From positions 1 to 41,005 of the forward strand of contig JAUWWQ010000038.1 in NCBI GenBank assembly GCA_030616775.1: a DNA stretch of 41,005 bases, written 5' to 3'. This DNA comes from Planctomycetota bacterium. Its GTDB lineage: Bacteria > Planctomycetota > Phycisphaerae > UBA1845. The notes below the pieces were generated by a model, which ran no database searches, was not told the origin of the DNA, and saw nothing but the letters and a program-made list of their open reading frames with translations. Shown one piece after another: positions 1-41,005 of this stretch (position 1 is the first letter of the stretch; every line of letters begins with the position of its first letter). A program made the translations under genes and the position numbers.

Positions 1-370
1 ATGCTCCCCCGGGACTTTGTCGAGATTGCTGTGAAATGTTGTCGAGTCCGCCGCGGCGAACGTCGGCGCAGCTTGGTGGAGAGTCGAGGCGATATACGCT
101 GACCTGCCCCGGATTGACATGCTGAATAGTGCTTGGCCCGTAGGCGGAATCGTGACGCCAAGTGCCGCATTCGGACGCACGTCGGCCGCACCGGCCGTGC
201 CAACTGGCCTGGCGTCGTCGAGCTCGGCATCCGCATGTCACCCTTTCTCGGCCTGCCACGCTCTAACCTACGACAACACCTGAAGTTGTGCGCATTCTGG
301 GGGTCGAAAGGCCTGCCAAAACTGCCTAGAATCCCGAGAGGAGTTCCCGTGTGCAGCGGACCCGGGGAGT
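1..370. other. No convincing gene
   Basis: Open frames cross this stretch on both strands, but none shows a recognisable motif, a plausible start with a Shine-Dalgarno site, or a protein-like composition. An open frame at 133-483 runs through into the GIY-YIG gene in another reading frame and is Arg/Gly/Pro-rich, so I treat it as spurious. A partial gene entering from the left edge cannot be excluded. Confidence 0.5.
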
Positions 371-667
371 TTGACGGACAGGTCGCTGACATTCTGGACG
401 TACATCCTGGAGAATGCTGCCGGTCGGTTCTACATCGGCCACACCGACAACCTCGAGCGCCGCCTGCTGGAGCACAACGCTGAGGAGAAGATCGGGACCA
501 AGCATTGCCACAAGCACGGGCTGTGGCAGCTAGTTTGGTCGGAACCGCACCCGACACGTAGCGAGGCAATGCGGCGCGAACGTTTCATCAAGTCGCGCAA
601 GTCGGCAACGTGGATCCGCACGCATTTGCTCGCGAGTAGAGCGAGTCCCGATGGACATCGGGATTAA
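371..667 (+). CDS. GIY-YIG domain endonuclease-like protein
   Basis: This is a 98-aa single-domain GIY-YIG protein. The family is related to the UvrC N-terminal nuclease domain, and its small stand-alone members have mostly unknown cellular roles. The two signature strands are visible near the N-terminus as TYIL and FYIGHT, followed by the conserved basic segment NLERRLLEHN and, further on, SEAMRRERFIK, which carries the usual catalytic Arg/Glu pattern. The length is normal for the family. The start used is TTG with GGGGAG immediately upstream; the spacing is tight, so the start is uncertain, but the domain begins within ten residues of it. A truncated relative lies just downstream, so the two may descend from a local duplication or repeated insertion. 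Confidence 0.75.
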   Translation: MTDRSLTFWTYILENAAGRFYIGHTDNLERRLLEHNAEEKIGTKHCHKHGLWQLVWSEPHPTRSEAMRRERFIKSRKSATWIRTHLLASRASPDGHRD

Positions 668-725
668 CCGCTAGGTTGTAGGCCGAAGGTCCGCCTATGG
701 AGGATTCGAGTCCTACTCGGGGAGG

Positions 726-881
726 TTGTCGTTCTTTGTATACGTTCTTCAGAGCGAAACGACGGGACGGACGTACGTCGGGCAGACCGGTGATCTCAAG
801 CGCCGTCTGGCCGAGCACAATCATCCAGCGCATAATCCGCATAAGCAGACCACCCGGTTGGCGGGTCCCTGGCGGGAGTAA
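726..881 (+). pseudogene. Truncated second GIY-YIG protein (51 aa)
   Basis: Starting at a TTG that directly abuts GGGGAGG, this frame reads MSFFVYVLQSE..GRTYVGQT, then DLKRRLAEHN, and stops at TAA after PWRE. The first half is an excellent match to the GIY-YIG signature seen in the neighbour at 371-667. The protein ends at about 51 residues, before the conserved Arg/Glu segment that the full-length neighbour retains, whereas family members usually run to 80-100 aa. I therefore read it as a 3'-truncated copy. A relic is more likely than a functional nuclease. Confidence 0.65.
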
Positions 882-910
882 ACGTCTAAACGTCGAAACG
901 TCAAAACTTG
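879..910 (+). repeat. Tandem octamer repeat (AAACGTC)
   Basis: Three consecutive 8-mers read TAAACGTC, TAAACGTC and GAAACGTC, followed by a degenerate AAAACTTG. The array begins at the stop codon of the truncated GIY-YIG frame and ends at the Shine-Dalgarno site of the alcohol dehydrogenase. It could be a phased binding site or simple slippage. Confidence 0.7.
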
Positions 911-919
911 GGGGTTGAT

Positions 920-1927
920 ATGAGGGCGATGCTGCTAACTGCACCGGCGCCCATTGATGAGCGGCCGCTGGTATTGGGTGAAGTGGCCGATCCGACACCC
1001 GGCCCCAGTGAAATACTGGTGCGGGTCAAGATGTGCGGTGTGTGTCGGACCGATCTTCACGAGGTTGAGGGCGAGCTTCCCATGCGGCGGTCACCGGTTA
1101 TTCCCGGTCATCAGGTGGTCGGCACGGTGGCCGGTGTGGGTCAGGGTGTGAAGCGTTTTGAGGTTGGCAGCCGGGTGGGGATCGCCTGGTTACACGACAC
1201 ATGCGGTGCCTGTGAGTTCTGCGCCCGTGATGCAGAGAACCTCTGCAATGGCGCGAATTTCACCGGATGGACGGTTAATGGCGGCTACGCGGAGTATACC
1301 ACCGTTCCCGAGTCCTTTGCCTATGACATCCCCGATGGTTTCACCGACGAACAAGCGGCCCCATTGTTGTGTGCCGGCATCATCGGCTACCGGGCCCTGC
1401 GGATCAGCGGCATACAGCCGGGTCAACGTCTGGGTCTGTATGGTTTCGGCGCCTCTGCTCACATTGCCATTCAAGTCGCTCGACACTGGGGCTGCGAGGT
1501 GTACGTCTTTACACGCAGCGATGCAAACCGCCGGCTTGCCGGCAAGCTTGGGGCGGCGTGGGTTGGCAGTTCCGGCAACGAACCACCGGGAAAAGTGCAC
1601 GGTTCGATCATCTTCGCCCCGGCGGGCCCGCTCGTGCGCGACGCCCTCGAAGTGCTCGAAAAGGGCGGGACGGTGGCTCTGGCCGGTATCTACATGAGTT
1701 CCATACCGCCGCTTGATTACCTCAAGCACCTTTACGACGAGAAAGTTGTTCGCAGCGTCGCTAACGCAACCCGTCGGGACGGGCAGGAACTGCTCGATCT
1801 TGCGGCTAAGATCCCGATCCGCACGGCCACCCGTACGTTCCCACTTGAGGAGGCGAATCAGGCACTTGTGGCACTGAAGACCTCGGGCGTAACCGGTGCT
1901 GCGGTGCTGCGGGTTAATGGCGAATAG
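920..1927 (+). CDS. Zinc-dependent alcohol dehydrogenase (MDR family)
   Basis: This is a 335-aa medium-chain dehydrogenase that should oxidise or reduce alcohols and aldehydes with NAD(P) in the cytosol. The catalytic zinc ligands are visible as Cys42 (GVCRTD), His64 (PGH) and Cys151. The structural zinc loop has four cysteines at 95, 98, 101 and 109 (CGACEFC..LC). The nucleotide-binding loop [10 protein letters not shown] lies at about 172-181; its third glycine is replaced by Ala, as in several members of the AdhA/AdhP-like subgroup. I chose ATG 920 because GGGGG lies five bases upstream and the homologous N-terminus begins there; a TTG 12 bases earlier is in frame. The gene stands alone, so the substrate cannot be deduced from context. 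Confidence 0.88.
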
Positions 1928-2107
1928 GGAATTATCTCAGGCTATTCGCCGTCTCTGATTGTAGATTCGCGGTCCGCTTGGGCGAAGGTCTTGTATGACT
2001 TTTCAGGGAGCTGTGGTTCGGTTGGCACTTGCTGCAACCGGTCCTAAGTGATTGAATACACGTGGAATCGGTCTATACCTGGGAGTGCTTGCTGTAAGAA
2101 GTCTGTC

Positions 2108-2926
2108 ATGTCTTCATGGAAACACTGGACGGTAAACAGCGTGTTACTTGTCGCTGCGGTGGTTTTGATCGCGCTGCTGGTGTCGCTCGACGGCGGCGCC
2201 GCACAAGACTCGACACCGCCAAGTGACCCGGGGACAGGGCGCGGTCGCCCCGCACCACTAGCCTCCGGCGAGTTTGCTAAAGTGCGCGACAAGATGGTTA
2301 CCAGAACGATCGAGCGTCCGTGGGATGGTCGCACGCGGGTCAAAGACTTCAACGTCCTTGCCGCCATGCGAACCGTGCCGCGCCATGTGTTCGTTCCGCC
2401 CAATATGCGCAGTCGAGCCTATGCAGACTCACCGTTGCCCATCGGTCACGGGCAGACAATCTCGCAACCGTATATCGTGGCCCTGATGACCGAGTTGCTG
2501 GCACTTACACCGGAGTCCAAGGTGCTGGAGATCGGTACCGGTTCCGGGTACCAGGCAGCCGTGCTCGCCCACGTAACGCCCCAGGTATACTCCATAGAGA
2601 TCATCAAACCCCTTGCCGAGCGGGCGGCCGAGACTCTGCGCCGGCAAGGCTACACCGAGGTGAAGACCCGCCGCGGTGACGGCTACTTCGGCTGGAAGGA
2701 AGAGGCGCCTTTTGACGCCATCATCGTGACTTGTGCAGCCGGGCACCTGCCGCCGCCGCTGTGGGAGCAGCTCAAGCCGGGCGGCCGGATCGTGATTCCC
2801 ATCGGTGGCCAACATGAGCTTCAGCGACTCATTCTTGTCACCAAGACGGCGGATGGAAAGCGGCGATCCAAGACCATCACCGCAGTCCGGTTCGTCCCGT
2901 TGACGCGCGATGCCGAAGGGGAGTAG
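2108..2926 (+). CDS. pcm: PCMT-like protein methyltransferase with N-terminal membrane anchor
   Basis: The 272-aa product belongs to the protein-L-isoaspartate O-methyltransferase family, which uses SAM to start repair of isoaspartyl residues. Family hallmarks are the segment IGHGQTISQPYIVALM at about 112-127, the SAM-binding motif VLEIGTGSGYQAAVL at about 139-153, and GRIVIPIGG near the C-terminus. Most members are about 210 aa and cytosolic. This one has an N-terminal hydrophobic stretch (residues 8-26) and then a Pro/Gly-rich linker, implying export or membrane anchoring. ATG 2108 puts that stretch right at the N-terminus; an in-frame GTG at 2048 has no ribosome site. The stop is 6 bases before the GTG of the next gene, so the two are probably one operon. 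Confidence 0.85.
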   Translation: MSSWKHWTVNSVLLVAAVVLIALLVSLDGGAAQDSTPPSDPGTGRGRPAPLASGEFAKVRDKMVTRTIERPWDGRTRVKDFNVLAAMRTVPRHVFVPPNMRSRAYADSPLPIGHGQTISQPYIVALMTELLALTPESKVLEIGTGSGYQAAVLAHVTPQVYSIEIIKPLAERAAETLRRQGYTEVKTRRGDGYFGWKEEAPFDAIIVTCAAGHLPPPLWEQLKPGGRIVIPIGGQHELQRLILVTKTADGKRRSKTITAVRFVPLTRDAEGE

Positions 2927-2932
2927 CAGTCC

Positions 2933-5377
2933 GTGAGAACGCTGAAACCCGCGGTGCGCAGGGGACGACCGGGCTGGGTCGTCTTTTTCGTGGCCGCCGG
3001 GGTGCTGGGGTTCGAACTCTCCCTGATGCGGGTGCTGCTGGTTGCAAGCTGGCATCACTTCGCCTTTCTGGTGATCAGCATCGTTCTTCTAGGCTTCGGT
3101 GCCAGCGGTACGGCGTTGAGTTTGTTCCGAACAAAGCTGCTGGCTCGCGGTGAAGGTGTGTTGTTTGCCCTGGTGTTAATCACCGCCACGTCGATGCCCG
3201 TTTGCCTGGGCGTCGCCCAACACGTTCCCATTGAATCACGCTTTGTACCCGCGCTCATGTGGCGACAGATAGGTCTCTGGATCCTCTACTGGTTCTTGCT
3301 GGGTGTTCCGTTTTTCATCGGTGCCGGTGCTATTGGTCTGGCACTTATGACAGCCGGGCAGAATGTGGGGCGCGTTTACGCCGCCAACCTCCTGGGCAGC
3401 GCAGCAGGTCTGATGCTCGCGACGGCCGCTATGAACGTCATACCACCGCAGTGGCTGCCACTTTGGACGGGTGGGCTGGTTCTGGTTGGCGGAGCGGGGT
3501 TATGTCCTACATCCGTACGGCGTCGCATTGTCGCGACCGTTGTCTGCGCCGGGGCCGTTGCTGCGCAGTGCGTGATCGATCCGCCTCACATTCGCATCGA
3601 TCCGTACAAACACGGCGCGTACGTGCGGCGACTCGAGCGGCAGGATCAGGCCGAGCGCGTCGCCGTGGCTTACGGTCCTCGCGCGGTTGTTGAAGCCTAT
3701 CGCAGTGAGCTGTTCCACGACTTACCGTTCCTGTCGGTTGGCGCGATGCCGCCAGCCATAATGATGATGCTGGCAGACGGCCATGCCGCGGGTTCGGTGC
3801 TCAAGATCGCTCGCCCGGAGGATGCGGAAGTCATGGACTTTTGCCTGATGGCTTTTCCTTACAACCTCACTCCCGCAAATCCCAAAGTGCTGCTATTAGG
3901 CGAAGGGGGCGGAACCAATGTCTGGCTTGCCGCTCGCCATCAGGCCGACGTGATACACGTCGTACAGCCTGACGCCAACCTGATATCACTCCTTCGCGGG
4001 CCGCTTCGTGAACACGGTGGCTCAGTGCTCGACCTGCCAACCGTACGCCTCGTGACGACTGAACCGCGGCATTTCGTGGAGCATACGGGCGAGCGCTTCG
4101 ACCTCATCCAGTTTGTTACTCTGGAATCCTCCGCGGCGGGATCAGGTGGGGTACGCGGGCTGGCTGAGGACCATCTGATCACCGTTGAAGGGGTCGGCGC
4201 GGCTTTTCGGCGCCTCACCGATGACGGGTTGCTGGTGGCGACGCGAGGCATTCAGACCCCGCCCAGGGACAACTTCAAGATTCTGGCCACGTTCGCAGCC
4301 GCCCTACGCGGTGATGGCGTCGCCCACCCGGCACGTCACATTGTCATCGTGCGCGATTACCTGGCCGTTTGCACGATCGCTAAGACTACGCCCTGGACGC
4401 CGCAACAGACTGAAACTGTTCGCCGGGTGTGCGCGGAGCGGGAGCTGACCCCGGTCTGGTTTCCCGGCATCCGGGCGGACGAACTCAACCGGCCCGATAT
4501 GATGAACGGGCCGCCGGATGAAGAGGGGGATTGGTACCACTTCGCGGCCAAGCGACTATTATCGTCGACACCCGAGCGATTCATCGCCGACTGGCCTTTC
4601 GACATCCGCCCGCCCACTGATGATCGCCCGTTTTTTCTGGACTTCTGCAAAGTTACACGGTTAAACGAACTCAAGCGGGCGTTCGGTGACATGTGGTTGA
4701 CACGGACGGAGCTGGCGTTTCCGTTCGTCCTGGCGGCGATCGTTGTCGTCGGCGTGGTCGGCGCCGTCTTGACAATAGTGCCGTTGTTGTTCGTTCGTGA
4801 GTACGGGTATGGCGGCGGATTGGGAAGCATTCTGGCATATTTCGCAGCGATCGGCCTGGGCTACATGCTCCTTGAAATGGCCTTCCTCTCCCGGTTGACC
4901 CACTGGGTCGGGGACCCAATTAGCGCAGCCGCGGTGACGATTGGAGGATTTCTGCTGTCCTCCGGTTTGGGGAGTCTTTCCGCCCAGAAGTTTCGCGGCA
5001 AGCCGAATAAGTTGATTCGCGCGGTTGTAGGCGGTCTTATTCTGATGGGCCTATTGGAACTCATTGTCGTCCCCACCCTTGCCGGGGCAGTTGGCTCACT
5101 CCCGTATCTGGCACGCTGCGGCCTGGCCTTTGGGGCTGTCCTGCCGTTGGGGTACCTGATGGGCTTTCCGATGCCGATCGGGCTGGCCCGGCTGGATCGT
5201 GCCGCGCCTGCGACTATCCCCTGGGCATGGGGGATTAACGGCTTTGCTTCGGTCATAGCCGCACCGGCCGCGATCGCCATCGGCATGAGCGTGGGCTATA
5301 CCGCAGCCGGGGGAGTGGCGCTGGCCGTATATGTCGTACCGGGTCTCCTCTTTGCCAAGCTGCCACGGAGAACGTGA
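2933..5377 (+). CDS. Multi-pass membrane protein with spermidine-synthase-like methyltransferase domain
   Basis: This 814-aa protein has a bundle of hydrophobic helices at the N-terminus, a soluble Rossmann-type domain in the middle and a second helix bundle at the C-terminus. The central domain carries the nucleotide-binding loop VLLLGEGGG at about 318-326, followed by the acidic-rich region typical of the spermine/spermidine synthase fold. The C-terminal GLGYMLLEMAFL...GDP segment is typical of the large membrane-embedded relatives of spermidine synthase found in Planctomycetota and Deltaproteobacteria, whose substrates are unknown. The GTG start is inferred from coupling to the upstream methyltransferase. 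Two SAM-family proteins, both membrane-linked, in one operon suggest a shared envelope function; this is an inference. Confidence 0.8.
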   Translation: MRTLKPAVRRGRPGWVVFFVAAGVLGFELSLMRVLLVASWHHFAFLVISIVLLGFGASGTALSLFRTKLLARGEGVLFALVLITATSMPVCLGVAQHVPIESRFVPALMWRQIGLWILYWFLLGVPFFIGAGAIGLALMTAGQNVGRVYAANLLGSAAGLMLATAAMNVIPPQWLPLWTGGLVLVGGAGLCPTSVRRRIVATVVCAGAVAAQCVIDPPHIRIDPYKHGAYVRRLERQDQAERVAVAYGPRAVVEAYRSELFHDLPFLSVGAMPPAIMMMLADGHAAGSVLKIARPEDAEVMDFCLMAFPYNLTPANPKVLLLGEGGGTNVWLAARHQADVIHVVQPDANLISLLRGPLREHGGSVLDLPTVRLVTTEPRHFVEHTGERFDLIQFVTLESSAAGSGGVRGLAEDHLITVEGVGAAFRRLTDDGLLVATRGIQTPPRDNFKILATFAAALRGDGVAHPARHIVIVRDYLAVCTIAKTTPWTPQQTETVRRVCAERELTPVWFPGIRADELNRPDMMNGPPDEEGDWYHFAAKRLLSSTPERFIADWPFDIRPPTDDRPFFLDFCKVTRLNELKRAFGDMWLTRTELAFPFVLAAIVVVGVVGAVLTIVPLLFVREYGYGGGLGSILAYFAAIGLGYMLLEMAFLSRLTHWVGDPISAAAVTIGGFLLSSGLGSLSAQKFRGKPNKLIRAVVGGLILMGLLELIVVPTLAGAVGSLPYLARCGLAFGAVLPLGYLMGFPMPIGLARLDRAAPATIPWAWGINGFASVIAAPAAIAIGMSVGYTAAGGVALAVYVVPGLLFAKLPRRT

Positions 5378-5447
5378 GAGCCAGAGGATTAACAAGTCGG
5401 GGGGGCCAGGATTCTTGCGATTTGTTGCCCCGAGTCCTCGATGTTTC

Positions 5448-8400
5448 TTATGGGCACGGGCGCGGGCCGTCGAATGGATACGGCATGCCTCTGAACGCGT
5501 CCGCTGCCATTGTGGCATCGATGATGTCGATGACGTTGTCCGGCCTACTGGGGTACAAATCAGCACTTGCCTTGATCGGGGCGCCCGGTAGACTCCTGAA
5601 CTTGTCGAGGATCGCCACCACGTCGAGAATGTCCGGCTGGGTAGAGCCGCCCGACGTAGCGAATGGCTCGGCAACGTCACCCCACTTACCGGTGGTGAAT
5701 GTAGCTGCTGGCGCACCGGTCTCTTCGACTACTGTGCCACAAGCTTCTTCGAAGGCCCGCACCTCATACACTGCGCCGGGGACAATTTCCTCCCCGAAAA
5801 CACGCAGGATGTCCACCGTACCCCAGTCCAGAAGTACCGGTTCGCAGGCCAACCTGGCTCCCTTGAAGGTGGGTGGCGTGGTGCCCGAGGTGCCGGGGAG
5901 CTCCGAGACGTCAAACGGCTGCCCCACCCAGCGGGTCTCCCCATTATGCACGTCCAGAGGGGGTGGTAGATCCGCCAGGGTGACGCGCAAGGCCGTCTCC
6001 CGGCCGCGGTTCCACGGGACGAACGAGAGGTAGCGATTCCTCTCAACATGGTACAACTCCCGGGTGGGTGGTGCCGTTAAATGATACTTCACAGAAAGGG
6101 TGACAAATGACGCGCCGTTACACATCGTGGCATTCACGCTGCTCGACGGTTTCAGTTCGAAAACCGCAGGCCCATCACGGACGACGCCGTTGAACGAGTC
6201 AGCACCAACGATGATCTCATCTGTTTCGGGTACCAGGGGGCAGTCAGCGGTGTTCCATTCAAAAACCTCTCCGACCAGAAGGTAATTAAGACGGACAGCG
6301 ATGAACTCTCTGTCAGAGGAGAAATCTCCTATCGCGGTGAACGAGAGGGTAACGTCACTACCGGCGGGAGGCGGTGAAAGGATAATCAGGGTTTGCGGCG
6401 ATGTATCTCCTATGTTGCCCACCGGCGGGAACGAGTATGTGAATCGGTACTCGCGATAATCAGGAACGCCATCAGCGTCGCAGTCGGGACAGGCATAAAC
6501 CTCAACATCGTCCAAGTACCAGCCGGTCACTCCAGTGCATCCGTCCTTGCCGAACTCGAAGAGTAGCTCAATCGTGTCCCCGCCGCCCGCCAAGTCGCTG
6601 AGGTCGGCGATCGAGGTACCCCACTGTCCGCCAAGTCCGGTCCAACCCGCTTCGCCCGCCAATGGGTTGGTGCTGCCCTGCGGAGAGGCTGTATTGAGGC
6701 GGGCATTGTACGGATTGTGTTCAAATGCGCTACGCGGTACGATTTGCCAGGGCCCGCCGTTCACCCGGATCTTCACATTGCCGCCATCCCAACTGCCCTC
6801 CGTCCTGATGTAGTGCGTGAAAGACAGCATGGTCGAATCTGCATCCCCAGGCAGTACGATGACAGGGCTCAGAAGCGAGTGGACGGCGGACTCGTCCTGC
6901 TCGTCGCAGTCGCCTATATTCCTATCCTCACAGAACCATGCCACGCCGGGCCGTCCGAAGGGCAGCACGCCGGTGGTCAACGCCCAGTCGTAAGGCGTGG
7001 GCGGCCCGGAGTTGAACATCATCCAGCCGTCGGCGCCGCTCTCGAAGTCGTCCACAAAGATCGTGGTCCACGATGGACAGCGAAACGCCGCGTTGGAGGT
7101 CAGCACCCGATCGCCGAAACCACATTGACCGGCGGTGTCCATCTCCACCGCGCGCAGCGCCCTTGCAACTTCGAGTACGTCATCGGCGGTGATAGGGCTG
7201 TCAGAAGGACCGCCCGTACGCGGATCGTCGGGGATCAGGCCGATCAAATCTGAGCCCGCTTGGACAAAAGCGAAGAAGGCGTCCGTAAAATCGGAGGCCG
7301 GCGTCAGGTAGGTGGTCAGGGCGCGATACCAGATGGCGCCGGCTTTGATCGGGCCGATAGGGGCCACGGTGTAGCCGTTGAAGGTTTTACCGTCGGTGAC
7401 TATGGCAAACGCATGGTTGGGCACGCCGCTGCCGATGTGGACACCGCCGTTGTCGTACCACGGGCAGACGAAGAGGGGGCTGTTGGCCCGGTCGGGATCG
7501 CCGAAGCATGGCGGGTTCCACATATCGCGGATTGCCCCACCAAACGCGGCTGCATCCTCAGTGACAAGCCAGCGGACACCATCGCCACAAGATGTGCCGC
7601 GTGGATCGTTCGGGGTGTCGGTGCCCGGGCCGGTGGGGTGTGTCGGCCACGGAGCCCCACCCGGCGGACCGGCGAACGCAGCGTCGCCGTTGAACAGGTC
7701 AACCAGTTCTGAAAACACGTCGGAGAACGATTCGTTCAACTGCCCCGATTGATTCTGATAGATCAGGTTAGCGGTGAATTGCGTCACACCGTGTGTCAGC
7801 TCGTGCGCGGCGATGTCATCCGTGACCGTCCCCGGGCAGAACACCATCTGCACTCCGTTCCAGTAAGCGTTCGGGCACACCGGCGCGGTTGATTCCACTG
7901 TGGCGACTATGTACATGCCTATGCCGTCAATGCTGTCGCGGCCAAAGGCCCGCAAGTAATAATCATAGGTATCGCCAAGGTAGTCATATGCGGCGTCGAC
8001 ATCGAAGCGGCCGGTGGACGGACCACCCTCGGTGCGGGCGAGCGTTCCCGGTAGCGATGGGCTGCCGAACCCGGTGTAGATCATGCGATTCCGCGCGGTA
8101 CAGATCAGCGTCCACTGGTCTATGGTTTCGCCGGTGTGTGCATCGACAAAGAAGGCCTCCCGTAGCGCCGTGTCGGAGAGGATGATATGGTAGGCCAGAC
8201 GGGCCCCGGTGGGCGGATCACCGTACCAACCCGGGTCAACGATGACGAGTTCCGAGTGTTCAACTGTTGGTTGCCCCACTGTTTGCCTCATGTGAGAGAG
8301 TTCCGCTGAGGCGATCGCCGCAGCCTTACCGGCCGTAATCGTCGGCGTCAGTGTGAGCTTCGGAGAGATCGGGTAGAAATCCCCGTTGGCCGCCACGATC

Positions 8401-8810
8401 TGTCCCTCCCTGTCTTGATGGACTCTCAGCACTCCGGAGAAGACGGGGATGCCCTTGTGAACCTGCCGGTAGGTGGTGTGGGTGTGGCCGATCGAGTCGA
8501 CCCGCGATTCGCAGACTTCCAATTGCGCAAGTGGGTCCGTTACGCCAAAGAGCCCTCCGTGATCCCGCAAAAAGTCCACAGGTTGGACGCGCGCCTGTCC
8601 GCGAGGGGGCTTGACAGGGATAGGATCACCGTTGACTCCCGTGACGAACGAAGCAAGGCCGGTTGCTCGTGAATGCCGTACGTGCAGCGCATCCCCTGGG
8701 CTTTGTGCCCATGCGGGTGCGACCGTCACAATCATAGCCACAGCAACAGCGAAGATACACGGCAACAATGTGAACAGCCCGGCGAATCCCTTTCGGTAAC
8801 TGATCAACAT
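5448..8810 (-). CDS. Secreted M4 (thermolysin-like) metalloprotease with dockerin-like tail
   Basis: This 1120-aa secreted zinc endopeptidase starts with a signal peptide ending near AWAQ (residue 36). A fungalysin/thermolysin-type propeptide with a PepSY-like part follows (about 70-230). The catalytic domain has HELTH at 336-340 (zinc ligands His336 and His340, general base Glu337), NESFSDV with the third ligand Glu360, and GGVHIGSG with the transition-state His458. After about residue 560 come cysteine-containing beta-rich domains (MAM or jelly-roll like). The last ~75 residues have a dockerin-like pattern (DILDVVAILDKF, then DNVIDIIDATM), a recurring surface-protein ending in planctomycetes. 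The ribosome site GGAGAGG precedes ATG. It probably digests extracellular protein. Confidence 0.92.
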   Translation of the reverse strand: MLISYRKGFAGLFTLLPCIFAVAVAMIVTVAPAWAQSPGDALHVRHSRATGLASFVTGVNGDPIPVKPPRGQARVQPVDFLRDHGGLFGVTDPLAQLEVCESRVDSIGHTHTTYRQVHKGIPVFSGVLRVHQDREGQIVAANGDFYPISPKLTLTPTITAGKAAAIASAELSHMRQTVGQPTVEHSELVIVDPGWYGDPPTGARLAYHIILSDTALREAFFVDAHTGETIDQWTLICTARNRMIYTGFGSPSLPGTLARTEGGPSTGRFDVDAAYDYLGDTYDYYLRAFGRDSIDGIGMYIVATVESTAPVCPNAYWNGVQMVFCPGTVTDDIAAHELTHGVTQFTANLIYQNQSGQLNESFSDVFSELVDLFNGDAAFAGPPGGAPWPTHPTGPGTDTPNDPRGTSCGDGVRWLVTEDAAAFGGAIRDMWNPPCFGDPDRANSPLFVCPWYDNGGVHIGSGVPNHAFAIVTDGKTFNGYTVAPIGPIKAGAIWYRALTTYLTPASDFTDAFFAFVQAGSDLIGLIPDDPRTGGPSDSPITADDVLEVARALRAVEMDTAGQCGFGDRVLTSNAAFRCPSWTTIFVDDFESGADGWMMFNSGPPTPYDWALTTGVLPFGRPGVAWFCEDRNIGDCDEQDESAVHSLLSPVIVLPGDADSTMLSFTHYIRTEGSWDGGNVKIRVNGGPWQIVPRSAFEHNPYNARLNTASPQGSTNPLAGEAGWTGLGGQWGTSIADLSDLAGGGDTIELLFEFGKDGCTGVTGWYLDDVEVYACPDCDADGVPDYREYRFTYSFPPVGNIGDTSPQTLIILSPPPAGSDVTLSFTAIGDFSSDREFIAVRLNYLLVGEVFEWNTADCPLVPETDEIIVGADSFNGVVRDGPAVFELKPSSSVNATMCNGASFVTLSVKYHLTAPPTRELYHVERNRYLSFVPWNRGRETALRVTLADLPPPLDVHNGETRWVGQPFDVSELPGTSGTTPPTFKGARLACEPVLLDWGTVDILRVFGEEIVPGAVYEVRAFEEACGTVVEETGAPAATFTTGKWGDVAEPFATSGGSTQPDILDVVAILDKFRSLPGAPIKASADLYPSRPDNVIDIIDATMAADAFRGMPYPFDGPRPCP

Positions 8811-9108
8811 GTTCCCTCTCCATCCGACACGTCAATCGAGTGAACCGGCCCGACGCAAGCCGTGAGCCAGCTACTAAACCGTGTCTTACAGACTGTAACC
8901 ACGGCACCCCACACTTCGCTTCCCACCGGGCAATCAGTGAGAATATTCTACCTGATGTCCTCAAGCGTTGCAAGAGCAGGCGTAGCCACGTGGAACATAT
9001 CGCCCGTGGGAGCTGTGTACGACCGCGACATCGACGCCCACGTCGGTCTGACAACCGTCTTCGCTCGTGCCTTCGGAGCGTTTTCAGTGAATCCCGCGCG
9101 GCAAGGTC
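8811..9108. other. Spacer between the protease and TPR genes
   Basis: This is about 298 bases between two genes on the minus strand. Short open frames on both strands have no recognisable motif or ribosome site. It must contain the protease promoter; I found no clear -35/-10 pair. Confidence 0.4.
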
Positions 9109-11022
9109 CTAATTGCGGTCTCCCTGTCTGGACCGGATTTCCGCCAACTTGGCCGCCGCTTGGGCATCATCCGGTCTGATGCGCAGCCCGGCAGCGTAGT
9201 GTAGAGCAGCCTGTTCGAGTCGTCCGAGTGACAGGAAAGCGTCGCCCAATCTGATATGCGTGTCTGCCGAGTCTGGATCCACCTCCAGCCACTGCTTGTA
9301 ATGATGGATTGCTTCTTCATACTCGCCGGCTCCAGCCAGTGCGATGCCAAGGTCGTAGTGCGCCCCTTTCAGTCTGGGATCGACGCGCAGGGCTGCCTTT
9401 GAATGGGCGATGGCCTCGGCGAACCGGCCTGTCCTGGCAAAGCTGGAACCCAGGTAAAAGTGGGCTGCGGCGTGATCGGACTTGATCCGAAGGGCGTGCG
9501 TAAACCGGCCAATTGCCTTCTCCATCTGGCCGTCCAGATAGAGCGCCAATCCCAAGTTGTACACCGTGCCGAGTTCGTTGGGCTGTAGACGCGCAGCTTC
9601 GGTATAGTGCACGATGGCTTCTTCGTGCCGCCCTCGAGCGTATAATGTTTGAGCCAGAAACACATGCGCCGGAGCGTTATCCGAGGTGACCTTCAATGCG
9701 TGCTCAAACAGCGTCACACTGTCGCGCCAATAGCCGACCTGCAGCCAGGTTACTATCATCGACGCACCGATGCACGCACTACCCACACCTCCCAGGATGA
9801 CCCTTCGGACCCGCGTCCGACGCCCTGAGTCGCCAATCCCCCAAGCGATCATCACAAAGATGCCCACAAGGGGCACATAGGTGTAACGATCCGCCATTGC
9901 CTGTGATCCGACCTGGACCAGCCCGATCACCGGTACCAGCGTCCCTAGGTACCAGAGCCAACCGACGATCAGGTAAGGGCGGGTCCGTCTCACCTGGATT
10001 GCCACAGCCGTGACAGCAGCCAGCAGCAGGACCGCTCCGGCTACGTGCAAACCCGGCGCGGCCTGATATGAGTGCGGATAATACACCGCCAGACCAGCCG
10101 GCCAGACCGTCTTCCCAAGATAGCAGACGTAGGCAATCAGGGCGTTGCTCAAACGGGCATCCAGAGAGATCAGCGCTGAACTGGCAACCGCGCCGCCGTG
10201 CTTCTGTGCCAGTATCGTCATAACGCTCGATGCCGCCGCCAGCGCGATGAGTGGAAGTTTCTCCCGGATCAGCCGCCACCACGTTTGCAGCGCCCCTCCC
10301 TGCTCGCATTTGGTTCGTTCGAATCGCCCGAGCGGCCAGTAGTCCAGAAGTAGCATTACGCACGGCCAGGTAACCAGCATCGGCTTGGCCATCAGCCCTA
10401 GCGCTAGAAGAATCGCCACAAGCCAATAGCGGCCGGCGACCGGTCGCTCCGTATATCGTACATATGCAAGCAGTGTCAGAAAACCGAAGAACGTGCTCAG
10501 AACGTCTTTCCGTTCCGCTATCCAGGCCACCGATTCGACGTGAAGTGGATGTACGGCGAACAAGGCGGCAACAAACGCACTGGCCCATATGCTCTTTGTC
10601 ATCCGATTCAAGACGACGAAGAGCAACCACACGGCGGCACAATGCAACAGAAGATTCGTGAGGTGGTGCCATCCTGCGTCAGTGCCAAACAGTTGGCAAT
10701 CGAGCATGTGCGACAGCCAGGTGAGCGGGTGCCAGTTCGACGCGTGCGTCGTGGTGAATGCCCAGGCCACACCTTCGGCGCTCAACCCGGCAAGCACCTT
10801 GGGGTTCTCCGTGACATAGGCGCGGTCGTCGAGGCGGATATACTCGTGCCTAAGCACCTGTGAATAAACCGCCAACGTACCTACGATCAGAAGCACGCTT
10901 ATAATAGTGCTGAGCCGCGGGTCTACGCCCGCGTGAACGTCGTCGGAGCTTGAATCCTGCAGCGGACGAAGGACCGGGCCGGCGCTCTTTCCTTTGGAAC
11001 TGCCTTTACGTCGTTTGGGCAT
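9109..11022 (-). CDS. GT-C-like multi-pass membrane protein with C-terminal TPR repeats
   Basis: This 637-aa protein opens with a basic tail (MPKRRKGSSKGK) followed by about ten transmembrane helices from residue 38. The first extracytoplasmic loop carries RLDDRAYV with Asp65-Asp66, and then WHPLTWLSH (97-105) and HVESVAWIAERKDVL (161-175), the conserved features of TMTC/DUF1736-type GT-C glycosyltransferases that use lipid-linked sugars. From about residue 435 there are five tandem TPR units with the usual A/G/P spacing. Related planctomycete proteins are common and usually annotated only as TPR proteins. A glycosyl-transfer role is inferred from the fold signature, and the acceptor is unknown. 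GGAG precedes ATG. Confidence 0.82.
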   Translation of the reverse strand: MPKRRKGSSKGKSAGPVLRPLQDSSSDDVHAGVDPRLSTIISVLLIVGTLAVYSQVLRHEYIRLDDRAYVTENPKVLAGLSAEGVAWAFTTTHASNWHPLTWLSHMLDCQLFGTDAGWHHLTNLLLHCAAVWLLFVVLNRMTKSIWASAFVAALFAVHPLHVESVAWIAERKDVLSTFFGFLTLLAYVRYTERPVAGRYWLVAILLALGLMAKPMLVTWPCVMLLLDYWPLGRFERTKCEQGGALQTWWRLIREKLPLIALAAASSVMTILAQKHGGAVASSALISLDARLSNALIAYVCYLGKTVWPAGLAVYYPHSYQAAPGLHVAGAVLLLAAVTAVAIQVRRTRPYLIVGWLWYLGTLVPVIGLVQVGSQAMADRYTYVPLVGIFVMIAWGIGDSGRRTRVRRVILGGVGSACIGASMIVTWLQVGYWRDSVTLFEHALKVTSDNAPAHVFLAQTLYARGRHEEAIVHYTEAARLQPNELGTVYNLGLALYLDGQMEKAIGRFTHALRIKSDHAAAHFYLGSSFARTGRFAEAIAHSKAALRVDPRLKGAHYDLGIALAGAGEYEEAIHHYKQWLEVDPDSADTHIRLGDAFLSLGRLEQAALHYAAGLRIRPDDAQAAAKLAEIRSRQGDRN

Positions 11023-11238
11023 TGTCTCCGGCCTTGTCTGCTTTCGTGCTCAGCAACCGGGCATGTTCACCGGCCTGGTAAGCATCGGGACACGACGGCA
11101 TCTGTCAACGGTCATCCCGGCTGCGGTCGGGTCGAGCGTGGCTGCGGCTTGCGAGGTTCTTCCGTCCGTGCCATGCTACAGTCCACCAGCACATGGCGCG
11201 CTGCTAACTGTAGTGGGAGTTGACTTGTTGAGAACATT

Positions 11239-12000
11239 ATGCCCGACCGAGTGATTGTCGTACTACCGGCCTACAACGCCGCCAGAACACTGGAGCGAAC
11301 GCTAAACGATCTCGACCTCGAGTTTGTCCGCGAGATTATCGTGGTCGATGACTGCAGCACGGACCGCACTGTCGAAATCGCCCAGCGGCTGCCGGTCACC
11401 CTCATCTGCCACGAGCGGAACACAGGCTACGGCGGCAATCAAAAGACGTGTTATCGTGAGGCTCTTGCTCGTGGGGCTGACTATGTGGTGATGCTCCACC
11501 CGGATTACCAGTACGACGCCCGCGTCGTCCCCCTTGCGGTCGGCATCTTGAAGCTGGGGATCTGCGATGTGGTTATGGGGAACCGGATTCGCACCCGTGC
11601 GGAGACTCTTGCCGGTCGCATGCCTGCGGTCAAGTACTTCGCCAACCGGGCCCTGACGATCGTCGAGAACATTCTCGCCGGGCAGAACCTCGGTGAATGG
11701 CACAGCGGCTTTCGTGCCTACACCCGTCGCGTCCTGGAAACGATCCCCTATGAGCGCAACAGCGACGATTTCGTGTTCGATTCACAGTTTCTCGTGCAGG
11801 CGGTTCATTTCGGGTTCCAGCTCGGCGATCTGCCCGTCCCGGTGCGCTATTTCGACGAGGCCAGCAGCATCAACCTCCGACGGTCGACCGTATATGGCCT
11901 GCAGACGTTGTGGACGTTCGTCCAGTGGTACGCACACCGGTACCTGCCGTATCGCTGTCGATTATTCATGCCACCTGGCAGCACTCAGTCACCGATGTAG
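11239..12000 (+). CDS. Family 2 glycosyltransferase
   Basis: The 253-aa soluble enzyme has a GT-A fold of the DPM1/polyprenyl-phosphate sugar transferase type. The nucleotide-sugar site is seen as [12 protein letters not shown] at 7-18, [10 protein letters not shown] with Asp37-Asp38, and the metal-binding region HPDYQYD at about 87-93. There is no C-terminal membrane helix, unlike many polyprenyl-phosphate transferases. It probably adds a sugar to a lipid carrier or a surface glycan. It converges with the sulfatase-like gene, overlapping by 16 bases at the 3' ends. It is divergent from the GT-C/TPR gene, which would be a logical user of its lipid-linked sugar (inference). Confidence 0.88.
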
Positions 12001-13445
12001 CCCAGTGACTTGAGGCGTTCGAGCAAGGCCTGATCGGCCACATCGGGGGTGGTGAATTCGACCGGCTTGGCGAAGCTCGCGTAGGCATCCTCGAGTGCCT
12101 TGGACATGACAGCGGCCAGCTCGGGCTTGACCGCCGCCAGGTTCGTCTTTTCCAGAGGGTCGGCCGTCAGGTCATAGAGCTGACGGGATGGCGGTGCCGG
12201 CTTGAGTTTGGGGTACGACACATCGTTCCCTGTCGAGATGACGTACTTGAAGCCGCCATGGCGTATGCCGATGCGCGGAGGACCTTTCTTGGAGTGGGCA
12301 GTGAGCGCCAGTCGATTCTCGGTTTCCGCACCGGTCATGAGTGGGATGAGACTCTTCCCGTCGATCGGCCTGTCGATCGGCACACCCAGCAACTCGGCGA
12401 TTGTGGGCATTACGTCGATGAGCCTGACCTGCGCCACCACCTCGGACACGGGGTACTTCTGCAGCGGATTGTATAGAATCAACGGGACCAGAAGCAGCGG
12501 GTCACGAAGGGAGTGGCCGTGATCGCCGGTGTTGCCCGGATAGTGGTCGTTCAATTCTTCGCCGTGATCGCTGGTGACCACCACCAGCGTCCGGTCTTTC
12601 AACCCCACAGCTTCGAGGAACGAAACGAAGGCGCCAACGTGACGATCAGCGTGAAGGATGCCGCCGTCATAGAGGGCTTTGACGTATTCAAGCTCGGCGC
12701 CGCTTAGCACGATTTCACCTGTTTGGAGGGGCCGCAGAAATTCGATCGTGAAAACCGGGCCCACTGCGCCTGCATCCATAGTCCGCGCAAAGTCACGGCG
12801 GGTATACGGTGTGTGCGGCTCGTACGTGTGAATGAACAGAAAGAACCGTTCGTTCCTGTGTTCGACAAGCCACCGCCGGGCGAGGGCAAACGTGTTTTCG
12901 ATGTCGCCGCGTGCGTTGGGGTCGGGCTTCTCACCAGGCTTCAGAAGCTGGACCGGCCCCTTCTCCTCCACGTAGTGTGCAAACCCGCGGTCCATTCCGA
13001 AGGCCCGCGAAACGTACCCACCTTCGGTAATGCCGGCCGTCGAGAGGCCTGCTCGCCGGAAGTGCTCCACCAGCGACCACGAAAGCTCGCCCGACTGCGC
13101 GAAACCACGCTCGGGATACTCGGCCGTCAGCATCGCACCGACGCTGGGCAGCGTCCACGGCGATGGGGCCACCACCTGCTTGAAGTGCACGCCCTGCTCC
13201 GCAAGGGCATCCATGTTCGGCGAGGTCTTGCGATCGTATCCGTAGCATGACAGGTGGTCCGCCCGAACCGTATCGAGCAGGATGAGCACCACCCCACGCA
13301 GCTCCCCCGAGGCTGACGCGGTTTGGGCCTCGTCCCGCCTACAACCAACGCCAACAATAACAGCCGCCACAAGCGTGATAGCAACGCTCAATCCGCGTGT
13401 GTGATCATGCCCTGATAAGGACCGGACATTATGATGAGGATTCAA
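11985..13445 (-). CDS. Sulfatase-superfamily lipoprotein with a Thr at the nucleophile position
   Basis: This 486-aa alkaline-phosphatase/sulfatase-fold protein has an N-terminal hydrophobic segment ending in VGVGC, a likely lipobox with Cys35 lipidated. The first metal-binding strand is [21 protein letters not shown] (Asp58 region). [12 protein letters not shown] supplies the other metal ligands. The position that carries the C/S-x-P-x-R formylglycine signature in true sulfatases reads [12 protein letters not shown], with Thr98 at the nucleophile position and no following Arg. The protein may therefore act as a phosphohydrolase or phosphotransferase rather than a sulfate esterase. The start is TTG with GAGGAG upstream. 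Planctomycetes carry many sulfatase-family proteins. Confidence 0.85.
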
Positions 13446-13620
13446 GGCATCAGACTCCTCGGCGCCGCCCCCGGGCCGAAGAATTGGTGCTGGTGTGAGA
13501 ATCCCTTCTCACGCCCAGCCTCAATCCTATCCCGTGTCTCAAGAAGGACCGAGAATCCCGGCGCGCCGGGACTCGGTCCAGCACGGTTGGATTCTCGCGC
13601 ACAAGTTGCAGGGGACGCTA

Positions 13621-13971
13621 CTACTTCTTGTCTACGCCCACGGGCTGATCGTCGGTGATGGTTCGCTGAATGGCCGTCTTGATGAAATTCATCTTCGTGT
13701 TGGTCGATTCGTCGACCTTCAGAATGACTTCGCTGTCCTTTACCGAGACGATTGTCCCGATGACACCGCCGATTGTCAGCACACGATCGTTCTTGGTCAG
13801 GCGGGCGTGCATCTCCTCCCGCTCGCGCTTCTCGCGCTTCTTCTGGCTGCGGGCGCTCAATAGCATGAACACCACCAAAGCCACCAGAAGTGCCGGAAAC
13901 AGAAAAGCCATGGGATTGGGTTGCTGAGGACTCTGAGTCTGTGCGATAAGAGGCATAAGTATGTTCATCAA
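13621..13971 (-). CDS. yajC: Preprotein translocase subunit YajC
   Basis: This 116-aa protein has one transmembrane helix (about 22-40, FLFPALLVALVVFMLL) and then a basic coiled-coil stretch KKREKREREEMHARL. The YajC core follows: KNDRVLTIGGVIGTIVSV, then EVILKVDESTNTKMNFIKTAI. YajC is an accessory of the SecDF part of the Sec translocon in the inner membrane. The gene overlaps the end of tgt by 4 bases (ATGA), so it is translationally coupled; tgt-yajC is a widely conserved order, though secD does not follow here. Confidence 0.95.
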   Translation of the reverse strand: MMNILMPLIAQTQSPQQPNPMAFLFPALLVALVVFMLLSARSQKKREKREREEMHARLTKNDRVLTIGGVIGTIVSVKDSEVILKVDESTNTKMNFIKTAIQRTITDDQPVGVDKK

Positions 13972-15095
13972 GCTTCCTCGGTATCTGGCGTTGAAGCCAC
14001 CATCGACGCGATCGGGTACCTCTCCACGATTGTCGTGAGTCGACCCTCCTGAATCAAATCACGGATATCCGACATAAACCTCTGGTAGAACCGCAGGTTA
14101 TGAATCGAGGTCAGCGTCGGCCCCAGCATCTCGCTGGTGTTGAACAGATGACGAATGTACCCTCTGGAGAATCGTTGGCAAGCCTCGCAATCGCAATCTC
14201 TCTCAAAGGGCTCGGGATCGAGGCGGTATTTCTCATTGCGCATCTTGAGCGGTCCTGAGGCGGTGAACGCATGGCTGTTCCGCCCGTTGCGCGTTGGCAG
14301 CACGCAGTCGAACAGATCGACGCCGGCCAGTACGGCCGCCAGAATGTCACGCGGAGTGCCCACACCCATAAGGTGCCGTGGTCGATCAGCCGGCAGCAGC
14401 GAGGCGACCGGTTCGAGAATCCCCACCATTTCCTCGTGCGACTCGCCCACCGACAGCCCACCGATCGCGTACCCGTCAAACCCGAGCTCGATCAGCGCCG
14501 CTGCACAGCGCCGGCGCTGGCCAAGATCGAGCCCGCCCTGGACGACGCCGAATAGGGCCTGGTCGTTGCGTACGTGGGCGTCCTTGCAGGCCGCGGCCCA
14601 GCGAATCGTCCGATCCACGGCCGTGTGCACCGTCTCCGCGTCGGTCGGCAATGGTGGGCACTGGTCGAAGGCCATGATGATGTCTGCACCCAGTTTGTTC
14701 TGCACCTCCACCGCGATGCGGGGATCCAACCGCATCGGTGTGCCATCCACATGGGACCGAAAATCCACCCCTTCGTCCGTGATGCGATTGATCGCTCCTA
14801 AAGAAAAAACCTGGTACCCGCCGCTGTCCGTCAGAATCGGACCGTCCCAACCCATAAAGCTGTGCAGCCCGCCCAGATCGCGCACAACGTCCGCCGTTGG
14901 CCTGAGCTGGAGGTGGTAGGTGTTGGCCAGGATCATCTGGGCACCCGTGGCGGCTAGCTGGGCGGGCGTGACGCCTTTGACCGACCCCGCCGTCCCGACG
15001 GGCATGAACGCCGGCGTCTCGACGCGACCATGGGGCGTGGTCAGCACCCCTCGCCGGGCCAGACCGTCGGTATGCGTGACTTTGAACGGTAGCAT
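13968..15095 (-). CDS. tgt: tRNA-guanine transglycosylase
   Basis: This 375-aa cytosolic enzyme exchanges the wobble guanine of GUN anticodons for preQ1 in queuosine synthesis. The length matches bacterial Tgt. The active-site region is PILTDSGGYQVFSL with Asp90, and the second catalytic Asp lies in GVDLFDCVLPTRNGR. The zinc site is CDCEACQRF...HLFNTSEMLGP..IHN near the C-terminus. There is no evident ribosome binding site before ATG 15095, while a promoter-like pair lies so close upstream that the transcript may be nearly leaderless. The gene is co-transcribed with yajC. Confidence 0.96.
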   Translation of the reverse strand: MLPFKVTHTDGLARRGVLTTPHGRVETPAFMPVGTAGSVKGVTPAQLAATGAQMILANTYHLQLRPTADVVRDLGGLHSFMGWDGPILTDSGGYQVFSLGAINRITDEGVDFRSHVDGTPMRLDPRIAVEVQNKLGADIIMAFDQCPPLPTDAETVHTAVDRTIRWAAACKDAHVRNDQALFGVVQGGLDLGQRRRCAAALIELGFDGYAIGGLSVGESHEEMVGILEPVASLLPADRPRHLMGVGTPRDILAAVLAGVDLFDCVLPTRNGRNSHAFTASGPLKMRNEKYRLDPEPFERDCDCEACQRFSRGYIRHLFNTSEMLGPTLTSIHNLRFYQRFMSDIRDLIQEGRLTTIVERYPIASMVASTPDTEEA

Positions 15096-15102
15096 TCAGA
15101 GG

Positions 15103-15131
15103 ATGCTAGATTCCCTGAGGTCACCAGGCAA
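15103..15131 (-). promoter_or_regulatory. Candidate sigma-70 promoter of tgt-yajC
   Basis: On the minus strand TTGCCT (15126-15131) and TAGCAT (15103-15108) are separated by 17 bases. The expected start of transcription is within a few bases of the tgt ATG at 15095, which would fit a leaderless mRNA. Each box matches the consensus at four of six bases. Confidence 0.35.
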
Positions 15132-15222
15132 TGAGCGGCGCGCCGATCCGTTACACTTTGGTCTCCACGCCCAGTATCCCCGCAGACTGATAGCCGGCCC
15201 GGCGATCTCGTGAGCAATCTGT

Positions 15223-15250
15223 TTGAAGTAAACCCCAATCAAGTTATAAG
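15223..15250 (+). promoter_or_regulatory. Candidate sigma-70 promoter of the ATPase/STAS/PIN operon
   Basis: TTGAAG (15223-15228) and TATAAG (15245-15250) are spaced by 16 bases in an AT-richer patch, about 37 bases before the first ATG. GGGAGGG in between serves as ribosome site. Confidence 0.5.
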
Positions 15251-15286
15251 AATACATTCGCCACCAGATGGGGAGGGCGTCGAGAC

Positions 15287-16165
15287 ATGGCTGTGAAACT
15301 CGCGCTGCAACAGATCCGGCATTGCAGAGCTGGGTTCGCCGAGCTCGTCGATCTGGCTGCTCAAGCAGAGAGATGCTTTCTTGAGCAGATCGAGATCGAC
15401 ATGGCTGGCGCCTCTTGGTTCGATGCAGACATGTGTGCGGCTTTCGGGGCGCTCCTCTATCGGTTCGGACACAACTTGAACACGGTTCGTTTGCTCAACA
15501 TCCCCAATCTTGTGGAGCAGATCCTGTCGAAGAACGCGTTCTTGAGCAGCTACGGACGGAAACCGATTCCCGACACCTGGGGCACGACTATCCCCTACCA
15601 ACGGTTTGAGACAAAGGATGAACGCTATTTCGCCAGCTATATCGAGCGCGAACTTGTACAGCGTCCAGAGATTCCAGCGATGTCCCCCAGGCTGCTCAAG
15701 AAATTCCGCGAAAGCATTTTCGAGATCTTCAGTAATGCTGTGATTCACTCCGAGACCGAGTTGGGCATATTCAGCTGTGGACAGTTCTACCCTAAGAAGA
15801 ACCTCCTGGTATTCTCGGTGGCTGATCTCGGGATCGGGATCCCCGGCAATGTGAAGAAGAAGATCGGCAGTCAGCTTCTTCCGGAACGCGCTATCGCCTG
15901 CGCGGTTGATGGTCGCTTCACGACAAAGAGCGGGCCCATTCCCGGCGGCCTCGGTTTGAAGCTCCTGAGCGACTTCATACGGCTGAATAAAGGGGCTTTC
16001 GTCATCGTCTCTGATAAGGGATACTGGGAGCTGAGACGAGGTCAGACGCTTACAGATAAGTTCAGGAATGCGTTCCCGGGAACGGTTGTGACGATCGAGA
16101 TAAACACCGCGGACACTCATTCCTATGCCCTGCGCAGCGAGATCTCACCGTCGGAGGTCTTCTGA
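15287..16165 (+). CDS. GHKL (HATPase) ATP-binding protein with N-terminal STAS-like domain
   Basis: This 292-aa soluble protein has two parts. Residues 33-85 (IEIDMAGASWFDADMCAAFGALL onward) resemble the STAS-like domain often fused to this ATPase family. The C-terminal part is a GHKL ATPase: the N box with Asn150 in EIFSNAVIHS, the G1 box VADLGIGIP (178-186) and the G2 box GGLGLKL (220-226). No phospho-acceptor His domain or receiver is present, so it is not a classical sensor kinase; it resembles anti-sigma/anti-anti-sigma type kinases. It is followed by the STAS-like gene (26-base gap) and then the PIN gene, a likely operon. I infer a partner-switch regulator; the ligand or signal is unknown. 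Confidence 0.82.
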   Translation: MAVKLALQQIRHCRAGFAELVDLAAQAERCFLEQIEIDMAGASWFDADMCAAFGALLYRFGHNLNTVRLLNIPNLVEQILSKNAFLSSYGRKPIPDTWGTTIPYQRFETKDERYFASYIERELVQRPEIPAMSPRLLKKFRESIFEIFSNAVIHSETELGIFSCGQFYPKKNLLVFSVADLGIGIPGNVKKKIGSQLLPERAIACAVDGRFTTKSGPIPGGLGLKLLSDFIRLNKGAFVIVSDKGYWELRRGQTLTDKFRNAFPGTVVTIEINTADTHSYALRSEISPSEVF

Positions 16166-16191
16166 CTTGCCCAGGCGGAAGAGACGGTAAC

Positions 16192-16551
16192 ATGAGTGAT
16201 GCACTAACGATCCAGGTATACGAGGTTGTCGGAAGCGTGCTATGCGTTGCATCGGATGACGGACAGAAGGTCCACGATCGCATCGCGGCGGCGCTGCGCG
16301 AAGGGCGCAACGTGGTCGTCTCGTTCCGAAACGTGAACGGTCTGACGTCTGCGTTCCTGAACGCTGCCATTGGGCAGCTCTACGATTCGTTTTCCGAGGG
16401 CGAGATACGCGCGAAAGTGCGCGTGGAGGACATGGAGCAGGACGACCTGGTACTACTCAAGCGCGTTGTCGAGACGGCCAAGGCGTACTTCAAGGACCCC
16501 GAACGTTTCAGTGATGCCGCGCGTGAGGTGCTGGGCGATGATGACGCGTAA
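16192..16551 (+). CDS. STAS-like DUF4325 protein
   Basis: This is a 119-aa single-domain protein. The segment GRNVVVSFRNVNGLTSAFLN followed by AAIGQLYDSF is typical of DUF4325, a STAS-like fold usually encoded beside GHKL ATPases, where it is thought to be the switch partner. It has no membrane segment or catalytic motif. The acidic C-terminus ends in GDDDA and overlaps the start of the PIN gene by 14 bases, so the two are translationally coupled. Its probable job is to be bound or phosphorylated by the ATPase and so pass a signal on; this is inferred from the family and the context. Confidence 0.8.
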   Translation: MSDALTIQVYEVVGSVLCVASDDGQKVHDRIAAALREGRNVVVSFRNVNGLTSAFLNAAIGQLYDSFSEGEIRAKVRVEDMEQDDLVLLKRVVETAKAYFKDPERFSDAAREVLGDDDA

Positions 16552-17089
16552 CGCCGTACAGAGCATCGACGCGTATCAGTTCAGCAGCACCGACGCCCTG
16601 TTATTCGACGCGAACATCTGGATCTACTTGCATTGTCCGGAGAGCAGCCCGCGAACGAGAGTCGTCGCCTGTTATTCGGGAGCACTCAAGCGGCTTCTGA
16701 GCGCAGAATGCCATATCTTCATCGATGTGCTCGTCCTCTCCGAGTTTGTCAACCGCTATGCCCGGGTCGTACACCAAACAACACCAGCATGGCGGGCACG
16801 GAGATTCAAAGACTGGCGGGACAGCGACGACTTCGGGCGCGTCGCAGGCGCCATCGCCAACGCCTGCCGGAGAATCCTGAAGGTGTGCGAGCCCACAGAG
16901 AGTGGCTTCGAGTCTGTCAATCTGTCGGGCCTGTTGAGCAGTTATGAGGCGGGCCACTCGGATTTTAACGACCTGATGCTCGCCGAACTCTGCAGGGCCA
17001 GAGGGCTGGTCCTCATCACTCACGACGCTGACTTCAGGGGCTCCAACATCACTCTGCTCACGGCCAACCACAGGCTGCTCCGGACCTAG
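16538..17089 (+). CDS. PIN-domain ribonuclease-like protein
   Basis: This 183-aa PIN-fold protein belongs to a family of metal-dependent RNases that includes VapC toxins. The acidic quartet is visible: Asp24 in LLFDANIW, Glu69 in LSEFVNRY, Asp142/Asp145 in HSDFNDLMLAEL, and Asp163/Asp165 in ITHDADF. All catalytic positions appear intact. There is no VapB-like antitoxin next to it. Instead it is coupled, by a 14-base overlap, to the STAS-like gene and through that to a GHKL ATPase. ATG 16538 (or 16541) has GTGAGGTG at good spacing. The arrangement suggests that the RNase is the effector of the partner-switch pair. Confidence 0.82.
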   Translation: MMTRNAVQSIDAYQFSSTDALLFDANIWIYLHCPESSPRTRVVACYSGALKRLLSAECHIFIDVLVLSEFVNRYARVVHQTTPAWRARRFKDWRDSDDFGRVAGAIANACRRILKVCEPTESGFESVNLSGLLSSYEAGHSDFNDLMLAELCRARGLVLITHDADFRGSNITLLTANHRLLRT

Positions 17090-17332
17090 GCACGCGCCCA
17101 GGGGAGTAGCCCTGATTCCAGGTTCGCTCAATGACTTGCAGCGTGCGTGTGCATCGCCGTCGTCGTCGACCACACCCCTGTCAGAACACAGCAGTGGCAA
17201 GGTACGTGGTAACGGGCTTCCCAGTATGCTTGGGAGGTTGTCGTTGCCGAGTGGAGCAGGCGGCGGTAGGATAGGCGGTCCAGGCAGGACACGTACTTCC
17301 AAAGGGCATAAGCCATGAAGCGCGGGGCTTGG

Positions 17333-18217
17333 TCAGTCGAAAAGCTTGTACCGGTAGTGTGGCCGGGCGAAGCCGGCGAATTCGTCAGCCACGAAGTCGT
17401 ACGCACCGCTGTCCCAGGTATCCCCGTAGTGATAGAGGATAGTCTTCTTGCGGACGCTCTCGGGTAGGGTCCGCAATTGGGACAAAGTGGCATGCACCGG
17501 TTCAGTCTGATCTTCGAGCTGGACCTCGTGGAAATTGAGCTTGGCGGTACCCATCATCCGGCCCAGCCCTGTGAGGTCGAAGCGCGTGTCTCCTGAATAG
17601 AGGATGGTGTCCCTGGTCGTGCGGTCGGCAATAAGCAGACCGTGGCTCGGCCAATCATACTCACGTTGCACCTGGATGTGATGAGTTGGGAACATGGTGA
17701 ACTTGTACCGATCCAGCATGGTGAAGCGGTCGGGTTCGCCCTGGCCGGCTGGGTATAGCGCTAGTACTTCAAAGTAGTCCGCCATGGTGGCACGACGGCC
17801 GGTAAGCGCCCCTAGTCCGCCCTTGAGAGAGTGATCCCACAGGTCTGCGAGGACGTCGCTTCCGCCGATGATCTGTGGCTTGAATCCCCGGCCGCTCCCG
17901 GCATCGGCACAATAGTGCATGTTGGTGCCTGCCAGCTCCTCGAGTCCGCCTATATGGTCGCTGTGCTGGTGGGTGATGAAGATGCGGCCGATGGCGGGGT
18001 AGTAAACCATCCCAACGCGGTCCAGGTAGGAGAATCCGGGCACGCCCTTGAGCTGGTGCAGGGCGACAGGACCGGTCGTTCCAAAATCAACCAGCAAAGT
18101 GTCGTCCGGCGCGGCCTGCCGGTCGGGCTGTGCCGACCACGCTTCGATCAACGCGTTCGACTGAAAGTTTCTCTTGGCGTAGGCTGAACCCACACCGAGA
18201 AACGTCAGCGTAAGCAC
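17333..18217 (-). CDS. Metallo-beta-lactamase-fold hydrolase
   Basis: This 294-aa protein has the MBL fold. Its start LTLTFLGVGSAY..NFQSNALIE is the usual first beta-strand and loop of the RNase Z/phosphodiesterase-like branch. The signature HQHSDHIGG gives the zinc ligands (HxHxDH). DGDTRFD-like GDTRFDLTGL and the final YHYGDTWDSG provide the remaining metal ligands. I chose GTG 18217: GGAGAG lies five bases upstream and the conserved fold begins directly after it. A longer frame to GTG 18310 would add a low-complexity tail with no ribosome site. Substrate unknown; a metal-dependent phosphodiester or lactone hydrolase is likely. Confidence 0.82.
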   Translation of the reverse strand: MLTLTFLGVGSAYAKRNFQSNALIEAWSAQPDRQAAPDDTLLVDFGTTGPVALHQLKGVPGFSYLDRVGMVYYPAIGRIFITHQHSDHIGGLEELAGTNMHYCADAGSGRGFKPQIIGGSDVLADLWDHSLKGGLGALTGRRATMADYFEVLALYPAGQGEPDRFTMLDRYKFTMFPTHHIQVQREYDWPSHGLLIADRTTRDTILYSGDTRFDLTGLGRMMGTAKLNFHEVQLEDQTEPVHATLSQLRTLPESVRKKTILYHYGDTWDSGAYDFVADEFAGFARPHYRYKLFD

Positions 18218-18336
18218 GAGAACTCTCCGAACCCCACCAGACCCCGACGGAGTCTCGAGATCCCCGCCAGGGCGCGCCGCAAGGCCCGATGCCTCCGTCG
18301 TCGTCGGCACACTCGCAGCCCGTTAGGTGTAAGCGG

Positions 18337-18442
18337 CAACTCAGCGGGTGACTCGGCGGTCCACCGGAGCCCCGCCCGGAAACCCCCTTGGCAGGGGTGG
18401 ACCGCGGAGTTGTCGTTGCTCTGCCGGTCCACGTACCGGCTA
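18337..18442. repeat. Nested inverted repeats between the MBL and SDR genes
   Basis: Perfect 10-bp arms GCGGTCCACC (18356-18365) and GGTGGACCGC (18396-18405) are nested inside CAACTC (18337-18342) and GAGTTG (18407-18412). A separate hairpin GCCGGT/ACCGGC with a 6-base loop follows at about 18425-18442. No T-tract follows, so it is not a standard terminator. It could be a structured leader RNA or a mobile palindromic element. Confidence 0.55.
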
Positions 18443-18501
18443 AGCTGACGCTCACTTGCTCATTAGCGTAGCGAGTTTCGACAGTTGCGAAAAGGCCTTA
18501 C

Positions 18502-18528
18502 AGGCGTTAAGGCAAGGTACTTACGCCT
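18502..18528. repeat. Short inverted repeat upstream of SDR gene
   Basis: AGGCGTTAAG (18502-18511) and CTTACGCCT (18520-18528) form a stem with one bulged T. It lies about 125 bases before the SDR start and could be an operator or part of the structured region to its left. Confidence 0.4.
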
Positions 18529-18651
18529 GGGGCGATCGGGATCGCTGTGAGTTTGCTCGGGTGAGAGCATCGAAGGCCCTAAAGCCCGGTGGTGGCACGC
18601 CTGGCCTGCCCGAATGAGCGGCGGAGCGGCTGCGTATACGGAGCGGACAGC

Positions 18652-19455
18652 ATGAGGTACGGACTGAAAGATCGGGTTGTATTCATAACCGGAGCTTCGA
18701 GTGGAATAGGCCGGGCATGCGCCATCGAGTACCATCGGGCGGGCAGCCGGGTTGTTGCCACTGCGCGATCCTTCGACAAACTCGAAGCGCTCGCATCGCA
18801 GTTGGGCGGCGACCGGATCGTTCCCGTGGTGATGGACGTGACGGACCCGGTCGAGCGTGAGATCGCACTGCGGACCACCCGTGAGCGTTTCGGGCCCGTC
18901 GACGTACTGGTCAACAACGCCGGGTGGGCGAGTTTCGGCACGGTTCTTCGGATGCCCGACGAGCACTTCGAGCGGATGTTGGCGATCAACTTCACCGCTC
19001 CGGTAGCGTTGATACAGGCTGTCTTACCGGAGATGCTCGAGCGGGGCAGCGGACAGATCGTGAACATCTCCTCGGTTGTGGGTTCCCAGGCGATTCCCCG
19101 CATGACCACCTACAGTGCCGCTAAAGCTGCGCTTACTGCTCTTAGCACCGGGCTCCGCATGGAGCTTAAGGGTACGGGCGTCGATGTGCTGCTGGTCGCG
19201 CCGGGCTCGACGAACACGTCGTTTTTCGAGGCGGCGGGCACCGTGGACGCGAAAGCAGAGCGGCTGTCACAAGCGAGTTATTCTCCTGAACGCGTGGCCC
19301 GGGCGGTGGTGCGGTCGTCACGCCGCAGACGCCGGGAGATAACGCTCACGTTGGAGGGGAAGCTGATCACCGTAATTCGCCGCGCCTCGCACCGCCTGGC
19401 CGACGCCATAATGTACCGGGTCGCCAAGTCGACCATGCCGGAACTGGAGCGTTAG
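18652..19455 (+). CDS. Short-chain dehydrogenase/reductase (SDR)
   Basis: This 267-aa classical SDR is an NAD(P)-dependent oxidoreductase. It shows the cofactor loop TGASSGIG (13-20), the structural motif NNAG (88-91), the catalytic Ser near 140-141 (NISSVVG), and Tyr154 with Lys158 in YSAAK. The C-terminal end is longer and basic (RRRRREI-type stretch near 222-228), a feature of membrane-associated SDRs acting on lipids or steroids. ATG 18652 is preceded by GGAGCGG; a GTG 63 bases upstream is in frame but lies in a non-conserved stretch. The substrate is not identifiable. Confidence 0.9.
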   Translation: MRYGLKDRVVFITGASSGIGRACAIEYHRAGSRVVATARSFDKLEALASQLGGDRIVPVVMDVTDPVEREIALRTTRERFGPVDVLVNNAGWASFGTVLRMPDEHFERMLAINFTAPVALIQAVLPEMLERGSGQIVNISSVVGSQAIPRMTTYSAAKAALTALSTGLRMELKGTGVDVLLVAPGSTNTSFFEAAGTVDAKAERLSQASYSPERVARAVVRSSRRRRREITLTLEGKLITVIRRASHRLADAIMYRVAKSTMPELER

Positions 19456-19488
19456 ATCAGGCTCCGTCGGAAAACGCACAGGTCGCCA

Positions 19489-19516
19489 TTGACTCCCCTG
19501 ATAGTTGGGATATAAA
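19489..19516 (+). promoter_or_regulatory. Candidate sigma-70 promoter for the radical SAM gene
   Basis: TTGACT (19489-19494) and TATAAA (19511-19516) are spaced by 16 bases. Five of six bases match at each box. It lies about 160 bases before the radical SAM start codon, leaving a sizeable 5' leader. Confidence 0.5.
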
Positions 19517-19676
19517 CCGCACCATGGAACGCTTGGGCTGACGGCCTGCCGCGGAAGGTAGACCCGCAGGTAGGTTGGCCCGTCGGGCCCGGCGGATAGA
19601 TGCTTGTTCAGGTGTTCCCATATGCAGTTCGGGTGGTTTGCAGACATCTCAGTAGTTCCGTGTTAGGAGGAGCGTT

Positions 19677-21311
19677 ATGCGCATAGCGCTGGTGGCAACG
19701 TTTACGCACCCGATCGCGCTGGGTCTTCGTTATATCTCGGCCTGTCTCAAAGCACGCGGGGACGACGTGGAAATGTTCTTTATGCGCTCTAAACGAGACA
19801 CAGCCGAGGCTGACTTCTCACCTGCTCTTCTGGCAGAGCTCGTGGAGCGATTGCGCCCCGCTGACCTGGTTGGGATGTCGCTGATGACCAACACGTTCCA
19901 TCGGGCGTGCGTTCTGGCGCAGTCGATCCGGGAAGCCGGGCTTAAGACGCCGATCATTTGGGGCGGTCCGCACCCCACGATGGCACCCGAGGAATCGCTC
20001 GAGGTCGCGGACATGGTCTGTGTTGGTGAGGGTGAGCAAGCCATGCTGGAGCTGGCTGAAACGCTGGAGGCGGACAAGAACCCGACGACCATCGCAAGCC
20101 TTGCGTTCAGACGAAACGGAAAGACGATTCGCAATCCCGTAGCCCCGCTTCGAGATGAGTTGGATGAGTATCCGTTTCCCGACTATGATCTGGACACGCA
20201 TTGGGTGGCCATGCGGGATCATTTCGACCCGGCCGCACCCCAGAACTTGCGGGGGGCGTTGCATCGGTATCGCATCGAGACGGCGCGCGGCTGCCCCTAT
20301 TCCTGCACCTTCTGCACTAACGCGGCACTGCTGGGGGTCTACAGCGGGAAGGGCACCTGGGTCCGTAAACGCTCCAATGACAACATCATCCGAGAAATCG
20401 AAACGGTCCGGGCGCGGTTCCCGACCATCGAAGCCGTCAACATCGTCGATGACCTCTTTTTCATTCGCGGCGAGACCGAGATGGAAGAGTTCAGCCGGCT
20501 ATACAAGTCGCGGGTCAATCTCCCGCTCCAACTCGACGCTCATCCGAACACCATTAGCCGGATGAAGGTGGAGTCGTTGGCACGGCTCCCGATCGCGCTG
20601 ATCAGCATGGGGATCCAGAGCGGATCGGAAGACACCCTCAAGAACATCTACAAGCGCCTGACTCCGACCGAGAAGATCATCGAAGGCATCGACCTGCTGG
20701 CCGACCATAAAGTCCCTGCCGAGTATCACTACCTCGTGAACAATCCCTTCGAGTCAGATCGCAACCGGATCGAGACGCTTCGCTTCGCTGCGACGTATCA
20801 TCGGGGCCCGGCGGTTGTTCGGATCTTTCCCCTTCAGTTCTACCCCGGCACACCGTTGTACGATCGCGCCCGGCGGGAAGGAATCATCGCCGATCGTCAC
20901 GATAGCGCCTACCAGTACACATATACGGGCAAGACACACCTTTTGGACTCGGGCTACCTGGACATCTGGCTTCGCGTCGTCTTGAACCTGCGCAACGTGG
21001 GCGCTCCCCGCGGTCTGGTCCATCGTCTGGTCGACGTGGTGACAAATCCTGCGGTTCGCTCCGTCCTGGACCGCAGGTGGTTCGTCCCGGTCGCCTACGG
21101 CATCTACCGCGTTGGCCGGTTCGTCGCACGTAAGATGATCTACCAACCATTCATCCGACCGCTCAAGTATCTTCGACGCGGGCGACGACACGAGGGAGAG
21201 TACGTAAAGGATGAGGCGACGCTGCCACGAGCGTCAATAGAGGCGGCGCCAAGCCCAATGACAGGGGAGTCGAAGGAGCACGAGTCGGTGGACACGCCGG
21301 CAACTCGGTGA
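19677..21311 (+). CDS. B12-binding-domain radical SAM protein
   Basis: This 544-aa protein has an N-terminal Rossmann domain of the cobalamin-binding type (residues 1-140, with WGGPHPT at 95-101) and a radical SAM core with the 4Fe-4S motif Cys206-x3-Cys210-x2-Cys213 in RGCPYSCTFC. A characteristic DxHxxG cobalamin-ligand motif is not evident, as in many members of the BchE/HpnJ-like group that bind B12 base-off without a protein His. Members catalyse methylations, cyclisations or rearrangements in lipid, pigment or antibiotic pathways. AGGAGGAG precedes the ATG. The C-terminal tail (after about 480) is polar and probably disordered. The product is not predictable. Confidence 0.88.
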   Translation: MRIALVATFTHPIALGLRYISACLKARGDDVEMFFMRSKRDTAEADFSPALLAELVERLRPADLVGMSLMTNTFHRACVLAQSIREAGLKTPIIWGGPHPTMAPEESLEVADMVCVGEGEQAMLELAETLEADKNPTTIASLAFRRNGKTIRNPVAPLRDELDEYPFPDYDLDTHWVAMRDHFDPAAPQNLRGALHRYRIETARGCPYSCTFCTNAALLGVYSGKGTWVRKRSNDNIIREIETVRARFPTIEAVNIVDDLFFIRGETEMEEFSRLYKSRVNLPLQLDAHPNTISRMKVESLARLPIALISMGIQSGSEDTLKNIYKRLTPTEKIIEGIDLLADHKVPAEYHYLVNNPFESDRNRIETLRFAATYHRGPAVVRIFPLQFYPGTPLYDRARREGIIADRHDSAYQYTYTGKTHLLDSGYLDIWLRVVLNLRNVGAPRGLVHRLVDVVTNPAVRSVLDRRWFVPVAYGIYRVGRFVARKMIYQPFIRPLKYLRRGRRHEGEYVKDEATLPRASIEAAPSPMTGESKEHESVDTPATR

Positions 21312-21378
21312 TTTGTCGCCGCAACGGGTAAGCAGTACAATAGAAGAGTGTGTTCGGTTGCGGTGGGAGTAGGCCTGC

Positions 21379-22875
21379 GTGTCCCGCAAGACGGTTTACC
21401 TCGAAACGATGGGCTGCCAGATGAACGTGCTCGACAGCGAGCTCGTGCTGGGCCGGCTCCGCGCCCAAGGGTATGAGCCGATCTCGGACATGACAGCCGC
21501 GGACGTTGTGCTGATCAATACCTGCAGTGTGCGCGACCACGCTGAGCAGAAGGCCCTTTCCAGGCTGGGCACGCTGAAGAAACCCAAGCAACGCAACGGC
21601 GAAATGATCGTCGGCGTGATCGGTTGCATGGCAGAGCGCGACCCGGAGGGTATCTTCACCAAGATGCCGCACGTCGACCTGGTTTGTGGTCCCAGCGAGC
21701 TTAACAAGGTGCCCGCCCTTATCGAGGAAGTGCGGGAGAACCGGATCCGTGCCATAGCCTTGTCGCTGTCATCGTCGCGCAAGAGCACGCCGCTGCAACG
21801 GGCTTTGGAGTACGATTCTGTCGAAGCTCTGGATCTGTCGCGGGACCCTGCCCCGGGCCACGGCGTGTTGCAATCATACATCCGAGTACAGCGCGGCTGC
21901 GACAAGTTCTGTACGTTCTGCGTAGTACCTTTTACGCGTGGTGCGGAGCGAAGCCGGCCACCGTCGCAGATTATCGATGAGGCCAGAATGCTCGCCGACC
22001 GTGGTGCAAGAGAGGTGACACTCCTGGGGCAAACGGTCAACAGCTACGTAAATCAGGACAATGGTCGGCCGGTTCGTTTTGCAGAGCTGCTTGCCGAAGT
22101 GGCGGACGTGCCTGGAATCGAGCGGGTCAGGTTCGTGACCAGCTTCCCCGGTGATTTCACCGACGACATCTTCGAGGCCATGCGCGATCTGCCGAAGGTA
22201 TGCGAGTATCTGCATCTTCCCGCTCAAAGCGGCAGTGACGCGGTTCTGGAGCGCATGCGCCGACAGTATACCGTCAGCGAGTACGTGGACCTGATCGACC
22301 GCGGCCGCGATTACGTGCCCGCCCTTACGGTGGCCGGCGATTTCATCGTGGGCTTTTGCGGCGAGACGGAAGAAGACCACGAGGCATCGGTTCGGCTGAT
22401 CGAGCGATGCGCTTTCAAGAATATCTTCGTGTTCAAGTACTCCCAGCGGCCGGGGACCGTGGCCGCCAGACGAGGGACTGACAACGTGCCGGACGAGGTC
22501 AAGCGGCGTCGCAACGGCGAGCTTCTGGACTGTCAAGAGCGGATCTCCGCCGCCGCCAACCGGAAGCTCATCGGCTCGGTGGTGGAAGTGCTGGTAGAGG
22601 GCTACAGCAAGGCGGCCGCAAAGGCCCAAGAGGCGGAGCAGACCCGTGGGCAGGAAGTGAGCTGGCGCCGGTCGGACCAGCTTGTAGGCCGCACCCGGAC
22701 CGACCGGATTGTGGTGTTTCCGGGCAAGCCCGAGCACATCGGCCGGCTGGCCCGGGTCCGAATCACCGCGGCAACGGCCCTGACCTTGCACGGAACGCTT
22801 GTGGAGGAATCGTTGGAACAGGATCGGGTTACCGTGCCGGCGGGGATTTCTTTGCCCGTTCTCGGTTCGGTTTGA
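21379..22875 (+). CDS. miaB: tRNA-2-methylthio-N6-dimethylallyladenosine synthase
   Basis: This 498-aa methylthiotransferase adds the 2-methylthio group to i6A37 of tRNAs. The N-terminal UPF0004 domain supplies the auxiliary cluster ligands Cys13, Cys49 and Cys83. The radical SAM motif is Cys174-x3-Cys178-x2-Cys181 in RGCDKFCTFC. LPAQSGSD and the YSQRPGT segment are characteristic, and a TRAM domain (about residues 395-480) ends the protein. The start is GTG, preceded by GGGAGTAGG. The length is slightly above the usual ~450 because of an insert near 140-160 and a longer TRAM linker. Confidence 0.95.
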   Translation: MSRKTVYLETMGCQMNVLDSELVLGRLRAQGYEPISDMTAADVVLINTCSVRDHAEQKALSRLGTLKKPKQRNGEMIVGVIGCMAERDPEGIFTKMPHVDLVCGPSELNKVPALIEEVRENRIRAIALSLSSSRKSTPLQRALEYDSVEALDLSRDPAPGHGVLQSYIRVQRGCDKFCTFCVVPFTRGAERSRPPSQIIDEARMLADRGAREVTLLGQTVNSYVNQDNGRPVRFAELLAEVADVPGIERVRFVTSFPGDFTDDIFEAMRDLPKVCEYLHLPAQSGSDAVLERMRRQYTVSEYVDLIDRGRDYVPALTVAGDFIVGFCGETEEDHEASVRLIERCAFKNIFVFKYSQRPGTVAARRGTDNVPDEVKRRRNGELLDCQERISAAANRKLIGSVVEVLVEGYSKAAAKAQEAEQTRGQEVSWRRSDQLVGRTRTDRIVVFPGKPEHIGRLARVRITAATALTLHGTLVEESLEQDRVTVPAGISLPVLGSV

Positions 22876-22918
22876 AGAGGTTGCATCGCGGAGGGATTCT
22901 GCTAGATATCTTTACGCT

Positions 22919-23272
22919 ATGACCATGACGATGGAAGCAGTTGTAGAGCAGACAAAGCAAGCGACGAAGGTCGTTACCGGGAGAGAGCAGCGGCCGAAGA
23001 AGCAGCACGGGTTTCACGTGATTCTGCTGGACGATGACGACCATACATATGATTACGTCATCGGGATGCTGCGCAAGCTCTTTGGCTACGCGACGGAAAT
23101 GGCCTTCCAGCTCGCAAGCGAGGTGGATCAGACCGGGCGGGTCATCGTAGACACCACGACCCTGGAACGCGCCGAGCTGAAACGCGACCAGATTGTGGCG
23201 TTTGGCCGCGACTGGCGCATCGCCCGCTGCGAGGGAAGCATGAGCGCGGTGATCGAGCCGGCTCCCGAGTAG
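22919..23272 (+). CDS. clpS: ATP-dependent Clp protease adaptor ClpS
   Basis: This 117-aa N-recognin adaptor delivers N-degron substrates to ClpAP. After a flexible Gln/Lys-rich N-terminal tail, the core reads FHVILLDDDDHTYDYVIGML, where the acidic residues of the ClpS pocket loop are visible, then LFGYATEMAFQLASEVDQTGRVIV and a final strand. The DDD.HT pocket loop replaces the more common NDD.TP version; the same variation occurs in other planctomycete homologues. The start is assigned to ATG 22919; ATG codons 6 and 12 bases later are equally possible. Confidence 0.92.
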   Translation: MTMTMEAVVEQTKQATKVVTGREQRPKKQHGFHVILLDDDDHTYDYVIGMLRKLFGYATEMAFQLASEVDQTGRVIVDTTTLERAELKRDQIVAFGRDWRIARCEGSMSAVIEPAPE

Positions 23273-23493
23273 CATGGGGAGCCCGGGACGGCTGCATAAT
23301 CCGGCGGTGGGCAGTATTGGCGAGGCCATACGTGTACATCCCCGCCGTGACATGGGGCTCGGGCACCTCGACCACCGACGCTTGGAGTGTAGCCCGCCGG
23401 CTCGACACGTAGCGGTAAGACGCCCGTCGTGGCCCGGAACGCGAAGCCTCTATAGGACCTGAGGATCCCCGCGCCGGATCACCCCCCATCGCA

Positions 23494-23522
23494 TTGACAC
23501 GAGGATGCCCCAACGGTACGCT
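23494..23522 (+). promoter_or_regulatory. Sigma-70 promoter of tRNA-Gly
   Basis: A perfect -35 TTGACA (23494-23499) and a -10 TACGCT (23517-23522) are separated by 17 bases. The implied transcription start is about ten bases before the tRNA 5' end. Confidence 0.6.
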
Positions 23523-23538
23523 GAAACTATAGAAATGC

Positions 23539-23610
23539 GCGGGTGTAGCTCAGTGGTAGAGCGTCACGTTGCCAACGTGAATGTCGTCGGTTCAAGTCCG
23601 ATCACCCGCT
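23539..23610 (+). tRNA. tRNA-Gly (GCC)
   Basis: The 72-base gene folds as a full cloverleaf: acceptor GCGGGTG pairs with CACCCGC, the D-stem is GCTC/GAGC, and the anticodon stem TCACG/CGTGA frames the loop TTGCCAA with anticodon GCC at 23571-23573. The T-stem is GTCGG/CCGAT around TTCAAGT. The discriminator base is T and CCA is not encoded. The integrase-bearing island begins directly downstream, so the 3' half is the likely chromosomal attachment site. Confidence 0.97.
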
Positions 23611-23763
23611 GTTCTTGACCGCCGTGGTCTACGAGCGACAACGGCGTCTTACCTTTGACGGGGGCGCGAGTTACGACGATCCCGCCGCGCGTTCCCACAA
23701 GCCCCGAAACACCGTTCGTTTTGCCAGCAAGTGACCGGAATTGACGGCAATGGACGCGCGTAC

Positions 23764-23784
23764 GTGCAAGGTTTAGTGCAAGGT
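23764..23784 (+). repeat. Direct repeat GTGCAAGGT x2 near the tRNA
   Basis: GTGCAAGGT occurs at 23764-23772 and 23776-23784, a 12-base period that is close to one helical turn. The location between attachment tRNA and integrase fits arm-type integrase binding sites, though two short copies could also be chance. Confidence 0.45.
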
Positions 23785-23912
23785 AAACGGGAAGGCCAGG
23801 CTACGATGGGCCACGCTCGGGCCTACAAAGTCCGCCCTACGAGGCCACTTCGGCCGCGGTTCTCGGCGTTTCGCTGCGCGTATTAGGAGGTGGCCCGGCG
23901 GTGGATTGGAAA

Positions 23913-23984
23913 TCATGCCCCGGCTGCGGTTGCACCGGTCGCGGCGGCTTCGGGTAATTGCGTAGACGGCTCCTTCGCCCTCGA
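23913..23984 (-). pseudogene. Relic of the 3' end of a related integrase gene
   Basis: The minus-strand frame ends in PEAAATGATAAGA followed by TGA. This nearly repeats the last residues of the intact integrase (PPEAATGATAAGA). At the DNA level about 55 bases around 23900-23953 match 24623-24675 closely, including roughly a dozen bases beyond the stop codon. The frame is closed by a stop at 23985-23987, so only the C-terminal ~20 codons survive. It suggests an earlier related element at the same tRNA that was mostly deleted. Confidence 0.7.
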
Positions 23985-24270
23985 AACCTACCTCTTGACG
24001 CCGGTGTCGCCGGCTCATCGCCGTCGGTACAATGACCCCTCACGGTTCAGTGCTGATCGGTAGGCGTAAGCGGGTTGGCGTGTTCTCTTGACGGCTCCTG
24101 AGAACCAAAACTGGCTTTCGGAGGCCGATTCGTGGGTACAATCGCCCGTGCTGGTCGCTTGGTAGTCGCGCTGTGGTCGTTGCTACAACAGCGGGAACAT
24201 GGGTAGACTGGACCACACTCAAGTTAGGCGTTGGAGGCCGTCGTTCCTCATTTGGCCAAAGGAGAAGAAA

Positions 24271-24390
24271 ATGGGAATTTGGGGCTCAATCCTTGGAGGT
24301 GTCTTTATCCTTCTCTTGCTGGGAGCGGGTGTGTTCAGGAACTTGATGGGCGTGGCCTTTGGCTCGCTGGCTAGCGGCTGGCCATTTTAG
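24271..24390 (+). CDS. Small membrane protein (39 aa)
   Basis: The ORF has a strong ribosome site, AAAGGAGAAGAAA, directly before ATG. The peptide MGIWGSILGGVFILLLLG... is one hydrophobic helix (about 5-22) followed by a short amphipathic tail ending in ASGWPF. Family unknown. It sits between the integrase relic and the 3' end of the integrase, on the opposite strand. Small single-helix proteins with good ribosome sites near integrases are sometimes toxins or holin-like; nothing here proves that. The frame extends upstream to another ATG at 24199, but the ribosome site favours 24271. Confidence 0.5.
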   Translation: MGIWGSILGGVFILLLLGAGVFRNLMGVAFGSLASGWPF

Positions 24391-24409
24391 GAAAGGTTGA
24401 AAAACGGCG

Positions 24410-24452
24410 CGACCCCCAGGGGCAATTCTCGCGAGGTAACCGAGGGGGTCCG
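24410..24452. repeat. Inverted repeat GACCCCC/GGGGGTC
   Basis: Perfect 7-bp arms lie at about 24410-24416 and 24446-24452, between the convergent small membrane gene and integrase gene. It could act as a bidirectional transcription terminator, but no T-tract follows on either strand. Confidence 0.35.
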
Positions 24453-24635
24453 GGGCGCCCGAAGGGCTCGCTGAATCGGTCAACGCTCGCTGCGCGTGAG
24501 GTGCGGCGTCGAGTCATCGACTCATGGGGGCGGGTGGACGCTCATCCTTGCAAGGCGTCCTCGCGGCGTTTCCGTCCGGCACCCGGACTGATTTGCTACC
24601 GGGATCGCGGGCGGGGCTCGGCAATGGGTTGGAGA

Positions 24636-26132
24636 TCACGCCCCAGCTGCGGTTGCTCCGGTCGCGGCCTCGGGCGGGAGCGCCAGAGCGGGCAGCTCGT
24701 CGATTGCTCCGGCCACGTCGAGCAGCTTCGGATCGGTATAGATGTTCGCGGTCAGCTCGGGCTTGGAATGTCGCATCGCGGCCTGAGCCGTACGAAGCGG
24801 AACGCCCGCGGCGCACAGGTGGGTGCCGAAGGTCACTCGGAGCGCGTGAACATCGACGACGCGGTTTCGCTCGTCACGCTTGGGGATGCCTGCGGCCGCC
24901 AAGTCGCGGTCGAGGATGCGCGTCAGCCCAGAGGGGATGTGGAACAAGGGAGTAGACGCCGGCAGGCGCGCCGGTATCGGCTTCCCACTCTTGCGGGCTT
25001 GTTTCTGCAATTCGCCGAGCCGCTCCCCAAGCCACCACGACAGCTCCGTCGCCACGTCCGCTCTCAGAGGGATGTTCGAGCCCTGGCGGTTTTTCTCGTC
25101 AGCAGCATTCAGGACGGCGTACGCCACGGGGCTACCGAAGTCGAGTTGTCCTACGGTCAGCGACGCCAACTCACCCTTCCTCAGGCCGGTCAAAACGAGC
25201 GTCTTGTACATCAACGCACGCTCACGCCCGGTCCGTTCACGCCGGGCGATCAGATCAGGATTGTTCTTCAGGGCCACCCGTGCCCGCTCCACGGCCGCGT
25301 CGATGTTTTCGACGGTCAACGGTTCGCGCTTCCACGTGGCCCGGCTTTTCGGCGGTCGCTTGGGATCGGCCTTCGTCGGGGTGATCTCGCGGCCGAACTC
25401 AGCCAGAGGGCGCATGCGGGCGATCTTGAGCAAGCGCATCATCTCCCCCTCCGTGAGCGCCCGGCGGTGATGTCGGCGGTCCACGTTCGGGTTGGCCCTG
25501 GGAACGTCGGCGAAGGGGTTACGCGTCAGCCGGTGCGTGCGGCGGCACCAGTTGCCGAAACAGACGACGGCTTCGCGGTAGGAGTTGCGGGTCGATGCGG
25601 CCATACCGGCGTCGGCCTGTTCGACGAGCCAGTGCTCGATAGGACCGGCGGACATCTTGTTGAGACGGGTGAAGCGGCAATCACGAGCCAGCCGCTCGAG
25701 TCGACGGCGAAGCATCGAGATGCGGCGTGGATTGCCCCCCTTGGCGCGGAGATGTCGTTCGTAGGCGTCGAGGTGCCGGGAGAGTGGCGCTCCGGCATGG
25801 TTGGCTGCATCACCCTCAGCCACGGTCATCACACCGGCCCGGATGAGTTCAGCGTGTCGCTCAAGCTGGGTAAGCACCGCCCGCGCTGCAACCTCGTCGC
25901 GGCATCCCGTGGCGATCTCGACCATCTCACCACTTCCATCGCGGTAGCGGGCCATGTAGAGCCGAGACCGGCCGCGAACGCGGAGCTTGCCGTCCTTACA
26001 ATCGACCACCTCCGCCGACCGAAGTTGCCCGTTCCGCAGCTGCCAGCGGGCGACCCGCTGACCGTTACGCTCGCTGATTTCCGCACGGGGCGGCACCGGC
26101 ATCGTGTACTGTTTGTGGAAGATCATACCCAT
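24636..26132 (-). CDS. int: Tyrosine recombinase (island integrase)
   Basis: This 498-aa phage-type integrase has an N-terminal arm-binding region, a SAM-like core-binding domain (about 115-210) and a catalytic domain (from about 225). The active-site residues are all present: Arg318 (TGLRKGEL), Lys347, His429 and Arg432 (HALR), His455 (MRHS) and the nucleophile Tyr465 (ANIYTD). A charged insert near 250-300 separates the core-binding and catalytic parts, as in other planctomycete integrases. The gene points towards tRNA-Gly, about 1 kb away, the expected position for a tRNA-targeting island integrase. ATG 26132 or 26126 are alternative starts. Confidence 0.93.
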   Translation of the reverse strand: MGMIFHKQYTMPVPPRAEISERNGQRVARWQLRNGQLRSAEVVDCKDGKLRVRGRSRLYMARYRDGSGEMVEIATGCRDEVAARAVLTQLERHAELIRAGVMTVAEGDAANHAGAPLSRHLDAYERHLRAKGGNPRRISMLRRRLERLARDCRFTRLNKMSAGPIEHWLVEQADAGMAASTRNSYREAVVCFGNWCRRTHRLTRNPFADVPRANPNVDRRHHRRALTEGEMMRLLKIARMRPLAEFGREITPTKADPKRPPKSRATWKREPLTVENIDAAVERARVALKNNPDLIARRERTGRERALMYKTLVLTGLRKGELASLTVGQLDFGSPVAYAVLNAADEKNRQGSNIPLRADVATELSWWLGERLGELQKQARKSGKPIPARLPASTPLFHIPSGLTRILDRDLAAAGIPKRDERNRVVDVHALRVTFGTHLCAAGVPLRTAQAAMRHSKPELTANIYTDPKLLDVAGAIDELPALALPPEAATGATAAGA

Positions 26133-26195
26133 GCGTCAGATCCCGACCCGGGCCCATCCCGGATTCCCCCACTCAGCCTCAACTCGCCAAGAAGC

Positions 26196-26372
26196 TCAAG
26201 GCGATTTCCCGCCTGTTTTCGGTCTTTTCCCCGCTGCGGCGATGCCGTCGTCTGCTGCGGAACTGGAGCGAGGTAACCTGCCGATACCATTCGAAGTCAC
26301 CTGTCCCCTTGGGCTTCCGGTTTCTATGACCGCCTGCTTCGGGCCTTTGGGTTCGCCCCACGAAAACTCCAT
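26196..26372 (-). CDS. Possible small ORF upstream of the integrase (58 aa)
   Basis: ATG 26372 is preceded by GGAGGGG at good spacing and opens a 58-codon frame (MEFSWGEPKGPKQAVIE...) ending at TGA 26196. The peptide is Gly/Ser/Lys-rich without a recognisable domain, and another frame across the same DNA is also open, so coding status is uncertain. It sits between the primase and integrase genes on their strand. Confidence 0.25.
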   Translation of the reverse strand: MEFSWGEPKGPKQAVIETGSPRGQVTSNGIGRLPRSSSAADDGIAAAGKRPKTGGKSP

Positions 26373-26387
26373 AGCCCCTCCGAGGGC

Positions 26388-26452
26388 ACTGACAAAACTG
26401 ACAGATTAGGGTCATGCACTGCCTCTCAGGGGGATTTGTCAGTTTTGTCAGT
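26388..26452. repeat. Perfect 16-bp inverted repeat at the primase 3' end
   Basis: ACTGACAAAACTGACA (26388-26403) and its exact reverse complement (26437-26452) are separated by 33 bases. Each arm is itself a direct repeat of CTGACA. The right arm lies inside the primase gene and encodes TDKTDK of its last residues. Without a T-tract it is not an ordinary terminator. Position and internal iteration fit a binding or replication-origin site used by the island's primase. Confidence 0.7.
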
Positions 26453-28786
26453 TCCCCCGGGCCGCCTGCGCCGCAATTTCGGATTGGCCTGATATCGCGT
26501 CCGGGAGCGTGTCCGAGTCGACTGTTCGACTTCGGCCAGCCAATCCAGATCGCACAAAACCTCTACGGCGCGGGCCGCGGCATCGCGCGTACACAGGCCG
26601 ATCCAGCCCTTGCGGTAGACATCGCGAAGGGCGAACTCGGCCGGCATCTCGCCTAAGATGATCTTTTTCGCCAGCGCGATCGCTTCGGCCGTGTCTGGGG
26701 CGACAGCGACCGAGAAGATGCGGCGAGCGTGCGACTCGAGGTACCTGCCCCACTCGATTGCCCGCTTGAGAGAATCGACGTCGACCGGACCTGTGCGCCC
26801 CTCTGCCAGATGACACAGCAGGGCAAGCGTCGGAATCAAACTGCGGTACTTGGCCAAGTGTGAGACCATGACCAGGTGCTCCTCGCCTGATCGCAGCCGA
26901 TGTTCAAGCTCTCCTCGCCATTCATCGAAACGATCCTGTGCCTCGGGATCAAAACGCAGGTAAGGGATTGCGTCGTCATCGGAGTGGGCGCCGACCGCCG
27001 AGGGTTCCAGTCGATCCAGTGTGCGGATCACCTCGAATGCCCGGTTCTTCGCATCAGTGTCCGGCCAACGGTCTACATTCCGCCACGTTTTAGAGATATC
27101 CGGGTAGACGGCCAACTGGAAGCGCTGCATCAGCCCGTCTGCGTCTACGTCGCCCGACACCGCGCCGCGCAGATAGCTTCGCAGCGGTCCAGGCTGAATC
27201 GAGCCGATCAGCGAAACACTCGCTGCCTCGATGTCGATCGTGCCCCGGCCGATGCGATCGTAGGTATAGCGTCCCGTTCCGTTCCAAGCTTCTAGATAGA
27301 AGGAGCGCGCGCCCTCCTGCCCCTCTTTGTCCAAGGACTTCAACAGGCCAATCAACTCGTCGCGGTATGAGAGCACGCCGTTGGGATTCTCGTTGAGGAT
27401 TTCTCCGAGCTTTTCGACGGTTGCATCGTTGACGAGGTAGCGTCTGCGGACGGGTGGTGCTGTGTCATCATGCATCGCGTCACGAGCGGCCGCGAGTGGA
27501 TCACCGCCTTCACTTGTCAGGGCTTTCTTGATTGCGGTCTTCGCGAGTTGCTTCCGTTGATCGGCGACGAGTTGGCGCGCCTCAAATCCCTGCATCTCCG
27601 CGTCGAATTCTCTCTTCGCTTCGATCTCCAGTCGCTTCAGCGGCTTGAGTGGCTCCTGGGTCGCCGGCGTTTTCATCACACTCGGCGGGCCGATTGGCGC
27701 ACCCCACAGGTTGGGAACCACTATCCAGTCATCACGCCGCTTGGGCCGGATGCCGACCTTACGACCGACAACCGTGGCAAGCGTGATCATTGCGGCAATC
27801 GCGGGGAAGTCGGGCGGGCACTGCACGCGCTCTGCGATATCCTGTATCCACGGTCGTAGGGACGACGGGAGCAGATCGAACTCAAAGGGCGCGACGGGTG
27901 GGAGTTCGTCAGGAAGCCGCTGTGGTTCGGGCCAATGAGCAAGTGGCACGTCGGGTTCGTTCGGTGGTTCGTACTCCGGCGTTCTCGCGATGAGCGCCAT
28001 GATCTCCGCTTTGGTCTCGTCAGCTTCGCGCGAGTCTCGATCCTCGTTGATGAAGTCGTGGAGGTCCTCGGCTTCGCCGAGCCTGGGCAATTCGACGATC
28101 TTCACGCTGCCAGCAGGATTGAGCGATTTGAGCTGCTTAGCGACCTCCTTCGCGTACTGCTCCCCCGGCTCATCGTGGTCTGGCAGGATTACGACGTCGC
28201 GCCCGCGCAAACTGGTCCAATCGGCGGACCGCGCCGAGACTGCCGCGCCACTCGTCACGCACGGCAGGCCGATCGACCACCCCGCGTCACAAGGCTTCTC
28301 GCCTTCGCACACAACGATGATTCCGTCAGGTGGCAGCTCACCCACACGATAGAGGGGATGAGGCTTCGGTGGGCCACGCAGCGCCCAGCCGGTGCCGCTC
28401 AGTGTGATCTCGCAAAAGGTCTTACCATCTGGCAACCGGATGCGCGCGCGGCACCAATCGTCGGACCAGCGATAGACTCTCTCGACGCTGCCCCCCTTCC
28501 AGCGTGCGAAGCTCTCCGCGGCGGCCTCGGGGGAATCAAAAATGCGTGGGCGCTTAGCGATCGCTGCAGACGTGCGGCCACTTGTGGACTGCTGATCTTG
28601 CGGGCGCCGATAGACTGCGAAACCGGAGGGCGTCTTTGCAAGGCGCGTAAATCCGTTCACCTCCGGCTCGTCGACCCGATGACACTCGTGCGCGCCATCA
28701 GCCGTGCGCCGACACCAGTCTCCTTTCCCACAGATGATGCACGGCTCGCGGGGGTCAACCGGTCGAAAGGAGTGGGGCTCATTCAT
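26426..28786 (-). CDS. Toprim-DUF3987 primase/helicase-like replication protein
   Basis: This 786-aa protein has a Cys/His cluster near the N-terminus (CIICGKGDWC...CHR, a CHC2-like zinc finger). A Toprim domain follows, with the acidic Glu in VVCEGEKPCDA and the DxD-type ILPDHDEPGE. From about residue 290 it is a DUF3987 domain, an ATPase related to phage and plasmid primase-helicases, with a Walker-A-like GPPSVMKTPA. Such proteins prime replication of satellites and integrated elements. I start it at ATG 28786, which overlaps the stop of the upstream HTH gene as ATGA; a start 36 bases earlier would overlap that gene more. The last residues lie within an inverted repeat. Confidence 0.85.
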   Translation of the reverse strand: MNEPHSFRPVDPREPCIICGKGDWCRRTADGAHECHRVDEPEVNGFTRLAKTPSGFAVYRRPQDQQSTSGRTSAAIAKRPRIFDSPEAAAESFARWKGGSVERVYRWSDDWCRARIRLPDGKTFCEITLSGTGWALRGPPKPHPLYRVGELPPDGIIVVCEGEKPCDAGWSIGLPCVTSGAAVSARSADWTSLRGRDVVILPDHDEPGEQYAKEVAKQLKSLNPAGSVKIVELPRLGEAEDLHDFINEDRDSREADETKAEIMALIARTPEYEPPNEPDVPLAHWPEPQRLPDELPPVAPFEFDLLPSSLRPWIQDIAERVQCPPDFPAIAAMITLATVVGRKVGIRPKRRDDWIVVPNLWGAPIGPPSVMKTPATQEPLKPLKRLEIEAKREFDAEMQGFEARQLVADQRKQLAKTAIKKALTSEGGDPLAAARDAMHDDTAPPVRRRYLVNDATVEKLGEILNENPNGVLSYRDELIGLLKSLDKEGQEGARSFYLEAWNGTGRYTYDRIGRGTIDIEAASVSLIGSIQPGPLRSYLRGAVSGDVDADGLMQRFQLAVYPDISKTWRNVDRWPDTDAKNRAFEVIRTLDRLEPSAVGAHSDDDAIPYLRFDPEAQDRFDEWRGELEHRLRSGEEHLVMVSHLAKYRSLIPTLALLCHLAEGRTGPVDVDSLKRAIEWGRYLESHARRIFSVAVAPDTAEAIALAKKIILGEMPAEFALRDVYRKGWIGLCTRDAAARAVEVLCDLDWLAEVEQSTRTRSRTRYQANPKLRRRRPGGTDKTDKSP

Positions 28787-29019
28787 CCCGCCGTGCCCTT
28801 CGCGGACCGGATCGGCTGGCACCCGCCTTCAAGCCAGCTCATCAGCTCGGCACGCCGCCATCGCACCAGGCTGCCCAGCTTGATCGGAAGCGGCATTTGA
28901 CCGGCGTCTGCCAGTCGGTAAATGTGGCGGGGCGAGCACCCCAGCAGCGACGCGACGGCCTTCACGCCCAGCAACTCCGCGGAAACGACTGGCGGCGCTT
29001 CCGGTGCTCTTTCGTTCAT
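28783..29019 (-). CDS. AlpA/excisionase-like helix-turn-helix protein
   Basis: The 78-aa protein has the excisionase-family winged HTH: VKAVASLLGCSPRHIYRLADAGQMPLPIKLG, then SLVRWRRAELMSWLEGG. Such proteins bind the attachment region as recombination directionality factors or act as regulators. The gene overlaps both neighbours by ATGA, joining it to the upstream HTH gene and to the primase. As the second HTH in tandem it may be a regulator while the other is the excisionase, or the reverse. Confidence 0.85.
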   Translation of the reverse strand: MNERAPEAPPVVSAELLGVKAVASLLGCSPRHIYRLADAGQMPLPIKLGSLVRWRRAELMSWLEGGCQPIRSAKGTAG

Positions 29020-29228
29020 GGCCGCACCCCCGCGGCACGGGCCGCCTCGTATTCATCGCGTGAGACGCATCCCAGCCGGACCCACTCGTTTAGGTCCGAT
29101 TTGCGCCAGCGGACCGACCTAGAAAGCCTCAGAGGCTCGGGCATTCGCCCGGACGCAAGCAGCTTCCATACCTGTCGTGGGCTGACTTTAAGACGCAATG
29201 CTACTTCTCGTACCGTAAGCAGCTCCAT
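29016..29228 (-). CDS. Excisionase-family helix-turn-helix protein
   Basis: This 70-aa protein has the same winged-HTH layout as its downstream neighbour: TVREVALRLKVSPRQVWKLLASGRMPEPLRL, then SVRWRKSDLNEWVRLG. The two share the VRWR..L pattern but are clearly diverged. ATG 29228 is preceded by GGGGAG at 7-base spacing; an upstream TTG is in frame but lies within the ribosome site itself. It heads the coupled HTH-HTH-primase operon of the island. Confidence 0.83.
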   Translation of the reverse strand: MELLTVREVALRLKVSPRQVWKLLASGRMPEPLRLSRSVRWRKSDLNEWVRLGCVSRDEYEAARAAGVRP

Positions 29229-29417
29229 CGAATCGCTCCCCAAAAGTAAGCATCCGAGCCGGACTGTCGACCAGCACTAACAGGGATGATACGCGAGCGC
29301 ACGGGCAGGGATTGGTTAGGGCGATTTATTTCCGGCGCTCACATCAAAGGGAACACAAAGGAATGGCCAGGAAGGCCGAAGAACTGGGCGCCGGAATTTA
29401 TTTGGAGGGCTTGACGC

Positions 29418-30029
29418 CTATTTCTTTCCGTCGCCGTTGCGACGTTTCCGCTCGCGGTCGATCGCCTGCTTGAACGCTAGTCTGGTGCAGCCTTTTGCCT
29501 TTCCGGCTTCGGCAAATGTGTTGAATCGACCTGACATCCACAGTCGCCAACAGCTGCGATCGAAGGTCCTGTCCGTATCGCCGCTGCCCTTTGGGCGGCC
29601 CCGTTTGCGCTTGGCCTTTGTATAGCGGTCGACAAGTTCGAGCAGACGACAAACGCGATCTCGTGCCTGAATGAACCGCTTAGGAAACTCAATGTCACAG
29701 ATTACAGAGTCTTCGGCGGCAATACCCTTGTAGGCAGTGCGGATACATTCGATATCGCCTGACAGACTCTTTTGGCTCAGCACCAGCTCATGGAGTGCCT
29801 TGTCAAGAGCACGTACCGCCAGCGCATGTCCCGACCACCTCTCACCCAGATCGGCTTGAGCCTCCAACCGATTGAACGAGCTGACCAGCTCACATACTGC
29901 ATCACGGGCATCGTCCATCGCAACCGCGAGGCTCTGAGACCATCGGCTATCCGATAGCACAAGTCTTTCAGGCACGTCCAGTCCCTTACACCGGGCCGGA
30001 CCGGCTTGGCCGATGAGGGGCTGTTTCAC
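29418..30029 (-). CDS. Hypothetical protein with AT-hook-like motif
   Basis: This 203-aa protein has no family that I recognise. The central part is mainly helical and heptad-like (about 35-140), suggesting a coiled coil. It is followed by KRKRGRPKGSG, an AT-hook-like DNA-binding signature (GRP core). A C-terminal segment, FNTFAEAGKAKGCTRLAFKQAIDRERKRR, reads like a resolvase-type helix-turn-helix. I infer a DNA-binding accessory protein of the island. The start is GTG without a strong ribosome site. It may be transcribed with the HTH genes downstream (spacing about 190 bases). Confidence 0.6.
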   Translation of the reverse strand: MKQPLIGQAGPARCKGLDVPERLVLSDSRWSQSLAVAMDDARDAVCELVSSFNRLEAQADLGERWSGHALAVRALDKALHELVLSQKSLSGDIECIRTAYKGIAAEDSVICDIEFPKRFIQARDRVCRLLELVDRYTKAKRKRGRPKGSGDTDRTFDRSCWRLWMSGRFNTFAEAGKAKGCTRLAFKQAIDRERKRRNGDGKK

Positions 30030-30119
30030 CGACGCACCCAGTCCGTCGAACGGAAGCGACCCGCAACTCGGAGACTAGTCAACAACTGAGTCTCTGATTG
30101 TTCTTGCTGCCAGCCATTT

Positions 30120-30242
30120 CTAAATCACCGTGCGCGATTACGCGCCGCTTTTCCGAGCCGCGAGCGCCAGCGACCGGTCATTGGTCCCGCGCTCGCGCTT
30201 GGGGCTCGGATTACTGGCGCCTGATCGCGCACTGTCGTTTAG
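30120..30242. repeat. Palindromic element (~123 bp, MITE-like)
   Basis: The element folds on itself along nearly its whole length: GTGCGCGATTACGCGCC (30130-30146) pairs with 30216-30232 at 14 of 17 positions. CCGAGCC (30153-30159) pairs with 30203-30209, and GCGAGCGC (30160-30167) pairs with 30189-30196. Outer ends CTAAA and TTTAG continue the match imperfectly. No open frame crosses it. It could be a non-autonomous transposable element, a REP/BIME-type repeat or a structured RNA. Confidence 0.65.
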
Positions 30243-30255
30243 TAGCCGACGTCGT

Positions 30256-31092
30256 TCACTGTGACGAGGTACTTGACTGAGGTACTTCGTCTGGCGTTCG
30301 TTCCTTGGCTTTTTGCGCTTTGAGTATCTCTTCCCCGCGCGGCTGCCAGTGATCCAGCACGATCGGTCCGGGATCGCGATCGGAACAAGCGGCGACAAGT
30401 TCAAAATCATCAAACTCTCCGTTTGCCGCTGCCACTTTGATCCCCAACTTCACCCATCGCCCGAAGCCAATTCCTTCCATCTTCCCATCTAGGTCGTTGG
30501 AGTCCGCGGCCGCAAAGAGTGGGCGGCCTTCGCTGAGCACAATCACCTCTGCAATTCGGTCGGCGTTGTCGCTTGGAATGTCAAGAAACTTTCCGTCCAT
30601 CGCCGAGTGATCGGACCACCGAAGCAAGAAACTCTCGCCTCGATGAGAATGGACAGAAGGATAGCAATGTGGGTTGTTCATGACGTAACCAAAGTGCAAT
30701 GGGAATGCATCCATTAGTCGCACGGAACATCCGTTGAGCGTACGTCCGCTGAGGTTGCGGATCGCCAGGCGCGCAGTTACTCCATCGGTCTGTGGCCGGG
30801 CTAGTGTATCCCCGCAAATCGGGCGAATTTCAAAACGCGGTTTTCTCCAAAGCCGAACCAGGGTTGGCCAGTAAGGTAAGCCAAACAGCAAGCCAATTAC
30901 CGCCAAAGGAAAAAACGGATGCGTGATGACTTTCCAGGTATGGCCGAGCAGCGACAAGGCAGTCTGCGCTTGCCCTACAGCGTTCAAAACCCAGTTGATG
31001 ACAGGCAGAGATACAGCAACCGCCAACGCCGCGAATCTAAATGTCGGATGCGAACGAACCCACCCAACGATTCTCTGTGGTACCCCATTCAT
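30256..31092 (-). CDS. Two-helix membrane protein of unknown function
   Basis: The 278-aa protein has two hydrophobic helices (about 17-38 and 56-75) close to the N-terminus, followed by a ~200-residue soluble domain with beta-rich character (FEIRPICGD, RLAIRNLSGRTLNGCSVRL). The domain has an immunoglobulin-like look but I do not recognise the family. ATG 31092 avoids a 100-base overlap with the nuclease relic upstream; a longer start would add no conserved sequence. It lies downstream of the restriction locus on the same strand and could be an accessory defence gene or unrelated cargo. Confidence 0.6.
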   Translation of the reverse strand: MNGVPQRIVGWVRSHPTFRFAALAVAVSLPVINWVLNAVGQAQTALSLLGHTWKVITHPFFPLAVIGLLFGLPYWPTLVRLWRKPRFEIRPICGDTLARPQTDGVTARLAIRNLSGRTLNGCSVRLMDAFPLHFGYVMNNPHCYPSVHSHRGESFLLRWSDHSAMDGKFLDIPSDNADRIAEVIVLSEGRPLFAAADSNDLDGKMEGIGFGRWVKLGIKVAAANGEFDDFELVAACSDRDPGPIVLDHWQPRGEEILKAQKAKERTPDEVPQSSTSSQ

Positions 31093-31105
31093 ATCAGCAT
31101 CTTCG

Positions 31106-31531
31106 TTACCGACCCTGGCTGGTGGCGTGCTTGGCCAGCAGTCCGGGGATGTCTGCCGGATCGAACGACACATCCCACGCCCACTGGCCGAAGCCACCGT
31201 GCTCGTTGACGGCCTTCACCCACTCGGCCAAGAACTCCCGCTTGGTGCGGTTCTGCTGGGTGTCCTGCCCCTTGACCTCCAGAACGAGCATCTTGCCCGT
31301 GGCCAAGCGGATCAGGAAGTCTGGGCGGTACTTCTGCACTACCCCCTTGAAGACATACATGATCTCGAAGCCGAGGTGGTCGTTCTTCACCCACGCCGTG
31401 ACATGCTTGTTCCATTCCATCTCAAACGCCTCGGTCGCTTCCCATGTGCTGTCGCATACGCAATGGCTGATGTGCGACCGCTGTGTCACGTCGCAGGGCT
31501 TCGCCGTGTACCATGAGCGCATATCCCCCAT
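31106..31531 (-). pseudogene. C-terminal fragment of a BPTD_3080-type restriction endonuclease
   Basis: The 141-residue frame matches only the end of the large (~950 aa) helicase-nuclease subunit: MRSWYTAKPCDVTQRSHISH, then NDHLGFEIMYVFKGVVQKYRPDFLI, then MLVLEVKGQDTQQNRTKREF. The PD-(D/E)XK triad (RPDFL and EVKGQ) is intact. Family resemblance continues about six codons upstream of the ATG (PIRCMGDM), then three stop codons (TGA TAA TGA) close the frame, so the rest of the gene is lost. Motif details differ from the nuclease domain of the neighbouring intact Res. Family assignment is from memory of the conserved segments. Confidence 0.78.
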
Positions 31532-31595
31532 GCAGCGGATCGGGTGTTTGTGCGCGCCGACGCGTCATTATCACGCACACACGCTGCAGTCACCC

Positions 31596-34277
31596 CTAAT
31601 CCTTGTACTCTCTGAATCCTTCCCATAACTGCTTGAAGGATTTGGGTTGGTACTTGTCAAAGCTCGCTTCGTCAACGTATACGAAGTCAAACAACGCGTC
31701 CGTTTGAATTCGGTTGACGTCCTCGCACCATTGTCGCAAGCGTTCCATTTTTGGAGGTACATCCAGATCCTCCTGACCCTTGGTCTCGACCACGACAATC
31801 CGCCTGTCAGACAGCTTGACTAGGAAGTCCGGGTAGTAGTTCGATATGCTTCCGTCCGCGTTGACATAATCCAGCTTGAAATGCACCGCCAAGTAGTTCT
31901 TAGCATAGGACACAACATCACTGCACTCTTCCAAGAAGCTCGCGAAGCGAAGCTCCAGACGGTTGTCACCAATGATGCGGTTGAAGACGCTCTTCTTCGG
32001 GACCAGGTATTCCCGGTCTTTGGTGACAAAGGGTCGAGTCTGACGCAGCTTGATGGTGTCTCGTATTTCGGCATCGCCCCTGTCCTGTACGGTCAAGGCA
32101 TTGATGGCCTTCTTGAAGGTTTCAAGCAAAGTCTTGGTCGCAGCGAGTTCGGAAAGGTTGCGCAGCGTGTTGGGATGATCAAGGTCTACTTCCCGGTCGA
32201 ACAGATCGTTCTGGACGAAAGCCTTGACCTTGCCATACAGAACATCGTAGCCGCCAACAAGCCGAAGGTCTTTCATCATCGTCTTGGTGAAATAACCGAT
32301 CACGCTGCGGTAGTCGGCAACACCGGCCGTGTCGAGAATCGTGGTGTGGGTCACTTCGCCGGTGGTCATGTCCTTGAAGACGATCTCCCGCTGCTGTTCT
32401 TCGCTGAATTGCTGATAAATCTGCCGCTGATGCCCCATCGCACTCACGTTCAAATCGGCAAGATTCTTGTATTCCCTGTAAATCCGTGGGGTCAGCACAG
32501 GGATTTCAATGTCCAGCGCGCCGATGTCCTTCTTCTCATTCGCGTTGTCAACCTCAACGACCAACGGTGCTTTAGGTTTAGTCCCTTCGCCCATCGCCTT
32601 GCGTTCGAGTTCCACGCCCTCGGCCTGAATCGACTCGACAAACTCCATGAACGCATCCGTGCCGACGACGCTGACTTGTTCCTCTAAGCCTCCCGGATAC
32701 ATCTTTCGTAAACCGCGACCGAGGGTCTGCTCCGGCAAGATGTTGCTCTTGGCCGCGTACGGGCGCAGCCCGACGATGGTGGTAACATTCTTCACGTCCC
32801 AGCCTTCCTTGAGCATCATTACCGATACGATCGCCTTGTACGGGCTATCCGATCCGTCGATGTTGTTGGCCTGCTTGCGGAGTTTGTCCAGCTCGTCCTT
32901 GGCCTTGCCCGACGCCGCTTCGGAAATCTCGCCGTTGTTCTTGGTGTGAATGACCAACACCGCGCCCTTCAAGTCGGAGTGGTGGTCTTCCAGGTACTCG
33001 GCCACCTCATCGCAATTGCGCGTGTCGTCCGTCATCACGAAGAGGATGGATTTCTTGCCGACTTTCTCGTGTTCGGCATACGCCTTACGCCATTCGATCA
33101 CACCAAGATCAAGATAGTCTGCGTACTTCTCTGTGAACTTCGCGCTCTGTCGTTCGGCCAGCTTTGCCCGGCTGGGCGCGTCGGGTAACACCGGATGCTT
33201 CACCACGTTCTGCGAAATCGCTTCCACCAACGGGTAATCGGCGACGGTCTGCACAAAAATCGCGCCGTTGTTGTGCTTCGGTGTCGCGGTCGTATCCACC
33301 TGCAAGGACAGTTCTCCGCCCTTCTGGAGCAAACGATTATGGATGTCCTCGATCGACTTAAACCATGCCATGTTCTTGTCATGGATATGATGCGCTTCGT
33401 CATTCAGCACGACCAGCTCGTCGATGTCGCGCACGATCATTCCCAGGTCCACCTTGGAGTCGGTGGTCGCCCCCGTAGGACGCTTGCCGAGAAAGTAGTC
33501 CATCGTATCTTCATCGTCGGGGCCGGGCGAAATGTCGTCGCCTGCGTAGACGCGGTGAATGTTGGTCAGGAAGATGTTGCCGGTGGGTCGCGTCACGCGC
33601 ACCTCGTCTTGCAGGTGCAGCGTGAGTTGAAAGTCATCCCGCCAGTTGCGCCCCTCGAAGCCGTTGTCCGGGATAACCGGGTCTTCAAAGAAGATGCGCA
33701 GCCCCTGAAAGTCCTTGTAGATGCGGTCAAGCACGATGATGTTCGGCGTAATCACCAGAAAGTTGCGAGCCAACCCCGACTCAGGCTCGTACAGCTTGTG
33801 GTAGAAGCTCCACGCCAGCACCAAGCTCATCACCTTGGTCTTACCCGATCCGGTGGCCATCTTCACCACGAAGCGACGCCAAGTCTCGTCAAACATCCCG
33901 GCTGACACCGCGCCTGAGCTATCGAAACGCATCAGGTCGTACTTATCCTTCACGCCCACGACGTCGTACAGATAGACGATTGTCTCCAGCGCCTCCCGCT
34001 GGGCGAAGTAGTATTGAAACTCCGCCATCGCAGTGTCCGATTGGTCTAGCAGGTGCGGCGCAATGAACCACCAGTTCAGCAGGCTTCTGCTCGTGTCCGC
34101 CGCCCCGACGTACCCGCCGTCGCGGAATTCTTTAACCTTTCGGCGAAGCTGCGACACCAGTGGCGGCATCAGCTTGTCACTTGTCGTCTCGCGTAGCGCC
34201 TCGTCTGCGGGGAACCAGCGAACCGAAGGGTCGAGGATCGCGTGCGGTGATTCGGGGAAGTCGGGGTGCAGGGCCAT
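31596..34277 (-). CDS. res: Type III restriction endonuclease subunit Res
   Basis: This 893-aa helicase-nuclease cuts DNA after ATP-driven communication between two unmethylated sites, in complex with Mod. Superfamily 2 motifs are visible: Walker A ATGSGKT (141-147), DEAH (293-296), TATP, and the motif VI region QTLGRGLRK. The C-terminus has the PD-(D/E)XK endonuclease YYPDFLVKL...VVVETKGQ at about 812-832. The ATG overlaps the mod stop codon by one base (TAATG), so translation is coupled; longer open sequence upstream is within mod in another frame. Appears intact. Confidence 0.93.
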   Translation of the reverse strand: MALHPDFPESPHAILDPSVRWFPADEALRETTSDKLMPPLVSQLRRKVKEFRDGGYVGAADTSRSLLNWWFIAPHLLDQSDTAMAEFQYYFAQREALETIVYLYDVVGVKDKYDLMRFDSSGAVSAGMFDETWRRFVVKMATGSGKTKVMSLVLAWSFYHKLYEPESGLARNFLVITPNIIVLDRIYKDFQGLRIFFEDPVIPDNGFEGRNWRDDFQLTLHLQDEVRVTRPTGNIFLTNIHRVYAGDDISPGPDDEDTMDYFLGKRPTGATTDSKVDLGMIVRDIDELVVLNDEAHHIHDKNMAWFKSIEDIHNRLLQKGGELSLQVDTTATPKHNNGAIFVQTVADYPLVEAISQNVVKHPVLPDAPSRAKLAERQSAKFTEKYADYLDLGVIEWRKAYAEHEKVGKKSILFVMTDDTRNCDEVAEYLEDHHSDLKGAVLVIHTKNNGEISEAASGKAKDELDKLRKQANNIDGSDSPYKAIVSVMMLKEGWDVKNVTTIVGLRPYAAKSNILPEQTLGRGLRKMYPGGLEEQVSVVGTDAFMEFVESIQAEGVELERKAMGEGTKPKAPLVVEVDNANEKKDIGALDIEIPVLTPRIYREYKNLADLNVSAMGHQRQIYQQFSEEQQREIVFKDMTTGEVTHTTILDTAGVADYRSVIGYFTKTMMKDLRLVGGYDVLYGKVKAFVQNDLFDREVDLDHPNTLRNLSELAATKTLLETFKKAINALTVQDRGDAEIRDTIKLRQTRPFVTKDREYLVPKKSVFNRIIGDNRLELRFASFLEECSDVVSYAKNYLAVHFKLDYVNADGSISNYYPDFLVKLSDRRIVVVETKGQEDLDVPPKMERLRQWCEDVNRIQTDALFDFVYVDEASFDKYQPKSFKQLWEGFREYKD

Positions 34278-36406
34278 TACTTCTTCCCTCCGTTCTTGCT
34301 GTTTTTCCGCACGGTCACTTCCACGATGGTCATCGTGTCGGTTCCGAAGATGTCCACTACCTTCACCGCCAACTTCCGCCGTCCGGGTTTGCACACGTGG
34401 AACACGCTCGTGAGTTCCAGCGTGCGATCCTTCTTCGTCCGAAACGATTGCCATTCGTTCTCGAAGATGAAGTCACCCGTCCAGGTCTCCTCCCACTCGT
34501 CGGTCGCCTCGTTCTTCACTCGGACGATTTCCCGTTTGCTCTCGAAGTCGAAGTCCACCGCCCAGTAGTCGATCCAGTCCGTCCATTTCTCGGTGAGCAC
34601 CTCGCGGTTGACGATTCCCTTGGCGTCCTTGCTCACCTTCACGATCTGCCCCTTCTCGACCACGATCCGGCTTCCCTTCTTCTTGATGGCCTCCTCAGCG
34701 TTGGCGATCGAGTCCTGCGAGTAGAACACCGAAAAGTCCGTCAGCTCCACGGCCACGCTGCTCTTCTTGACATGCGGCTTGACCTCAATGAACGACACGT
34801 CGTGGAACACGACCTGATTCTTCTCGACAGCCCGCTTGTCGAACACCTCAGCCGGGATGTATTTGGGGGCGATGTCGATGCCCTTGGCACGGGCTTCGTC
34901 CAACACATTGGGAAACAAGCCCATCTCGAACTCAAAGCCCAGGATGTCCACCTTGGTGATGTGATTCTTGCGGCATTCGAGGATGATCTCTTCCACGAAC
35001 AGCCGCGTCACCGGCAGGTTGACCGGCCCCACCGCCACCAGCCGTCCCGCCTTCTTGCCGTGGAACGCGGTATAGCCATCAGTCTTTTCAGCCCGGTACG
35101 CGCGAAGGATCAGATCGAGGAACGCGGCCTCTTTCTCTTCGATCTGCTTACGCTGCTGTTCCTCGCGCAGGTCGGGGTTGACGCCGATGTAGTGCTGCCG
35201 CTCGTACTTACCCAGGTTGAGAATCTCGAACGCGCGGTAGTCCTTGCCGTCCTCCTTGAGTTGTCGCTGCACGCCGATCATCCGCTTGCGGGTCGTGTGG
35301 ATGGCGAACTTGCCCAAGTCGCTGACGATCCACTTGCGGCCTAGCTTTTCGGCCACCGCCGCCGTCGTTCCGGAACCGCAGAAGAAGTCGGCTACGAGGT
35401 CGCCTTCGTTGGACGAGGCTTTGATGATTCGTTCGAGCAGCTTCATTGATTTCTGTGTTGGGTACCCTAGTGACTCCCCAGGGTATCGTGTTGCCCTTTG
35501 AATATCTAGCCAATAGTCTTCTGGCACCTTACCACCTTCATTGAGTTCGATGCTATCAAAGTCCATTCCTCCTTTGGCGATGACGTTTCTGTTCGCTCTG
35601 TCAATGCTTCCTTCTGCGTAAGGAATACGAATTGCATCTTTGTTGAAAGTCCATTCAGTACCCTTAGCGTAGAAGTAGATTGTGTCGTGCTTTCTTGGGA
35701 AGTTGCCGCTGACGTTGCTTGCGCCTGTCGTACACCAGGCAATTTCATTAACCAAATGCCCTTTGCCAAATATTTCGTCTAGAACAAGGCGCACAAAGCT
35801 GTTCACGCGATAGTCACAATGCACGTAGATGCTCCCATCCTCGGCGAGCAAGTCACGCATGAGAACGACCCGCTCGAAGATCATGGCAATGAAGGACTCT
35901 GCACCCTTGCCCCAGGTGTCGCGGTAGGCGATTTCTTCGAGGATGTTGGGCTTCTTGGTGAAGGTGTCGCCACCGATCTCGATGTCCATGGAGAAGTCAG
36001 CCCCCACGTCGAACGGCGGGTCGATGTAGATCAGCTTCAAACCGCCTTGCTTCTCGATCTCCTCGTGCAACGGCCCGTTCTTGAGCGATGACAGGATCAG
36101 CTTGTTGTCGCCCCAGATCAGCTTGTTGGTCCAGCCCTTGAGCTGCCGTCCACGCTCGTCCAGGCTGAACAGCAAGCCCTGATCGTCTTTTCGCTTGGTG
36201 TCTGTTTCCGCACGGGGTTCATCCACATGCTCGATGGTCTGAAAGGGCAGGACGATGTTGCAGATCTCGTTGGTCTTGCCGTTCCAGACCAGTTCCACCT
36301 CCCGCTTTTCGTCGAAGAGCAGAAAGCGGTACTTGTCGGGCAGGGGCTTGCCGGCTTCGAGGAACCGGATGATGTCTTGCTGTTCCTGGTCGGTCAGTCG
36401 TGGCAT
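34277..36406 (-). CDS. mod: Type III DNA-adenine methyltransferase subunit Mod
   Basis: This 709-aa N6-adenine methyltransferase recognises the target for both modification and restriction. The catalytic motif DPPF is at 129-132 and precedes the SAM-binding motif FCGSGTT (about 340-346), the beta-group order of type III Mod proteins. Between them lies the target recognition domain (about 205-300), whose DNA is clearly poorer in G+C than its flanks. The long C-terminal half (from about 500) is the Res-interaction and accessory region. TAAGGAGGA sits at ideal distance before the ATG. The first ~60 residues (DKYRFLLFDEKREVELVW) are family-typical. Confidence 0.93.
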   Translation of the reverse strand: MPRLTDQEQQDIIRFLEAGKPLPDKYRFLLFDEKREVELVWNGKTNEICNIVLPFQTIEHVDEPRAETDTKRKDDQGLLFSLDERGRQLKGWTNKLIWGDNKLILSSLKNGPLHEEIEKQGGLKLIYIDPPFDVGADFSMDIEIGGDTFTKKPNILEEIAYRDTWGKGAESFIAMIFERVVLMRDLLAEDGSIYVHCDYRVNSFVRLVLDEIFGKGHLVNEIAWCTTGASNVSGNFPRKHDTIYFYAKGTEWTFNKDAIRIPYAEGSIDRANRNVIAKGGMDFDSIELNEGGKVPEDYWLDIQRATRYPGESLGYPTQKSMKLLERIIKASSNEGDLVADFFCGSGTTAAVAEKLGRKWIVSDLGKFAIHTTRKRMIGVQRQLKEDGKDYRAFEILNLGKYERQHYIGVNPDLREEQQRKQIEEKEAAFLDLILRAYRAEKTDGYTAFHGKKAGRLVAVGPVNLPVTRLFVEEIILECRKNHITKVDILGFEFEMGLFPNVLDEARAKGIDIAPKYIPAEVFDKRAVEKNQVVFHDVSFIEVKPHVKKSSVAVELTDFSVFYSQDSIANAEEAIKKKGSRIVVEKGQIVKVSKDAKGIVNREVLTEKWTDWIDYWAVDFDFESKREIVRVKNEATDEWEETWTGDFIFENEWQSFRTKKDRTLELTSVFHVCKPGRRKLAVKVVDIFGTDTMTIVEVTVRKNSKNGGKK

Positions 36407-36505
36407 GAGTATCCTCCTTATTCTAACAGGCGGCGCAGCGACTTGACCGCTGGCGCTGTGAATGACGATGACGCTGAGTCGATTCCTCCGCGGGTCTTCA
36501 TGGAG

Positions 36506-36820
36506 TCACTCGCCACGCCCGAAGATCCGCTTCAACCCGGCCTCGGCCATCGCCGGAGGTTTGATCCGCTCACGGATCTGGAGCGAGACGGTCGGCACCT
36601 CGAAGGTGGCACGCTCGGCCTTGCCGGCCCAGACGAGCTGCGGGTCGAGGTGTGGATCGTACTGGTAGGTCTTCTTCGCGTCCCTCTCCGGATCGGTCTG
36701 AGGCGTGACCAGGCCGACCGGCGGGATGTTGGCCCGCTTCTTGTCCTGGTGGTCGTAGGACTCGATGGGCTTCTTGGTCGCCCCCTTCTTCGTCGCCTTA
36801 TGGGTTCCACGCTTCGCCAT
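36506..36820 (-). pseudogene. N-terminal fragment of a BPTD-type DNA methyltransferase (second copy)
   Basis: The 104-aa frame starts with a Lys-rich tail and then reads IESYDHQDKKRANIPPVGLV, KKTYQYDPHLDPQLVWAGKA and FEVPTVSLQIRERIKP, which I know as the start of large (~900-1000 aa) site-specific methyltransferases that travel with BPTD_3080-type nucleases. After about residue 90 the resemblance stops and the frame ends (GLKRIFGRGE, stop), before any catalytic motif. Its ATG overlaps the end of the preceding relic by 23 bases, with GAAGGAG as ribosome site, as expected of a formerly intact operon. The intact mod gene begins 100 bases downstream. Confidence 0.72.
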
Positions 36821-37338
36821 CGTCCGGCAGCTCCTTCTCGCCTATCTCCACACGCCGATGTGGGGCCGCGATCGCCCGTGAGTGGCCGTGGAACTGGATA
36901 TCATGCAGCAGAAATGGCTCGTCGGCAAGGGCCAGGCCACCAGACATGGTGGGCTAATTCATGGAATTCCCTGGGAAATTGGCTGTCTCCCCCCGGAGTC
37001 CACCACAGCGGCGTGGGTTTCCGTACTCCCCTCGCGCCTGGAAGCGCAGATACCAAGGGCGCGGTGGGCAACGGCGCTGCCGAGTGACGGCTCGCGTATC
37101 CCGTCACCTGACCCGCCCTCAAATCCGGGCCGCCCCGGCTGACGCCGCGGACGACACCGGGCTGGTCGACCAGCTCAGGCAGCGCGTCGGGGCGGCCGCC
37201 GGGATCGAACCACAGCACCGGCGGCATGTGTGCGTTGTAGGCGTACTGGGCTTTGGAAACGACCGGGACCGTGCCCTCGGCGGCGATCTTGGCGGGCGGG
37301 TTGTTCTTGCGGGTGGCCGCGTGGCGATAGTCGCTCAT
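36798..37338 (-). pseudogene. Internally deleted BPTD-type DNA methyltransferase relic
   Basis: From ATG 37338 the frame reads MSDYRHAATRKNNPPAKIAA, VPVVSKAQYAYNAHMPPVLWFD and DALPELV, the start of a large methyltransferase. Resemblance fades at about 37165. In another frame the segment 36947-36798 reads LLHDIQFHGHSRAIAAPH and VEIGEKELPDDGEAWNP, then TAA, which looks like the matching C-terminus and overlaps the next gene start. The intervening ~220 bases have no methyltransferase motifs, so most of the gene (over 2 kb) is gone. The C-terminal assignment is less certain than the N-terminal one. Confidence 0.6.
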
Positions 37339-37680
37339 CGGCGGCCCATCGCCGCCTTTAAGGCCAACCGCGCGGTCGGTTCCACATGCAGATGTCGACC
37401 TGCCGGTTCCGGGTTTGCGTCCTCGTTTGGCCACGTCCAGCTCTCCCGGCGCGCCTGATTCCGCTACGGCCCTGCCGACGTGCTTCTGGCAGTATCCGGT
37501 TCGGTTGGACGGGAGAAGCCAAGCAGCCCCTAACATCACGTGCACCTCGGACGAGGGGAACTAGTCGACCGGAACTCCCGGCGGCCGCTGCCATCGGGCG
37601 GCTCCTTCGTCAGGCTGTAATGCGCGCCATGCGGCTACCCGCACGCCTTCGACTTCTTCTCTTACATTATCACCTGTAGA
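37339..37680. other. Spacer upstream of the methyltransferase relic
   Basis: Minus-strand frames remain open through this stretch, including one with KRGRKPGTGRS in line with the relic. I recognise no family in them. The stretch separates the minus-strand restriction locus from the plus-strand 804-aa gene, so promoters for both are expected here. I could not pick a convincing -35/-10 pair. Confidence 0.4.
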
Positions 37681-40095
37681 ATGTCCCTCGCTTCATTGCG
37701 GATTCGGCCAAACTTGGCGACAACAATGGCTACGGCGTCAACGACATCGCTCCTGATGGCGAGCATTCGCTCCCGACCCATACGCGTCGCGTACCTTGTC
37801 GACGCCGCAACTTCATCACCCGACTACCTGGATAAGGTGTTTGCATACTCGGTCGGCTACTGGGGTGGGCGCTTTCACGGGGTGTTCCCGGTTGTTGGAG
37901 GCAATGTCGCTGAGTCTTGGTGGAAACCGCTGGAACTTCTCGATCCTGACGTTGTGGTCGCGAACACCGACCTAACCAACGCATGCCTTGACCGTCTCGA
38001 ACGGTGTGTCCTCCCGTCTCGTTATCTGGGGCTTACCGAGTCGGAGCGGAACCGTTGCGCTGATCACCCTTACGTGCCGATTTACGGACTGAACTTGGTC
38101 GATATTACCGCGATCCCGCAGCGGATCTGGGCGCTTCGAGGACCCTTAGAGGATCCACTGTTCGTCCGATTCAAGCCCCGACACCCCGTTGACGAGGTGC
38201 ACCGGGTCGTGCTTCGCAACTTCGGTGTGCTTTCTGATGACGTTGGTACGAAGGGAGCGTTTCGCGATCTTCCTGTCGAAGACATTGATGACAGCGCGAC
38301 CACGATTGACGCGTTATTCAACCGCCTTACGGAGATTGGGAGCCGTGCTATCCTCCCTGTTGATCTTGCTTTGCATGCCGCCGCGTTCCCAGCGCACCTC
38401 CAACACGACCCGTCCGACAGTCTGTTCCACCTTACTATCGGTGATAGCTGCTACGACGCCGCGTACCATTGGAACCGCGTCTTCTCATCAGGCGCTGGTC
38501 ATGGGTGCTTGTCACTTTGGCTTCCAAGGGCCGCTGTAAGCGATGATCAGGCGGTGGCAGCCGTGGCTGCATGGATTGAGCGGTCTTACTGGCAGTCCGG
38601 GGGGCAACGGACCGGCTCGATCGTTTCCTTCAGCCTTGATGACACCGAACTGCGTCAGCTTTCAGAGCGATTCTCAAGAGGCGGAAGACTGCTATTACGC
38701 CCGCTCCCATTGACGGAGGCCACGTACTCCTTTTCTGAGGGCCGACCGCCTCACCACCCCGGATGGCAGGCAGCTTTCACGCCACTCGGCAAGCCAAGCA
38801 TCAACACATTCGTAGCACGATACCACCTGCCCTTCTCCAACGAGCGCGCGCTGCTCGAGATCCCGCGACCGCCGGTGATCGGGGAGTATCCCGGTAGTTC
38901 GAAGTGGATGGTTGACCTGCAGTTGCAGTTCCATCCTGACCGTTACGAGTATACGAATGTGCGCCCCGATTGGACGCTTCCCAAACGCCGCGGATTAGCA
39001 GAACTGTTTTTCCCAGACGCAGGGTGCAGAGTCGTATCTGGCGGATTGCCGAGCCTACAAGTCAGTGCAAACACCCCAACTGTCGCGATTCAAGTCCCGA
39101 CGGACCGGACTGTGTTCTGCTCGCTCCTGCTTGACCATCCATATTGTAGCCACGAGTCCATCCCTGCCCGCGCGCGGCGTTTGAAAGACATGTGGGCATC
39201 TCCTGAGGGAGTGACGCTTCGCGGAATGATCACGCTCTTCGGTGGGCTTTGGTATTGCGGGTACCAATTCGCTCAGCCGTTTTGGCGCTCGATTCTGTCG
39301 GAGATGGCTGCGGCAGCTCCCGGGCATCGAGACCGAAGGCGCACTCTTGCAATGCTTAGGCAACGTTTCGGCATCTTGAAAAGCGATGCGATTAAGAGCG
39401 GGATCGATGTCGAGTACTGGAAGGCCTACCCCTCTTTCGACGAGGATTTCCGGAGAGCCTTCGACGAACTCGTTGAGCGGGGCGTACTGCAACAGGGAGT
39501 AGAGACCCGCTGTCCGAGCTGCGGGTCTCTCTACTGGTACGCGGTCGACCAGCTGCGCCCCCACGTTCGCTGCCTCGGATGTCGCACGTCAATCGCCTTA
39601 CCGACGGAAACCGAATGGTCGTTCCGCTTGAACGATCTTGCTGCGAACGCGCTGCAACCGAAGGAAGCGCTTACGTGTCCCTCCTGCGGCAAAGATGTTC
39701 CGCTGGGCGCAAGGGGGAAGCGAGCTAGAGGAACGCTCGCGGTCGTACAGGCTTTGTACTGTTTGCAGGACGAGGCACGAGGCGGCATGTTTCTGGCGCT
39801 GCCATGCCAAGACTTGGCGCAAGAGTATGGCGGTTCCTCCGAGATGGAGTTGGACGTTATTGCGCTGGTAGGGAGCCGATTCATTATCGGTGAAGTCAAG
39901 TCTCATCCTAATGGGTTCTGCAAGGAGGATATCGGGCGAGCAGTTGCAGTCGCTGAGGAACTCAGACCGGACGAGTTAGTCCTTGCAGCTCCCGGCGAAG
40001 ACTGGTCTGGCGAGGTACTGGGCTGGATAGAAGGTGCGAGGACAAAGTTACTAAGCACGCCGATAGCGGTGCGAATCCTCAAGATGCGATGGTGA
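37681..40095 (+). CDS. Uncharacterised protein with zinc-ribbon cysteines and PD-(D/E)XK-like domain
   Basis: I do not recognise this 804-aa family as a whole. Residues ~33-110 (IRVAYLVDAA, YWGGRFHGVFPVVGG, LLDPDVVVANTDL) look like an alpha/beta domain. The large middle region has no known motif. Cysteine pairs follow: CPSCGS...CLGC at about 611-634 and CPSCGK at about 665, zinc-ribbon style. At about 721-742 the sequence MELDVIALVGSRFIIGEVKS has the spacing of a PD-(D/E)XK active site (Asp, then E-x-K). No helicase motif is seen. The gene stands alone beside a restriction locus, so a defence nuclease is my best guess. The start may instead be an ATG at 37726 or 37756; no ribosome site decides it. 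Confidence 0.75.
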   Translation: MSLASLRIRPNLATTMATASTTSLLMASIRSRPIRVAYLVDAATSSPDYLDKVFAYSVGYWGGRFHGVFPVVGGNVAESWWKPLELLDPDVVVANTDLTNACLDRLERCVLPSRYLGLTESERNRCADHPYVPIYGLNLVDITAIPQRIWALRGPLEDPLFVRFKPRHPVDEVHRVVLRNFGVLSDDVGTKGAFRDLPVEDIDDSATTIDALFNRLTEIGSRAILPVDLALHAAAFPAHLQHDPSDSLFHLTIGDSCYDAAYHWNRVFSSGAGHGCLSLWLPRAAVSDDQAVAAVAAWIERSYWQSGGQRTGSIVSFSLDDTELRQLSERFSRGGRLLLRPLPLTEATYSFSEGRPPHHPGWQAAFTPLGKPSINTFVARYHLPFSNERALLEIPRPPVIGEYPGSSKWMVDLQLQFHPDRYEYTNVRPDWTLPKRRGLAELFFPDAGCRVVSGGLPSLQVSANTPTVAIQVPTDRTVFCSLLLDHPYCSHESIPARARRLKDMWASPEGVTLRGMITLFGGLWYCGYQFAQPFWRSILSEMAAAAPGHRDRRRTLAMLRQRFGILKSDAIKSGIDVEYWKAYPSFDEDFRRAFDELVERGVLQQGVETRCPSCGSLYWYAVDQLRPHVRCLGCRTSIALPTETEWSFRLNDLAANALQPKEALTCPSCGKDVPLGARGKRARGTLAVVQALYCLQDEARGGMFLALPCQDLAQEYGGSSEMELDVIALVGSRFIIGEVKSHPNGFCKEDIGRAVAVAEELRPDELVLAAPGEDWSGEVLGWIEGARTKLLSTPIAVRILKMRW

Positions 40096-40128
40096 TGGGG
40101 CTACGCCCTTCGGATGAAAGTGGCTACC

Positions 40129-40143
40129 AGTGACGGTGTCACT
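40129..40143. repeat. Short palindrome between convergent genes
   Basis: AGTGAC and GTCACT flank GGT, 34 bases after the stop of the 804-aa gene. It may be part of a terminator or an operator; no T-tract follows. Confidence 0.3.
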
Positions 40144-40241
40144 CTTCGATCTTGACCTGTGGTCCAGACACCATACCACCGTTAAGCTCGGACCCTACGC
40201 GCATGCTGCGAAGTGCGGAACAGCACGTGAGCAGCGTGGGT

Positions 40242-40949
40242 CTACGCTCCCGTCCAGCTTCGACGGCGCATCGCTTCGATGACGGCTGTTGGGGCGAGGT
40301 GGTCGAGGTAGCGGGCGGTGGTGGTGATGCTGGTGTGGCCGAGTTGGCGGGAGATGATAGCAATGTCGACGCCTTCGGCGCGGAGTTGGGCGGCGTGGGT
40401 GTGGCGGAGGCCGTGGGCGTGGACGCGCTTGTCGATGCCGGCCCTGGCGGCGAGGCGCTTGAGCAGGACACGGATGTAGGCGGCAGCCATGGGGTGACCG
40501 CGTAGCGTGCAGAAGACGGGGTGGCGGCCGCCCAGGCCCAGGCGGGACCGGGCGTCGAGCCAGCGCTCGATGACGACGGCGGCGCCGGGGTCCAGGCCGA
40601 CGGTGCGTGACCGCCCACCTTTGCCGTTGAGCACCCGAATGCAGCCGTCGTTCAGATCGAGGTCCTTGGGGTAGAGGCTGAGGGCCTCGTTGATTCGCAG
40701 CCCGGCGCGGTAGAGCAGGGCGATCAGTGCCCGGTCGCGCAGGCCGGTCGGGGCGTACCGGCCACACGCCTCCATCAGGGCACAGACCTCGTCGTTGGTG
40801 AGGACCTCCGGCGGCAGGCGGCGCTTTGGCTTGGTGGTTGCTGGATGAAGGGTTGGCGGCGGGTTCTTCCTGCATTCCATCTGTGGCGGCAACAGCACTC
40901 GCAACGAGGGTGTTGGAGACTGGCCAGACCGACTGGTTTCCCGGGCCAT
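40242..40949 (-). CDS. Minimal tyrosine recombinase lacking a core-binding domain
   Basis: This 235-aa protein contains a complete tyrosine-recombinase catalytic domain: Arg85 (AGLRINEAL), Lys110 (GKGGRSR), His179 and Arg182 (HGLRH), His205 (QLGH) and the nucleophile Tyr214 (ARYLD). The first ~45 residues are Pro/Arg-rich and disordered, so the usual SAM-like core-binding domain of XerC/D or phage integrases is absent. AGGAG lies nine bases before ATG 40949; an upstream TTG would extend into a palindrome. It is unrelated in domain layout to the island integrase. It may be the integrase of a second element extending beyond the right edge. Confidence 0.85.
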   Translation of the reverse strand: MARETSRSGQSPTPSLRVLLPPQMECRKNPPPTLHPATTKPKRRLPPEVLTNDEVCALMEACGRYAPTGLRDRALIALLYRAGLRINEALSLYPKDLDLNDGCIRVLNGKGGRSRTVGLDPGAAVVIERWLDARSRLGLGGRHPVFCTLRGHPMAAAYIRVLLKRLAARAGIDKRVHAHGLRHTHAAQLRAEGVDIAIISRQLGHTSITTTARYLDHLAPTAVIEAMRRRSWTGA

Positions 40950-40973
40950 TTCCACTATCTCCTTTCGCATACT

Positions 40974-41005
40974 TGAGTTACGCTTTTTATACAAAGCGTA
41001 ACTCA
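40974..41005. repeat. 13-6-13 inverted repeat (lox/dif-like) at the right edge
   Basis: Perfect 13-bp arms TGAGTTACGCTTT (40974-40986) and AAAGCGTAACTCA (40993-41005) flank the 6-base centre TTATAC. The layout resembles tyrosine-recombinase core sites such as lox (13-8-13) and dif (11-6-11). It lies 24 bases before the start codon of a tyrosine recombinase. The last base of the window is the last base of the right arm. Confidence 0.75.
40986..40991 (-). promoter_or_regulatory. -10 element inside the palindrome
   Basis: On the minus strand the palindrome centre reads TATAAA, a good -10. The -35 would lie beyond the window. Transcription would begin near 40979, between the dyad and the recombinase ribosome site. 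A protein bound to the dyad would block this promoter, suggesting autoregulation. Confidence 0.4.

What the first reader, a model, noticed from the sequence alone, without database searches (positions are those of the whole stretch)
15287..17089. GHKL ATPase + STAS-like + PIN nuclease operon
The ATPase and STAS-like proteins look like a partner-switch pair, normally used to sequester a regulator. Here the third gene is an intact PIN-domain RNase, coupled by a 14-base overlap and without an antitoxin. A switch that gates an RNase would be a new kind of toxin or stress system, combining sigma-factor-style control with RNA cleavage. A promoter-like pair precedes the operon, which is self-contained between housekeeping genes.
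Basis: partly seen in the sequence, partly recalled or inferred. Interest (0 to 1): 0.78.

Follow-up and report, generated by a model that had tools for sequence, protein, structure and literature searches.

The report
A VapKSC kinase-gated RNase toxin operon
The three genes are a bacterial toxin-antitoxin defence operon of the VapKSC kind published in 2026, in which a kinase frees an RNA-cutting toxin from a STAS-domain antitoxin; it is a new copy of a recently described system, though related genomes hold an unreported branch that has lost the kinase.

Summary
In detail: window 15287-17089 holds three intact, co-directional genes, a STAS+GHKL kinase-like ATPase, a DUF4325 STAS protein and a PIN nuclease with all catalytic acids, the last two overlapping by 11 or 14 bases. 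Profiles of the STAS and PIN families hit the two proteins of PDB 9Z7O, "Escherichia VapS/VapC" (E 2.6e-21 and 4.6e-13), from the vapKSC paper (Chambers et al., EMBO J 2026, PMC13373217). There VapS is the antitoxin, VapK is thought to phosphorylate VapS Ser48 after sensing ssDNA, and freed VapC stops growth and protects against a phage. Window VapS Ser53 aligns with Ser48 and VapC Asp24 with catalytic Asp28. A STAS-only search found the same gene order in 71 of 80 loci from many phyla; all 67 complete trios keep Ser or Thr at position 53. New here: in Poribacteria one lineage has lost the kinase, its phospho-site motif has drifted (TAAFLN, TGAFLS, TTPFLT), yet VapS and VapC stay under purifying selection, and in several species only VapS remains. 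Verdict: new member of a known kind.

The parts
15287..16165 (+). VapK-like kinase: N-terminal STAS-like domain (about residues 1-95) plus GHKL kinase domain; N-box E146...N150, D180xGxG, GGLGL 220-224; no N-terminal HTH
15416..15418 (+). codon of Trp44, conserved aromatic (W in 59, F in 3 of 63) of the STAS-like domain; likely counterpart of the ssDNA-binding Trp68 of CapK / Phe54 of VapK
16192..16551 (+). VapS-like STAS (DUF4325) antitoxin
16348..16350 (+). codon of Ser53, aligned with the phospho-site Ser48 of Escherichia VapS
16541..17089 (+). VapC-like PIN ribonuclease toxin (alternative start ATG 16538); catalytic D24, E69, D142, D145, D163, D165 counted from M at 16538
16541..16551 (+). 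vapS/vapC overlap, conserved in relatives; suggests translational coupling

Best explanation
The operon is a VapKSC kinase-gated toxin-antitoxin (defence) system. At rest VapS binds VapC and blocks the RNase. When VapK senses single-stranded DNA made during DNA damage or phage infection, it phosphorylates VapS on Ser53, VapS lets go, and VapC cuts RNA and stops growth. For this copy, shown: gene order, homology of VapS and VapC to the solved Escherichia pair, SpoIIAB-like kinase fold, intact catalytic and phospho-site residues, recurrence across phyla. Inferred from the homologue: antitoxin action, phosphorylation, ssDNA sensing, phage protection. The RNA target is unknown even for the homologue.
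For: STAS profile hits 9Z7O VapS at E 2.6e-21 and PIN profile hits 9Z7O VapC at E 4.6e-13, the only strong hits among 177,635 PDB sequences. The window STAS alone hits VapS at 3.3e-14 with Ser53 opposite Ser48; the weak pairwise PIN alignment puts D24 opposite D28. Kinase domain: SpoIIAB Z 14.5, RsbW Z 11.7. Same K-S-C order in 71 of 80 STAS-selected loci. Position 53 is Ser in 65 and Thr in 2 of 67 complete trios. PIN acids invariant. Losses of the kinase leave VapS+VapC together, and losses of VapC leave VapS, as expected if VapS is the antitoxin. Homologue experiments: PMC13373217.
Against: Nothing was tested in the window's organism. The pairwise PIN-VapC match is weak on its own (E 0.052); only the family profile is significant. 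No known defence gene was recognised among the six flanking genes scanned (the two weak PADLOC hits are to Tgt and a radical SAM protein). AlphaFold chains made by reading through in-frame stops gave only middling pTM (0.67 and 0.68), so they do not show the interfaces. Even for the Escherichia system VapK activity was not shown in vitro.
Confidence: 0.92

Rival explanations
1. The kinase, not the STAS protein, holds the PIN nuclease (as RsbW holds a sigma factor), and the STAS protein is the antagonist that releases it.
For: This is the usual logic of SpoIIAB/SpoIIAA partner switches, and the kinase domain is SpoIIAB-like.
Against: 13 Poribacteria loci keep VapS with a catalytically complete VapC but no kinase, and truncated or missing kinases beside intact VapS+VapC occur in L059/L066, L085 and L099; under this model VapC would be free there. 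The Escherichia VapS-VapC crystal structure and rescue assays show VapS as the direct inhibitor (PMC13373217).
Confidence: 0.04
2. The kinase-STAS pair is a transcriptional switch like CapK-CapS and the PIN gene is just its target gene.
For: CapK/CapS are the nearest characterised kinase-STAS pair outside vapKSC (PMC13373217).
Against: The window STAS protein is 119 aa and has no wHTH domain, and the kinase has no N-terminal HTH; both are CapK/CapS features.
Confidence: 0.02
3. An unrelated PIN gene (housekeeping or ordinary VapBC relic) lies next to a regulatory pair by accident.
For: PIN genes are common and often mobile (general knowledge).
Against: The trio recurs in order in 71 of 80 loci selected only by the STAS gene, with a conserved overlap frame in 61 of 67.
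Confidence: 0.01

Closest known systems
VapKSC (Escherichia sp. E4736; PDB 9Z7O; Chambers et al. 2026, PMC13373217)
   Same: Three genes in the same order; STAS+GHKL kinase without HTH; single-STAS antitoxin with C-terminal extension and conserved Ser; VapC-like PIN toxin with the same catalytic Asp.
   Different: Sequence-distant (window VapS matches VapS at 56 bits; PIN match significant only with a profile); phospho-site motif LTSAFLN here, FASPFFN in Escherichia; phage protection and toxicity untested here.
CapK/CapS transcriptional regulators
   Same: Kinase with STAS and GHKL domains paired with a STAS substrate bearing a conserved serine.
   Different: CapK has an extra HTH and CapS a wHTH DNA-binding domain; both are missing here.
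SpoIIAB/SpoIIAA and RsbW/RsbV partner switches
   Same: GHKL kinase fold (Z 14.5 to SpoIIAB) and a STAS partner with a conserved acceptor residue.
   Different: The third gene is an RNase toxin instead of a sigma factor, and the STAS protein, not the kinase, holds it by homology.
VapBC type II toxin-antitoxin systems
   Same: PIN-domain VapC fold; the predicted model matches VapC toxins best.
   Different: The antitoxin is a STAS domain, not a VapB DNA-binding protein, and a kinase is present.

Membership tests
VapKSC | Operon order kinase - STAS - PIN, same strand | tested here: met
   71 of 80 relatives likewise
VapKSC | VapS homology: single STAS domain, short C-terminal helical extension | tested here: met
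   E 3.3e-14 (window) and 2.6e-21 (profile) to 9Z7O VapS; C-terminal helix in the model of L062 VapS
VapKSC | Conserved Ser/Thr at VapS 48 | tested here: met
   Ser53 aligns with it; Ser/Thr in 67 of 67 complete trios
VapKSC | VapC-like PIN with catalytic Asp28 and other acids | tested here: met
   profile E 4.6e-13 to 9Z7O VapC; D24 opposite D28; acids invariant
VapKSC | VapK: STAS + GHKL kinase, no N-terminal HTH | tested here: met
   292 aa with STAS-like N-terminus in alignment and model; SpoIIAB fold Z 14.5; no VapK sequence was available for direct comparison
VapKSC | Conserved aromatic at the ssDNA site (VapK F54, CapK W68) | tested here: inconclusive
   Trp44 is the likely counterpart, not checked against Escherichia VapK
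VapKSC | VapC toxicity, VapS neutralisation, phosphorylation release, phage protection | not testable with these tools
   shown or modelled only for Escherichia, PMC13373217
CapK/CapS | HTH on kinase and wHTH on STAS protein | tested here: not met
   no such domain; proteins too short
VapBC | VapB-type DNA-binding antitoxin next to vapC | tested here: not met
   the gene before vapC is DUF4325 STAS

The most novel reading that the evidence does not exclude
A lineage of Poribacteria carries a kinase-free, two-gene VapS-VapC derivative of this system in which the phospho-site is no longer kept, so VapS works as a conventional antitoxin under some other control (for instance turnover), and later decays to an orphan VapS that could act as a free anti-toxin.
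Probability: 0.45. Interest if true: 0.5.

Novelty: new member of a known kind. Interest (0 to 1): 0.36.

Why it matters
It extends a just-described, kinase-gated toxin-antitoxin defence system to the window's lineage and to many phyla. The kinase-free Poribacteria branch is a natural test of the mechanism: when the kinase is lost, the serine it should phosphorylate stops being kept, while antitoxin and toxin persist together.

Tried and rejected
Literature searches for DUF4325/STAS with PIN missed the paper because it does not use those terms; the sequence search of PDB chains led to it. The PADLOC hit of the kinase to DrmA covers a shared ATPase fold only and was rejected. Foldseek did not list 9Z7O; its library ends on 2026-04-08 and may predate the entry. 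Viral contigs gave no relative. A mixed alignment of STAS-only and PIN-only rows was misaligned and dropped (A4). The phospho-site/kinase correlation is 1-2 evolutionary events, so no significance is claimed. L127-L129 are weak PIN hits; L127 ends at a contig edge, so no VapS-less VapC was established.

Full report
Observation. Three genes run on the + strand between tgt (13968-15095, minus strand) and a metallo-beta-lactamase-fold gene (17333-18310, minus strand): an ATPase of 292 aa (15287-16165), a STAS protein of 119 aa (16192-16551) and a PIN protein of 183 aa (16538-17089). Pfam gives DUF4325 STAS at E 2.4e-17 and PIN at E 2.1e-9; the GHKL match is below cut-off. The overlap of the last two genes is 14 bases from the first ATG, but most relatives start at the equivalent of ATG 16541 (overlap 11), and the PIN frame is +1 to the STAS frame in 61 of 67 loci. 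No promoter-like site was found.

Recurrence. A scan of 84,980 species genomes chosen only by the STAS gene gave 198 relatives, 80 kept, from Nitrosomonas, Nitrospira, Poribacteria, Chloroflexi, Latescibacterota, Deltaproteobacteria, Acidobacteria-type bins, Legionella and one Methanothrix bin. In 71 of the 80, kinase, STAS and PIN lie together in that order on one strand; some others are cut by contig ends. The PIN acids D24, E69, D142, D145, D163 and D165 and the kinase N-box (E146, N150), D180xGxG and GGxGL motifs are essentially invariant. In the window's own family only 1 of 51 genomes has the operon. In the sister species G856 the two flanks are each 91% identical but lie unlinked, and the operon is absent from that assembly: it is an accessory islet at a synteny break.

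Identity. A profile of the PIN family hits one PDB sequence, Escherichia VapC of 9Z7O (E 4.6e-13). A profile of the STAS family hits Escherichia VapS of the same entry (E 2.6e-21); the window STAS alone does so at 3.3e-14. In these alignments window Ser53 faces the Ser at chain position 66, which is Ser48 after an 18-residue tag (134-residue chain, 116-residue protein; my arithmetic), and window Asp24 faces Asp28. The paper behind the entry (PMC13373217) names the operon vapKSC, reports 289 instances, VapC toxicity, VapS rescue, loss of rescue with S48E, and about 2-log protection against phage Bas42 that needs VapC D28, VapS S48 and VapK F54. The kinase part of a fold of the L021 homologue matches SpoIIAB at Z 14.5, rmsd 2.5 A, 135 residues, and RsbW at Z 11.7. 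The STAS-PIN chain of L062 finds VapC toxins first.

Mechanism for this copy. By homology VapS holds VapC; VapK, likely woken by ssDNA, phosphorylates Ser53; VapS leaves; VapC cuts RNA. Shown here are parts, homology, fold and conservation; the actions are inferred. Independent support comes from losses. Position 53 is Ser (65) or Thr (2) in 67 complete trios. In 84 Poribacteria genomes, 42 of which have the STAS gene, 13 loci keep VapS with a catalytically complete VapC but no kinase, and further loci keep VapS with a broken VapC or no VapC. No locus was found with VapC but without VapS, although PIN-centred searches were few. This order of loss fits VapS as antitoxin and argues against the kinase as the holder of VapC.

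The kinase-free branch. Most of these loci share one chromosomal site between an SDR gene and an acetamidase-like gene, and others lie by a PfkB-type gene; full trios occupy the same two sites in other Poribacteria. The motif TSAFLN of the trios has become TAAFLN, TGAFLS, TTPFLT or TSAFLT. VapS and VapC remain under purifying selection there (median dN/dS 0.13 and 0.21). A DNA tree puts the change at one or two events, so the link between kinase loss and phospho-site drift is consistent with the mechanism but not statistically independent evidence. Kinase losses elsewhere (L059/L066, L085, L099) keep Ser.

Verdict. This is a new member of VapKSC; the kinase-free branch is the only part I did not find described in the sections of the paper that I read (results, discussion and methods on vapKSC).

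Noticed in passing
Poribacteria loci L086, L097, L115, L120, L121, L132, L133, L134, L139, L140, L142, L144, L146: Kinase-free VapS-VapC pairs with intact VapC and drifted phospho-site motif, many at one SDR/acetamidase site; L049, L052, L111, L116 keep VapS alone at that site.
   Followed up: partly
window 17333-18310 (-): Neighbouring metallo-beta-lactamase-fold gene matches Pfam Anti-Pycsar Apyc1 (E 3.5e-25); present in 14 of 25 relatives, so probably a chromosomal phosphodiesterase and not an anti-defence gene.
   Followed up: no
window 15195-17299: Operon sits at a synteny break: the flanks are 91% identical to two unlinked places in the sister genome G856, which lacks the operon.
   Followed up: partly
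L131 97-2058: Chloroflexota trio of the Escherichia type (VapS motif FASPFFN), linking the window family to the characterised one.
   Followed up: partly
L099 1177-2402: Second locus in a Methanothrix bin (one other trio, L079): VapS-VapC without a recognised kinase; archaeal origin not verified.
   Followed up: no
L005 1000-2545: Trio with the kinase cut off by a transposase-like sequence and a TGA in vapC, next to a type I restriction HsdR-like gene.
   Followed up: no
L055, L063: Orphan VapS with Ala53 lies beside AAA/OLD-like ATPase genes, in L063 also near a type III methyltransferase-like gene.
   Followed up: no
phage record MT837343.1:4443-4760: An unannotated phage-like record from human faeces encodes a VapS-like protein (41% identity to the window STAS).
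   Followed up: no

Follow-up and report, generated by a model that had tools for sequence, protein, structure and literature searches.

Is a perfect inverted repeat that lies directly before a tyrosine recombinase gene, at the very end of a contig, the crossover site of that recombinase, its operator, or both at once? The stretch of DNA analysed here (the window, G000:C8:1-41005) is the entire contig C8, 41005 bp long, from a genome of 4.45 Mb in 108 contigs, and it does stop at the outer edge of the dyad, as an earlier note had claimed. The features at this end, all on the minus strand, are as follows.

40203–40241, minus strand: 3′ tail of ~30–40 bp, common to other copies; homology between copies stops here
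40242–40949, minus strand: tyrosine recombinase, 235 aa, with PF00589 in the C-terminal part only and the RKHRH residues and Tyr present
40950–40973, minus strand: leader of 24 nt from dyad to start codon, with the ribosome-binding site GGAG (40959–40962) read by eye
40974–40986, minus strand: proximal arm of the dyad (right arm in gene orientation), TGAGTTACGCTTT as read on the forward strand
40987–40992, minus strand: dyad centre, 6 bp, TTATAC on the forward strand and GTATAA on the coding strand
40993–41005, minus strand: distal arm of the dyad (left in gene orientation), AAAGCGTAACTCA; its outer edge is the contig end

The dyad (40974–41005) has a 13-6-13 structure with no mismatch in either 13 bp arm, and 24 bases separate it from the recombinase ATG (40949, minus strand), both as previously described. 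It has the core geometry of dif/lox-type sites, i.e. inverted arms of ~11–13 bp around a centre of 6–8 bp. The dyad pattern had a single match in the window at up to 3 mismatches and 0 matches in 100 dinucleotide shuffles. Likewise, one dyad with arms of at least 11 and a gap of 0–12 was found in the window, and none in 9 of 10 mononucleotide shuffles. The C8 dyad is not a chance hairpin. It had also been proposed that the contig broke at a repeated or recombining site; the contig does end at the dyad, but the search brought up no contig end to match it. Within this genome the exact arm is confined to C8 and its paralogue on contig C27 (with a 1-mismatch match also in C36), and therefore no overlapping contig end reveals the sequence beyond the C8 dyad. 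In another assembly a contig (L029 position 1, G021:C185 end) also stops within the leader, ~59 bp before the dyad, at the 5′ boundary of the unit.

The C8 recombinase matches PF00589 at 1.8e-40, and residues R85, K110, H179, R182, H205 and Y214 are invariant in 10/10 aligned family members; the protein is by sequence a catalytically complete tyrosine recombinase. Simple tyrosine recombinases are described as a core-binding domain joined to a catalytic domain (PMC8138268). The C8 recombinase departs from this plan, with no domain match to an N-terminal core-binding domain, and the shortest family members (in G315) are 200–202 aa in total. Structure prediction from a 5-row alignment gave a mean pLDDT of 51 and was set aside as too poor. 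Identity as XerC, XerD, XerS or XerA was rejected (132, 132, 69 and 137 bits against NCBIfam cut-offs of 335, 330, 267 and 220), as was identity as an integron integrase (TIGR02249, 90 bits against a cut-off of 265). No cassette array was recognised among the annotated neighbours of family recombinases, no viral relatives of the protein were confirmed in IMG/VR, and tblastn of phages and plasmids with the recombinase returned nothing at ≥60% identity.

A second copy lies on contig C27 of the same genome, with arms identical to those of C8 and a 7 bp centre. Its gene carries an in-frame insertion of ~160 bp (L035, ~9767–9927) that leaves the frame open at 306 aa; the copy in G022 is likewise interrupted at about the same place. 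Contig C7 holds a 3′-terminal fragment of the gene. Of the 13 PF00589 matches in this genome, a dyad with arms ≥9 accompanies only those at C8 and C27; the ten other tyrosine recombinases and the C7 fragment have none, which favours a core site belonging to this recombinase. Matches to the recombinase at E≤1e-40 were found in 9 of 297 relatives and profile matches at E≤1e-55 in 8 of 392 genomes of the phylum, two overlapping sets that both include the genome itself; the named relatives are Phycisphaerae/Phycisphaerales MAGs. A dyad occupies the same place before the gene in 19 copies from 11 genomes (C8, C27, two in bin11 [CP070827.1, G002], G034, two in G021, G015, G022, G013, six in G315, G608, G521 and G190, with G595 left out), again as expected of a core site. 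The six G315 copies sit on contigs C31, C45, C47, C78, C97 and C186, mosaic elements each with a recombinase copy, the direct repeat described below and a different centre. Other observations point away from a core site: a dyad was looked for at the G452 recombinase and none was found, G254 has only a degenerate dyad farther upstream (identified partly by eye), and numerous copies are remnants. Present-day activity is doubtful for several family copies, judging from their sequences. Weaker dyads with other arms, also recognised partly by eye, precede recombinases in SJ353 (L031) and G062 (L020).

The site was then sought without preselected copies. The pattern GTTACGCTTT-N6-AAAGCGTAAC, at up to 3 mismatches, was found at 14 places in 12 genomes, 13 of them directly before a family recombinase, as a core site predicts; it misses diverged arms and the 7 bp centre (C27, G021, G022, G521, G190). 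The fourteenth place (G015:C43) has 3 mismatches and is not at a recombinase, and a control pattern also matched one place in G015. Further copies of the site thus exist beyond C8, both at C27 and among these matches, and the 13/14 that adjoin the family gene led us to discard the idea of a common repeat unrelated to recombinases. With 13/14 of the matches lying at copies of the recombinase gene, no free partner site was found among them. Moreover, a covariance model of the leader, searched against 60 relatives, recovered the full leader at family genes only, besides two short weak matches (G025:C207 and G021:C392). A 12 kb viral contig with portal and terminase genes (L168) has the exact dyad GTTACGCTTT-TGGCTG-AAAGCGTAAC (9947–9972) where a small gene begins, upstream of the terminase genes; a family recombinase was not recognised anywhere on this contig. 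This viral dyad could reflect a borrowed recombinase, or chance.

The arms are GAGTTACGCTTT-like in most of the 19 copies; they are conserved among members of a clade, and differ from clade to clade on both sides at once. In G190 both arms have changed together, to CAGTCGCGCTTT, as would be expected of a core site. Of the 17 copies with enough upstream DNA, 15 have a third copy of the arm, in direct orientation, upstream at -41/-42 or -50 (counted at ≥9/12 matching positions); three of them match modestly (shuffle P ~0.02). The direct repeat is absent from G034 and G190, the other 2 testable copies, which counts against the core-site reading. The third arm copy, together with two spacings that differ by roughly one turn of the helix, favours protein binding to DNA. 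At C8 any such repeat would fall outside the window, because the contig stops at the distal arm.

The centre is 6 bp long in 18/19 copies and 7 bp in one (C27). In gene orientation the centres read GTATAA (C8), GTCGTAA (C27), GTGCAA, GTCCAA, GGTACA, GCCTGA (twice), ACCTGA, GTAGGA (twice), TAGTTA, TGTTGA, TTGCTG, GGGATC, TGTCGA, TGTGAG, CATGTA, CCTGAG and GAAGAG. Most are not palindromic, and a hairpin telomere site was put aside. The three closest G315 copies agree in 7/18 centre comparisons, against ~0.80 at 4-fold sites (P = 1.6e-4 on the assumption of independence, which does not hold for these pairs). This suggests faster-than-neutral change of the centre in one genome, G315, only. The centres of G021a and G021b, however, agree at 6/6 positions with a 4-fold identity of 0.62, and those of G021 and G015 at 5/6 with a 4-fold identity of about 0.4. 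Taken together, these comparisons point to a centre of fixed length under loose sequence constraint. The complete bin11 chromosome holds two dyads with different centres, which argues against a core site. The earlier note had read a -10 box in the centre, from which recombination and expression would exclude each other. The TATAA letters are real but private to C8, the other 18 copies having other centres, and a promoter scan of 40800–41005 found no promoter. The mutual-exclusion mechanism is therefore unsupported as stated, and a -10 box in the centre was rejected as a general feature, promoter scans being empty. A promoter-like TTGCC-N17-TA was seen by eye in the leaders of C8's own family.

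More distant relatives, at 38–40% identity, are encoded by Thermus plasmids. Ten records were examined, among which AP017921 and NZ_AP025159 both represent plasmid pTMY, and in this region pTF24b resembles pTF28b. The Thermus dyad, TTCGCCAAA-N6-TTTTGCGAA, has centres CTGATG, CAAATC, GCAAGC and CGAATC, in keeping with a core site, and directly abuts a -10-like TGnTATACT box. In large plasmids two short genes lie between dyad and recombinase, one annotated VapC in some records, and in pTthSNM6-6b the dyad is altered. One dyad was found in pTMY (complete, 19 kb). ParA genes occur near some of the recombinase genes, as expected of plasmid-maintenance genes.

The Planctomycetota neighbours are, by gene content, those of replicating, integrating elements, known here only integrated or as contigs. 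The order in G021 is a DUF2924 gene, a large serine recombinase, a primase, a ParB-methyltransferase, DUF5681 and a terminase, followed by the leader and recombinase. The gene neighbours a beta clamp in G315, a large serine recombinase in G608, and a primase-helicase and ParB-methyltransferase in G190. Because G021 and G608 have a serine recombinase as a separate enzyme for integration, resolution of multimers or circles would be the most natural role for the tyrosine recombinase. No capsid gene was recognised among the scanned proteins of the G021 element (L042, 3289–14338, ~11 kb), which has the tyrosine recombinase at its end. Elsewhere in the window, genes at 24636–36406, all on the minus strand, include a longer second tyrosine recombinase (24636–26132), a DUF3987 helicase-like protein and a type III restriction-like pair (31596–34454 and 34277–36406), and suggest another integrated element.

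Between copies at unrelated places, homology begins ~60 bp ahead of the dyad and ends ~40 bp beyond the stop codon. In several remnants just the 3′ part of the gene survives, in others just internal pieces; the bin11 copy at 1.836 Mb is internally deleted, and at its left edge it adjoins sequence that matches other loci to within a few bases of the leader. In G315 the module precedes a common block in one element and follows the same block in another. These patterns suggest that the recombinase module may be a mobile unit in its own right. Homologous terminase sequence precedes the unit in G021, G034, G022 and G013, so part of the homology pattern is explained by the unit having kept its place within a larger element. 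Empty sites for two bin11 copies were sought in G000 and G001, without a clean one. It seems unlikely that the unit (direct repeat, dyad, recombinase and 3′ tail, ~0.75–0.9 kb) itself moves between or within larger elements, with its centre rewritten on moving to serve as a private compatibility tag that would block recombination between sister copies of one genome.

Several known systems resemble this arrangement. TnpI/IRS of Tn4430 likewise has an inverted core pair and direct repeats near the recombinase gene. It resolves transposon cointegrates and lies beside a Tn3-type transposase, an enzyme not seen among the examined neighbours of the Planctomycetota recombinases. The arms of loxP are of 13 bp, as in the C8 dyad, but its spacer is of 8 bp, lox is distant from cre and Cre has a core-binding domain, unlike the C8 recombinase. 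As described for phage P1, Cre/loxP keeps a plasmid-like element monomeric by means of an element-encoded recombinase (PMC2409434). The Planctomycetota recombinase is similarly encoded by its element. With XerS/difSL and XerH/difH the module shares a single recombinase, inverted arms and a short centre. According to PMC5357621, the xerS gene directly adjoins difSL as one module, difSL has an 11 bp centre and imperfect arms, XerS is a chromosomal protein of 356 aa, and large plasmids carry a recombinase beside its site. The Planctomycetota module differs from XerS/difSL in its 6 bp centre, perfect or near-perfect arms, protein of 202–235 aa, location in mobile elements and direct arm repeat. 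The pdif sites of Acinetobacter plasmids are reported to have conserved arms around variable 6 bp spacers and to recombine mostly between identical spacers (PMC13141974). The conserved arms and variable centres of the Planctomycetota dyads are similar, which by analogy would leave copies with unlike centres little able to recombine with each other; pdif differs from the C8 dyad in its asymmetric XerC/XerD arms, its use of host recombinases and its several sites per plasmid.

We consider it probable that the dyad is the adjacent recombinase's own dif/lox-like core crossover site, with two subunits on its arms, probably resolving or circularising the element and overlapping the control region of the gene. 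This draws on features present in the sequences themselves: the dyad, its linkage, the fixed length and variable sequence of the centre, the co-changing arms, the direct repeat and the intact catalytic residues. The earlier note had suggested that the dyad could be crossover site and operator at once; the crossover part is supported by the family linkage, the fixed-length variable centre and the third arm, and an operator role is plausible from the position in the leader and the Thermus box. Were the dyad an operator only, the recombinase or another element protein would repress the gene there and recombination would occur elsewhere, for example at the element ends, the right one being placed ~40 bp beyond the recombinase stop. 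The dyad does lie in the leader of every copy and abuts TGnTATACT in Thermus, a 3′ boundary past the gene is common to many copies, and there is a precedent in MrpR, a tyrosine-recombinase relative that reportedly serves as a phage repressor. However, 13 bp arms with a fixed 6 bp centre are the geometry of a crossover site, and catalytic residues intact in 10/10 aligned members are unlike a pure repressor; we find this alternative rather unlikely.

The dyad could instead function at the RNA level, forming a stem and variable loop that would tune translation of the recombinase. Its pairs are mostly kept (of 247 cells, 201 are Watson-Crick, 15 GU, 8 CA and 23 other) and a second hairpin is predicted in the leader, but GU exceeds CA by just 15 to 8 cells, or 6 to 4 distinct events, with no clear GU preference; 0/17 predicted pairs changed on both sides among eight close copies, and an Rfam search gave no match. 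The direct repeat and the promoter-side location in Thermus need DNA recognition and so favour a DNA site, making an RNA hairpin distinctly improbable. Tn916 picks up a coupling sequence from its last target, and the arms here might similarly be the ends of a small recombinase unit with the centre as coupling sequence. The G315 trio (7/18 against ~0.80, with the non-independence given above) and the 7 bp centre of C27 would fit such a joint, but ~50 bp to the left of the dyad is conserved between copies, so that the arms are not the unit ends, and the G021a/b centres agree fully (6/6) at a 4-fold identity of 0.62. We regard this joint as very unlikely.

Under the core-site reading, two recombinase subunits would bind the two 13 bp arms in inverted orientation and exchange strands across the 6 bp centre, as at dif or lox, with the third, direct arm 41/42 or 50 bp farther out (~four or five helical turns) a probable accessory binding site. 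Carried inside replicating, integrating elements, the module would most likely resolve multimers or circular forms and not serve insertion. As the site overlaps the gene leader, the bound recombinase would probably lower its own expression. Binding, recombination, multimer resolution and autoregulation by the recombinase at the dyad are in each case what we infer.

A search of open-access papers found nothing on this recombinase family. The module is real and conserved, a recombinase joined to its site, and is most likely a dif/lox-like single-recombinase resolution system. It resembles the resolution systems known from plasmids and chromosomes, and as far as that literature reaches its family looks undescribed. 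If so, Planctomycetota elements would gain a compact, self-contained module whose recombinase is unusually short, and a naturally occurring set of sites differing mainly in the 6 bp centre. Two older questions could then be tested directly with the G315 paralogues from one genome: to what extent the centre sequence restricts which sites can pair, and whether a crossover site can control the recombinase that acts on it.
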